From: a virus | Virus record (IMG/VR): IMGVR_UViG_3300025010_000021 | Coordinates: 1 to 41,763 of that record | Strand: one strand, 5' to 3' | Length of the DNA stretch: 41,763 nucleotides | Part shown: positions 1 to 41,763 of the stretch, piece after piece | Layout: each line of letters begins with the position of its first letter | Position numbering within the stretch: the stretch's first letter is position 1 | Notes under the pieces: generated by a model | The model's input: only the letters and a program-made list of their open reading frames with translations | Databases searched by the model: none | Told to the model about the DNA's origin: nothing | Made by a program: the position numbers and the translations under genes

Positions 1-127
1 ACGTAGTGCTGCAATTTCTTCTGGTGTAATCATCCCTCACCGCCTTTCAGGGCTTCGGTGGCCGCGTCATGAATCATATCCAGGAAACGACACATCTCAA
101 ACAGTGAATGTCTGTTTCGGATATACG
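1..127. repeat. Terminal direct repeat, left copy
   Basis: Bases 1-127 are identical to 41637-41763. This is what an assembler leaves when a circular or circularly permuted molecule is closed with a 127-base overlap, so it is most simply an assembly overlap rather than a biological terminal repeat. Genes that run off the left edge continue at 41636. Confidence 0.95.
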
Positions 128-323
128 GATTTTCACACTTAGAAATTAGTTCTTCTACAAAACCGCGCAGCCTACCGATCTCTGTTAACGCGGCATCACG
201 CTCGGCGGTGAGTCGCTCGATTTCGTCCAGCGCGGCGAACATCTCGCTCTTCGTGTACGCCTGCGTCAGATTGGAATAGTCCTTGCCGTATTCTCGCATT
301 CGTGCAATTTCTTCCGATGTCAT
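30..323 (-). CDS. Small coiled-coil early protein (Ead-like), intact copy of a duplicated module
   Basis: 97 residues, helical and charged. The first 38 residues (starting MTSEEIARMREYG) are identical to the start of the gene at 6996 on the other strand. They are followed by a heptad-like stretch (residues 31-60, DEIERLTAERDAAL) and a C-terminus ending KGGEG. That ending is created by the ribosome-binding site of the next frame, whose ATG overlaps this TGA as ATGA. The start is preceded by AGAAAGGACATGAG, a good ribosome site also used at 6509 and 6996. Such proteins are common in phage early operons next to DUF551 genes. Function is unknown; the coiled coil suggests a protein-binding role. 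Confidence 0.8.
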   Translation of the reverse strand: MTSEEIARMREYGKDYSNLTQAYTKSEMFAALDEIERLTAERDAALTEIGRLRGFVEELISKCENPYIRNRHSLFEMCRFLDMIHDAATEALKGGEG

Positions 324-337
324 CTCATGTCCTTTCT
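214..337. repeat. 124-bp perfect inverted repeat, left arm copy (partner 6982-7105)
   Basis: The reverse complement of 214-337 matches 6982-7105 base for base. It covers the ribosome site and first 36 or so codons of the MTSEEIA gene. Just outside it, 338 to about 376 matches the end of the methyltransferase gene (about 6465-6494) with two mismatches. The two arms have therefore exchanged sequence by inverted duplication. Confidence 0.95.
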
Positions 338-381
338 AGCAAACCTGGCTGCTGCTGCGCGGCGCGGATGCGGTGGGTCAT
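325..381 (-). pseudogene. 18-codon minigene, remnant of a DNA methyltransferase C-terminus
   Basis: This frame begins with an ATG overlapping the stop of the upstream methylase-like gene (ATGA at 378-381) and ends just before the MTSEEIA gene at 323. Its product ends AAQQQPGLLERT, the same residues that end the beta-class methyltransferase encoded at 5701-6507. It is therefore a fragment of that gene's 3' end, carried here in opposite orientation with the downstream module. It probably serves only to keep translation coupled between its neighbours. A functional peptide is possible but not supported. Confidence 0.8.
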
Positions 382-935
382 ACCTTACCCCACTGATCCG
401 CCATTGCCTCAGCTATGCCAGTATATGTTCTACTACGTTCCTTCCACCTGTCAGGCGATGGTGCCATCCGGTGAATTCGTGCGTCACGCCCACCAACAAT
501 GTTTGTCGGTTGCAAAGGCGGCAGGTTTGACAACCACAAGCATGTTGCTTTAGTTTCACCATGACCAAATTGCCACGGCTGAATAATCTGGTCTGGTTTT
601 CGGTAAATACTGCTCATAATGCCAACTGGATTTTCAATGGCAATTCTTTTGATCGGCGCGGCAATCAACCCCATGAAGAAATATATGGCGGCTTGTTGCC
701 TGCCGTCAGCACGTTTTTCAGGAAACCATCGCGCTCCACTTGAAGCAAGGTCTGTGCACGGCGGATGCGCAATCATCAAGTCCCAATGGTCATCGAATAA
801 ATCGCGTACATCACCCCTGTAGTGCTGTCCCGGTATTTCGGTATCCAGCAGGTCACATGACCACGCTTCGTGTCCGCGCCGCGCAAACGCTTCTCGGACA
901 ATGCCGCTAAATTCACAGGCAACCAAGACTTTCAT
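378..935 (-). CDS. Phage DNA cytosine-methyltransferase-like protein
   Basis: 185 residues from the ATG at 935, chosen because GGAGG lies 8 bases upstream; a GTG six codons earlier has no such site. The N-terminus (KVLVACEFSGIVREAF) resembles the SAM-binding first strand and helix of C5 cytosine methylases. HPPC at residues 57-60 corresponds to the PPC catalytic motif, and IENP at about 104-107 to the ENV-type motif. The C-terminal part (PWQFGHGETKATCLW, RMAPSPDRWKERSRT) is the conserved signature of a widespread phage family annotated as DNA methyltransferase. It is about half the length of a classical C5 enzyme and lacks an obvious large target-recognition domain. It may modify phage DNA or be a divergent relative with another substrate. 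It overlaps the upstream zinc-finger gene by 23 bp. Confidence 0.8.
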   Translation of the reverse strand: MKVLVACEFSGIVREAFARRGHEAWSCDLLDTEIPGQHYRGDVRDLFDDHWDLMIAHPPCTDLASSGARWFPEKRADGRQQAAIYFFMGLIAAPIKRIAIENPVGIMSSIYRKPDQIIQPWQFGHGETKATCLWLSNLPPLQPTNIVGGRDARIHRMAPSPDRWKERSRTYTGIAEAMADQWGKV

Positions 936-1101
936 GCTCGCTTCCTCCTTCACTGCATTTCTGGAAACTGTGAAACTTCTTTGTTCCGTCAGAGTAGGTT
1001 ATGATGCAGTTTTCGTTGCGGTTTCTGTGCGCTGCCCTATGGGCAGATATGCCTAAGTGGTTGAATTTCTTGTCGCAAGTGTGACAATAGCAATCTTTCA
1101 T
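913..1101 (-). CDS. Small C2H2-type zinc-finger protein
   Basis: 62 residues. Cys4-x-His-x-Cys7 with His/His at residues 20 and 24 (HTCDKKFNHLGISAHRAAH) forms a C2H2-like finger of the FNHLG type seen in many phage small proteins, followed by a short beta-rich tail with an ITYSDG motif. The start lies in the recurrent junction GGCGGTGAGGGATGA, so it is preceded by a strong ribosome site, and the upstream gene stops 3 bases before it. Probably binds nucleic acid or protein; role unknown. Confidence 0.75.
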   Translation of the reverse strand: MKDCYCHTCDKKFNHLGISAHRAAHRNRNENCIITYSDGTKKFHSFQKCSEGGSEHESLGCL

Positions 1102-1104
1102 CCC

Positions 1105-1281
1105 TCACCGCCTTTCCAGCCTTTTACTAAACTCCTTGATTGAAATTCGAGCAAACTCTGCGCCTTCACATTCCGGGTGCGCCTGTTTACGCGAAGGAAC
1201 TCCGAATACCCAGGCATCCATCGGTTTGCCACAAATACGACACATTGGCCGCTTGCTAATATAAGTTATGTATCCTCTCAT
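1105..1281 (-). CDS. 58-residue zinc-ribbon-like protein
   Basis: An ATG overlaps the stop of the upstream gene (ATGA at 1278-1281) and is preceded by GGCAGTGAGG. The product contains CRICGK near residue 14 and HPEC near residue 35, a plausible four-ligand zinc site, then a short basic helix ending SKRLERR. Its own end carries the ribosome site of the next gene. Codon use and coupling argue that it is real. Function unknown. Confidence 0.7.
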   Translation of the reverse strand: MRGYITYISKRPMCRICGKPMDAWVFGVPSRKQAHPECEGAEFARISIKEFSKRLERR

Positions 1282-1592
1282 CCCTCACTGCCTTTCTCGC
1301 TATCTGAAATAGAGGTCTCCAGAGCTTCAAGAATTTCCTCTGACTCATCATCGTCAATGTTATCTAACTGTCCCGCGATGAGAATATATGCTGACTTCGC
1401 TGCATTGCGTAAATCGGTAATCCTCTTACCCTGTACAGCCATCCATGCAAGGTGATTGCAGGTGGAAGCAATCATTTCGTCTATCTTCGCCTCCGCGTTT
1501 TCGGCGCGTTGTTTCAAGTGCGCGTTGCAGTCGCTCAATGTGTGATTATCTGTATCACACTCTTTCCCGCAGTAATAACACTTTTCGATCAT
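1278..1592 (-). CDS. Small protein with N-terminal Cys cluster and helical body
   Basis: 104 residues from the ATG at 1592, which follows GGAGGTAAGGAAG. A longer frame exists to 1682, but its ATG has a poorly spaced ribosome site and the extra part would run through the hairpin at 1607-1647. Residues 5-22 hold CYYCGKEC and a later SDC, suggesting zinc binding. The rest is predicted helix (LKQRAENAEAKIDEM) with an acidic C-terminus ending GSEG, again made by the next gene's ribosome site. Hypothetical. Confidence 0.7.
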   Translation of the reverse strand: MIEKCYYCGKECDTDNHTLSDCNAHLKQRAENAEAKIDEMIASTCNHLAWMAVQGKRITDLRNAAKSAYILIAGQLDNIDDDESEEILEALETSISDSEKGSEG

Positions 1593-1606
1593 CTTCCTTA
1601 CCTCCT

Positions 1607-1647
1607 CTCCGGCGAGTACGTGCATATTTTGCACACACTCGCCGGAG
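1607..1647 (-). other. Strong 18-bp hairpin just upstream of a ribosome site
   Basis: CTCCGGCGAGT (1607-1617) pairs with ACTCGCCGGAG (1637-1647), and the inner GTGCA/TGCAC arms continue the stem through two G-U pairs to a 5-base loop. It ends about 15 bases before the ATG at 1592. There is no U-tract on either side, so it is not a typical terminator. It could protect the mRNA 5' side or be a processing site. Confidence 0.75.
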
Positions 1648-1856
1648 CCAATCAGGATACACGTGTTGGCTGGTATGCTCATTCACTACCCACGGAGGAT
1701 TCCTCCTTTCGTGGTCTAGTTCCCGCACTACGCCAGCCATGCGCGGGTGATTTGGGCGGTCAGGTTACGCTCCTGATATGGTTGTCATGCTGATTCGCCT
1801 CGCATGTCTATCCGGCCATAGATGCCCTACCATATAGCCGCCCAGTTTGTAAGGTG
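1648..1856. other. Stretch without a confident gene
   Basis: Between the genes ending at 1857 and starting at 1592 I find only weak frames: a 22-codon frame starting near 1833 and a 61-codon frame 1555-1740 with no ribosome site. A palindromic GGAGGATTCCTCC at about 1697-1709 contains a good ribosome-site sequence in both directions. It is not clearly placed before a usable start. It may be decayed coding sequence. Confidence 0.45.
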
Positions 1857-2231
1857 CTATATCTTGCGGATGCTGACTGTCGGGTCGCCATCCGGCTTCT
1901 TGGCAGCCAAGATTTCAGGGTGCGCCATTGCAAAGCCTTTCAGTTTCGCGCTATCCCAACCGCCCTCGCGTCCTTTGGCGTATACAGCCATAAGGAACTG
2001 CCCCTTAACGGTTGTGCCGTGCACCAGAACGTCAGACTTGATCACCTCAGTAATGGATGCGATATTCGCGTCAACACCCTCGTACTGCGCAGCAAACTCG
2101 GCGTCAATCTCTTGCAGCTTTGCCTTGATATCCGGTGTGTAAACGCTGTCAATCAATTCCTGCTTCCGCATTTCAATAAGCGCCCGTTGCGCCTGGTAAT
2201 CTGCTAACTGGTCTAACAATGTTTCGATCAT
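1857..2231 (-). CDS. Conserved phage protein, coiled-coil N-terminus (possible Gam-like)
   Basis: 124 residues. Residues 1-70 are strongly helical (LLDQLADYQAQRALIEMRKQ). The second half has the signature KGQFLMAVYAKGREGGWD...AMAHPEI...DPTVSIRK, which I recognise from many phage and prophage early operons, often near recombination proteins. The long helix pair is reminiscent of Gam-type host-nuclease inhibitors, but I cannot confirm that. It sits downstream of the zinc-ribbon protein at 2539, a frequent neighbour. The ribosome site is AAAGGACACGAA before the ATG at 2231. It ends with TAG. Confidence 0.7.
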   Translation of the reverse strand: MIETLLDQLADYQAQRALIEMRKQELIDSVYTPDIKAKLQEIDAEFAAQYEGVDANIASITEVIKSDVLVHGTTVKGQFLMAVYAKGREGGWDSAKLKGFAMAHPEILAAKKPDGDPTVSIRKI

Positions 2232-2252
2232 TTCGTGTCCTTTCGTGTTCTC

Positions 2253-2292
2253 CCTTCGCCGGTGCCAGCCAATGCCGACACCGGCCAGAAGG
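2253..2292 (-). other. GC-rich hairpin upstream of the gene at 2231
   Basis: CCTTC plus GCCGGTG (2253-2264) pair with CACCGGC (2279-2285) and GAAGG (2288-2292), with a two-base bulge and a 14-base loop. It lies about 20 bases before the start at 2231 and has no U-tract. It is the second stable hairpin placed just upstream of a ribosome site in this operon. Confidence 0.65.
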
Positions 2293-2306
2293 AGGAGAGA
2301 TGATGG

Positions 2307-2498
2307 CTAGTTGCGTTCTACGTACAGATATAGTCCGACAAGCAACTTCGCAACTTGGATAGAAAACAGGGTGAAAAACCCATTATCCTCAACAGTAAAC
2401 AGATCAATTTTTATCAACGTGAAAGGTGTTCCCTGATACTAACCAAAGTCACCCGAAAACTTCCACTTCTTGCCTTCAACATAAAGTGCTAGTCGCAT
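2307..2498 (-). pseudogene. 62-residue frame interrupted by an amber codon
   Basis: An ATG at 2498 (with AAAGG upstream) opens a 19-residue frame (MRLALYVEGKKWKF...GDFG) that meets TAG at 2439-2441. The same frame then continues for 43 sense codons (YQGTPFTLIKIDLF...LYVERN) to a second TAG at 2307. The composition is protein-like on both sides. Either a gene broken by one point change or a readthrough product. Function unknown. Confidence 0.5.
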
Positions 2499-2538
2499 GT
2501 CATGCCTTTTCTCTGTGTAATGATGCGCCCAATATGAG

Positions 2539-3525
2539 TTACTTTTGTTTGGTCGCGTAGCGGTTTGCCAGAATGGAGCGGATAGCCTGACTTTTCAGAT
2601 CGTATTCCGCCGCGTCTTCATCACTCAGGTCAGATTTTTTGGCTGCTTTTGTAATGCTGTTTGCCATAAAGGCTAGCTTATCGGTAGGCAAATCGCCATA
2701 ACGGATGCCTTCGCTATTTTCAATAGCTTCTGCATCTTCCAGTGGCATAAGCGATGCGTCCGGCTCGCGACCGTTGGTCTTATGGGGTTCGGGATGTTTG
2801 ATGGGTTGCGGCGCGGGCTTCGATGGTTCGGTGTGCGTGTCCTCGAATGAGCCATCAATGTAATCCTCAATGTCCTGGGTAAAGTATTCGGATGCGTTGC
2901 AAGCCAGCAGCACGGCTGCAATAATCGCCCGCTTCTGCGCCATTTTATCCACCGTGTTCACAATGTCAGCCGGATCAGGATTGGCGGTCTGTCCGACTTC
3001 CTGATTGACAATCTCTGGCGCGTTGATCGCATACTTTTCTCCGCAACCTCCCTTTCTGGCATAGCACAGCCAGCCGCCGCCGTATTCGGGTTTGCCCTTG
3101 ATGATGGTTGGTTGACCACACGCCGGGCAAACGCGCTGAGCATTGCGATAGCGGTACTTCTTCTCCCATGACGAACACGACCCGATACCCTCTGCGATTA
3201 CAAGTTCGCCACGACAGGCTTGAGCCTTGTAGCGGTAAAAGAACATCGGTTCGCCGTTGTGGCTCGCGCCAGTCCAATCCTCAATCGTCTGGACTTGATG
3301 CAGCATCAGCGACAAGCCAAAGAACCTCGCAAGTTTTTCGCTGCCGGGTTTAAAAAGTGTCGGCTTGTCTGTTCCCGGCACCGCACCATAATCAACGTCC
3401 TTACGTAGGACCTTGCTTACGAAATCCTTCATGGACTGGTAAGCACTCAGCGCCGTGTTCATGTCCGTTACCGGGGCAATAAACAAATTTCGCTCTGCTT
3501 GCACAATTGCAGTTTGCTCATTCAT
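2539..3525 (-). CDS. Conserved phage zinc-ribbon protein, probable recombination/ssDNA-associated
   Basis: 328 residues from the ATG at 3525 (AAGGA 8 bases upstream; three earlier ATGs lie in the tail of the previous gene). Residues 35-70 carry VLRKDVDYGAVPGT...LFKPGSEKLARFFGL and residues 116-126 SCSSWEKKYRYR. A zinc ribbon follows with Cys133, Cys136, Cys154 and Cys161, then DIVNTVDKMAQKRAIIAA and NASEYFTQDIED near 190-220. This order is characteristic of a widespread phage family found in recombination and replication modules. It has no assigned enzymatic activity that I know of; DNA binding is likely. The C-terminal third is a proline/charged linker and a helical tail. Confidence 0.75.
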   Translation of the reverse strand: MNEQTAIVQAERNLFIAPVTDMNTALSAYQSMKDFVSKVLRKDVDYGAVPGTDKPTLFKPGSEKLARFFGLSLMLHQVQTIEDWTGASHNGEPMFFYRYKAQACRGELVIAEGIGSCSSWEKKYRYRNAQRVCPACGQPTIIKGKPEYGGGWLCYARKGGCGEKYAINAPEIVNQEVGQTANPDPADIVNTVDKMAQKRAIIAAVLLACNASEYFTQDIEDYIDGSFEDTHTEPSKPAPQPIKHPEPHKTNGREPDASLMPLEDAEAIENSEGIRYGDLPTDKLAFMANSITKAAKKSDLSDEDAAEYDLKSQAIRSILANRYATKQK

Positions 3526-3643
3526 TTTCATCATCCTTCCATCCATCATAGTAGCCCGCTGTAATTTCGCGGTATGAAATCACGGCTGATACTACAAGAG
3601 CCAGCACGAAAAATGCTATCAATACGATCTGGACGGCGCTCAT
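3518..3643 (-). CDS. 41-residue single-span membrane protein
   Basis: ATG at 3643 follows GGAGCGTGTGAC and lies 1 base after the upstream stop. Residues 2-23 (SAVQIVLIAFFVLALVVSAV) form one transmembrane helix, followed by a short polar, acidic tail (WKDDENE). It overlaps the next gene's start. One of three tiny membrane proteins in 630 bp. Possibly modifies the host membrane or excludes superinfection; function unknown. Confidence 0.65.
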   Translation of the reverse strand: MSAVQIVLIAFFVLALVVSAVISYREITAGYYDGWKDDENE

Positions 3644-3644
3644 G

Positions 3645-3962
3645 TCACACGCTCCGCAGTGCGCCAATCGCACTATTGATCGAGTCGACATAATCGATCC
3701 AGTCGGCATATTCGGCGGCATTCAAACAGTCGGCCTCCTGCTGGTAGCATATCGCGGCCAGCCGGTGGAGGGCAATGTAATCGATGTCTTCTTGGCGCGG
3801 CTTGTAACCCAGTTCCGCTCTGCCGATCATATTGCGCTCTGCCACCATGACTATATCCCGTTCTGTCTTTGCTTTCAGTAGATTATCAATGATAGGCTCA
3901 GGGTGTGTCCTCATGTACGCCTTGCGTGCCGCTTCGTATTCTCGTAATCTATCCTCGTTCAT
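3645..3962 (-). CDS. Hypothetical helical protein
   Basis: 105 residues from the ATG at 3962, which follows GGAGGCAAGGG and overlaps the upstream stop as ATGA. The longer open frame to 4079 would overlap the 30-residue gene upstream. The protein is helical and charged (DRLREYEAARKAYMRTHPEPI) with no motif I recognise. It is translationally coupled to the membrane proteins on both sides. Confidence 0.7.
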   Translation of the reverse strand: MNEDRLREYEAARKAYMRTHPEPIIDNLLKAKTERDIVMVAERNMIGRAELGYKPRQEDIDYIALHRLAAICYQQEADCLNAAEYADWIDYVDSINSAIGALRSV

Positions 3963-4051
3963 CCCTTGCCTCCGTTCAAATCTGCTTCCCACCAAATACC
4001 GAGTAGGACTAGTCCAACGCAAATCAGCGCGAATATCGCCCAAGCTGGCAT
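3959..4051 (-). CDS. 30-residue single-span membrane peptide
   Basis: Starts MPAWAIFALICVGLVLLGIW, a full transmembrane helix, then EADLNGGKG. The ATG shares its A with the upstream TGA (TGATG at about 4049-4053), and GGGGAGGCGG precedes it. The C-terminal GGKG is produced by the ribosome site of the next gene. Coupling on both sides and the hydrophobic composition support a real gene despite its size. Confidence 0.65.
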   Translation of the reverse strand: MPAWAIFALICVGLVLLGIWWEADLNGGKG

Positions 4052-4143
4052 CACCGCCTCCCCTCGCGCCATTGGTCAATCGCTTTCATCGCTACCAGAA
4101 TTACCATTACCCAGATGAATACTGTGGTTAGAAATGTGTTCAT
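4051..4143 (-). CDS. 30-residue single-span membrane peptide
   Basis: MNTFLTTVFIWVMVILVAMK is one transmembrane helix, followed by a basic tail (DQWREGRR) that would sit in the cytoplasm. The ATG lies one base after the upstream TGA. With the peptides at 3959 and 3518 it makes a trio of membrane microproteins. No homology recognised. Confidence 0.65.
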   Translation of the reverse strand: MNTFLTTVFIWVMVILVAMKAIDQWREGRR

Positions 4144-4144
4144 G

Positions 4145-4423
4145 TCAGCCCTCCAATCCCAGCATCTCGATCAGTTTTGCGTTTTGCGCATCCCGCGCCA
4201 CAGCCAGCGCCACAGCCAGCGCCGCGTCTTCATCTTGATTGGGCATAACTTCATCAACCGGTACATACGTATCATCGGTCATTAAATTTTTGTAAGGCGG
4301 CTTACTGCCCTTGATTGTGAACGGCGTTCCATGTAGTGCCCGGACATGTGCGCTGTTGCCATCGATATTGATGACTTCAACATCCACTGCTTTTATCCCT
4401 GTCATAATTCGTTTGATATTCAT
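4145..4423 (-). CDS. Hypothetical small protein with beta-rich N-terminus
   Basis: 92 residues. Residues 1-55 look like a small beta barrel (VDVEVINIDGNSAHVRALHGTPF), then a linker and an Ala/Val-rich helix (ALAVALAVARDAQ). The helix is encoded by a short 12-bp tandem repeat near 4197-4222. The ATG overlaps the upstream stop as ATGA within GGTAAGGGATGA. Function unknown. Confidence 0.7.
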   Translation of the reverse strand: MNIKRIMTGIKAVDVEVINIDGNSAHVRALHGTPFTIKGSKPPYKNLMTDDTYVPVDEVMPNQDEDAALAVALAVARDAQNAKLIEMLGLEG

Positions 4424-5337
4424 CCCTTACCGCCTAATATTCTCGACTTCGCAAGAGCAATCAGTGCACGGTAGTCCTGTGCGTGCCGATTGTTGCCATG
4501 CTTTTCCAAGACTGCCGCAAGAAACTCATCAACTGTACCGGAAAAGCAACCGCACACCACGTCCAACCCATTGTCCGTGCGATAGATGGTGGTCATTCCG
4601 TCTCGACTGCCAATTGGCCCGGCAACAAAATAATCAGACGCTTGGGTAATGTGGCCGTGTCCGGACACTACGGCATGGTAGGACACTCTGGCTTGGTCGC
4701 ATACTACGGCATGTTCAGACACTATGGCCTGACCGGACACTGTGGCCTGTCCAGACACTCTGGCATGGTCGCACACTGTGGCCTGACCGTATACCATGGC
4801 TTGGTTGCATACTACGGCATGTTCGGACACTATGGCATGTTCGGACACTCTGGCATAACCGCACACTATGGCCTGACCGGACACTCTGGCATGGTAGGAC
4901 ACTCTGGCATGGTCGCACACTGTGGCCTGTTCGGACACTCTGGCTTGGTCGCATACTACGGCCTGACCGGACACTATGGCATGTTCGGACACTCTGGCTT
5001 GGTCGCATACTACGGCATGTTCAGACACTATGGCCTTGTCACGCACTCTGGCCTGACCGTATACCATGGCCTCGCCAGACACTATGGCCTCGCCAGACAC
5101 TATGGCCTCGCCAGACACTATGGCATCATCGCACACTATGGCCTGTTCGCACACTCTGGCCTGGTCGCACACTCTGGCCTGGTTGAATATCCAACAATTG
5201 CCGTCTTGGGATAGATTATGTTCACTCTTGACATACCCACCCATATCACCAGCCTTTATGTCAATGCTGGGTATGTCAACCAACGCCCTGATTTGGTGCA
5301 TCCCACCTGCTTCATTGTAGATCAGTTCATATTTCAT
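4420..5337 (-). CDS. Left-handed beta-helix (hexapeptide repeat) protein, 29 repeats
   Basis: 305 residues; first gene of the leftward operon, with AAAGGAGG 8 bases before the ATG. Residues 1-50 form a conserved cap (IRALVDIPSIDIKAGDMGGY, then NLSQDGNCWI) seen in a phage/prophage family. Residues 52-225 are 29 uninterrupted hexads of the form x-x-A-x-V-x (for example DQARVS, EHAIVS, GQATVC), which build a left-handed parallel beta-helix. Residues 230-305 are a C-terminal domain (SRDGMTTIYRTDNGLDVVCGCFSGTVDEF, quoted here only by its start and end: SRDGMTTIYR, CFSGTVDEF). Family members are usually called hexapeptide-repeat hypothetical proteins. No acyltransferase active-site loop is visible, so a structural or DNA-mimic-like role is as likely as an enzyme. 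Confidence 0.8.
   Translation of the reverse strand: MKYELIYNEAGGMHQIRALVDIPSIDIKAGDMGGYVKSEHNLSQDGNCWIFNQARVCDQARVCEQAIVCDDAIVSGEAIVSGEAIVSGEAMVYGQARVRDKAIVSEHAVVCDQARVSEHAIVSGQAVVCDQARVSEQATVCDHARVSYHARVSGQAIVCGYARVSEHAIVSEHAVVCNQAMVYGQATVCDHARVSGQATVSGQAIVSEHAVVCDQARVSYHAVVSGHGHITQASDYFVAGPIGSRDGMTTIYRTDNGLDVVCGCFSGTVDEFLAAVLEKHGNNRHAQDYRALIALAKSRILGGKG
4663..5184. repeat. 18-bp tandem repeat array encoding the hexads
   Basis: About 29 direct copies of a degenerate 18-bp unit (for example GGCATGGTCGCACACTCT read on the + strand) encode the beta-helix hexads. A limited set of exact 18-mers recurs in different orders, as expected from slippage and unequal recombination. The 18-bp period keeps several frames free of stops on both strands. 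Confidence 0.9.
5228..5279. promoter_or_regulatory. Inverted repeat TTGACATACCC / GGGTATGTCAA in the start of the beta-helix gene
   Basis: TTGACATACCC at 5228-5238 and its complement at 5269-5279, with another ATGTCAA at 5258-5264. These share the TTGACAT half-site with the promoters at 5384-5394 and 5427-5438 and with 5552-5558. Candidate operators for the HTH protein encoded at 5462. The role is inferred. Confidence 0.45.
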
Positions 5338-5365
5338 AATACGTCCTCCTTTGTTGGATAGATAT

Positions 5366-5394
5366 ATCTTACATCAATTCTTCTTGACTGTCAA
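5366..5394 (-). promoter_or_regulatory. Leftward early promoter
   Basis: On the minus strand TTGACA (5394-5389), a 17-base spacer and TAAGAT (5371-5366). The -35 lies in the palindrome TTGACTGTCAA (5384-5394). It drives the operon starting at 5337, whose leader carries AAAGGAGG. Confidence 0.85.
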
Positions 5395-5426
5395 CAGGCA
5401 GTTTTTGTATTGTAAACAACTCGTTC

Positions 5427-5455
5427 TTGACATGTCAACTATATGTCGTTACAAT
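5427..5455 (+). promoter_or_regulatory. Rightward early promoter, leaderless
   Basis: TTGACA (5427-5432), a 17-base spacer and TACAAT (5450-5455). The -35 lies in the perfect palindrome TTGACATGTCAA (5427-5438). The ATG at 5462 is 6 bases past the -10, where transcription should begin, so the mRNA would have no leader. Confidence 0.85.
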
Positions 5456-5461
5456 ATTGAT

Positions 5462-5704
5462 ATGCCAACATCCATATATACCCGGAGACGGGACAAAAAC
5501 AACAGGAACGAAAAACAATGGCGCATGGTTGTCGATCTGCGAGCGTGCGGATTGACATATGCTCAGATAGCCACGCTGACGGGGGTATCCAGGCAGAGAG
5601 CACATCATATTATCGCTAAGGCTCTGCAATACGCCACTGCTAACGATGATGATTTAGCGCGGTACATCAAACAAAAAATGGCCGCTCTGCTGGAGGGGGA
5701 ATGA
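5462..5704 (+). CDS. Small HTH DNA-binding regulator
   Basis: 80 residues from the ATG at 5462. The frame is open further upstream, but that part overlaps the promoter. After a basic N-terminus (TRRRDKNNRNEK), residues 21-48 (VDLRACGLTYAQIATLTGVSRQRAHHII) form a helix-turn-helix of the sigma-region-4/TrpR-like type; only its core TYAQIATLTGVSRQRA is diagnostic. As the first gene right of the divergent control region it is the natural candidate to bind the TTGACAT sites there and in its own gene (5552-5558). Its stop overlaps the next start as ATGA. Activator and repressor roles cannot be told apart. Confidence 0.75.
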   Translation: MPTSIYTRRRDKNNRNEKQWRMVVDLRACGLTYAQIATLTGVSRQRAHHIIAKALQYATANDDDLARYIKQKMAALLEGE

Positions 5705-6507
5705 TCGAGCTGTATCAGGGCGACTGCCTTGACGTGATGCGCGGCTTCGAACCGGCGTGCATGGACTTGACCGTTACCAGTCCGCCGTATGACAACCTAC
5801 GCACGTACAAAGGCTATACGTTTGACTTCGAGGGTATCGCGCGTGAGCTATACCGAGTCACAAAACCAGGCGGCGTGGTGGTCTGGGTTGTTGGCGATGA
5901 AACAATTAAAGGATCTGAAACTGGCACAAGTTTTCGGCAGGCGTTGTTCTTCAAAGAGATTGGATTCAATCTGCATGACACGATGATTTATCAAAAGCCA
6001 GGTATGCGTTATCCAGATGCGGCACGTTACAACGCCGTATTTGAATATATGTTCGTTTTTAGCGTTGGACCCCCTAAAACATACAACCCAATTCAGGACC
6101 GGCGCAATACCTATGTCGGAGTAAAAATAGCCAGAGCTCATCAAGTCAGATCAACCGATGGCGTGGTCGGACCCAATTCGGCATACCGAAACGATCCGGG
6201 TAGAACGGTACGAGAAATTGGAATTCGCAACAATGTGTGGATAATACCATCCGGCAGCGAAAACGCAAAGGGAAAAGAACACCCCGCCACATTCCCCGAA
6301 GCACTAGCCCGCGATCACATTCTGTCATGGTCAAATCCTGGCGACATGGTATTCGATCCGATGATGGGTAGCGGTACGACAGGGAAGATGGCGGTCAATT
6401 ACGGTCGCAATTTTACCGGATGCGAGATCGCCGCTGAATATTACGCGATCGCAGAGCGCCGCATTCGCGCCGCGCAGCAACAGCCAGGTTTGCTAGAAAG
6501 GACATGA
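5701..6507 (+). CDS. Beta-class DNA methyltransferase (N6-adenine or N4-cytosine)
   Basis: 268 residues. The catalytic motif TSPPY is at residues 26-30 and the SAM-binding motif DPMMGSGTTG at about 219-228. Catalytic first, SAM-binding last is the order of class beta enzymes. HPATFPEALARDHI just before motif I matches motif X. TSPPY is frequent in N4-cytosine enzymes but also occurs in N6-adenine ones, so the product base is open. No restriction endonuclease is nearby, so it is an orphan methylase that probably protects phage DNA. Its last 15 codons also occur, inverted, at 325-369. Confidence 0.9.
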   Translation: MIELYQGDCLDVMRGFEPACMDLTVTSPPYDNLRTYKGYTFDFEGIARELYRVTKPGGVVVWVVGDETIKGSETGTSFRQALFFKEIGFNLHDTMIYQKPGMRYPDAARYNAVFEYMFVFSVGPPKTYNPIQDRRNTYVGVKIARAHQVRSTDGVVGPNSAYRNDPGRTVREIGIRNNVWIIPSGSENAKGKEHPATFPEALARDHILSWSNPGDMVFDPMMGSGTTGKMAVNYGRNFTGCEIAAEYYAIAERRIRAAQQQPGLLERT

Positions 6508-6999
6508 GATGAATACGTTTTGCCCGAACTGCGAAAAGGAAACAGACAGCACCCTCGTCTGTGAGGTGTACTTGTGTAACGAGTGCAATGAGGACAACGG
6601 AAATTATGAGAAGCCCGCCTATGCACTACTGAAACCGTTACGCGAAGAGTTAAAGCATCTGCGATTCAAAACATCAGCGCAGGATCGTTTCATTTTTTGG
6701 ATATGGAATGTCTACGCCAGAAATGTGCAGGACTTGATTTTGGACATCATGGGCGCAACAACTTACGATACCGAGGGCGAAGCAAGGGAGGGAAAATATT
6801 CTCTTCCAAAACATTGTTTTGATTTGATAAAAAGGATTGATGAATACACAGAAAAAATTTACGACGGTACTTATTTAGACAACAAAACAAGTATGGTTGT
6901 AAACGAACCTTCAAACCCTGATGTTTCAGTGACACAGGATGTTTTAATGGATATTAAAACCTCGTCAGATAATAACAAACCAGAAAGGACATGAGATGA
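6495..6999. repeat. 18-bp direct repeats bracketing a gene cassette
   Basis: AGAAAGGACATGAGATGA occurs at 6495-6512 and again at 6982-6999, 487 bp apart. Each copy holds a ribosome site and start codon. The inverted copy at 320-337 shows the same junction without the cassette, with the methylase tail followed directly by the MTSEEIA gene. Confidence 0.85.
6509..6994 (+). CDS. Hypothetical zinc-ribbon protein, inserted cassette
   Basis: 161 residues. The N-terminus carries CPNC (residues 4-7) and CNEC (about 23-26), a four-cysteine zinc ribbon. The rest is helical with an aromatic segment (FIFWIWNVYARNVQDLI) but too polar to be a clear membrane helix. Its DNA is visibly richer in A/T than its neighbours, and it lies exactly between two copies of an 18-bp ribosome-site repeat, both signs of recent acquisition. 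The stop, ACATGAG, is the same as that of the methylase upstream. Function unknown. Confidence 0.7.
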   Translation: MNTFCPNCEKETDSTLVCEVYLCNECNEDNGNYEKPAYALLKPLREELKHLRFKTSAQDRFIFWIWNVYARNVQDLILDIMGATTYDTEGEAREGKYSLPKHCFDLIKRIDEYTEKIYDGTYLDNKTSMVVNEPSNPDVSVTQDVLMDIKTSSDNNKPERT

Positions 7000-7105
7000 C
7001 ATCGGAAGAAATTGCACGAATGCGAGAATACGGCAAGGACTATTCCAATCTGACGCAGGCGTACACGAAGAGCGAGATGTTCGCCGCGCTGGACGAAATC
7101 GAGCG
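6982..7105. repeat. 124-bp perfect inverted repeat, right copy (partner 214-337)
   Basis: Identical to the reverse complement of 214-337. It covers the ribosome site and start of the MTSEEIA gene. Divergence begins abruptly at both ends. Confidence 0.95.
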
Positions 7106-7252
7106 GTTGAGGGGGGCAGCGCTTGCGGTACTAAAAGAACCGTATGGTTGCCGTTTCTGCGATATCGGGAAATTCGCAATCCAAACAAAGGTCACGACGA
7201 CGATTGCCCCTACTTGCTGCTAACAAACGCCCTGAAAGGAGGTGAGGAATGA
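6996..7252 (+). pseudogene. MTSEEIA coiled-coil/zinc protein, frameshifted
   Basis: The first 36 or so codons equal those of the gene at 30-323. The frame then reads through PYGCRFCDIGKF and ends at TAA 7221-7223 after 75 residues, with a tail rich in Thr. From about 7170 a different frame reads RNPNKGHDDDCPYLLLTNALKGGEE and stops at 7250-7252 overlapping the next ATG; its core HDDDCPYLLL and the KGGEE ending are typical of this operon. Joining the two frames gives a continuous protein of about 84 residues with CRFC...HDDDC zinc ligands. A one-base deletion near 7168-7173 (AAATTCGC) explains it. Real mutation or sequence error cannot be told apart here. Confidence 0.7.
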
Positions 7253-7452
7253 CGGCTATTACACACCAACGAGAGGCGAATAGGCTGCGCATTGTCGAAA
7301 TGGCATTGACTCTATTCGACAAAAAATCTCAAGATGAAAAACGCGTTATGTTTGAGCTATATGTCAACCACATTGCTGTAAATTACACCGTAAATCAGCA
7401 GAAAGATTGGATGGGAATTCTTGAAAAAGCCCTGAAAGGAGGCGGAAAATGA
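7249..7452 (+). CDS. Hypothetical small helical protein
   Basis: 67 residues, starting in the junction GGAGGTGAGGAATGA so that translation is coupled to the gene upstream. Helical (EANRLRIVEMALTLFDKK) with no recognised motif. It ends KALKGGGK, the residues again imposed by the next gene's GGAGG. Unknown function. Confidence 0.65.
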   Translation: MTAITHQREANRLRIVEMALTLFDKKSQDEKRVMFELYVNHIAVNYTVNQQKDWMGILEKALKGGGK

Positions 7453-7679
7453 GCGAACTGAAACATTGCCCATTCTGTGGAGAGAAACATGGTTGGGAAG
7501 ACATAACTGATATACGTTTTGGTAAGAACAAATCGATCTGTTGTCATGGCAGAGTATTGTTTACTGCATATAACAAAAATCAGCACAGAATCATTACGGA
7601 GTTATGGAACACACGCCCCATCGAGGACAACCTCATCGCCGAGCGTGACGCAGCGCTGGCACGAGCGGGGACCGCATGA
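7449..7679 (+). CDS. Lar-like restriction alleviation protein
   Basis: 76 residues. LKHCPFCGEKHGWE at residues 4-17, a later ICCHG and a WNTRP motif match the Lar family of small zinc proteins, which in Rac prophage modulate type I restriction. Family members start LKPCPFCG and end near WNxR, as here. A short helical tail (AERDAALARAG) resembles the coiled coil of the gene at 30. The start overlaps the upstream stop (ATGA). Anti-restriction activity is known for the family only through few members. Confidence 0.7.
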   Translation: MSELKHCPFCGEKHGWEDITDIRFGKNKSICCHGRVLFTAYNKNQHRIITELWNTRPIEDNLIAERDAALARAGTA

Positions 7680-7831
7680 CCAATATACGCAATCTCATTA
7701 TCACGCTGAAATGTCGTTTATTGGGTCATGTCTGGAAACCGAAGCACTGTCGGCATGGATATTATTATCAGATTACGTGTGCCCGCCGTGGTGCGCGATA
7801 CTCGAAGCACGATACGGTAGTATCAGCATGA
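7676..7831 (+). CDS. 51-residue DUF1660-like zinc protein
   Basis: The ATG overlaps the stop of the Lar-like gene (ATGA). The product has LKCRLLGHVW at residues 11-20, a His/Cys pair soon after, and ITCARRGARY near the end. This fits the small phage family with C-x-L-x-GHxW and a C-terminal CxxCG. Here the last CxxC reads CARR, so one expected cysteine is arginine and zinc binding may be weakened. It ends in another ATGA overlap. Too short to have been found by size-filtered gene calling. Confidence 0.6.
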   Translation: MTNIRNLIITLKCRLLGHVWKPKHCRHGYYYQITCARRGARYSKHDTVVSA

Positions 7832-8013
7832 CCGAGCGCGTGACGCTGCCGGTTGGGGTGGAGATATGGAACGGCAAGCATATCACGCCTGCTGGACACG
7901 CGGACAAAAAGCACCGCGAGTATACAATCGCGCGGGGCTTTGACGGGATGAGGGTCAGGACGTGCGAGTATTTATCCTCCACTGTTTTGTATAGGACAAA
8001 TAAAGATACTTGA
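7828..8013 (+). CDS. Hypothetical small basic protein
   Basis: 61 residues from the ATG at 7828, coupled to the previous gene. A much longer open frame exists upstream in this reading frame but lies over the Lar-like and DUF1660-like genes. Beta-rich start (TERVTLPVGVEIWNG) then a His/Lys-rich middle. No motif recognised. Followed by 57 bp that contain only a 7-codon frame ending right at the next ATG. Confidence 0.55.
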   Translation: MTERVTLPVGVEIWNGKHITPAGHADKKHREYTIARGFDGMRVRTCEYLSSTVLYRTNKDT

Positions 8014-8070
8014 CTTTAGATCATTTATAGCGGCGTTCTTAGAAATATGACTTGGACAAAGCGAGAATAA

Positions 8071-8889
8071 ATGGCCCCAAAATACAGACAGATTCCAACT
8101 AAAACACCAGAGAGCTTTGACTTCAACGATATTCCTTCTGACTTTGGAAGAATGTTCTGGTTGATGTTACCGATAGCACTAGACAGTGAGGGTCGAGGAA
8201 TTGACAACACTCAATGGTTGCGGTCAAAACTATTCCCTATTCGAGAAGATGATGTTACCGAGCAGATATGCTCAACTATGGATTGGCTTGCGACAAAGGG
8301 AATGATAGTTCGTTATCAAGCCGAAGGGCGCAAATACTTTTATTCCGTGAACTTCAAGACTTACCAAACCGGAACCGACAAGGAATCACAGAGCTTCTTG
8401 CCAGCACCCCCGCCATTAGAAAAACCCACTCCAGACCTACTCCAGACTAACTCTGGAGTAACTCCAGACCTACTCCAGACTAACTCTGGAGTAACTCCAG
8501 ACCAAGTCCGCGTCAATGCAATTCAATACAATGCAGATGCAGATGCAGATGCAAGCGGAACGCAAAAAAAATTACCGCTCGCCGCTGCTCCTTCTGATCC
8601 TGCCGATAGGATTTGGAGACAAATAAAGTCTGGATCATTGACCATCCCCCCATCCTTGCGCGAAACTGTTATACCGATCATTGACGAGGCATTGCGGCGT
8701 AATAATCTGGATGAGGACATCACGGCGGCGGAAGGTAAAAAGTATTACGATGCCTATTGCAAGACCCGCAGCAAGCAGGGCAGCTTCTACAGCCCGCACG
8801 GTAAGGGCTGGATAGATTGGTGGGCGCAAGGCAGCATCCCTAAAAGCGGCAACGGAGCAGGCCACACCTACGCGGAGGAGTTCAAATGA
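8071..8889 (+). CDS. Replication initiator / helicase-loader-like protein
   Basis: 272 residues. Residues 25-100 look like the winged-helix domain of phage replisome organizers (FGRMFWLMLPIALDSEGRG, then WLRSKLFP and a strand pair around YFYSVNF). Residues 110-165 are a low-complexity linker with PDLLQTNSGVT twice, encoded by the repeat array at 8428-8503. The C-terminal domain ends GKGWIDWWAQGSI, typical of DnaD/O-type proteins. It directly precedes and overlaps the DnaB-type helicase gene, as helicase loaders do. Like lambda O, it would bind repeats inside its own gene and bring in the helicase. Exact family uncertain. Confidence 0.75.
   Translation: MAPKYRQIPTKTPESFDFNDIPSDFGRMFWLMLPIALDSEGRGIDNTQWLRSKLFPIREDDVTEQICSTMDWLATKGMIVRYQAEGRKYFYSVNFKTYQTGTDKESQSFLPAPPPLEKPTPDLLQTNSGVTPDLLQTNSGVTPDQVRVNAIQYNADADADASGTQKKLPLAAAPSDPADRIWRQIKSGSLTIPPSLRETVIPIIDEALRRNNLDEDITAAEGKKYYDAYCKTRSKQGSFYSPHGKGWIDWWAQGSIPKSGNGAGHTYAEEFK
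8428..8503. repeat. Iteron-like repeat array, probable replication origin
   Basis: A 33-bp unit is present twice in perfect tandem (8428-8460, 8461-8493) and a third time partly (8494-8503). Within it CTCCAGAC recurs and forms dyads with TCTGGAGT. It lies in the linker region of the replication gene and is followed by an A-rich, GCAGAT-repeated stretch (8530-8575). The arrangement matches the lambdoid origin inside gene O. Confidence 0.7.
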
Positions 8890-10142
8890 ACTTGCCCGAC
8901 ACCTTGTTGCAGCACAAGCGGCAGGCAGAGAGGCTATTCTGCGCCTGTGTTCTAGTGATACCGGATAATATCAGGCATGATTGCGGCTGGCTTGATCCGA
9001 AATCATTCACGGATGAACGGTATTCTAAATTTTGGAAAGCCGTGATGGGTGGACAGGATCAATATACTGCCGCAATTGACAACCAGATTTACAACGACCT
9101 GATTGACGCCGGGTTAGAAATCGTCTCGTCGTTTGCCTATCCTGGTTTTGCACAGACCATAGCTGATGACAATTTTTATCTGCGGCTGGCTGAACAAGCA
9201 CCCAAACTAGCCAAAACCGTGATCGACCGCGATAAGGGTAAGGCGAAAGCCATTATCGACAACCTGGCAAAGGACGCGCCGGATACCGGTGATAACATTG
9301 TATCCACGCTGGACGTTGCAATCAAACTGGGCGAAGCGGTAGAGGCGGAACGCCGGGCGATAAAGACGCACATCGTACCGTTGGATCATGCGCTGGGCGG
9401 CTTCGAGCGGGAGACGCTTACCATCCTGGCTGCGAGGCCTTCTATGGGTAAAACAGCCCTGGCATTTCAGTTCGCCAGAAGCGCCGCATCCAATGGACAC
9501 AAGGTCTTGTATTGCAGCATCGAAATGTCAGCCATTACATTGTGGGCGCGGGCAACATGCGGGGCGCTTGAAATTTCATGGCGTGACGTGCTGGATAAAA
9601 ACTACAGCAAATTACCAGGCGGGAACCTTGACCAATTCCGGGCGGAGGCTGTAAATCTGGCTGCAATATACAACGATACGCTGCTGATAGACGACAGCGG
9701 ACGCCTGACGCTGGATATGATCTGGCAGAGAGTTGCCAGATATGAGCCGGATTTCCTGGTTGTAGATCATCAGGGATTGGTAAGCCATGGCGAAGTCAAC
9801 CCGGTCAAGCGGGCGGGCATGGTAGCCTGGGGACTAAAACAAATGGGAAAGGAGTTTGAGATACCTGTTCTCATGCTGCAGCAACTAAACCGTGGGGTGG
9901 AAACACGGGACAACAAACGCCCGGTAATGAGTGACTTACGTGAAAGCGGCGAACTGGAAGAAATAGCAGATACCGTAATTTTTATCTATCGGGATGATTA
10001 CTACACTATGCCGGAAAACCCGCCTAAAGTCAGCGACACAGAATTGATTATCGCCAAACACCGCTCTGGCACACGCAATCAGGGCGTGCGAGTGGATTAT
10101 CATCTACCCCGCCAGTGGTTCTACCGCAAAGGGGACATCTAA
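8886..10142 (+). CDS. dnaB: DnaB-type replicative DNA helicase
   Basis: 418 residues, slightly short for the family. The N-terminal helical domain (residues 1-140) begins LLQHKRQAERLFCACVLV. The Walker A motif ARPSMGKT is at residues 183-190, with a Walker B strand FLVVDHQGLV near 290. LQQLNRG and MSDLRESGELEEIAD, then IAKHRSGTRNQ, are the conserved C-terminal motifs of hexameric DnaB. It unwinds DNA 5' to 3' at the phage fork using ATP, loaded probably by the product of the upstream gene, which it overlaps by ATGA. The phage has no recognisable DNA polymerase or primase, so it depends on host enzymes for these. Confidence 0.92.
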   Translation: MNLPDTLLQHKRQAERLFCACVLVIPDNIRHDCGWLDPKSFTDERYSKFWKAVMGGQDQYTAAIDNQIYNDLIDAGLEIVSSFAYPGFAQTIADDNFYLRLAEQAPKLAKTVIDRDKGKAKAIIDNLAKDAPDTGDNIVSTLDVAIKLGEAVEAERRAIKTHIVPLDHALGGFERETLTILAARPSMGKTALAFQFARSAASNGHKVLYCSIEMSAITLWARATCGALEISWRDVLDKNYSKLPGGNLDQFRAEAVNLAAIYNDTLLIDDSGRLTLDMIWQRVARYEPDFLVVDHQGLVSHGEVNPVKRAGMVAWGLKQMGKEFEIPVLMLQQLNRGVETRDNKRPVMSDLRESGELEEIADTVIFIYRDDYYTMPENPPKVSDTELIIAKHRSGTRNQGVRVDYHLPRQWFYRKGDI

Positions 10143-10156
10143 CCAAGGAGAATGAA

Positions 10157-10399
10157 ATGAAAAACGAAGACTATTTTGGGACTAAGACAAAAAAAGGGGA
10201 TCATAAGCCAACCAAACAGGACGCAGTCTATATCGTTATGGGCAAACTGCCGACCCAGATAACGTACCTGCATAGCACCTATTCAGAGGCAGCAGCGGAA
10301 GCAAATCGCCTGTGCAAGAAAGAAGGCAAAATATTTCGCGTCTTTGCGGAGGTAGCCATTGTTGAACCTGGCGACCCGGTGTTAACTAAGGTCGAATAG
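10157..10399 (+). CDS. Hypothetical protein
   Basis: 80 residues from the ATG at 10157, chosen for AAGGAG 6 bases upstream; the frame is open further back into the helicase gene. A lysine-rich start, then a small alpha/beta segment (AVYIVMGKLPTQITYLHSTYSEAAAEANRLCKKEG). Its core AEANRLCKKEG resembles small phage proteins that read one residue change per strand, but I do not recognise the family. Its TAG is followed at once by the next gene's ATG in the same frame. Confidence 0.65.
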   Translation: MKNEDYFGTKTKKGDHKPTKQDAVYIVMGKLPTQITYLHSTYSEAAAEANRLCKKEGKIFRVFAEVAIVEPGDPVLTKVE

Positions 10400-10600
10400 A
10401 TGACCACCAAACTCTGGGTTCCGTGCGAGGTCGGACAGCGGTTGTACGAGGAATACATCCAACTGGCGGAAAAAGTGCTGGAATTGGGGTATTACACGAT
10501 TGATCCGAACCAGCCGATACTGATAGCCTGGCGTGCCTGGGTTTCGCATCGCGATGGCTGCAAAAAGTGCGGGGGTATAGTATGGCCACGATTGAGATAG
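10400..10600 (+). CDS. Hypothetical protein with C-terminal CxxC
   Basis: 66 residues. Helical middle (RLYEEYIQLAEKVLELG) and a C-terminal CKKCGG. It starts immediately after the upstream TAG with no separate ribosome site, so it relies on re-initiation. The last 19 bp overlap the next gene. Function unknown. Confidence 0.55.
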   Translation: MTTKLWVPCEVGQRLYEEYIQLAEKVLELGYYTIDPNQPILIAWRAWVSHRDGCKKCGGIVWPRLR

Positions 10601-10767
10601 CCTCGCACGTCGCATTACCGCACAACCATACATACAGCTATTGGACGGGCGTCAGCCTTGCCGAGGTGCAGGCGGAGTTTGAGAAACGCTATCCGTGGTA
10701 CTCGTGTCCAGCCGTGTACTGGCACGGCAATCATTTCTGGTTCGTGATGGAGTGGTATGGAGCGTAG
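10582..10767 (+). CDS. Hypothetical small aromatic-rich protein
   Basis: 61 residues from the ATG at 10582 (GGGGG upstream). Rich in Tyr and Trp (YSYWTGVSLAEVQAEFEKRY, CPAVYWHGNHFWFVMEWYG). No signal peptide or clear membrane helix. It overlaps genes on both sides by 11-19 bp. Not recognised. Confidence 0.6.
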   Translation: MATIEIASHVALPHNHTYSYWTGVSLAEVQAEFEKRYPWYSCPAVYWHGNHFWFVMEWYGA

Positions 10768-11116
10768 ATCAAAGTACAACGCAAAGCGCGTGACGCTAGA
10801 CGACATTGCCTTTGACAGCATAGCCGAGGGTGCACGATACCGCGAATTGTGCTTGCTCCAAAGCGCCGGGGAAATTTGGGGACTGAAATGTCACCCGCGA
10901 TTTGAGATAGTACCGGGACTTAACTATAATGGCAAACAAGAAAGGGCGCTGTACTATGAGGCCGACTTTGAGTATTACGAGGACAACGCTGGCGTACCGC
11001 CGACTCATGTAGTCGAGGACGTGAAAGGCATGGAGACCGCAGTGTACCGGCTGAAACGGAGACTGTTCATCTGGCAGTATCCAGAGACGCGATTCGTGGT
11101 CACAAGGTCTCGCTGA
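10757..11116 (+). CDS. DUF1064-family protein, PD-(D/E)XK nuclease-like
   Basis: 119 residues. It opens with SKYNAKRV and has AFDSIAEGARYRELCLL (residues 18-34), which is the family's E-containing helix. Asp70 in YEADF and the EDVKGM motif (Glu87, Asp88, Lys90) follow in the order expected for a PD-(D/E)XK active site, then YRLKRRLF. DUF1064 proteins are common at the ends of phage replication blocks, where they are thought to act on DNA junctions or nicks, although biochemical proof is thin. Last gene of the early rightward block. Confidence 0.8.
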   Translation: MERRSKYNAKRVTLDDIAFDSIAEGARYRELCLLQSAGEIWGLKCHPRFEIVPGLNYNGKQERALYYEADFEYYEDNAGVPPTHVVEDVKGMETAVYRLKRRLFIWQYPETRFVVTRSR

Positions 11117-11209
11117 TCCACTTGTATATGTTGCGTCGCTCACAGGGCTTCTCAGGGGCGCTACATGGGATTCTGTGTAAGATTGACAATATTAGTAGCG
11201 GCAAATTTA

Positions 11210-11246
11210 GACCATAAAACACAAAACCCGCCGGTTAGGGCGGGCT
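11210..11246 (-). terminator. Rho-independent terminator for leftward transcription
   Basis: CCCGCC (11227-11232) pairs with GGCGGG (11239-11244) around a 6-base loop. Read on the minus strand the stem is followed by TTTTGTGTTTTAT, a U-rich tract. On the plus strand no U-tract follows. It would stop antisense transcripts entering the early block from the right. Confidence 0.65.
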
Positions 11247-11280
11247 ATAAACTAAAAATATAATATAACGCTCTGTTTTA

Positions 11281-11289
11281 TGCTATGAT
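11281..11289 (+). promoter_or_regulatory. Extended -10 promoter, leaderless
   Basis: TGCTATGAT combines an extended TGn and the -10 TATGAT (11284-11289). No consensus -35 lies 16-18 bases upstream. The ATG at 11296 is 6 bases past the -10, the same spacing as at 5455/5462, so this mRNA also would lack a leader. Confidence 0.6.
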
Positions 11290-11295
11290 AACAAC

Positions 11296-11535
11296 ATGTA
11301 TCCATTGCACAGTTGCGCACCGTTGCCAGAGGAGATCTGCATACTCAACGAATCGTTGACCCTGCTGACGCCCAGGCAACGGGAGGCGGTGGAATTGTGG
11401 AGTTACGGCTGCACGCAGATGGAGATCGCACGAGAGCTACGGGTTGCGCATCAGACTGTGGGGGAATTGTTAGCTAGAGCGCGGGCGAGATTTACAAACC
11501 TGCAAAAACAACCGATTTATGCGAGTGATAGGTAG
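11296..11535 (+). CDS. Sigma-region-4-like HTH protein, candidate late-gene regulator
   Basis: 79 residues. LTPRQREAVELWSYGCTQMEIARELRVAHQTVGELL spans residues 24-59; its two diagnostic parts, LTPRQREAVELW and QMEIARELRVAHQTV, are those of sigma-70 region 4 and LuxR-type helix-turn-helix domains. No region 2 is present, so it is not a complete sigma factor. It stands at the head of the packaging and virion genes behind its own leaderless promoter. It is therefore the likely switch to late transcription, or a small terminase-associated DNA binder. Phages often carry such a gene just before the terminase. Confidence 0.7.
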   Translation: MYPLHSCAPLPEEICILNESLTLLTPRQREAVELWSYGCTQMEIARELRVAHQTVGELLARARARFTNLQKQPIYASDR

Positions 11536-11542
11536 GACACAG

Positions 11543-11758
11543 ATGCGCAGGCAGTGCGTCTGCGGCGTTCCAATCCCTGCCAATCGCACGTTGTGTTGCA
11601 CGTGCAGACAAAATTATGGACTGGATCGTAAACTGTGGCCTGAGTGGTTGCGAGTGTGGATGCGAAACTATCAGCGAGAGTTGGACTATGAGTTGAGGCA
11701 CGACGACGTCCCGCTCGGCTGGTTTGACGAGGACGAGGTGTTAGCAGATGGCGAATGA
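11543..11758 (+). CDS. Small zinc-finger protein
   Basis: 71 residues from the ATG at 11543 (AGGACACAG upstream); an earlier ATG at 11519 lies inside the previous gene. CVCG and CCTC near residues 4-24 form a four-cysteine site, followed by a Trp/Arg-rich helix (WPEWLRVWMRNYQREL) and an acidic tail. Similar two-CxxC proteins accompany sigma-like HTH genes in other phages. Possibly a regulator; not assigned. Confidence 0.6.
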   Translation: MRRQCVCGVPIPANRTLCCTCRQNYGLDRKLWPEWLRVWMRNYQRELDYELRHDDVPLGWFDEDEVLADGE

Positions 11759-12020
11759 TGATCGCGTGATGTTTCAGGGGTATTTGCCAAACATCCAATC
11801 GGCCCTGAAAATCAGTGGAGACGGCGACACATTACGAACACAGATCGAGGTTCCCATCCGCATTTATCCGGACGCGCTTAAGTTGATGACCATGGCCGGG
11901 AAAAGAATTTGGTTTGAAATATGGGTTGATGACAATGAACAGGTTTTGACGGAACTTGACGATGAGGCTGAAAAAGGCACAGAAAGAAAAACTGTTAGAG
12001 TGGGTCGCCGCCGGTCTTAG
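11748..12020 (+). CDS. Hypothetical beta-rich protein
   Basis: 90 residues, starting 11 bp inside the upstream gene. It alternates strands (TQIEVPIRIYPDALKLM, RIWFEIWVDD) and ends in a basic tail (KTVRVGRRRS). No family recognised. It overlaps the small terminase candidate by about 60 bp in another frame. Confidence 0.55.
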   Translation: MANDDRVMFQGYLPNIQSALKISGDGDTLRTQIEVPIRIYPDALKLMTMAGKRIWFEIWVDDNEQVLTELDDEAEKGTERKTVRVGRRRS

Positions 12021-12474
12021 AACCGACGAGATCAACGCGAAGGCGGCAGAATTCAAGCCGTCGTTTTCTGTTTCTCGCGGGCAGGTGGATTATTATCGCA
12101 AAACCAGGCGCGTGTCGATTGATGAACTCGCGAAACAGAGTGAAGATGAAGCCCTTGTTACTGGCTTATCCATTAAGGCAGAGAGAGTCAAACGCCTGCA
12201 AATGCTTGCTGCTCTCATGGAGGAGGATTTGTTCTACGGGCAGATGTGGATTGACGACATCAAAGGCGTTGGAACCGGCGACATTGCGCAAATTGTAGAG
12301 TTCGAACGTTTTAATCAGTCTGAAATCGCAGAATACCGCGCGACCCTGGATGATATTGCAAGAGAACTGGGGCAGCGAATCACTAAACAGGAGCTAACCG
12401 GCAAAAACGGAGGCCCCATCGAGCACAATGTACACATCTATGTACCCGACAATGGCAGACCACGCACAAATTGA
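11962..12474 (+). CDS. terS: Terminase small subunit candidate
   Basis: 170 residues from the ATG at 11962. Residues 1-45 form a helix-turn-helix (KEKLLEWVAAGLRTDEINAKA, then SVSRGQVDYYRKT). The middle is a long helix and the C-terminus (ELGQRITKQELTGKNGGPIE) is typical of small terminase proteins, which end in a KxxxKxELTGKDGGPIE-like motif. It immediately precedes and overlaps the large subunit. It recognises phage DNA and feeds it to the motor. Confidence 0.8.
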   Translation: MRLKKAQKEKLLEWVAAGLRTDEINAKAAEFKPSFSVSRGQVDYYRKTRRVSIDELAKQSEDEALVTGLSIKAERVKRLQMLAALMEEDLFYGQMWIDDIKGVGTGDIAQIVEFERFNQSEIAEYRATLDDIARELGQRITKQELTGKNGGPIEHNVHIYVPDNGRPRTN

Positions 12475-13903
12475 GGTGCGTCCGCAACCCGGCAGACAGG
12501 AGCAATTTCTGTCCAGCCCAGCGGATATTGTTATCTATGGCGGTGCTGCTGGCGGCGGCAAAACCTGGGGTTTGCTGCTTGATCCACTGAGAGACGTTGA
12601 CGTTGCAGATTTCAATGCCGTTATATTTCGCCGCACCTACGCAGAGGTAAATAACCCCGGTGGGCTGTGGGACGAGAGCGAAAAATTATACCGATTTGTC
12701 AGGGGTGACGGCGTACGCGGAGATTTGATCTGGCGATTCCCGTCTGGCGCTAATGTTGGATTTGGGTATTGCCACACGGATAGCGACCTCTACAAATGGG
12801 ACGGCGCACAAATATGCGATCTGATGTTCGACCAGCTAGAACATTTTTCTGAAAAAATGTTCTGGTATTTGCAGATGCGTAACCGCTCCATGTGCGGCAT
12901 ACCTCCGAGGTTGCGAGCAACCGCCAATCCTCCTGACCCGTCTGACCCTGGTTCTGAGTGGCTACCGCAGTTTCTGTCGTGGTGGATTGCCGATGATGGG
13001 TATGCCAACCTTGACAGAGCAGGGCAGATACGCTGGATGGTGCGCTGGAACGATGAGGTTTATTGGGCAGACACCAGACAGGAATTGATAGACCAGTTCC
13101 CTGACCAGATACCCCAATCGGTGACATTCATCCCGGCCACCATCTATGACAACCAACTGCTGATGCACAACAACCCGCAGTATCTTGCAAAACTACAGGC
13201 GTTACCATATATCGAGCGAGAGCGTTTTTTGGGCGATGCGCTGCGTGGCGGTAACTGGAAGATCAGCGCCGAGGCTGGCAAGGTATTCAACCGTGACTGG
13301 TTGGAAGTGGTAAGCGCAGTTCCGAATGGTGGTATAGAGTGCAAGGCGTTTGATCTGGCAGCCACTCTCCGGTCATTGAAGAACAAGGACCCGGATTATA
13401 CTGCCAGTGTGAAGATGCGCAAGGTTGGTAACGTGTTTTACGTTGCCGATGTAATCAACGAGCGATATGCCGCGGGCGAGGTAGATGCGTTTATTCACAG
13501 CACGATCAGTGCAGACCTGATGATAGCGCGACAAGTCGCGACCGTGTACCGTGTGCGATGGGAGATTGAGCCTGGCAGTGCTGGACTACGAGAGACGGAA
13601 CGGATGAAACGAGAACTGGGCAAGAAATTCCCAGGCATAAACGCCGATGGTAGGCCTTCGACCGGGGACAAGATTGCTAAGAGCAGAGCCTTTGCAATTG
13701 CGGCACAACAGGGCAAAGTAAAGGTGTTGGCTGCTGCATGGACAGACAGTTATCTATCACAGCTACATGGCTTTCCAGATCGTGCGCACGATGATATGGT
13801 GGATGCGTCTGCCATAGCGTACAACGAACTGATGGACGCTAATTCCAATCCGATAATCCAGAAAACACAACCCAATCCCTGGGTGAAAGTGAGCCAGATT
13901 TGA
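12452..13903 (+). CDS. terL: Terminase large subunit
   Basis: 483 residues from the ATG at 12452; two in-frame ATGs up to 24 bases earlier are also possible. Walker A GGAAGGGKT is at residues 30-38, a Walker B-like strand ending LMFDQLEHF near 130, and the coupling motif ATANPP near 157. The RNase H-fold nuclease begins with Asp301 (KAFDLAAT), continues through IEPGSAG and ends at Asp447/Asp448 (HDDMVDA). It is the ATP-driven packaging motor and headful or site-specific nuclease docked on the portal. Together with the circular map it fits headful packaging. Confidence 0.93.
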   Translation: MADHAQIEVRPQPGRQEQFLSSPADIVIYGGAAGGGKTWGLLLDPLRDVDVADFNAVIFRRTYAEVNNPGGLWDESEKLYRFVRGDGVRGDLIWRFPSGANVGFGYCHTDSDLYKWDGAQICDLMFDQLEHFSEKMFWYLQMRNRSMCGIPPRLRATANPPDPSDPGSEWLPQFLSWWIADDGYANLDRAGQIRWMVRWNDEVYWADTRQELIDQFPDQIPQSVTFIPATIYDNQLLMHNNPQYLAKLQALPYIERERFLGDALRGGNWKISAEAGKVFNRDWLEVVSAVPNGGIECKAFDLAATLRSLKNKDPDYTASVKMRKVGNVFYVADVINERYAAGEVDAFIHSTISADLMIARQVATVYRVRWEIEPGSAGLRETERMKRELGKKFPGINADGRPSTGDKIAKSRAFAIAAQQGKVKVLAAAWTDSYLSQLHGFPDRAHDDMVDASAIAYNELMDANSNPIIQKTQPNPWVKVSQI

Positions 13904-15669
13904 CCACACTACAAGAGATTATCAAACTATGTGAGGACATACGCCCGGCGTTCAGCACTCGCGACGCGTGCAATAAGGCTATGGAGGATATATATCTTCT
14001 CAATCCAGACGCCGATCTGCCTGACGAGAAGCATATCAAGAAAACATTGTCGCCGGATGGGCGCAATAGTTTACAGGGTGCGGTACGGTTGTTGTCTGCC
14101 GCCGATCCGCATTGGGCCGTGCCAGAGGACATGAACAAACTTTTGGACGATTCATCTTCCACCATCGAAAAACTGGCGGGCGGTATTTTTGGAGCGGCCA
14201 GCAGAGCGCAGGGTAAGCCACGGCACTATGACCCGATCCTATCTGGCCTGCTGTACGGCGAGTGTATCGTAGTGCCAACCTGCACAAAAGACCTGGTGGA
14301 TAGCGCCCCGCCGCAGTTGAAGAAACGATTGGAGGACATCTACGCATCGACCCCATTGCTATTCGATACCATCTCTCCGTCTGGCGCATTCCCCGTGTAT
14401 GACAACATGGGACTATCCATGTTTCACAGCTTCCGCGAAATGAAAATCCGCGACATCAAACAACGTTGGAAAGATGCTGAGAGGTTATTGGGTGATGCTG
14501 CAAAAGACAGTGATGTCAAAAATGTCGGCGAGTATTGGGATTATGAAAAACACTATGTCTGGATCGAGGGTGTGGATGAACCATTGATCGAGTCTGATAA
14601 CGAGTGGGGGTTCATTCCCGTAGCTGCTGGCATTACCGAAGGCAGCGAATTGTTTAGTAAGTCCGGTCAGTACACCAGACAACCGTTCTTGTACACGTTG
14701 TGGCGCTCCGAGATGTGGAAGCGACAGAATCTGGCACTGACTGTGATGTTCTCGCGCATTTTTGCAATTGGCGCTAACCCGCAGAATATTTATAAACGCA
14801 ACGACCCCAACAAGATGGCTCCGCTCGTGGATTACAGCAACGTTGACGGAACCATTGTCATTGATAACAACGAGGACTACGGATCGGCCAACAAGAATGT
14901 TATCGACCCCTCGCTGATGACCGTATTAGATATAGCACAGCAGAAGGGCGTTGAATCAACCATCTATCGGCAAACACTGGGAGAGCCATTGGGCGGAACC
15001 GCGCCGTTCTCAATGTTTGCCATGGTATCACAGTCTGGACGATTGCCGCTGATTCCCTACCAGCGCATGATTAGTCACGTGTTGGGCGATGCAATGGCAA
15101 AAGGATTGCGGATGCTGAAAATCCACGGCGGGACTATCAGTGTGCGCGAAGGTGATACTAAGGCTCTTGTCGAAGTGGATGCCAGTCAATTACCAGATCA
15201 CATTGACATCGAATGCACACTGGACATAAAAATGCCGCAGGATGACCAGGCTAATGCACAAACAGCCATTGCAGTAACAGCAGGTGACGCTCCGTTAATG
15301 AGCCTTGAAACTGCACAGAAACGCTACCTGAATATCGAGCAGCCGGAAGAAGAACTGCAAAAAGTGTGGCAGGAACGCGCGGCCGCCGTGTACTATCAGC
15401 AGTGGCTACAGCAGCAGATCGCGCTATCACAGCAGCAGGCACAACCGGGAGTACAGCAAGGATTACCGCCTGTACAATTGCCGCCTGAAATGATGGGCGG
15501 ACAGGGTGGAATACCACAGGGTATGCCCCCGGAATTACTGGCACAGATGCAGCAGGGACAGATGGCACAGGGTATGCCTGACCCGCGTAGTACGGGCGCG
15601 AGACCGGGTGTACCTGGTGTACCGCTGCCTGGGCCACTTCCGCCGATGGGTGCGCCGGAGGGAATGTAA
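13900..15669 (+). CDS. Portal protein
   Basis: 589 residues, starting with TTG overlapping the terminase stop (TTGA). Position directly after TerL, length, and the order of an acidic N-terminal helical part, a beta-rich middle (HYVWIEGVDEPLIESDNEWG) and a helical stem region are those of a podovirus-type portal. The C-terminus from about residue 495 is a Gln/Pro/Gly/Met-rich tail (QQQAQPGVQQGLPP, GMPPELLAQMQQGQ) that is probably disordered. It forms the dodecameric DNA channel at one capsid vertex. Called mainly from context and architecture. Confidence 0.8.
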   Translation: MTTLQEIIKLCEDIRPAFSTRDACNKAMEDIYLLNPDADLPDEKHIKKTLSPDGRNSLQGAVRLLSAADPHWAVPEDMNKLLDDSSSTIEKLAGGIFGAASRAQGKPRHYDPILSGLLYGECIVVPTCTKDLVDSAPPQLKKRLEDIYASTPLLFDTISPSGAFPVYDNMGLSMFHSFREMKIRDIKQRWKDAERLLGDAAKDSDVKNVGEYWDYEKHYVWIEGVDEPLIESDNEWGFIPVAAGITEGSELFSKSGQYTRQPFLYTLWRSEMWKRQNLALTVMFSRIFAIGANPQNIYKRNDPNKMAPLVDYSNVDGTIVIDNNEDYGSANKNVIDPSLMTVLDIAQQKGVESTIYRQTLGEPLGGTAPFSMFAMVSQSGRLPLIPYQRMISHVLGDAMAKGLRMLKIHGGTISVREGDTKALVEVDASQLPDHIDIECTLDIKMPQDDQANAQTAIAVTAGDAPLMSLETAQKRYLNIEQPEEELQKVWQERAAAVYYQQWLQQQIALSQQQAQPGVQQGLPPVQLPPEMMGGQGGIPQGMPPELLAQMQQGQMAQGMPDPRSTGARPGVPGVPLPGPLPPMGAPEGM

Positions 15670-15908
15670 TGCCTGATATTCGCAACGCATGGGATGCTGA
15701 AATGATGGGGCGCAACAAGTTTGCTGACTGGCAAGCTAAGTTTATGGCAAAGTGGCACGATCCTGAGATGGTGGCAGTACAGGCCATGTGGCAGAAGATA
15801 CGGCAGACCGCCGCACCTGGTGTGATCGAGGCGATGAAGTCAAAGATGGACCCGGATATGAGAGCAATCATGGAGGGATTTGACAATGGCAACAACGTGG
15901 CTAAGTAA
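15669..15908 (+). CDS. Hypothetical small virion-region protein
   Basis: 79 residues, Met/Trp/Lys-rich and helical (WQAKFMAKWHDPEMV, IEAMKSKMDPDM). The start overlaps the portal stop (TAATG). Small helical proteins here may be portal or head accessory factors. Not recognised. Confidence 0.6.
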   Translation: MPDIRNAWDAEMMGRNKFADWQAKFMAKWHDPEMVAVQAMWQKIRQTAAPGVIEAMKSKMDPDMRAIMEGFDNGNNVAK

Positions 15909-16482
15909 TTTATTTCGCAACACAGGCGGCGCGGTTGGATATCCGGGTGGTAGTGCCAAGTACACGCCTCCTGCGCAGACTAATACTGCGCCGCGCACGA
16001 TTAATCAGTCCAGTGTCTACGCCGGACGTATGAAAGCAATGGAGACTTATTACCGCACGCGCTACAACGCATTGACGGGTATCTATGCCCAGGGTTCACC
16101 AGGGGCATGGCGTCGGCCAACATCAGAAGAATTGGCCGGTATTCCGCCGCGCTCTGGATATGCAAACACTTTCAACCGAACACAGCAGGAATATTTAGTC
16201 GGTCAGAACTTGCGTGGGCTGAATAACTTTATGCCTGGTACGGGGATGTCGCAAGATGAGTGGCTTAGACGACAACGTGCCGCTCCTTTGGGCTACACCT
16301 ATACCCCATATGCTGGTTGGGTGCAGACGCCGAGCGCAAGCGGATTACAGAACGCGCCTTCCGGCAATGGCGTGTATGCTGGTGGGGGCGGGTACGGTGG
16401 CAGTGGAAGTGGCGGAAGTGCTGGAGCAGGGATACCGGCCTGGTATCAGAACTTCCTCAATCAGTATAATTGGAGAATCTAA
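15886..16482 (+). CDS. Hypothetical structural protein with Gly-rich tail
   Basis: 198 residues from the ATG at 15886 (GGAGGG upstream). Polar, Tyr/Asn/Gly-rich middle; residues about 160-185 are a Gly/Ser run (GGGGYGGSGSGGSAGAG) ending in WYQNFLNQYNWRI. Likely a virion or ejected protein given its place between portal and the giant ORF. No family recognised. Confidence 0.6.
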   Translation: MATTWLSNLFRNTGGAVGYPGGSAKYTPPAQTNTAPRTINQSSVYAGRMKAMETYYRTRYNALTGIYAQGSPGAWRRPTSEELAGIPPRSGYANTFNRTQQEYLVGQNLRGLNNFMPGTGMSQDEWLRRQRAAPLGYTYTPYAGWVQTPSASGLQNAPSGNGVYAGGGGYGGSGSGGSAGAGIPAWYQNFLNQYNWRI

Positions 16483-19400
16483 GTGACGGACAAGCCCGTT
16501 GTCAATCCGTGGCTGAAATATAACCGTGCGGCAGAGGCGGGCGAATTGCCACAGCCACCGCAGGGCTTGAACCCTGAAACCAAATTGCGTTATCCAGACT
16601 GGTGGCCTGCTATGCGCGAGTTCAACGCGCGTCCTACTGAGGGGCAACCCTACTGGACGCCGCGCCGGATTGCACGTTATTACCATGCGCTAAAATCCGT
16701 GCCGTATGCTGCCAATGTACCGGAGTGGATTGACCAGCCAAAGATTGAAACAGCTTATCAAACGCTGCGATCCTCACGCTTCACCGACTGGCAGACGTGG
16801 GAAGATAATCTTGACAACGACCCTGGACTGAAAGAATATGTGCGTGACTGGGCACCGCCGCCGCTGGATGCTATCCCACAGTGGGAACAGCAGGATTTGG
16901 CAGCGGTCAGTGATGCGGTAAAGTCTGGTCCCGTTGGTGAGTGGACGGATTACGGCATTGACTACGACACCTGGCAGACATTGCCGGAGTGGAAGAAGTA
17001 TGCCAACCGTATCTTCCGTTCAATGGGCGGGCAGATGGGGCAGCAGGCGGTCAACCTGGGTATTGCTGGCGCAAGTGTGGCCGGTGTACCTGGTTTTATT
17101 GGTGGTGCTGCATTAGGTAGTGGGTTGGGCTATCTTGGTATGAAAGAGGGCGAGCGTCAGCAGGCAATGGGCGACGCCTATAAACCGAGCGCAACCTTCT
17201 ACATCATGGGTACGCTCAACTTTCTATTCACGCAGCTACAGCAGGGCATGGCGCTGCGTCAACAAATACAGAACTCTATCGTCGATCCTGATACTTATGG
17301 TGGGGTTGGCGAGATACTCAAAGACATTCCGGCGGCATACGAAGCGGGCGAAGGTTTCTACGGCCTGTTACCGTATGAGGTGGGTTCTGCTTTCAGCAAA
17401 GATGGCAAGGTAAGAGTTGTAAATATTGCGGGCGAGGACACGTTCATTGACGCCGCGCCTAAAGGTGAGTTTGGTTCTGGTATGGCGCTTACTGAAATCA
17501 GGCGCATGTTACAGGATGGCAAGCTATCACCCTCCCAGGTACGAGAGTACACCGTTCAGAAGTATGGCTTCATCGGTGAACTGTCTGACCTGCTGGCTGG
17601 ATACGCGCTTGACCCATTAGATATTATTGGACCCGTCACTGGTGGCATAATTGGCAACGCTGCTGATGCAAGCGGCAATGTTGCGCTGGCTAATTCATTC
17701 CTTGCCCCCACGGGATCAGGCGAATTACTGACCGGCTACCGACAGTACCGCCAGAACCTACGTCAGATGCCAGTCGATGATGTCCGAAAAATGGGCAACG
17801 TCACACGCTGGTTTGCTGGTGTTGACGAGACAGGCACCGATGTAACCCTACGACAGCAGCCGAGTGGCAAGACAGCGGTTGGTAAGTTTACTGACAAGAT
17901 GTTCGGACTTACCCCACAATCCCGCGCCGATGGATTGATTAACGACTTTATCAACGGCACGTCAACCATGCTGGAAATGGAACGCGGCAACGTGGAAGGC
18001 ATGTATCGTCTGGTATCTTCGCTATCTGCGATCACGCCGGGTGATGCGGTCAACGCCGTGGAGAATGGCAAGATCAAGGTAACGGTTGGCGGCACAGTAA
18101 CAGAGCAGAATCTACCACGCTGGGCATTGTCGGCAGAAGCGCAGGTTGTACCGCTGATGCTAAAAGACCAGATGCCAAAGGTCAGGGATCATTACGACCT
18201 GTACCGCAACACCAGACCACAAGCCGACCTGATAAACCGCATGGCAGCGGCACTAGATGAGACGCCGTACCGATTGATTGCCGACCTGCAAGGCAAGAAC
18301 CCTAAGACCGACTTCGATACCGTGATGAAGCGGATCAAGGCGCTGGCAGACGAGGGTAGCAAACCCGCCGCCGAGTTTATGAAGAACATCGACAGCATGA
18401 AGGACCTGAACAACGCCGCGCTGAAGAAGGTGGCAGACCTGTTCAGTGGCGAGAGTGGCGCACCGTTTGATACCGGAATGTGGGGCGCACAACTCATGCA
18501 CATTCTGGCTGAAGGCGGCGAGAAGTGGGCGGTCGATTGGTTCGGTATCAAGCCTGCTGCATGGGCGGCTCGCTTCGCTGGCATTATCAAACAGGCGCAG
18601 GGTCATTTACTGCTGGGTAATAACCCGCTGTACCTGGCCAACAACGCAATCAACAACATCGTCACTATGGCATGGGACGGGTTGCTTGGCGGCATGGGCA
18701 AGAAGGCGCGCATGGATTACTTGCGCCGCTATGGTATTCCAACCACGCTGCGTAAAGGTATTGGCGCGGCAGAGATTGGAGATATTGACGTTGGTGTTAT
18801 CCCTGGCACCGAGACAGGCAAGGGATCGTACAAACTTGGGCGCGTGCTGCACGATGCAACACGGGCGAAAGACACCATGCAAGCCACGTCTGACCTGCTA
18901 CACAAGGGTGACAAGTTCCAGTTAGCAGCCGTTACGTCACAGCACATGGAACGTTTCTCGTCTGAGGTGGCTACTGTCAAGGGTGTGGTTGAGTACATGA
19001 ACCGCAACTGGACACCGGGCGTTGGCTACGACAAGATCAGTGGTGACTTACGGCTGGTGTTGAATGCTGCCCGCCCAGGACTTGCCGATCAGGTTGAGAA
19101 AGCAATCGCACGTGGGCTAAATAAACAGGAAATTGAAGCCGAGATATTCACACGGCTGGAAGTACCGGCACTACGGGATGTGCTATCACCAGAAGAAATA
19201 CAGATGATGTCGAGCTTCCCCGGCATGGTGGATGAGATCGACAAGGGTATTCGTGCCGCTACTGGCAACGAGGAAACACGAAATGTATTCCGTGAGGTGA
19301 CACGCAAGGCCGAGAAGCAAATGGCTGACGACTTCCGGCGCAAGATAACCACGATGGTACATGCCACCGCATATAAGACCAACACCGAGGGATTACTTGG

Positions 19401-22400
19401 CGCGTTCGACGCAATGGACAGGCTCGTACCGCAGCGGCATGAGTTCTGGCAACAGCACATGCAGCATATGGATGATGTGGCAGCGCAGGCCGAGGAACTA
19501 TCCGGCGCAGAGCTGAACAACCTATGGCGCACAGAACTGGAAGCGGCTGACGAACAATGGCGTACCTTTCAGGATATGGAAGGCGCGAAGTGGTTAGGTA
19601 TCTTCGAAGGATTAGGCGCAGAAAAAACCGGAGCCGAACACGGGTTGGTACTGCGCAACCTGTCTGATGTGCATGACGTGTGGAGCAACTTCTACAACAC
19701 CCGCCGCACGCTGATGGACGAATACTTTGATTACCGCAGCACTACCGACTTCTCTACCATGAGCAAAGGTGAGGCTACCGCCTTACGTTCTGCGAAGTGG
19801 GCAGAGATCAATGACAAACTGAACGCAGACTATACCGAAGCCGTGATGGTAGAGGACGCCTATCAAGTTGACCTGGACACCATGTTCAGCCGACGCTATT
19901 CCGACCAGATGGGCGCAACCAACGGACAGAACGCGGCACAGTGGCGTGATAAGCAGCTGAAGATACGCCGCACAATGGTACAGGCAATGACCCTGTTCAG
20001 GACTGGCAATCTATCCGAGCAGATGGTCAAAGGTTGGGGCAAGTTACTACCGCAGGAAGTGGTTGAGAAGATCGTGCTGCTGAACAACTCGCAGCCGTTG
20101 TATGCTATGCCGCGCTCCGAGCGAATCAATGCCAACAAAAAATTCTACCGTGACATCTACCGCCCGTTGATTGGCGCGATGATGCAAGAGCCGAAGGTAA
20201 AGACTAGCAAACCAAAGAAAGGTAAACCAAATGAAACCGTCACCCCAGCCGAAAAGCAAGCCGCCAGTGGTCAAAGTGTACCGCCGCAGGAAATCAAGCC
20301 CGCCGAAAAAGCAGAAGTAAGATCGTCCGTCTGGAAACTGATCTCCGAGAAGAAGCCGGAGTTTGCACAACTTGACCCTGAAACTGGCAGACCTGACCCG
20401 AATGTAAAGCTGAACGTAATCAAGTGGCTGCGTAAGTGGAGCATGGAAGCGCGGACACGCAACGTCAAGAAGTGGGCAGACGTGACCCCCGCGCTGGTGT
20501 TGGAAGCCTGGCACGCAGAGCAAGCCGCGCCGAAGGTTGAGACGCCGCCTGTTATCGAAAGCGAGATTACGCCAGTTGATACAGTGCAAGGCGAAGTGCC
20601 CGAGACAACCAAAGAGCCGTGGCAATTAACCCGAGACGAATTCGCTACCGCAGAGATTGAGAATGGATTACCCGTTGGTGGATTCTATTCTGTTCAAGTG
20701 GGCGGAAAGCGAAACTTCTTTGAGTACGGCGTTGGCACTAAGCGCTTCAAGACATTAGAGAAGGCTATCGAGGCCGGACAAAAGGAACATAAGAAACTTG
20801 TGCGGCAGGCTGTACTAGAAGGCAAAGACGTACCGCCTGAAGTGTTGGCTGATTATCCGACACTGGCCAAGCAAGCCGCAGAGAATGCCGACCTGTCCGC
20901 ATCCGTGGCAGAAGAAGCCGCGATTACCGAAGGACTGACACCCGAAGCAGCGGCACGGGTTGAAGAAGCGCAGGCAGCCGAGGCAGCGCGTGAATACGTA
21001 ATTGCCAAAGGTCAGGACATGCGGCAAAACGCCGATGAAATCCTGCAACTGGCACCGCCGAAGGAAGTGAACGGCGAGATATTCCGCGAATACTTGCATC
21101 AGATATTTGCCGACCGCTACCCTGACAAACAGGTACACGGAGCCAACCGCGCCGAGGCGGTATGGACTGTCATCGACCGCATTGCCACCACGCTTGCAAA
21201 CGAGCAGGGTATCACGAAGGATCAGTGGTATCAGAACTTCGTATTGACACGCGGCGGAACGGAGATTGGCGGCAGTAACTTATACCGCGCTAACCCGCAG
21301 CGGTATCTTGACAGCATAAAGCGCATTGACTACCAGCGCGGGAATGACTGGTACGAATATAACATCGTCCTCAAAGACGGCACGACTGACAGCGCAACAG
21401 TGAGTGACGTTGAGTTACGTACCGTGCTGGGCGATAGCGTGGCACAGAAGATCATCGACGGTGATTCATTCGGATCGCTGCAAGGTAACGATCTGCAAGG
21501 ACTTAGTACATCCGGCTACCTGGTGCGTGGCGCAACCGGAGCGACCTACTGGCTAGAGAACGGACGCGCAGTAATTCACGCCTTCTCGCGGGCAGACGTG
21601 GCGGATATGCTGCATGAGTACATCCATGCCATTACCCCGCTACTGGCCGAGGGCGATAAAGGTATTGTCAAGGCGTGGTACGAGGCCGAATACAAACGCA
21701 CGCTGCCTGATGATTGGGCAGACCGCAGCATGTCCGACGTTGACGCAATGGAGAAGTTGGCGCGGGCGTTCGAACGTTACATGGTAGAAGGACCAAAGGG
21801 CTTCATTGGCGAGATCGTCCAGGTGTTCGAGAATATCAAGTCGTGGATGCTGGACATCTACAAGAGCCTGAAACACGACGACATAAACATCCGCATGAAT
21901 GACGATATGCGCGGCATGTTTGACCGTTGGTTGGGAGCGGAACCTAAACCAGCTACAGTGGCTATAGAGCCACCCGCTCCCAAGCCGGACATGTGGCAGA
22001 AGCGAAAGCCGCAACAGCGAGGGTTCTTCCAGCAAGGCGAGGACACACCGCTATTCTCCGGTGTACCTGAACGCGCGAAGGCTGAAACGTTTGCACCGCA
22101 GGAAACAGGACAGCAAGACGCGATGTTCGACATGCGCGAACAGTTGCGCGGCATCGAGCCGGTGCAGGCAGAAGGCGGTGCAGAGGGTGCGCCGTTGTTT
22201 GAGGGTGCGCAAGCGGAGCCGAATGGATTGCCAGTAGGATACGAAGTAAGACCGGGAACAATCGGCAAAACTAAAGAACAGTTTGCTGTGTTTAGTGACC
22301 GCTTTATGGAATCGAGTTACTTCTCGACGTCAGAAGAAGCGATACAAGACTTCTATAAAAAGAATGATAGAACACTTAAATACCAGTTGCGTGAACAAGA

Positions 22401-25311
22401 AAGACTTAACTTGTTGTCCAGCGCAATAAAGGATATAGGTTCTGTCACCGAGGAAGATGCGGCTAGAATATTCCGAACTGATAGCAAGTATGGATTAACA
22501 CTAAAGGCAGCATCCGAATGGTTGAGATTAGAAAGCGGTGCAATCAATAAGCACGGTTCGTTGAAGGCAGCCAATGATTATCTTCGCCCACGGTTAAAGG
22601 GCAAGGGCAAGATGAACTCTAATGGAGATACGACGTTCAGCCTAATAGACGTTTTGAGCGCCGCCGTTGAGTATCCAGATTTAGCAACATCTATTGTCTT
22701 TGACGCAAACGAGATCAAGGGTGCAATAGAACGCAGTAAGGCAAAAGGAAATATCCTGTTCCGCACCGAGACCCGCGCCGTCACCCGTGGCGAATGGAGC
22801 GCGTTCGAGGACAGACCGGGGCATCTCGTCGTTGAGCACGCCGGAACGCAGAAGGCAACGGCAGACATCGAAGCGACTGGCGTGCCGTCGCAGCCTACCT
22901 ACGCAGAACTGACATTGCCGGAGCGCAACGAAGTAACGGCATTGCTGCGCGAGTTCAAGCAGACGTACCAGCAGCGGACATCGTACCCGCCGGGGATACT
23001 TTATCGCACCCCAACAGACAGCGAAGGCGGATCATTGAACGAGCCGCCAGTATCCGGTGCGCCACTTGGCACCACAGATGAACTGAACGGTATGCCGATT
23101 GAGGAAATCACACTAGAAGGCTGGAACACGCAGCTACGCCCGCTACTTCAACAGGCACAGACACGGGTACTCGAACAGCCGCGCAACAAGATTGACCTGC
23201 AAGCCGAACTGCCGAAGGAAGGCATGGTTAGCTTGAAGTCATATCTTGGCAAGGTGTACACGCAGCTTGCCGATACGAAGATGGGCGCGACCCGCTGGGG
23301 CGAGAGCAGGCGCGACGCTGCATTGCTGGACTACTCGAAGAAAACAGGCATCGAACAATTAGCCTTCTCCGTAATTCCTTACGGCTTCTGGTACACACAC
23401 ACGGCGATCAACTGGGTATTACGCGCATTATCGAAACCTAGCATCATTGCCAATTACTACCGCTTACTCCGCATGAGCCAGCGCAAGGAGAGCGACGACG
23501 GATACCCGCAGCGGTTGAAGGGCAAGATGGCTATACCTGCACCGTGGCTGCCTGACTTCATGGGTGACAGTATCTACATTGACCCGTGGCGGCAGGCGTT
23601 CCCGATACTGCAAATGACGCGACCATTTGAACGCGCAGCGCAGGAGAAGAACCAGATCGAGCGGCGCACCGACCAACTGATTTACGACATGGTTGATAAC
23701 GGCGAGATCAGCGACGACCAGGCGCAGGAAGCGATTGATAACCGCGCCGGTAGTCTATACATCAAAGCCAAAGCGCAGGCAGAGGGTGAGCAGGAAGGCG
23801 ACTTTCAGAACCCGTTTGACTTCGCCTTTGCGTTATCGTCACCACTGCTACCCCTGACATGGGCGTACCAGGCGGCAACAGGTAGAGCCGACAAGATCGG
23901 GCAACTACCATTCACCCGCCTTGTGCAGAACATGACCGCAATGGCAGGTCTTGGCGGACCGCGCGGCGTGAACCTTGAAGCACCCTTACGGCGAGGACTT
24001 GGATTACCAGAGGTGGACAGGTTTGAGGATTACCGCGTGAGCCGTGAGTTGGCAAACATGGTAGCAGACGGATTGATTGATACGGATACAGCCAGCCGTG
24101 CCATGATCGACCGGACAGGCGAGGCGTTCCAGCAAGCACAGCGGCGCGTCAGTCAGCAGGGCGCGATAAAGTTTGCGGGCGGCGCGTTGGCATTAGACAT
24201 CTTCCCGGAAGGCGAGATGAAGCAGCGCGGGTTAGCAGACGAGTTTGCCGCAGCCTACGACGCGAAAGCAAAGGGCGACAAAGAAGCGGTAAACAAGTTC
24301 TTCGAGAAATACCCGGAATACAGCGCTAGACTACTGACATTCAAGGAACCGGAAGAACAGCTACGCGCATTCCTGCGATCTATCATCTGGGAAAAATACC
24401 TTGCACTGCCGAAAGCACAGGCAAAAGAGTTCCGCGCAGCGGCAGGCGACGTGTTTGAAGAAGCGTTTTATAACAGCGAGACACGTAGTTATGACAGTAT
24501 CAGCACAGATACTCTGGCAATGTGGGCTAACACGCTTGGAGAAACGCCTGAAAAAGCTGGCACTGCGGAATTACCTGTGGACTGGTTGGATGATGCGACC
24601 GCGAAAGCCATTGATACGTACTACAACGAGAAAACCAGAGTGTTCGGTGAGTATGACCCGAACGCAGAACTGGACCCAAACTACACCACATGGCAGAACC
24701 AGTATCTTGCCGCACACCCCGATATTATCAAGTACGTGATTGGCGAAACCAACAAATTGTACGGATTGCCAGAGGATATTCAACTTTACGTGTACCAATA
24801 CAGGGCCGATAGAGACACACGTTACCCAGGCATCTTTGACTTGCAGGAGCAATACTTCGCGCTTAACACCAGCCAGCGCAAGGCGTTTATCAAGGATCAT
24901 CCTGAATTACCGGCGTATTGGGATTTCAGACGTCAGAGAGCGGCAGACTTCCCGAAAGCGGCGGCATATATCATGAGCGAAGAAAGTTTGAGCGCAGAAA
25001 TATTGGACGAGGATAGAGTAAGCTACTCCGGCGGTGGAAGTACGGGCGGCTACACCAGCGGGTATTCCAGCGCCACCTACAGCGACGGCAGACCGGCAGA
25101 GAATTATCACCCGCCTTACCTGACCAGCAGTGAGATACGGCGCTTCTCACAACCTCTTATCATGCAATTGCTGGCGCGCTTCTACCGCAACGAGAAGTTG
25201 ATGCCGGGCGCATACGCTGAACTGACGAGTATTTGGGAGCAGTTAGGTAAGCCGTTTGGCAACATGGAGGACTTTATCGAGAATGCCGTCAAGCCAACCA
25301 TTATGCAGTAA
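16483..25311 (+). CDS. Giant polyvalent virion protein (2,942 residues) with zincin-like domain
   Basis: Starts with GTG right after the upstream TAA. No stop or frameshift interrupts 8.8 kb, about a fifth of the genome. Visible parts: a Gly-rich hydrophobic segment at about 192-220; a region near 710-750 (NPLYLANNAINNIVTMAW) typical of phage polyvalent proteins; charged, coiled-coil-like stretches from 900 to 1200; a Pro/Lys linker near 1236-1290; a segment near 1385-1470 with NGLPVGGFY and LEGKDVPPEVLADYP, known from polyvalent-protein associated domains. HEYIH at 1711-1715 with Glu1757/Glu1764 follows as a zincin-like metalloprotease site. Residues about 1925-2090 are coded by A/T-richer DNA. 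A hydrophobic region at about 2290-2330 precedes a long C-terminal part. Likely carried in the head and ejected into the host with the DNA. Confidence 0.75.
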   Translation: MTDKPVVNPWLKYNRAAEAGELPQPPQGLNPETKLRYPDWWPAMREFNARPTEGQPYWTPRRIARYYHALKSVPYAANVPEWIDQPKIETAYQTLRSSRFTDWQTWEDNLDNDPGLKEYVRDWAPPPLDAIPQWEQQDLAAVSDAVKSGPVGEWTDYGIDYDTWQTLPEWKKYANRIFRSMGGQMGQQAVNLGIAGASVAGVPGFIGGAALGSGLGYLGMKEGERQQAMGDAYKPSATFYIMGTLNFLFTQLQQGMALRQQIQNSIVDPDTYGGVGEILKDIPAAYEAGEGFYGLLPYEVGSAFSKDGKVRVVNIAGEDTFIDAAPKGEFGSGMALTEIRRMLQDGKLSPSQVREYTVQKYGFIGELSDLLAGYALDPLDIIGPVTGGIIGNAADASGNVALANSFLAPTGSGELLTGYRQYRQNLRQMPVDDVRKMGNVTRWFAGVDETGTDVTLRQQPSGKTAVGKFTDKMFGLTPQSRADGLINDFINGTSTMLEMERGNVEGMYRLVSSLSAITPGDAVNAVENGKIKVTVGGTVTEQNLPRWALSAEAQVVPLMLKDQMPKVRDHYDLYRNTRPQADLINRMAAALDETPYRLIADLQGKNPKTDFDTVMKRIKALADEGSKPAAEFMKNIDSMKDLNNAALKKVADLFSGESGAPFDTGMWGAQLMHILAEGGEKWAVDWFGIKPAAWAARFAGIIKQAQGHLLLGNNPLYLANNAINNIVTMAWDGLLGGMGKKARMDYLRRYGIPTTLRKGIGAAEIGDIDVGVIPGTETGKGSYKLGRVLHDATRAKDTMQATSDLLHKGDKFQLAAVTSQHMERFSSEVATVKGVVEYMNRNWTPGVGYDKISGDLRLVLNAARPGLADQVEKAIARGLNKQEIEAEIFTRLEVPALRDVLSPEEIQMMSSFPGMVDEIDKGIRAATGNEETRNVFREVTRKAEKQMADDFRRKITTMVHATAYKTNTEGLLGAFDAMDRLVPQRHEFWQQHMQHMDDVAAQAEELSGAELNNLWRTELEAADEQWRTFQDMEGAKWLGIFEGLGAEKTGAEHGLVLRNLSDVHDVWSNFYNTRRTLMDEYFDYRSTTDFSTMSKGEATALRSAKWAEINDKLNADYTEAVMVEDAYQVDLDTMFSRRYSDQMGATNGQNAAQWRDKQLKIRRTMVQAMTLFRTGNLSEQMVKGWGKLLPQEVVEKIVLLNNSQPLYAMPRSERINANKKFYRDIYRPLIGAMMQEPKVKTSKPKKGKPNETVTPAEKQAASGQSVPPQEIKPAEKAEVRSSVWKLISEKKPEFAQLDPETGRPDPNVKLNVIKWLRKWSMEARTRNVKKWADVTPALVLEAWHAEQAAPKVETPPVIESEITPVDTVQGEVPETTKEPWQLTRDEFATAEIENGLPVGGFYSVQVGGKRNFFEYGVGTKRFKTLEKAIEAGQKEHKKLVRQAVLEGKDVPPEVLADYPTLAKQAAENADLSASVAEEAAITEGLTPEAAARVEEAQAAEAAREYVIAKGQDMRQNADEILQLAPPKEVNGEIFREYLHQIFADRYPDKQVHGANRAEAVWTVIDRIATTLANEQGITKDQWYQNFVLTRGGTEIGGSNLYRANPQRYLDSIKRIDYQRGNDWYEYNIVLKDGTTDSATVSDVELRTVLGDSVAQKIIDGDSFGSLQGNDLQGLSTSGYLVRGATGATYWLENGRAVIHAFSRADVADMLHEYIHAITPLLAEGDKGIVKAWYEAEYKRTLPDDWADRSMSDVDAMEKLARAFERYMVEGPKGFIGEIVQVFENIKSWMLDIYKSLKHDDINIRMNDDMRGMFDRWLGAEPKPATVAIEPPAPKPDMWQKRKPQQRGFFQQGEDTPLFSGVPERAKAETFAPQETGQQDAMFDMREQLRGIEPVQAEGGAEGAPLFEGAQAEPNGLPVGYEVRPGTIGKTKEQFAVFSDRFMESSYFSTSEEAIQDFYKKNDRTLKYQLREQERLNLLSSAIKDIGSVTEEDAARIFRTDSKYGLTLKAASEWLRLESGAINKHGSLKAANDYLRPRLKGKGKMNSNGDTTFSLIDVLSAAVEYPDLATSIVFDANEIKGAIERSKAKGNILFRTETRAVTRGEWSAFEDRPGHLVVEHAGTQKATADIEATGVPSQPTYAELTLPERNEVTALLREFKQTYQQRTSYPPGILYRTPTDSEGGSLNEPPVSGAPLGTTDELNGMPIEEITLEGWNTQLRPLLQQAQTRVLEQPRNKIDLQAELPKEGMVSLKSYLGKVYTQLADTKMGATRWGESRRDAALLDYSKKTGIEQLAFSVIPYGFWYTHTAINWVLRALSKPSIIANYYRLLRMSQRKESDDGYPQRLKGKMAIPAPWLPDFMGDSIYIDPWRQAFPILQMTRPFERAAQEKNQIERRTDQLIYDMVDNGEISDDQAQEAIDNRAGSLYIKAKAQAEGEQEGDFQNPFDFAFALSSPLLPLTWAYQAATGRADKIGQLPFTRLVQNMTAMAGLGGPRGVNLEAPLRRGLGLPEVDRFEDYRVSRELANMVADGLIDTDTASRAMIDRTGEAFQQAQRRVSQQGAIKFAGGALALDIFPEGEMKQRGLADEFAAAYDAKAKGDKEAVNKFFEKYPEYSARLLTFKEPEEQLRAFLRSIIWEKYLALPKAQAKEFRAAAGDVFEEAFYNSETRSYDSISTDTLAMWANTLGETPEKAGTAELPVDWLDDATAKAIDTYYNEKTRVFGEYDPNAELDPNYTTWQNQYLAAHPDIIKYVIGETNKLYGLPEDIQLYVYQYRADRDTRYPGIFDLQEQYFALNTSQRKAFIKDHPELPAYWDFRRQRAADFPKAAAYIMSEESLSAEILDEDRVSYSGGGSTGGYTSGYSSATYSDGRPAENYHPPYLTSSEIRRFSQPLIMQLLARFYRNEKLMPGAYAELTSIWEQLGKPFGNMEDFIENAVKPTIMQ

Positions 25312-25427
25312 TAAATTAATAACCTGCAAAAATGTGTGTATTTTGCGAGTGAAGTATAGAGACAGACATATCGATTGTCTCTACTTAACAACCCGCACAA
25401 GCGGGAATATAAACGGGAGGTTTTACT
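25312..25427 (+). other. Intergenic leader with three hairpins before the scaffold gene
   Basis: GCAAAA/TTTTGC (25326-25346), TAGAGACA/TGTCTCTA (25357-25383) and CCCGC/GCGGG with an ACAA loop (25392-25405) lie in series, followed by GGGAGG at the scaffold start. No U-tract makes a clear terminator. Likely mRNA processing or stabilising structures that set off the highly expressed scaffold and capsid genes. Confidence 0.6.
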
Positions 25428-26156
25428 TTGACAGACGGTAACGAAGTATCAGGGCAACAGGCCGCGCAGCCTGCAACTGCATCACCCGGTGTACAGCCCC
25501 AAGGTCAACCGTTATCCCCCGACGTGATTCAGCAGGTCGTCGAACAAACCGTAGAAAAAGCCTTGAGCGCCTACGAGAAGCGGCAGCAGAGTCAGCGGGA
25601 CAAACAGGAAGCGCGCATTAACAAACGTCTTTCGGATTACGAGGGCACATATAAGTCCTTATTGGGACAAGACCTGACGCCTGAGCAACGCAGTCAACTC
25701 CGCACAAAGGCTATCGAGGATGTAACCAATGAAGCCCGTGATATGGATACGCAAGTGCCTTCGCCGGTGCAGGCCGCGCAGCCAGCACCAAAGGCGGAGG
25801 TAGTAAACAATCCAGTTGAAAGAATGGTGTTGAAGGCCTTTGAGAAGGCCGGAGTAACCATCGAGGACGGAGACCCCGAACTCGAACTGCTGAAGAACGC
25901 AGACCCCGGCGACATCCTGGACTTTTCAGCCAAAATTTCAACGGCGATTGAGCAAAAGAAAGCGCGCCTTCAAAACAAGCCTTCCAATCTCGACCCATCC
26001 ACAGCATCAGCAAGAGTGAGTGCTGCGGTGGCTACTGGATCACCCACCAACCTAGAGACCCAGTACTATGCCGAGTTGGATAAAGTACGTGGCAACATCG
26101 AAGCCATTTTACAGATCAAGACGAAGTATAGGAAATTGGGCCTTCAGGTTAACTAA
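25428..26156 (+). CDS. Scaffolding protein
   Basis: 242 residues from a TTG at 25428, 8 bases after GGGAGG. Gln/Pro/Ala-rich N-terminus, helical charged middle (VVEQTVEKALSAYEKRQQSQ), a second linker and a helical C-terminus. It sits immediately before the major capsid gene, and composition and length are typical of scaffolds. It would organise procapsid assembly and leave before or during packaging. The call is by context; no motif proves it. Confidence 0.8.
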   Translation: MTDGNEVSGQQAAQPATASPGVQPQGQPLSPDVIQQVVEQTVEKALSAYEKRQQSQRDKQEARINKRLSDYEGTYKSLLGQDLTPEQRSQLRTKAIEDVTNEARDMDTQVPSPVQAAQPAPKAEVVNNPVERMVLKAFEKAGVTIEDGDPELELLKNADPGDILDFSAKISTAIEQKKARLQNKPSNLDPSTASARVSAAVATGSPTNLETQYYAELDKVRGNIEAILQIKTKYRKLGLQVN

Positions 26157-26176
26157 ACCTGAAAGGTAAGGTCATA

Positions 26177-27313
26177 ATGACCGTTTACGACGCCCCACAA
26201 ACGTCTTATAGTGACACCACTCCGCAACTGCGCGTGATTGGTGATTCAATCTATATGATCGACCCGCTGGACACCCCGTTGCTCGCTGCAATTGGTGGTC
26301 TCGACGGCGCTCGATCCAAGTTCAAACTCAATGAGAACGGGACCAAGATCGAAATCTTGGAAGATGAAATGTCCCCGCTCACCGGTGCGGTTGCCAACGG
26401 CACTGTTGCGCTGACTACCGACACCCTCACCTTTACCGTGGCCGATGCCAGCGTGTTCAAGGATGGTGATGTAATTCTAATTGATGCGGAATACATGATC
26501 GTATCCGCCGCAAACACGACCACCAACGTCATCACGGTTTACTCGCGTGCCTATGGTGGAACCAACGCCACCCACGCTACCAATGCCGCTGTTGAGATTG
26601 TTGGCACCGCCCGGCTCGAAGGGGACGATGCTGATTACTCAGCCATCGTGGACATTACCGCTCCGTACAACTATACCCAAATCTTCCAAGACGCTTTTAA
26701 GATGACTGGAACCATGGAGAAGTTGTCGCTGATCGGTATCTCGAACCCTTGGGAATACCAGGCATCAAAGAAAGTCCCCGATCTACTGCGCCGGATTGAA
26801 AAGGCAATCTTCCACGGCATTCGTGCCGCTGGCTCTGCCTCGGCTCCGCGCTCCTTTGGTGGGCTGTTGACCTTCATCACCGACAATGTAACCGCCTCCG
26901 TTGGCGCGATTGCAAAACTAGACATTGACACTATGATGGAATCCATCTACGGTGATGGCGGTCATCCCGATCTGTTGGTACTTAACCAGGCCGTCGCAGG
27001 CGACCTGAAGACTATTCTGGATACCAGTTCGTTTGTTCGCCTTGACCAGAGTAACACTCAACTGGGTATGGCTCCTGTGGATTCTGTTGTAACCCAATAC
27101 GGCAGTCTAAAAATCCTCATGGATCGCTTCTGCCCGGTTGGTAACGTTTTCGCTCTGGACTCCAAGCGAGTTGGCATGTACACCTACCGGCCGTTTGGTT
27201 GGCATGAACTTGCAGTAACCGGCGACTCCCGTAAGGGTGAGGTGGTTGGCGAGTTCTCGCTGATGGTAGCCAACGACAAGGCGCACGGCGCTCTGACTGG
27301 CGTAACCAGCTAG
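26177..27313 (+). CDS. Major capsid protein, DUF5309 (SU10-like) family
   Basis: 378 residues; AAGGTAAGG upstream. TPQLRVIGDSIYMIDPLDTP at residues 15-34 and the following LLAAIGGLDGA are hallmarks of the DUF5309 family of HK97-fold capsid proteins. Residues about 70-145 are a Thr/Val-rich insertion (VALTTDTLTFTVADASVF). FQDAFKMTGTMEKL, PDLLVLNQ and the late GWHELAVTGDSRKGEVVGE are further family marks. It ends with TAG TAA, a tandem stop suited to high expression, and is followed by a hairpin. Confidence 0.9.
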   Translation: MTVYDAPQTSYSDTTPQLRVIGDSIYMIDPLDTPLLAAIGGLDGARSKFKLNENGTKIEILEDEMSPLTGAVANGTVALTTDTLTFTVADASVFKDGDVILIDAEYMIVSAANTTTNVITVYSRAYGGTNATHATNAAVEIVGTARLEGDDADYSAIVDITAPYNYTQIFQDAFKMTGTMEKLSLIGISNPWEYQASKKVPDLLRRIEKAIFHGIRAAGSASAPRSFGGLLTFITDNVTASVGAIAKLDIDTMMESIYGDGGHPDLLVLNQAVAGDLKTILDTSSFVRLDQSNTQLGMAPVDSVVTQYGSLKILMDRFCPVGNVFALDSKRVGMYTYRPFGWHELAVTGDSRKGEVVGEFSLMVANDKAHGALTGVTS

Positions 27314-27331
27314 TAATTCAGAACGAATGGA

Positions 27332-27355
27332 CAGGGGAGGGGAAACTCTCCCCTG
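27332..27355 (+). terminator. Hairpin after the capsid gene (attenuator or processing site)
   Basis: CAGGGGAG (27332-27339) pairs with CTCCCCTG (27348-27355) around an 8-base loop. Only AAACAAT follows, so it lacks the U-tract of a strong terminator. It probably stabilises capsid mRNA or reduces read-through into the next genes. Confidence 0.6.
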
Positions 27356-27362
27356 AAACAAT

Positions 27363-27650
27363 ATGCCAAATAAAACCAGAAAGCCTGCTCCAAAGCCGGT
27401 TGTCTTGAAGGTTGAACCGGTAGAAGAACCGATTGTCGAATCTGTTGTTGAGCCGATTGTAGAACCGGCAGAAGAACCAAAACCCATGCCGGTAAATAAA
27501 CCCGTTTACATGAACGTGCGGGCGCTGGGATGGTACAACAACGGCACCCTGATTGACACCCCATGGATGCCAGGAGAGACACGCAGGGTAACGCGCGAAC
27601 TTTACAAACGTCTCAAACAAGACCTGCCCGACAACTGGGAAACTGTGTAA
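27363..27650 (+). CDS. Hypothetical protein with Pro/Glu/Val repeats
   Basis: 95 residues. After a basic start the first half is an acidic EP(I/V)VE repeat (VEEPIVESVVEPIVEPAEEP), probably extended. The second half (YMNVRALGWYNNGTLIDT...ETRRVTRELYKRL) is a small folded domain. Between capsid and glycosyltransferase it may be a head accessory protein. The stop overlaps the next ATG (TAATG). Confidence 0.6.
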   Translation: MPNKTRKPAPKPVVLKVEPVEEPIVESVVEPIVEPAEEPKPMPVNKPVYMNVRALGWYNNGTLIDTPWMPGETRRVTRELYKRLKQDLPDNWETV

Positions 27651-28519
27651 TGGCACAAGCCCGCGTAGCAATCGGCATAGCCGCGTATGGCACACAACCA
27701 CCCGAATGGTGGAAACACCTTGCAACCATGATAGCCGGACTGCCAGGATACGGAATAGAGTTCTGCGGTTTACTGGTGGCAAACGTCATGTCCACCGATA
27801 AGAACCGTAATGCGATAGTCAAGGCGTTTCTGAATGGAAACGCCGATTATCTTTTGTGGATCGACACCGATAACACCATTCCCATTGGTGGATTGAAGCG
27901 CCTGCTGGAAAGCGGTAAGGCGCTGGTTAGCGGTCTTTACCACCTGAAAGTACCGCCCTATACCCCGGTTGCATATATGCGAATGCCGGATAACAGCGGT
28001 TACATTCCCATTCATGGATTCAGGATGGGTGAGATTATCCCAATTGACATGGCCGGGATGGGAGCGTGTCTGGTTCACCGCAGCGTGTACGAGGCTATAC
28101 AAAGTAAGTACATGATGCTGGCGCGGCACAATGGAACTATTGCGCTGGTGCACGTAGATGACATTACCGGCAAGATCAACGATAAGTACACTGCGCCGCC
28201 GAAAGTTCATAACAGTCAGTACCTTGAAACTTATCGGAAGATGAATCCAAACAAGGATACTCACTTCCCGTTCTACTACCTGGAATATGGGCGCACCGAG
28301 GATGTGCCGTTCTTCGAGATGGCGCAGAGGTGCGGCTTTCAACCTTATGTAGATACCGGCGTGGATTGCTCGCACCTGGGGCCGAAGGAAGTAACCAGTC
28401 GCGACCGATATGAGTATCTATCTGAGCAGAAAAACGAGATGAAGCGTGAGCAGGACTGGCAGGACTTGTTGAAGGAAGAAGGGCTGACCATTGAAAAAGT
28501 CGAAGCCAAAGACAATTGA
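27650..28519 (+). CDS. GT-A type glycosyltransferase-like protein
   Basis: 289 residues from the ATG at 27650; the open frame extends upstream but over the previous gene. It opens with a strand/helix typical of GT2-like folds (ARVAIGIAAYGTQPPEWW) and has WIDTDN at residues 70-75, the DxD metal/nucleotide-sugar site. GMGACLVHRSVYEAI near 142-157 is the acceptor-side motif often seen in phage and LPS glycosyltransferases. The C-terminus is a charged helix. The donor sugar and target are unknown. Its place just after the capsid suggests it decorates virion proteins; modifying phage DNA is an alternative. Confidence 0.75.
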   Translation: MAQARVAIGIAAYGTQPPEWWKHLATMIAGLPGYGIEFCGLLVANVMSTDKNRNAIVKAFLNGNADYLLWIDTDNTIPIGGLKRLLESGKALVSGLYHLKVPPYTPVAYMRMPDNSGYIPIHGFRMGEIIPIDMAGMGACLVHRSVYEAIQSKYMMLARHNGTIALVHVDDITGKINDKYTAPPKVHNSQYLETYRKMNPNKDTHFPFYYLEYGRTEDVPFFEMAQRCGFQPYVDTGVDCSHLGPKEVTSRDRYEYLSEQKNEMKREQDWQDLLKEEGLTIEKVEAKDN

Positions 28520-29072
28520 AACGCCGGTAAAACTGCGTGTGCTTGAAATTGGCGCTGGCCCAAAACCGCAGGCCAAGAAGCTGTTACCTGATACCTTCAT
28601 CGAGACAATGGATATCGATCCGCAATATAAACCAACCTACCTGCATGATGCAGCCACCATACCGCAGGAGCTTTACGGCAAATTCGATCTTGTCTTTGCC
28701 AGCCACGTACTTGAGCATTTTCCGTGGTATGAGACGCACAACGTATTGGTGGAATGGCGCAAGGCTTTGAGGGTAGGAGGCGAACTGCATGTACTGGTGC
28801 CGAGCCTGGAATGGGCGGCCGAACAGATATTGAGCGGGCATCCGAGCAAAGCAATCAATGGTCATTTATATGCCGGGAGCCAAACGCAGTGGGATGTACA
28901 CAAGGCAGGATTCACCTTGCCGATACTGCGGGCGCATTTCGAACACGCGCGACTTGCAGTAGCGTTGGCTGAGAGCGGCCCATATCCAATTGCTATTAGC
29001 GGTGAGATCATGCGGGCAGAACAGCATTACATCATCGGGCGAAAAGGCAGCGATGATGGGTATGTTTTATGA
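28491..29072 (+). CDS. Class I SAM-dependent methyltransferase
   Basis: 193 residues from a TTG at 28491, inside the end of the glycosyltransferase gene. VLEIGAGPKP (residues 17-26) is motif I, MDIDP (40-44) binds the SAM ribose, and FDLVFASHVLEHF (65-77) with LRVGGELHVLVP is the post-motif typical of Methyltransf_11 proteins. Such enzymes usually act on small molecules or sugars rather than DNA. With the overlapping glycosyltransferase it makes a likely two-step glycan-building unit. The substrate cannot be read from sequence. Confidence 0.8.
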   Translation: MKKSKPKTIETPVKLRVLEIGAGPKPQAKKLLPDTFIETMDIDPQYKPTYLHDAATIPQELYGKFDLVFASHVLEHFPWYETHNVLVEWRKALRVGGELHVLVPSLEWAAEQILSGHPSKAINGHLYAGSQTQWDVHKAGFTLPILRAHFEHARLAVALAESGPYPIAISGEIMRAEQHYIIGRKGSDDGYVL

Positions 29073-29093
29073 GCACCAGAAAAGAGGTAGAAC

Positions 29094-29231
29094 ATGCCGC
29101 TCAAACGAGGGAAAACCAAAGCTATTATCTCAGCGAATATCGCCGAGTTGATTAAGTCTGGGAAGCCCAAAGATCAGGCGGTTGCCATTGCCTATAACAA
29201 GGCCGGCAGGAAACGGAAGAAAAACAAATGA
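29094..29231 (+). CDS. 45-residue conserved phage basic protein (MPLKxGKSK family)
   Basis: It starts [19 protein letters not shown], continues with [16 protein letters not shown] and ends in a lysine/arginine run. This is a very common tiny phage protein in the head/connector region. GAGG precedes the ATG, and its stop overlaps the next start as ATGA. Highly basic, so probably binds DNA or acid virion surfaces. A 28-codon frame starting at 29070 in another phase is much less convincing. Confidence 0.8.
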
Positions 29232-30001
29232 CCACATTCTACGACCTGATAAAAGAACTGGCACACAACATCGGCGATACGCGCGAATCGGTGGCAACCG
29301 GCGGCAGCGCAACCACGCTGATTGATACCACGCTTTCAGAAGCCAACGGTTTATTCAACGGCGGAACATTATTGATCGACCAGGCTACACCTGTTACGCC
29401 GCGTGTTACTACCTTTGTTTCTGCCAGCGGCACATTCAGTTTTTCTGCCATTGGTACGGCGGTCACGGCTGGCACAGGATACACAGCTATTCAACCGCGT
29501 TACCCGCTGGATGTATTGAAACGCTCGATCAATCTGGCGCTACTGGAATCAGAAAGATACATGGAGATCGACACCTCGCTTACGCTGGTGGCCGACCAGG
29601 AATTGTATATTCTACCTGTTGGCGTGACCGATGTAAGGCGGGTCGAGATTGGCACGGTCAACGAGAGTTGGGACAAACACTACGCATGGCGGGTTGAGGA
29701 CGGCTATCTACGCTTCTTGAACTGGATACCGTCTGACACTTCGCAAACGGTACGGCTGCATCACGCGGTACAACATGCGCCGCTATCTGCGCTGGCCGAT
29801 GTATTAGATGACCGTATCAGCCGACACCGCCTGATGATATGCGCAATTTACCATGCGCTGAACTGGCGCGTGTCTAAGGTTGGCAACGATGAACCCAACA
29901 CAACCAACCAGATGAACCTGTATATCTCTAAGTATGAAGCGGTCAAACGAGAACGGGTAAGCCAGTTATTAGAGCGCGATGTAATCCTGGCGGGGTATTA
30001 G
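29228..30001 (+). CDS. Head-tail connector / adaptor-like protein
   Basis: 257 residues. [17 protein letters not shown] at the start, then a Thr/Gly-rich beta segment ([17 protein letters not shown]) and a helical part ([20 protein letters not shown]), followed by [23 protein letters not shown]. This order is common to phage adaptor proteins (gp4/gp6-like) that form a ring under the portal. The position before the large tail protein agrees. No catalytic motif. Confidence 0.6.
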
Positions 30002-30002
30002 T

Positions 30003-33000
30003 ATGACTGTGCGCTGCATTGCCGGGGCGGAAGATAACACGCACCCATTCAGCCTGACTGGGCTGGACGCTGATGGGAATACCATTACTGTTGGATTAAT
30101 CCCGGTTGATAATAAAGGCCAGGATAGTATTCATTCCGTGCGCTATTCCGGATATCCGGTGGGTACGCTGTCTGGTGAAGCGGGAGACGGCGAGTTCAGT
30201 CACAAGCGGCAGCCTTACGGAGAGTTCAGTCGACGCAATTGGAACGGCGGCATCGGCGAGATCAATGGATTGAGCGATGCGTCTAAATACTGGTTCGGCA
30301 AGCGAGTGTGGTCGGTCGTCAAAGAACGCATGATGCTTGCGCCCAAGCTATTCAGATCGACCATTGCCTATCCATATAGAATTGGCAACGAAACTACAAT
30401 CAATTACCCGATTACCTGGGTCAGTGTTCCGGCAGCCAACCGCGTGGCATGGAGCGTGACAACAGACTACGCAGGAACCGGCGTAGATGTTTTGCTGCGC
30501 ACGCTGGTTGACAATAGTTTCACGGTGCGCATTCGATCTGACAGCGCCGGGTCACCCGGAACGGTACTTAGCACGGTTATTCTGTCGGATGCAGTCATTG
30601 GCTCTAACCGCTATCAGTTTGGCATCGCTATTACCGCCGGTACATTCTGGGTCGATATATCCGGGTCAGCCGCTTTTGAAATTGGCACCAGCGCGCAGAT
30701 CGATTACACCTGCAAGACCTCAGCGGACGGGACTACTTATATCGCAAGCGCGATGGATGCTCCAGTATTCTTCGTATATGCCGCAACCGGCATGGAAGAA
30801 GCCATCTTCTTTGATTACAAATGGGGCAAGTACGCAGTTATTGACTCGCGCCTGTTCATCAACGGCGACCGGGGAGCATGCGATTCAAACACAGGCGCAC
30901 TATCAACATTGGTCGATGCCACAAAAACATGGCCTACGAACTGTTGGGTCGGCGCAATTGTCAAACTGAATGACACAGTGTTGGGCTGGCGCAAGGTTAT
31001 ATCCAACACAGCTACCACGATTACGGTTGATAGACCGTGGGGATCGGCGCACACGACCGATAACTGGTATGTGATTCTTGGCGCTGACCGCTGGACGGAA
31101 ATAACCGGGCACGGGTTGACATCGGTTACAGACGCGGAGACAGTGCGCGAGGACATTGTATATTTTGCGCAGGGGCCAGCAGTGCAGATGCGCAGGATGC
31201 GCGAGTATAACAATGCCGGTACGTGGACGCGCGATTTCGCCGAAGATACACAAAGCACGGCAGGCGGAGCATTACCGGGCGCAAACTTCCTGGTATCCAC
31301 CTTCGACCAGTTAGACGGCCCGGTGATTTACAAGATCGTCAACGGCGATTTAGGTTTTATTGCAAAGGCACCCGCAACCGTATGGGGAACCAACCTTGTC
31401 TATGGCACAGAAATAAAAGTGGGCGGCGACAACTGGGAGGATTTGAGCGGCGGTTGCAATTATGACAATAAGCTGGCAGTTACCGCTATGGATAGTGTGT
31501 GGCTTATCAAGAACGGATATGCAGAGCAGGTATCTATTGATATGCAAAGCCAGTGGACGCGCTTTACCGGGCGCAGGCCAACCGTGGTGCCACCTTATTT
31601 GGTGTTCCCATTCGGCAATCGAATTCAGAGATTGTACGGAAATATCGTCGAGAGCTTTGGGCCTGAGCGCGAGAGCAGCATACCCAAACGCTATGACGGG
31701 CAGGTAATGGATAATCTGACACTGGTTGGTGGACTGGTGATTGCCAAAGACGGTGGAAAAGCTGGCGTGTATGACACGGACGCAGAAGGCGGAGCATATC
31801 TTTACCGCGAAGGCGGCTGGCATCCGCTGGCATTTACCGGATTAGGTTCAGCCATGCGGGCGTTGACTTATCAGCACCGCGAAGATGAAATGGATATGAT
31901 CTGGTTTGCCGACCACAACGGCCTGTGGTATATGTATGTGCCTCGCGGATGGGACTACACCAAAGACCCGATGTATGACCAGACAGCCCGCATCGAGCAG
32001 GACGGTTGGTTCATCACTGGCTGGTTCGATACCGGGCAACTATTACCGGCTAAATGGTGGGACTATGTAACCGTCTTTGCCGACAATCTTTCCGTCACCT
32101 ACGGGCGCAAAGTGCGCCTGTATTATCAGGTGTCGGACGGGATCGAATACGAAGCCGAAAATCTGGCGGCTAACTGGACGTTTGCCGAGGAAATATCCAC
32201 GGGATATAACAATACAATCACGATCAATAAACAGGGGCGGCGCGTTCGCTTCCTGTTCTTGCTGATGGGCGACGGGAACAGTACGCCGATTCCGCACGCC
32301 TATACCATGAACTATATCAAGAAGAACGATGATGCTGAAAGCTGGCAGATGGCCTTCAACATCAAAGACGCCGGATACGATAAAGTGGGTGTAGCAGATG
32401 ATTTTGTAACTGCGAAGGAAAAGGCGGACATTCTCAATTATTGGGCTAGAACGGTAAGGCCGCTTACCATGCACTGCGAATACCCGCTGTGGGACAACCG
32501 AGAAGTGCAAATCTCGCGCCCTGCTCTGGTGCCGCTGGAACGCTCTCCTGAATTGAAAACCAATTTCTATTCCTCGCTGACGATCTATGGCATGGAAGAA
32601 CCGAGCGAGGACCCGCCCGGCGATATTGCTTGCCCGCTGGATGCGCCTGCTAATGGGCCTTATGAGGTCGCCATGAGTGGAACCATCCAGCCAGATCAGA
32701 CAACCAGTATATCCGGAGCGGCATCTTACACCATCCGCACGGATACACATACCAACATCACCACCTACACTTTGACCGGCAACTGGTATGGCAAGGACAT
32801 CAATGACGCATGGATATTGACGCTGGACGATGACTTCTACGATGTGTATGCAAAGGACAAGAGCGGCAATATCATCGCCATTGGCGTGCATGATGCAGTC
32901 AATCCATCCACACCTGGCACGAGAACCGGAACGTTCTCCGCGGATGTAGCCACGAAGATTGCATCCATCGAAGTACACATACACGGAACTTCATTCAGGC

Positions 33001-33581
33001 CGACAACGGCCATGCTGGACGGCTTTGCCGGGCATTTCTGGATGAACAGCGCCATGAACAAGGGCACGCTGGAATGGGGCTACACCGAATATGGCGTGTG
33101 GGGACGGGTATCAGACTTCCGAGTTGGCCCGTGGCAAGCAACGGCTTCCGGCTGGGATTACATTAGCTGGCGCTTTGGCAGTCTGCTGTACTTTGGCAAT
33201 GATAACGAGTTTGCCGGACAAACACTGGCCGTCAGACAGATGGCGCAGATTGTCTCTGCGGGTGCAGAAACCGCGCTGGATGCTTATGGCGCATTCACTG
33301 AATGCCCGATTGTAGATAACTACGACGTTCGATCCGAAAAGTGGTATGAAAACTTTGCGGACTTCAGTGGCGGATCATATACTACAGCAATCAAGGAGTT
33401 TACGGTTGTCCCTGGAACCCCGGCAGGGGCAAACAAAGCAGGAGCCACACTAGAGGCTTACTTCAACTTTGCCAACAGTGCCACTATCGACGTCGGCTTG
33501 CGCAACTTTTTGTGGGTACACTATCCACCCGCTAACAAGATCACGATAACAAGTGCGGCGCTGGAGAATGTATGCCCGTAA
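30003..33581 (+). CDS. Large tail protein (nozzle/hub-like, beta-propeller type)
   Basis: 1,192 residues, Thr/Trp/Tyr/Gly-rich and almost all beta. Repeated short blades such as ENIDSRLFINGDRG-like and AKDGGKAGVYDTDAEGGAYLY, MIWFADHNGLWYMYVP suggest a propeller in the middle. The C-terminal 350 residues (from about IACPLDAPANGPYEV) are a separate beta-sandwich-like part. Comparable giant beta proteins form the tubular nozzle or hub of short tails. Whether it also carries receptor or enzyme functions cannot be seen. It starts two bases after the connector gene. Confidence 0.6.
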   Translation: MTVRCIAGAEDNTHPFSLTGLDADGNTITVGLIPVDNKGQDSIHSVRYSGYPVGTLSGEAGDGEFSHKRQPYGEFSRRNWNGGIGEINGLSDASKYWFGKRVWSVVKERMMLAPKLFRSTIAYPYRIGNETTINYPITWVSVPAANRVAWSVTTDYAGTGVDVLLRTLVDNSFTVRIRSDSAGSPGTVLSTVILSDAVIGSNRYQFGIAITAGTFWVDISGSAAFEIGTSAQIDYTCKTSADGTTYIASAMDAPVFFVYAATGMEEAIFFDYKWGKYAVIDSRLFINGDRGACDSNTGALSTLVDATKTWPTNCWVGAIVKLNDTVLGWRKVISNTATTITVDRPWGSAHTTDNWYVILGADRWTEITGHGLTSVTDAETVREDIVYFAQGPAVQMRRMREYNNAGTWTRDFAEDTQSTAGGALPGANFLVSTFDQLDGPVIYKIVNGDLGFIAKAPATVWGTNLVYGTEIKVGGDNWEDLSGGCNYDNKLAVTAMDSVWLIKNGYAEQVSIDMQSQWTRFTGRRPTVVPPYLVFPFGNRIQRLYGNIVESFGPERESSIPKRYDGQVMDNLTLVGGLVIAKDGGKAGVYDTDAEGGAYLYREGGWHPLAFTGLGSAMRALTYQHREDEMDMIWFADHNGLWYMYVPRGWDYTKDPMYDQTARIEQDGWFITGWFDTGQLLPAKWWDYVTVFADNLSVTYGRKVRLYYQVSDGIEYEAENLAANWTFAEEISTGYNNTITINKQGRRVRFLFLLMGDGNSTPIPHAYTMNYIKKNDDAESWQMAFNIKDAGYDKVGVADDFVTAKEKADILNYWARTVRPLTMHCEYPLWDNREVQISRPALVPLERSPELKTNFYSSLTIYGMEEPSEDPPGDIACPLDAPANGPYEVAMSGTIQPDQTTSISGAASYTIRTDTHTNITTYTLTGNWYGKDINDAWILTLDDDFYDVYAKDKSGNIIAIGVHDAVNPSTPGTRTGTFSADVATKIASIEVHIHGTSFRPTTAMLDGFAGHFWMNSAMNKGTLEWGYTEYGVWGRVSDFRVGPWQATASGWDYISWRFGSLLYFGNDNEFAGQTLAVRQMAQIVSAGAETALDAYGAFTECPIVDNYDVRSEKWYENFADFSGGSYTTAIKEFTVVPGTPAGANKAGATLEAYFNFANSATIDVGLRNFLWVHYPPANKITITSAALENVCP

Positions 33582-34000
33582 AACTGTTTCAGTTTCCCGT
33601 ACCGGCACAGCGCGGCACGAAAGTAAAGCCGATAACTGCGCCCATTAAGCCCAAACCAAAAGACACAGGGCCGACTATTCTTGGTTCCCGAATGGAGGAC
33701 TGGGGATACAGGGCATTGCTGGCACTGGGATGGGATGAAGAAAATATCAGCGTTCAGCGAAGCATCGACGGCGGGCGCAATCTGCCAGGTGGACAGGTGG
33801 TGGATATTGTTCTCTACAAACCTACATCCTGCGCCATCAGTTTCAAAGGCGAATACTGGCACGGCAACCCGGACGAAGAAACGTTTGACGATGCCCGCAT
33901 TATGAACATCTATGATGAATATGTGATCGTCTGGTGGCGTGAAGCATTTACCTATGAGATGATGTACCAGGTTATCTTACAGCGCGTGGGGCGGCCGTGA
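33572..34000 (+). CDS. PD-(D/E)XK nuclease-like protein in the tail module
   Basis: 142 residues. After a Pro/Lys-rich 35-residue lead, MEDWGYRALLALGW (Glu42), GGRNLPGGQVVDIVLYKP (Asp78) and AISFKGEYWH (Lys92) stand in the order of a PD-(D/E)XK or VSR-like active site. A similar GGR...GGxVVDF...G.YWH protein occurs in the tail modules of many phages. It could be a virion-borne nuclease or a structural protein that kept the fold. It overlaps both neighbours. Confidence 0.6.
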   Translation: MPVKLFQFPVPAQRGTKVKPITAPIKPKPKDTGPTILGSRMEDWGYRALLALGWDEENISVQRSIDGGRNLPGGQVVDIVLYKPTSCAISFKGEYWHGNPDEETFDDARIMNIYDEYVIVWWREAFTYEMMYQVILQRVGRP

Positions 34001-35022
34001 TAGACGACCTGATTGATCTGCTTGAAAGACTACCAAAGGGCTTGAGCGGAAGCGAGCGCGAGAGTTTGCGGGCGCAATTACTACGTCTCATAACTGTGCC
34101 TGTATCAGATGCCAACTTATATGCTCCCGCGCAGGTTGGCACGGACAGCGACAAACTGGATGGACAGCACGGCAGTTATTACCAGAATGCCGATAATATC
34201 ACTGCCGGAACAATGAATACAGACCGCTTCTCGGCATACGGCGACCTGACAGCAGAGAGCAAGATAGGCACGGGTGCATTACAGGTGGCGGTAGGAAACC
34301 ATAACCACGGTGGTACGGTCAGTGGCAACTTTGTGGATTACTTTGGCGGCGCTCTGGCAGTGGTGAGTGGCGTAGCCCGCTTTGTGGCTGCCTATTCCGG
34401 CACAATTAGCGCGGTATATATTGCTGAGGACGACAACGGCAGCGCGAACTCTACCATCGTTGACGTGCATAAGAACGGAACGACCATCTTCACCACACAG
34501 GCAAACCGACCAAGTATTGCCAACGACGATGCGGACAGCGTGGCAAGCGGCACGCCGGATGTGACCAGTTTTGTTGCAGGGGATGTATTCACCATTGACA
34601 TTGACGCGATAGCCACGGGCGCAAGCGGGTTAGGTATTGCCATAGCCATGACCTACATCTACACCAGCACGCCTGAACCATCCACTTACATCTTCACCGT
34701 GGAAGGTGATCTGGCGGTAGCAACTGGCAAGATACGAATATACAACCTGACCGGAGTTGATAAGACCATCACGCAGGCATTCGGCAGCGTGAGCAACGCA
34801 CCGACAGGAGCGGCGATACTGGCAGACGTGAACATTGACGGCACGACCATCTTTACCACGCAAAGCAATAGACTATCAATAGCGGCTGGCGCGAACACCG
34901 GAACAACCACGACCATTGAGAACGCGACCTGGGCAGCAGGATCATACCTTGCGCTTGATATTGACCAGATTGGCAGCACGACACCTGGATATAACCTGAC
35001 CGTACACGTGGTGACGCTATGA
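33997..35022 (+). CDS. Tail fibre / appendage protein with duplicated beta domain
   Basis: 341 residues from GTG overlapping the upstream stop (GTGA). Residues 1-45 form an attachment helix; SDKLDGQHGSYYQNADNITAG is spread over 51-71 and its core LDGQHGSYY is a common fibre motif. Two related beta domains follow, about 124-223 and 236-341, each with GTTIFTTQ (residues 161 and 282) and a Thr/Val-rich sandwich. Likely a trimeric fibre component. Confidence 0.7.
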   Translation: MIDDLIDLLERLPKGLSGSERESLRAQLLRLITVPVSDANLYAPAQVGTDSDKLDGQHGSYYQNADNITAGTMNTDRFSAYGDLTAESKIGTGALQVAVGNHNHGGTVSGNFVDYFGGALAVVSGVARFVAAYSGTISAVYIAEDDNGSANSTIVDVHKNGTTIFTTQANRPSIANDDADSVASGTPDVTSFVAGDVFTIDIDAIATGASGLGIAIAMTYIYTSTPEPSTYIFTVEGDLAVATGKIRIYNLTGVDKTITQAFGSVSNAPTGAAILADVNIDGTTIFTTQSNRLSIAAGANTGTTTTIENATWAAGSYLALDIDQIGSTTPGYNLTVHVVTL

Positions 35023-36017
35023 CAAGCCAATTCTTTGATGGCGCAGAATTGGGCACGACTCAAATGCTGTCTAGTTTTGGCGGAACGGAAGTCATCGCAA
35101 CGACAGAGCAAAAGAGAAGCGGGCTTTACTCTTATCGACTAAAAGAGTTCTTTGGTCAATCCTGGATCAGAGTTGATTTTCCGGCATCGAGCGAGGAATT
35201 TTTTAGGGTGGCGGTATTCTTCACGGTGGCGGGCGACACGAATCAGATTATACAAATTCGCAACAGCACCACCGCGCTCATTTCGATTGGCATGTCTGGT
35301 AGTAGTTTTTATGTAAAAGTAGGATCAACCGCTGTGGCATACGGAACGGCTCCTTATAAAACAAACGATTGGAATTTGCTGGAAATTCGCACAAAGATTT
35401 CCGATAGCGGCGGGGTGGTGCAGGTAAAGATCGACGGCATTCTGGATATAGAGTATGTTGGAGACACCAAACCTGGCGCACAAACAACCATAGATAACCT
35501 GTATGTTATCAATCCCGCCGGTGGATACGTATACGTGGATGATATTGCAATCAACGACACGAACGGCGACTACGATAACAGTTGGCGCGGCGACGGGCAC
35601 GTACTGTATCTGCCAACCAACGCGGCGGGAGATCAGGCAGGACTAACCCCTTCTGCTGGATTGAATTACCAGTGCGTTGACGAAGTACCAAACAACGGCG
35701 ATACCGATTATGTGGACGGCACCACTCTGGACACATACGATCTGTACCATGCCGCCGCAAGCGGGCTGACAAGCGACAGCGTAGTCACTCATGTGCGCAG
35801 CGTAGTGGTGGCAAAGGATACCGTGGCCAACGGCGGCAAGATTGCCATCGGATTGAAAACGGGCGGCATAGAATATTGGGGCGGCGATATTGTGCTGACC
35901 ACGGCATACACAGCAGAAGAAGGAACGGATTACACGCTGAACCCAAAGACGGGATTAGCCTGGACGATTGCAGATATTGACGGGATACAACCCGGCGCTA
36001 AAACGAGGGGGAGTTAA
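35019..36017 (+). CDS. Tail protein with LamG/concanavalin-like domain
   Basis: 332 residues, ATGA overlap with the fibre gene. Residues 1-190 have the pattern of a LamG/ConA jelly roll: FFDGAELG start, SGLYSYRLK, FFTVAGDTNQIIQIR, WNLLEIRTKISDSGGVVQVKIDG and the closing VYVDDIAINDTNG, quoted here in short pieces. The second half (from about 195) is another beta domain seen in phage fibres. Such domains bind glycans, so host-surface recognition is likely. Confidence 0.7.
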   Translation: MTSQFFDGAELGTTQMLSSFGGTEVIATTEQKRSGLYSYRLKEFFGQSWIRVDFPASSEEFFRVAVFFTVAGDTNQIIQIRNSTTALISIGMSGSSFYVKVGSTAVAYGTAPYKTNDWNLLEIRTKISDSGGVVQVKIDGILDIEYVGDTKPGAQTTIDNLYVINPAGGYVYVDDIAINDTNGDYDNSWRGDGHVLYLPTNAAGDQAGLTPSAGLNYQCVDEVPNNGDTDYVDGTTLDTYDLYHAAASGLTSDSVVTHVRSVVVAKDTVANGGKIAIGLKTGGIEYWGGDIVLTTAYTAEEGTDYTLNPKTGLAWTIADIDGIQPGAKTRGS

Positions 36018-36211
36018 TGGCACAGCGCATCACTCAGGTTGGCGTGATGATCGAATACGTACCGGCGGACAAGCGGCGCGTCACAGCAGTTGGCGTGATG
36101 ATCGAATACGTACCGGCGGACAAGCGGCGCGTCACAGCAGTTGGCGTGATGATCGAATACAAGCCAAAGAACCCGCGCAAATACGGACCCAAAGCACAGG
36201 CAGGACGGTAA
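36017..36211 (+). CDS. Small tail protein with 17-residue tandem repeats
   Basis: 64 residues. The motif VGVMIEY occurs three times; the full 17-residue unit (VGVMIEYVPADKRRVTA) is perfect in the first two copies. A single RITQVGVMIEY unit is common in small phage tail proteins. The three-copy version here arose by tandem duplication. Basic C-terminus. Overlaps the upstream stop (TAATG). Confidence 0.65.
   Translation: MAQRITQVGVMIEYVPADKRRVTAVGVMIEYVPADKRRVTAVGVMIEYKPKNPRKYGPKAQAGR
36038..36160 (+). repeat. 51-bp tandem duplication
   Basis: 36038-36088 and 36089-36139 are identical 51-bp units and 36140-36160 begins a third. No base change separates them, so the duplication is young or kept uniform by recombination. 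Confidence 0.95.
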
Positions 36212-36212
36212 C

Positions 36213-37634
36213 ATGCGCGTAAACGATGAACAGTTAGGCAAACCCGAGACCATCTACAAAGGCACAAAAGCCGCGATTGAAGCCGCCTTTGCTACGGAAG
36301 GTATGCACGCTTGGGCAACCGACACGCACGAATCTGGCTACTATAACGGAAGTTCGTGGACATGGGGTTCTATGGGCGCGGACAGCACAGCCATTCACGA
36401 TAATGTTTCTGGCGAAATCATAGCGATAACCGAAAAGACTACTCCGGCAGACGCCGACGTAACCCTGATTGAGGATAGCGCCGCTACGAACGCCAAGAAA
36501 CGACTAAGCTGGGCAAATATCAAGGCTGCGTTGAAAACTTATTACGATACTTTATATGCGCTTGTTAATCACACGCATTCTGGTGGCATAGACCCCACCG
36601 CCATTCACAATAACGCGGCTAATGAGATTCAATCTGTAACACAAAAATTAGTGGGGTTTGCATCGGACGAGATTCTCATAGAGGATTCTGAGGCAAGTTT
36701 TGTAAAAAAAAGATTTAGTTTAGGAAATTTAAATACATATATACGCAACAATTTGGATTCTGTATATGCCACGATTGCCAAAGGCGTCACCAACGGAGAC
36801 AGCCACGACCATAACGGCGGTGACGGCGCACAGATCAATCATACTACCCTATCAAACATTGGAACAAACACCCACGCCGCACTGGACACGTTCGTTGCCA
36901 GCAAAGCACAGGCATCCGGACTGGCAAGTTTGAATGCGAGTAGTTTGGTTGTGCAGAACCCGGCCAACGCGACTGCTACACCAGCAGCAAACGTCATTCC
37001 TATATCAGATGCGAGTGGAAAACTGGACGGGTGGGTATCTGCTGATGTATATGGCTGGGTGAATCTCGGCTTATCAGCTACATATGTTTCTGCAACAAGT
37101 TTTACTGTGGTGGGAGATTATGTTTCTTATTTTGCTTTAGGCACGAAAATAAAATTAACAAACTCTACAATTAAATATGGGTATATTTTATCGGCTACCT
37201 ATTCTGCGCCAAACACGACCATTAATCTAATTCCCAACACATCATATTCGTTGGCTAATGCTGCTATAACGGATGTAAAAATTTCGTATGCCAGCCCGCC
37301 GGATTTTCCTGGATATCTAACATGGACACCATCGATAGTGGCGGTGACAGTTGTTGGGACGCCAACATATTTAGGCAGATTCAAAATAACGCAGAGTAGG
37401 CTGTACTTTTGGATAAGTATGTCGGCGACAACAAGTATTGCAACCACCGCGGGATCATCGCAGTGCAATAACTTACCGGTGTTTGGCAATTATCCAAGCA
37501 ATTCTTTAACCAGCAATTCCGGTGGGGTTGGGGTTGGAATAGGATGGATAGACCCGTCAGTTGCCAAAGTTTATTTCCCGGGTTGGTCTGCATCTGGGCT
37601 TACATTTTATACTACTGGCTTGTATGAGATTTAA
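36213..37634 (+). CDS. Tail fibre / receptor-binding protein
   Basis: 473 residues. It begins with a short anchor, then two similar units with DSTAIHDNVSGEI and DPTAIHNNAANEI (about 57 and 127), each followed by LIEDS and KKRxS. GVTNGDSHDHNGGDGAQI near 191-208, then NHTTLSNIGTNTHAALD, is a classic fibre motif. The C-terminal 190 residues (from about 37060) are Ser/Thr/Tyr-rich beta and coded by A/T-richer DNA than the shaft. They look like an exchangeable receptor-binding tip. Confidence 0.75.
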   Translation: MRVNDEQLGKPETIYKGTKAAIEAAFATEGMHAWATDTHESGYYNGSSWTWGSMGADSTAIHDNVSGEIIAITEKTTPADADVTLIEDSAATNAKKRLSWANIKAALKTYYDTLYALVNHTHSGGIDPTAIHNNAANEIQSVTQKLVGFASDEILIEDSEASFVKKRFSLGNLNTYIRNNLDSVYATIAKGVTNGDSHDHNGGDGAQINHTTLSNIGTNTHAALDTFVASKAQASGLASLNASSLVVQNPANATATPAANVIPISDASGKLDGWVSADVYGWVNLGLSATYVSATSFTVVGDYVSYFALGTKIKLTNSTIKYGYILSATYSAPNTTINLIPNTSYSLANAAITDVKISYASPPDFPGYLTWTPSIVAVTVVGTPTYLGRFKITQSRLYFWISMSATTSIATTAGSSQCNNLPVFGNYPSNSLTSNSGGVGVGIGWIDPSVAKVYFPGWSASGLTFYTTGLYEI

Positions 37635-37655
37635 CATGCGAAAGACGGAGGCAAA

Positions 37656-38675
37656 ATGACAGACCCATTTTTCAGCAAGGCAATATTCTCCTGGAACGTA
37701 CCAGGCGTTGACGGCGGCGAGCCGAACAAGTTTGCCGACCGTCTCAAAGCCGCTGGCTTCGAAGCCGTGTATCTCAAAATGGCTAATGGCACGGCAGTAT
37801 TCAAGCCGTCAACTTTCACTTATCCGTTGTGGGGCGAGAACGTCAAGCAGGAATTGGTTGACGCATTACGCGCGCGCGGGATAAAGGTCATCGGCTGGCA
37901 GTTCAATTACGGCGACAACATAGCGGGTGAAGCGGCGGTAGCAATCGCGCAGACAAAGCGGTTCAACCTTGATGGATGGATATTCGATGTTGAAAGCAAG
38001 TTTGAAGCCAACGCGAACGCAGTTGCCAACGCTTACGCATTGACCAGTGCATACCGCGCCGCCTGTCCTGACACACCGCTGGCGTTCTGTTCGTGGGCGC
38101 AATGGAAGTCACCCGATGGTGTAACCTGGCACAACGGGAACATGGCAAGCGCGTTCATGGAGCGGTGTGACGTGGGTATGCCGATGATGTATTGGGGCGG
38201 TACGGCGGCAAGTGGCGCTCTATGGTTGCTAAACGAATCGGTGCGTCTGTGGCAGAACATAACTAATAAGCCGATTATCCCAACAGGTCGCGCATACTCC
38301 GGTGACGGCGGTTACGTTGACGGCGCGGCTATTACAGCGTTTGCCGATGCTGCGAAGGCGAAGGGACTGAAAGGTATCTCATGGTGGTCGTTGGATGCAG
38401 CCGCGAAAAACGCGACCGCTTGGGCCGCGCTAACCGCAACGCCTGGATTAGCGCCAGTTGTAGTAACACCCGAACCGCCTCCGCCTGCCGTTGACCCGCA
38501 CCTGGCGCAACTAGAAGCGGCTTATAACGAGCTACTTGACATTCAGGCAGGCATTACCGCCGCAAAGGATGCGTTTGCCGCCGACCTGGTGGCAGCGACC
38601 AATAAGTTTGCGGATGAACTGGTACGGCAGAACGGCGAGATTGAGTACGTCAAATCAATTTTGAAGGGATCGTAA
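37656..38675 (+). CDS. Endolysin-like glycoside hydrolase (TIM-barrel, GH25-like)
   Basis: 339 residues; GGAGG 5 bases before the ATG. Residues 8-265 alternate strands and helices of a TIM barrel: ISWNV-like start (AIFSWNVPG), GFEAVYLKMANG, VIGWQFNYGD, LDGWIFDVESKFE with Asp111 and Glu113 as candidate catalytic acids, AFCSWAQW, VGMPMMYWGG and GISWWSLDAA. After a Pro linker (PEPPPPAVDP) comes a C-terminal coiled coil. It should cut the peptidoglycan glycan strand. No signal peptide, so it needs the holin. Exact GH family uncertain. Confidence 0.75.
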   Translation: MTDPFFSKAIFSWNVPGVDGGEPNKFADRLKAAGFEAVYLKMANGTAVFKPSTFTYPLWGENVKQELVDALRARGIKVIGWQFNYGDNIAGEAAVAIAQTKRFNLDGWIFDVESKFEANANAVANAYALTSAYRAACPDTPLAFCSWAQWKSPDGVTWHNGNMASAFMERCDVGMPMMYWGGTAASGALWLLNESVRLWQNITNKPIIPTGRAYSGDGGYVDGAAITAFADAAKAKGLKGISWWSLDAAAKNATAWAALTATPGLAPVVVTPEPPPPAVDPHLAQLEAAYNELLDIQAGITAAKDAFAADLVAATNKFADELVRQNGEIEYVKSILKGS

Positions 38676-39065
38676 ATGGCGCAGACACCAGCATCACGCG
38701 GCGTAAATACAGAAAAGCTAGACGAGATACTTAGGCGGCTCGAAGGCGCGCCAGAGCAGAGTTTGCACAATATCGAAGTGCTGACGGAGAAGATTTTGGG
38801 TGACGTCACTGAGATTAAAAACAAGATAAAAAAACTTGACGAAGTTGTTATTACTGGCAACGGTAAAGAGCCGCTGGTTCAACGCGTGCATGACATCGAG
38901 GAAGAAATAACCGAGGACGGAAAACCCAAACTTGGATTGCGGATTAGCGCCCTGGAAAAAGACGTTGCAGGCTACAACAAATTGACGTGGATTGTGATAG
39001 GCGCTTTAGTGCCGTCTATTATTGGAATATTCATCTACCTAGCAAATACTAATACACTGCCATAG
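38676..39065 (+). CDS. XhlA-like membrane-anchored coiled-coil protein
   Basis: 129 residues. Residues 10-100 are coiled coil (TEKLDEILRRLEG, LTEKILGDVTEIKNKIKKL) and residues 103-123 (LTWIVIGALVPSIIGIFIYL) form one membrane span near the C-terminus. This is the layout of hemolysin XhlA-type lysis accessory proteins, found beside holins. It would help holin timing or endolysin access. Confidence 0.7.
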   Translation: MAQTPASRGVNTEKLDEILRRLEGAPEQSLHNIEVLTEKILGDVTEIKNKIKKLDEVVITGNGKEPLVQRVHDIEEEITEDGKPKLGLRISALEKDVAGYNKLTWIVIGALVPSIIGIFIYLANTNTLP

Positions 39066-39076
39066 GAGGCAAACAA

Positions 39077-39442
39077 ATGGACGTTACGTTTTTTCTAAAG
39101 GCAATGATCGACGGGATACCGCTGCTATTGGTGGTATTCGTAGCGGTGCAATTTCTAAAGTCGTTCAAGAAGCCGGACGGCAGTCAGTCGCTTGACGGCA
39201 ACGTGTTACTCGCCGCGTCAATGGGTATCGGACTGGTGCTAGGCGTGCTGTACAGCATCTTCGCCGTGCGTCCGCCTGAGGGTGACTGGTACGACAACTA
39301 CAAATATTGGCTGGGTGCGGCTGCATACGGTATCGCGCTGGGCGGACTGGCGAGCCTGTTCTTCGATGCGGTCAAGGCGATTGTTACCAAGTCGATTGAG
39401 ACGTTCCAGAAAAAAGGCGTTGACCAAAGCGGGCAGGAATAG
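39077..39442 (+). CDS. Holin
   Basis: 121 residues with AGGAGG upstream. Three hydrophobic spans at about 12-29, 42-64 and 78-98, a basic loop (KSFKKPDG) after the first and a polar C-terminal tail fit a class I type holin. Its place after the endolysin and XhlA-like genes supports the call. It forms the membrane hole that times lysis. Confidence 0.75.
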   Translation: MDVTFFLKAMIDGIPLLLVVFVAVQFLKSFKKPDGSQSLDGNVLLAASMGIGLVLGVLYSIFAVRPPEGDWYDNYKYWLGAAAYGIALGGLASLFFDAVKAIVTKSIETFQKKGVDQSGQE

Positions 39443-39452
39443 CGGAGGCTGA

Positions 39453-40370
39453 TTGAAAATAACCAGCGCACAACGCGGGGCTGTAACCACCATCACACTT
39501 GATCTTAGCGACGCGTCGGAGCAGGAAGTATTCGTAACATCCGACTTGCACATTGACAGCGTGTACTGCAACAGGGAATATCTGATCGAGGACTTGAAGG
39601 AAGCCGTGAGGCGCAAGGCGCTGATCCTGTTCGTTGGCGACATATTTGACGCGATGCAAGGGCGTTTTGACCCGCGCCGGTCAATGGCTGAACTGCGCCC
39701 AGAATACCGCCGCGAGGATTACTACGACTTTGTTATCAAAGATGTTGGTGAACTACTGGCTCCGTTTGCCAAAAACATAGCCGTAATATCGGACGGTAAT
39801 CACGAATTATCTGTGCTGAAAAATGCCAATACAAACCTGGCTGATCGGCTAGTAGGGCAATTAAATCTAAACTACGGCGGTAACATCCGGCACGGCGGCT
39901 ACGGCGGCTGGGTACGCTTCATGTGGGAGCGCGGCGGCGTGCCGAAGGGAAGTACCAGGATGAAATACTTTCACGGCGCGGGCGGCGATGCTCCTGTGAC
40001 ACGCGGGGCAATCCAGACGAACCGGCAGAGCGTTTATCTGCCGGACCCGAACATCATCGTCAACGGACATAACCACCACGCCTATTGGATACCGATTACC
40101 CGCGAGAGATTATCTGGCAAGGGTGAACTGTATTTTGACACGCAGTTACATATCCGCACCCCGGGGTATAAGCAGGGATATGGAGATGGTTCTACCGGCT
40201 ATGAGGTGACAAAGGGATTCGTGCCGAAGCCGGTCGGAGGCTGCTGGCTTACACTATGGTGTGGCAATAAGGATAATCCGATGGTGACTGCTAAGCCGCA
40301 CATTCATGACCCAGTTCCCGTCAATCCAGTTGCGGATTCGTACGAGGGTATTGAATTTCCGCAGGAGTAG
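39453..40370 (+). CDS. Calcineurin-like metallophosphoesterase
   Basis: 305 residues from a TTG at 39453 after GGAGGCTGA. The five family motifs are visible: DLH (Asp31, His33), GDIFD (Asp63), GNHE (Asn116, His117), FHG (His174) and GHNHH (205-209). These bind two metals and hydrolyse phosphoesters. In phages such enzymes are usually nucleases or nucleotide phosphatases. Here the gene lies after the lysis genes and ends the late operon, an unusual position for a DNA-repair enzyme. Substrate unknown. Confidence 0.85.
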   Translation: MKITSAQRGAVTTITLDLSDASEQEVFVTSDLHIDSVYCNREYLIEDLKEAVRRKALILFVGDIFDAMQGRFDPRRSMAELRPEYRREDYYDFVIKDVGELLAPFAKNIAVISDGNHELSVLKNANTNLADRLVGQLNLNYGGNIRHGGYGGWVRFMWERGGVPKGSTRMKYFHGAGGDAPVTRGAIQTNRQSVYLPDPNIIVNGHNHHAYWIPITRERLSGKGELYFDTQLHIRTPGYKQGYGDGSTGYEVTKGFVPKPVGGCWLTLWCGNKDNPMVTAKPHIHDPVPVNPVADSYEGIEFPQE

Positions 40371-40420
40371 TACAATTAACATTGCCTAATAACTGGCGCG
40401 GTTGAACCCGCCGGTTTAGG

Positions 40421-40592
40421 ACACCTGCCCGCAGCGAGGGGCGCTTGCATGGAGGACACACGGGATAGTTATCCCAGTCACCAGGGCGGAAGACCGCTAC
40501 AATGACCATGGAGCGCAGCGACCTGACCGGGCAGGTGTAGCCTCACCTACCATGTGTAGGAGTAGGTCATGACCCGTCAGCAATGGCGGGTC
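40421..40592 (+). ncRNA. Candidate structured non-coding RNA between convergent operons
   Basis: No gene lies here. A perfect 11-bp outer stem joins 40421-40431 with 40528-40538 (ACACCTGCCCG / CGGGCAGGTGT). Inside it a second helix pairs 40441-40452 with 40506-40516 with one bulge. Within that are two hairpins: GGGAT-AGTT-ATCCC (40462-40475) and GCGG-AAGA-CCGC (40486-40497). Downstream come CCTAC/GTAGG (40546-40560) with an alternative partner at 40562-40567, and a 9-bp stem 40571-40592 closed by a GCAA tetraloop. The plus strand gives the GNRA loop. I do not recognise the class; a packaging or replication site is the main alternative. Confidence 0.55.
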
Positions 40593-40932
40593 TTGCAATT
40601 ACAACGACACCTATACCGCTAACGTTTTCAGTATGGGTGTAAATTTTAATAACTATTAAAACATTTGGCGTCACTGAAACATCAGATATTGAAGGTTCTT
40701 TGTGTGCAATAACTTAGGCGCTGGATAAGGTTTTGCACACAGGATATAATCAGGATTATTATAATCGCGCCCTGAAAATACGGATCGCCGCTCCATGTTT
40801 TCGTGATGAATTGGGTATCCTATACAGAATTGTGCGGTGTGGCACAACGCAAATTACGTGTATCTGAAAAACAAACCGGATCACCGTTGTATATCGAATA
40901 ATAGACGTATTAAGTTATGCTACGCGAATGTT
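40593..40932. other. A/T-rich intergenic stretch with inverted repeat and possible promoter
   Basis: No convincing gene. TGTGTGCAA (40701-40709) and TTGCACACA (40733-40741) form a perfect 9-bp inverted repeat with a 23-base spacer. TGGATA (40722-40727), 17 bases and TATAAT (40745-40750) could be a rightward promoter overlapping its right arm. A second TATAAT is at 40760. TTGTGC/GCACAA makes a small hairpin at about 40831-40848. Confidence 0.5.
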
Positions 40933-41130
40933 TCAACTATTCAAATTATTCGACAGGTTCATCGCTTGATCCTCCCGGCACACCGGGCATGCGTTGACGT
41001 GCTGCTGCCAGCGACGACTGGCGCGGGCCAACATCGCGCGCCGGGACACGTCGCCTTGCCGCGCAGCTTGGTACTCGCGGTCGTAGTCGGCTTTCAGGGG
41101 TGTACCGATGTGGCAGGTCATGGCGGTCAT
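40933..41130 (-). CDS. Small protein with C-terminal HxxxCxxC motif
   Basis: 65 residues from the ATG at 41130, which overlaps the stop of the DUF551 gene (ATGA); a longer frame to 41169 lies inside that gene. Basic helical body (SRRAMLARASRRWQQHV) and HVNACPVC near the end, a likely zinc site seen in many small phage proteins. Last gene of the leftward operon. Function unknown. Confidence 0.7.
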   Translation of the reverse strand: MTAMTCHIGTPLKADYDREYQAARQGDVSRRAMLARASRRWQQHVNACPVCREDQAMNLSNNLNS

Positions 41131-41633
41131 TTCGGATGCCCCGGCAATGGCATCCAGTGGGTAATCCATTTGTATTGCTCGCTATGAAAATACAAATCGG
41201 CAACCGACGACCATTGCAATATTCCTGATGCGTGCCAACCGTGGCGAACCACGTTGCTAACCGCATCATAGAACATGACTACTTCCCCTCCCTGCGGCAA
41301 CCTCTCGCTGACAGGTATCCACCGCGTCCGCTCTCGCAGCGCGGCAAGCTCGGCGGTGAGCCGCTCTACCTCGTCCAGCAGATCTGGAAGAGCGTTTGCA
41401 GTGGCTACGATAAAATCCATATTCGCCTCGCTCTTTGGACCATTGCCTGTTACGGCCGGTATGCGAATATTGTCCTTGTTGCCATCAGATCCAAATATTC
41501 CCGCACCTGCCACAAATATTGTCAATCCATCGTGCCTTTTTGGCATAAGCCTTAACCAGTTGGCTAATTTACTGACCGTTGTTTCTTCGTGCTTGCCCGC
41601 CCACCACGGTCTCTGCGTAGCCTTAGCCGCCAA
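41127..41633 (-). CDS. DUF551-domain protein, N-terminus cut by an amber codon
   Basis: 168 residues from TTG at 41633. LAAKATQRPWW at the start and DFIVATANALPDLLDEVERL near 75-95 (core ANALPDLLDEVERL) are typical of Ead/Ea22-like phage proteins. The C-terminal DUF551 domain runs from RWIPVSERLPQGGEVVMFYD to the closing ITHWMPLP. The natural start is probably 36 bases upstream at 41669: ATG, then ITPEEIAALR, then TAG at 41634-41636, directly followed by this TTG in the same frame. Family members read through this point without a break. Possible re-initiation at TTG would restore a nearly full protein. Function unknown. Confidence 0.8.
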   Translation of the reverse strand: MAAKATQRPWWAGKHEETTVSKLANWLRLMPKRHDGLTIFVAGAGIFGSDGNKDNIRIPAVTGNGPKSEANMDFIVATANALPDLLDEVERLTAELAALRERTRWIPVSERLPQGGEVVMFYDAVSNVVRHGWHASGILQWSSVADLYFHSEQYKWITHWMPLPGHPK

Positions 41634-41669
41634 CTAACGTAGTGCTGCAATTTCTTCTGGTGTAATCAT
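41634..41669 (-). pseudogene. Amber-terminated N-terminal segment of the DUF551 gene
   Basis: MITPEEIAALR then TAG. The ATG overlaps the stop of the gene at 30-323 (equivalent to 41666) in the usual ATGA junction with GGCGGTGAGG upstream. Because it lies at the circle join it is seen whole only at this end of the window. Confidence 0.7.
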
Positions 41670-41763
41670 CCCTCACCGCCTTTCAGGGCTTCGGTGGCCG
41701 CGTCATGAATCATATCCAGGAAACGACACATCTCAAACAGTGAATGTCTGTTTCGGATATACG
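41637..41763. repeat. Terminal direct repeat, right copy
   Basis: Exact copy of 1-127. It contains the 3' end of the gene at 30-323 a second time and should be removed when the molecule is closed. Confidence 0.95.

Follow-up and report, generated by a model that had tools for sequence, protein, structure and literature searches.

A phage RNA homologous to the RNA of PDC-M04 loci is a candidate mimic of a host defence RNA

What is the role of a strongly folded stretch that lies between the two convergent operons of a phage genome and carries no gene of its own? The window (the whole stretch of 41,763 nt that was analysed) is a complete-looking viral record with 127 bp repeated at both ends, and its end junction is spanned by a 16-kb contig from another assembly. 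Given genes for a T4-like large terminase, a portal-like protein, an SU10-type capsid protein and adaptor, a holin-like protein and a DnaB-like helicase, we assigned it to a tailed phage. The host probably is an Anaerolineae, judging by one gene with 62% identity in a MAG. The first clear genes past the phosphoesterase gene that closes the late operon are on the minus strand, and we found no convincing gene in 40371-40945, in agreement with the initial annotation, which had placed an unrecognised structured RNA at 40421-40592 in a gene-free stretch between convergent operons. Of the functions offered there, a packaging or replication signal and a 3´-end processing element found nothing in their support; a replication origin at the RNA region was rejected, since the GC skew minimum of the window is near 5 kb, away from the RNA. 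A regulatory RNA came nearest, but the relatives described below indicate a partner RNA of DUF3800/PDC-M04 proteins, which had not been considered.

The structured RNA was found to extend from 40385 to 40597 on the plus strand (Table 1) and to include a 5´ hairpin, P1, that had been overlooked. The 172-nt region first annotated folded on the plus strand at -80.4 kcal/mol (z -4.1), a value matched by 0 of 200 shuffles, and folding with flanks (40375-40650) gave a z of -5.5. This region had the lowest energy among 834 windows on both strands; by z alone it ranked about 15th and was exceeded by coding windows. The long perfect stem that had drawn attention held up, its 11 bp being beyond chance, and at the homologous place a relative, L004, has a 10-bp perfect stem of other sequence (also reached by 2 of 3000 shuffles). 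The plus strand was assigned from cellular homologues with a promoter and a terminator and not from energy, which prefers the plus strand in the window and the minus strand in L004. P4 of the window is followed by UUGCAAUU, with no U-rich terminator after it, and a promoter scan 5´ of the window RNA gave nothing convincing (92% of shuffles score as well). Lacking a convincing promoter of its own there, the RNA may be cut from the late mRNA.

Table 1. Parts of the RNA in the window and the gene preceding it.
Feature	Position	Strand	Basis or remark
Calcineurin-like phosphoesterase gene	39453..40370	+	Last gene of late operon; lead to related phages
P1, 5´ hairpin CCTAATAACTGGCG..CGCCGGTTTAGG	40385..40420	+	Fold of 40375-40650; abuts P2 directly
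P2 outer stem, 5´ arm ACACCTGCCCG	40421..40431	+	11 bp, perfect; reached by 2/3000 shuffles
P2 variable inner part (bulged helix and two small hairpins)	40432..40527	+	Fold, comparison
P2 outer stem, 3´ arm CGGGCAGGTGT	40528..40538	+	Fold, shuffle test
Conserved 3´ module AGCCUCA-P3-AGUAGGUCAU-P4-UUGCA	40539..40597	+	Covariance-model matches, covariation
P3 hairpin CCUAC-CAUGU-GUAGG	40546..40560	+	Covariation
P4 hairpin GACCCGUC-AGCAAU-GGCGGGUC, then UUGCA	40571..40592	+	Covariation

BLASTN of the RNA region against phages and plasmids returned nothing, and relatives were instead reached through the phosphoesterase gene, which led to L004 (an 83% relative). There, 58 nt of the RNA are conserved ~650 nt past the phosphoesterase, behind two extra ORFs. 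The inner part of P2 is wholly different in L004 and absent from cellular copies, and P1, the sequence of which is not kept in L004, is a weakly supported hairpin. With no other input than the window and L004, we built a covariance model of the 3´ module (R1), which matched two further phages, L121 (E 2e-5) and L112 (E 4e-4), the phosphoesterases of which are 57-59% identical. R1 found the module in other phages and in bacterial genomes, with E values down to 1e-10, and it hit the phage RNAs of L209, L264, L207 and L208 at their exact positions. R1 alone also matched the cellular locus L218 at E 2e-10, as well as L219, L220 and others, making the link from the window to cellular RNAs independent of iterated models. 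More viral contigs were found with a pattern derived from the window, L004, L121 and L112 and then with a wider pattern; two sets of pattern matches were discarded as coding sequence, one 36-nt set resembling a single conserved coding stretch (probably microviral) and the other, in L048, belonging to a helicase gene.

The initial annotation had named covariation among homologues as the check on the RNA, and it was present in four and then in 61 relatives. In a four-sequence MAFFT alignment, P3 and P4 were 100% paired, with two-sided changes in five of 12 pairs. The 61-sequence alignment, which was fitted to the model so that the four-sequence alignment is the cleaner test, had 98.2% of cells paired and two-sided changes in nine of 12 pairs, with 121 two-sided cells versus 35 in shuffles and a score reached by 0 of 500 shuffles. 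The P3 stem occurs as CCUAC/GUAGG, CCCAC/GUGGG, UCUAC/GUAGA and UUUAC/GUAAA around a very conserved loop, and two-sided changes affect six of the seven modelled pairs of P4. The window has the P3 hairpin with a CAUGU-type loop, the AG-rich linker between P3 and P4, and P4 itself, as seen with model R3 and, in reverse, with R1. R3 scores the window at 65 bits (E 6e-19), the window being one of its 61 seed rows. It is a divergent copy, with AGUAG where most members have GGAG and with long 5´ additions.

The stable fold and the covarying relatives thus bear out a structured RNA at 40421-40592, while the proposed switch between mutually exclusive GTAGG stems did not survive the comparison. L004, L121 and L112 lack the second GTAGG (40562-40566), and when the outer 3´ arm is paired with CACCTACC instead, the result is at chance level (equalled by 2041 and 857 of 3000 shuffles). 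Nor is the GCAA cap a conserved tetraloop; the P4 loops of relatives are AGCAAC, GGAA, CTGACAA and others. The description as unrecognised was borne out, in that Rfam 15 gave no meaningful match for the window even at E up to 10. The DUF3800 RNAs of Rfam (DUF3800-I, -VIII, -IX and others) are likewise small RNAs tied to DUF3800 genes, but none of their models is matched by the window at that limit or by the cellular copies at the gathering threshold, at which these copies had no Rfam match at all. DUF3800-VIII (RF03075), for instance, is a single long hairpin, whereas the present RNA has the form P3-P4.

Repeats and folds were also seen elsewhere in the window. Positions 214-373 and 6459-7105 are linked by two inverted duplications, one of 124 bp (perfect) and one of 54 bp (96%), and in L004 a methylase lies just past the RNA on the minus strand; together, these point to rearrangement of the early region. 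Positions 40644-40701 and 6902-6959 form a 58-nt inverted repeat (83%), and the 40644 copy, on the minus strand, retains the frame of the 3´ end of gene 6509-6994. The palindrome TTTTAATnnnTATTAAAA lies within this copy and is present in L004 too; we rejected it as a signal because it overlaps the 58-nt repeat and may be a gene remnant. Downstream of the RNA, 40701-40741 holds a 16-bp imperfect inverted repeat (TGTGTGCAATAACTTA/TAAGGTTTTGCACACA), possibly a terminator or protein site. A second strongly structured stretch, at 1600-1860 in the early operon, contains a stem of 18 bp that is nearly perfect (TCTCCGGCGAGTACGTGCA..TGCACACACTCGCCGGA), with a z of about -4.5 for both strands; 8401-8572 carries 11-bp direct and inverted repeats (ACTCCAGACC/ACTCTGGAGT) and has the most extreme fold z-score in the genome (-6.4). 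Gene 4420-5337 on the minus strand contains an 18-bp repeat in 23 register-shifted copies, its product having hexapeptide/YdcK repeats of the left-handed beta-helix type.

For cellular copies of the module, we searched 400 Chloroflexota genomes with model R2 and used R3 for adjacency counts. The eight Chloroflexota loci with a clear core that we examined share one layout, in which a sigma-70-like promoter precedes a P3-P4 RNA with a U-rich end, and a two-gene operon on the opposite strand converges on the RNA such that its last codons reach or enter the RNA 3´ end. Gene A of the operon matches PADLOC PDC-M04A (E 5e-96) and Pfam DUF3800 (E 2e-14), and gene B matches PDC-M04B (E 4e-72); PDC is short for phage defence candidate (PMC11514479). 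In ten Chloroflexota loci, which are all the scorable ones, the RNA is immediately preceded by a TTGAC-17-TATAAT-like promoter, and cellular copies have a terminator-like U run after P4. With R3, PDC-M04B adjoined 13 of the 14 Chloroflexota RNA matches and PDC-M04A did so too in 12, the exception without PDC-M04 genes being L325. When we searched 301 genomes from the protein side, we obtained ten strong PDC-M04A loci; each belongs to a genome with an RNA match, and nine are beside the RNA. In G269, the RNA and PDC-M04A are on separate contigs, and the RNA contig carries PDC-M04B. More distant DUF3800 loci (L307-L309) had no such RNA. Among 398 Pseudomonadota genomes, both PDC-M04 genes were detectable at three of six RNA matches. 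As for Pseudomonadota loci without these genes, L312 adjoins genes for terminase-like proteins, from which we read that it is part of a prophage; L316 is close to the end of a contig. DUF3800 proteins are predicted to adopt an RNase H fold in which the active site is rearranged, and they have been linked to non-coding RNAs (PMC10910872), a background that would fit an RNA-bound nuclease. No solved structure related to the DUF3800 protein was found by sequence, and AlphaFold prediction of PDC-M04B from two sequences reached a pLDDT of 51 and was set aside. Our literature search, for which many subscription papers and preprints were beyond reach, found no text on PDC-M04 or DUF3800 RNA motifs.

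In viruses, the RNA occurs in a different setting. We counted 72 viral members in 61 distinct clusters, on contigs of ~3 to 455 kb, and almost all copies are solitary: DUF3800 (PF12686) was present in one of 74 viral records, though such records may be fragments, so that absence of the protein is no proof. That single record (L264) has the whole PDC-M04 locus, and in L283 PDC-M04B is next to the RNA at a contig edge. System genes adjoin 16 of 20 cellular matches versus two of 61 viral clusters (Fisher p 2e-11). The window record has no DUF3800, and its ORFs gave no PDC-M04A or PDC-M04B HMM match. In 12 clusters, the RNA is no more than 300 nt from a phage tRNA gene and shares its strand in every case, and several viral copies are inside tRNA arrays. 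In phage T4, species 1 and 2 are stable non-tRNA RNAs in tRNA clusters. Many relatives of our RNA likewise are non-tRNA RNAs among tRNA genes, a likeness of position; no tRNA gene is near the window copy. In L204 (202-335) and L259 (667-865), the phage RNA is in tandem with a DUF3800-VIII RNA, the L204 tandem ending in a U-run terminator, which suggests that phages have DUF3800-type RNAs of different kinds in arrays. On another viral contig, of 76 kb (L290:1385-1531), a skipping-rope RNA (RF02924) is 9 nt upstream of a PDC-M04-type RNA. A small HNH-endonuclease-like ORF is directly 5´ of the RNA variable domain in L208 (1098-1730, minus strand), and L007 and L112 have HNH-like genes near the phosphoesterase or the RNA, possibly reflecting homing insertion.

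The 3´ module of the window is homologous to the RNA convergent with the PDC-M04 genes, and the window thus has the RNA of a candidate host defence as a solitary viral copy. It differs from the PDC-M04 locus in lacking both proteins and an adjacent promoter of the cellular kind and in having 5´ extensions. The conserved fold, the homology, the absence of the proteins and the occasional second DUF3800-type RNA suggest a mimic made by the phage, and by analogy we think it fairly probable that the window element imitates the PDC-M04 RNA and serves the phage as an antidote or a decoy. The host would carry a PDC-M04-type system. The phage RNA, most likely made during infection, would take the place of the host RNA in binding to the host PDC-M04 proteins, with the variable 5´ part (P1 and P2) perhaps aiding stability or processing. 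It might serve as a substitute antitoxin that keeps the proteins inactive, in the manner of pseudo-ToxI, or as a decoy that ties them up in dead complexes, in the manner of Racrs; either way, the defence would be blocked. Pseudo-ToxI of phage PhiTE is a phage RNA similar to the RNA part of a protein-RNA defence of the host, with the protein absent (PMC3475682), and the window RNA, too, is a phage copy of a defence RNA without the protein. ToxI, however, is a repetitive RNA antitoxin for ToxN, unrelated in sequence and proteins, and inhibition was shown for pseudo-ToxI whereas we infer it here. Racrs (RNA anti-CRISPRs) are solitary viral copies of host CRISPR repeats (PMC10651486) and share with our RNA the status of a lone viral copy of a host defence RNA, the source here being the PDC-M04 RNA and not CRISPR repeats. 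As PDC-M04 is a candidate system only, the word "inhibits" rests on analogy.

The relation could also run the other way, the RNA having a phage function of its own, for example as a stable RNA from tRNA-type transcripts, which PDC-M04 copied or senses; it then would be a trigger and not an inhibitor. The spread over unrelated phages of up to 455 kb, often inside tRNA arrays, and the strong conservation of the P3 loop fit such a role. Selection should remove a trigger, however, yet the RNA is kept in ~60 distinct viral clusters, and the second DUF3800-type RNA beside it in L204 and L259 fits a set of antidotes better, so we regard this reading as unlikely. That the RNA is a remnant of a phage-borne PDC-M04 locus that lost its protein genes and has no present role could draw on L264, a viral contig with the whole system, and on L283, but we hold it to be rather improbable: the compensatory changes in P3, P4 and probably P2 imply selection for the fold, and the copies, which occur in many unrelated places, are as a rule solitary.

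Position and strong stems, in turn, might speak for a cis-acting 3´-UTR element that provides stability, processing or transcription insulation between the convergent late and early mRNAs, since the RNA follows the late operon in both the window and L004. The cellular module, however, has its own promoter and terminator, in other phages the module is found within tRNA arrays or with a different order of genes, and no U run follows P4 in the window; we give this explanation little credence. The Cas12a repeat (UCUACUAAGUGUAGA) forms a hairpin of the type UCUAC-loop-GUAGA, and UCUACCAUGUGUAGA, found in many members (e.g. L207 and L209), is two loop positions off it. An RNA anti-CRISPR that mimics this repeat nonetheless is very improbable, even though DUF3800 proteins accompany some Cas12a2 (PMC10910872), as compensatory changes let the P3 stem vary freely (CCCAC/GUGGG, UUUAC/GUAAA), with no fixed UCUAC/GUAGA stem in the window (CCUAC/GUAGG), and the cellular neighbours examined are PDC-M04 genes with no repeat array seen there.

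Returning to a phage-made mimic of the PDC-M04 RNA, RNA mimicry of host defence is already known, while the RNA family and the target are new as far as we searched. Beyond this phage, we lean, if slightly, towards the view that the solitary PDC-M04 RNA copies of many kinds of phages, jumbo phages included, form an undescribed class of counter-defence RNAs and that PDC-M04 is an RNA-dependent anti-phage system. The finding joins a phage RNA of obscure use, an unmodelled RNA at the side of DUF3800 genes and a defence candidate lacking a mechanism. The idea can be tested directly, with a short RNA that has a defined core and with both sides expressible in laboratory strains. If true, PDC-M04 would be a protein-RNA immune system against which phages deploy mimics of its RNA; such a strategy has to date been described for ToxIN and CRISPR.
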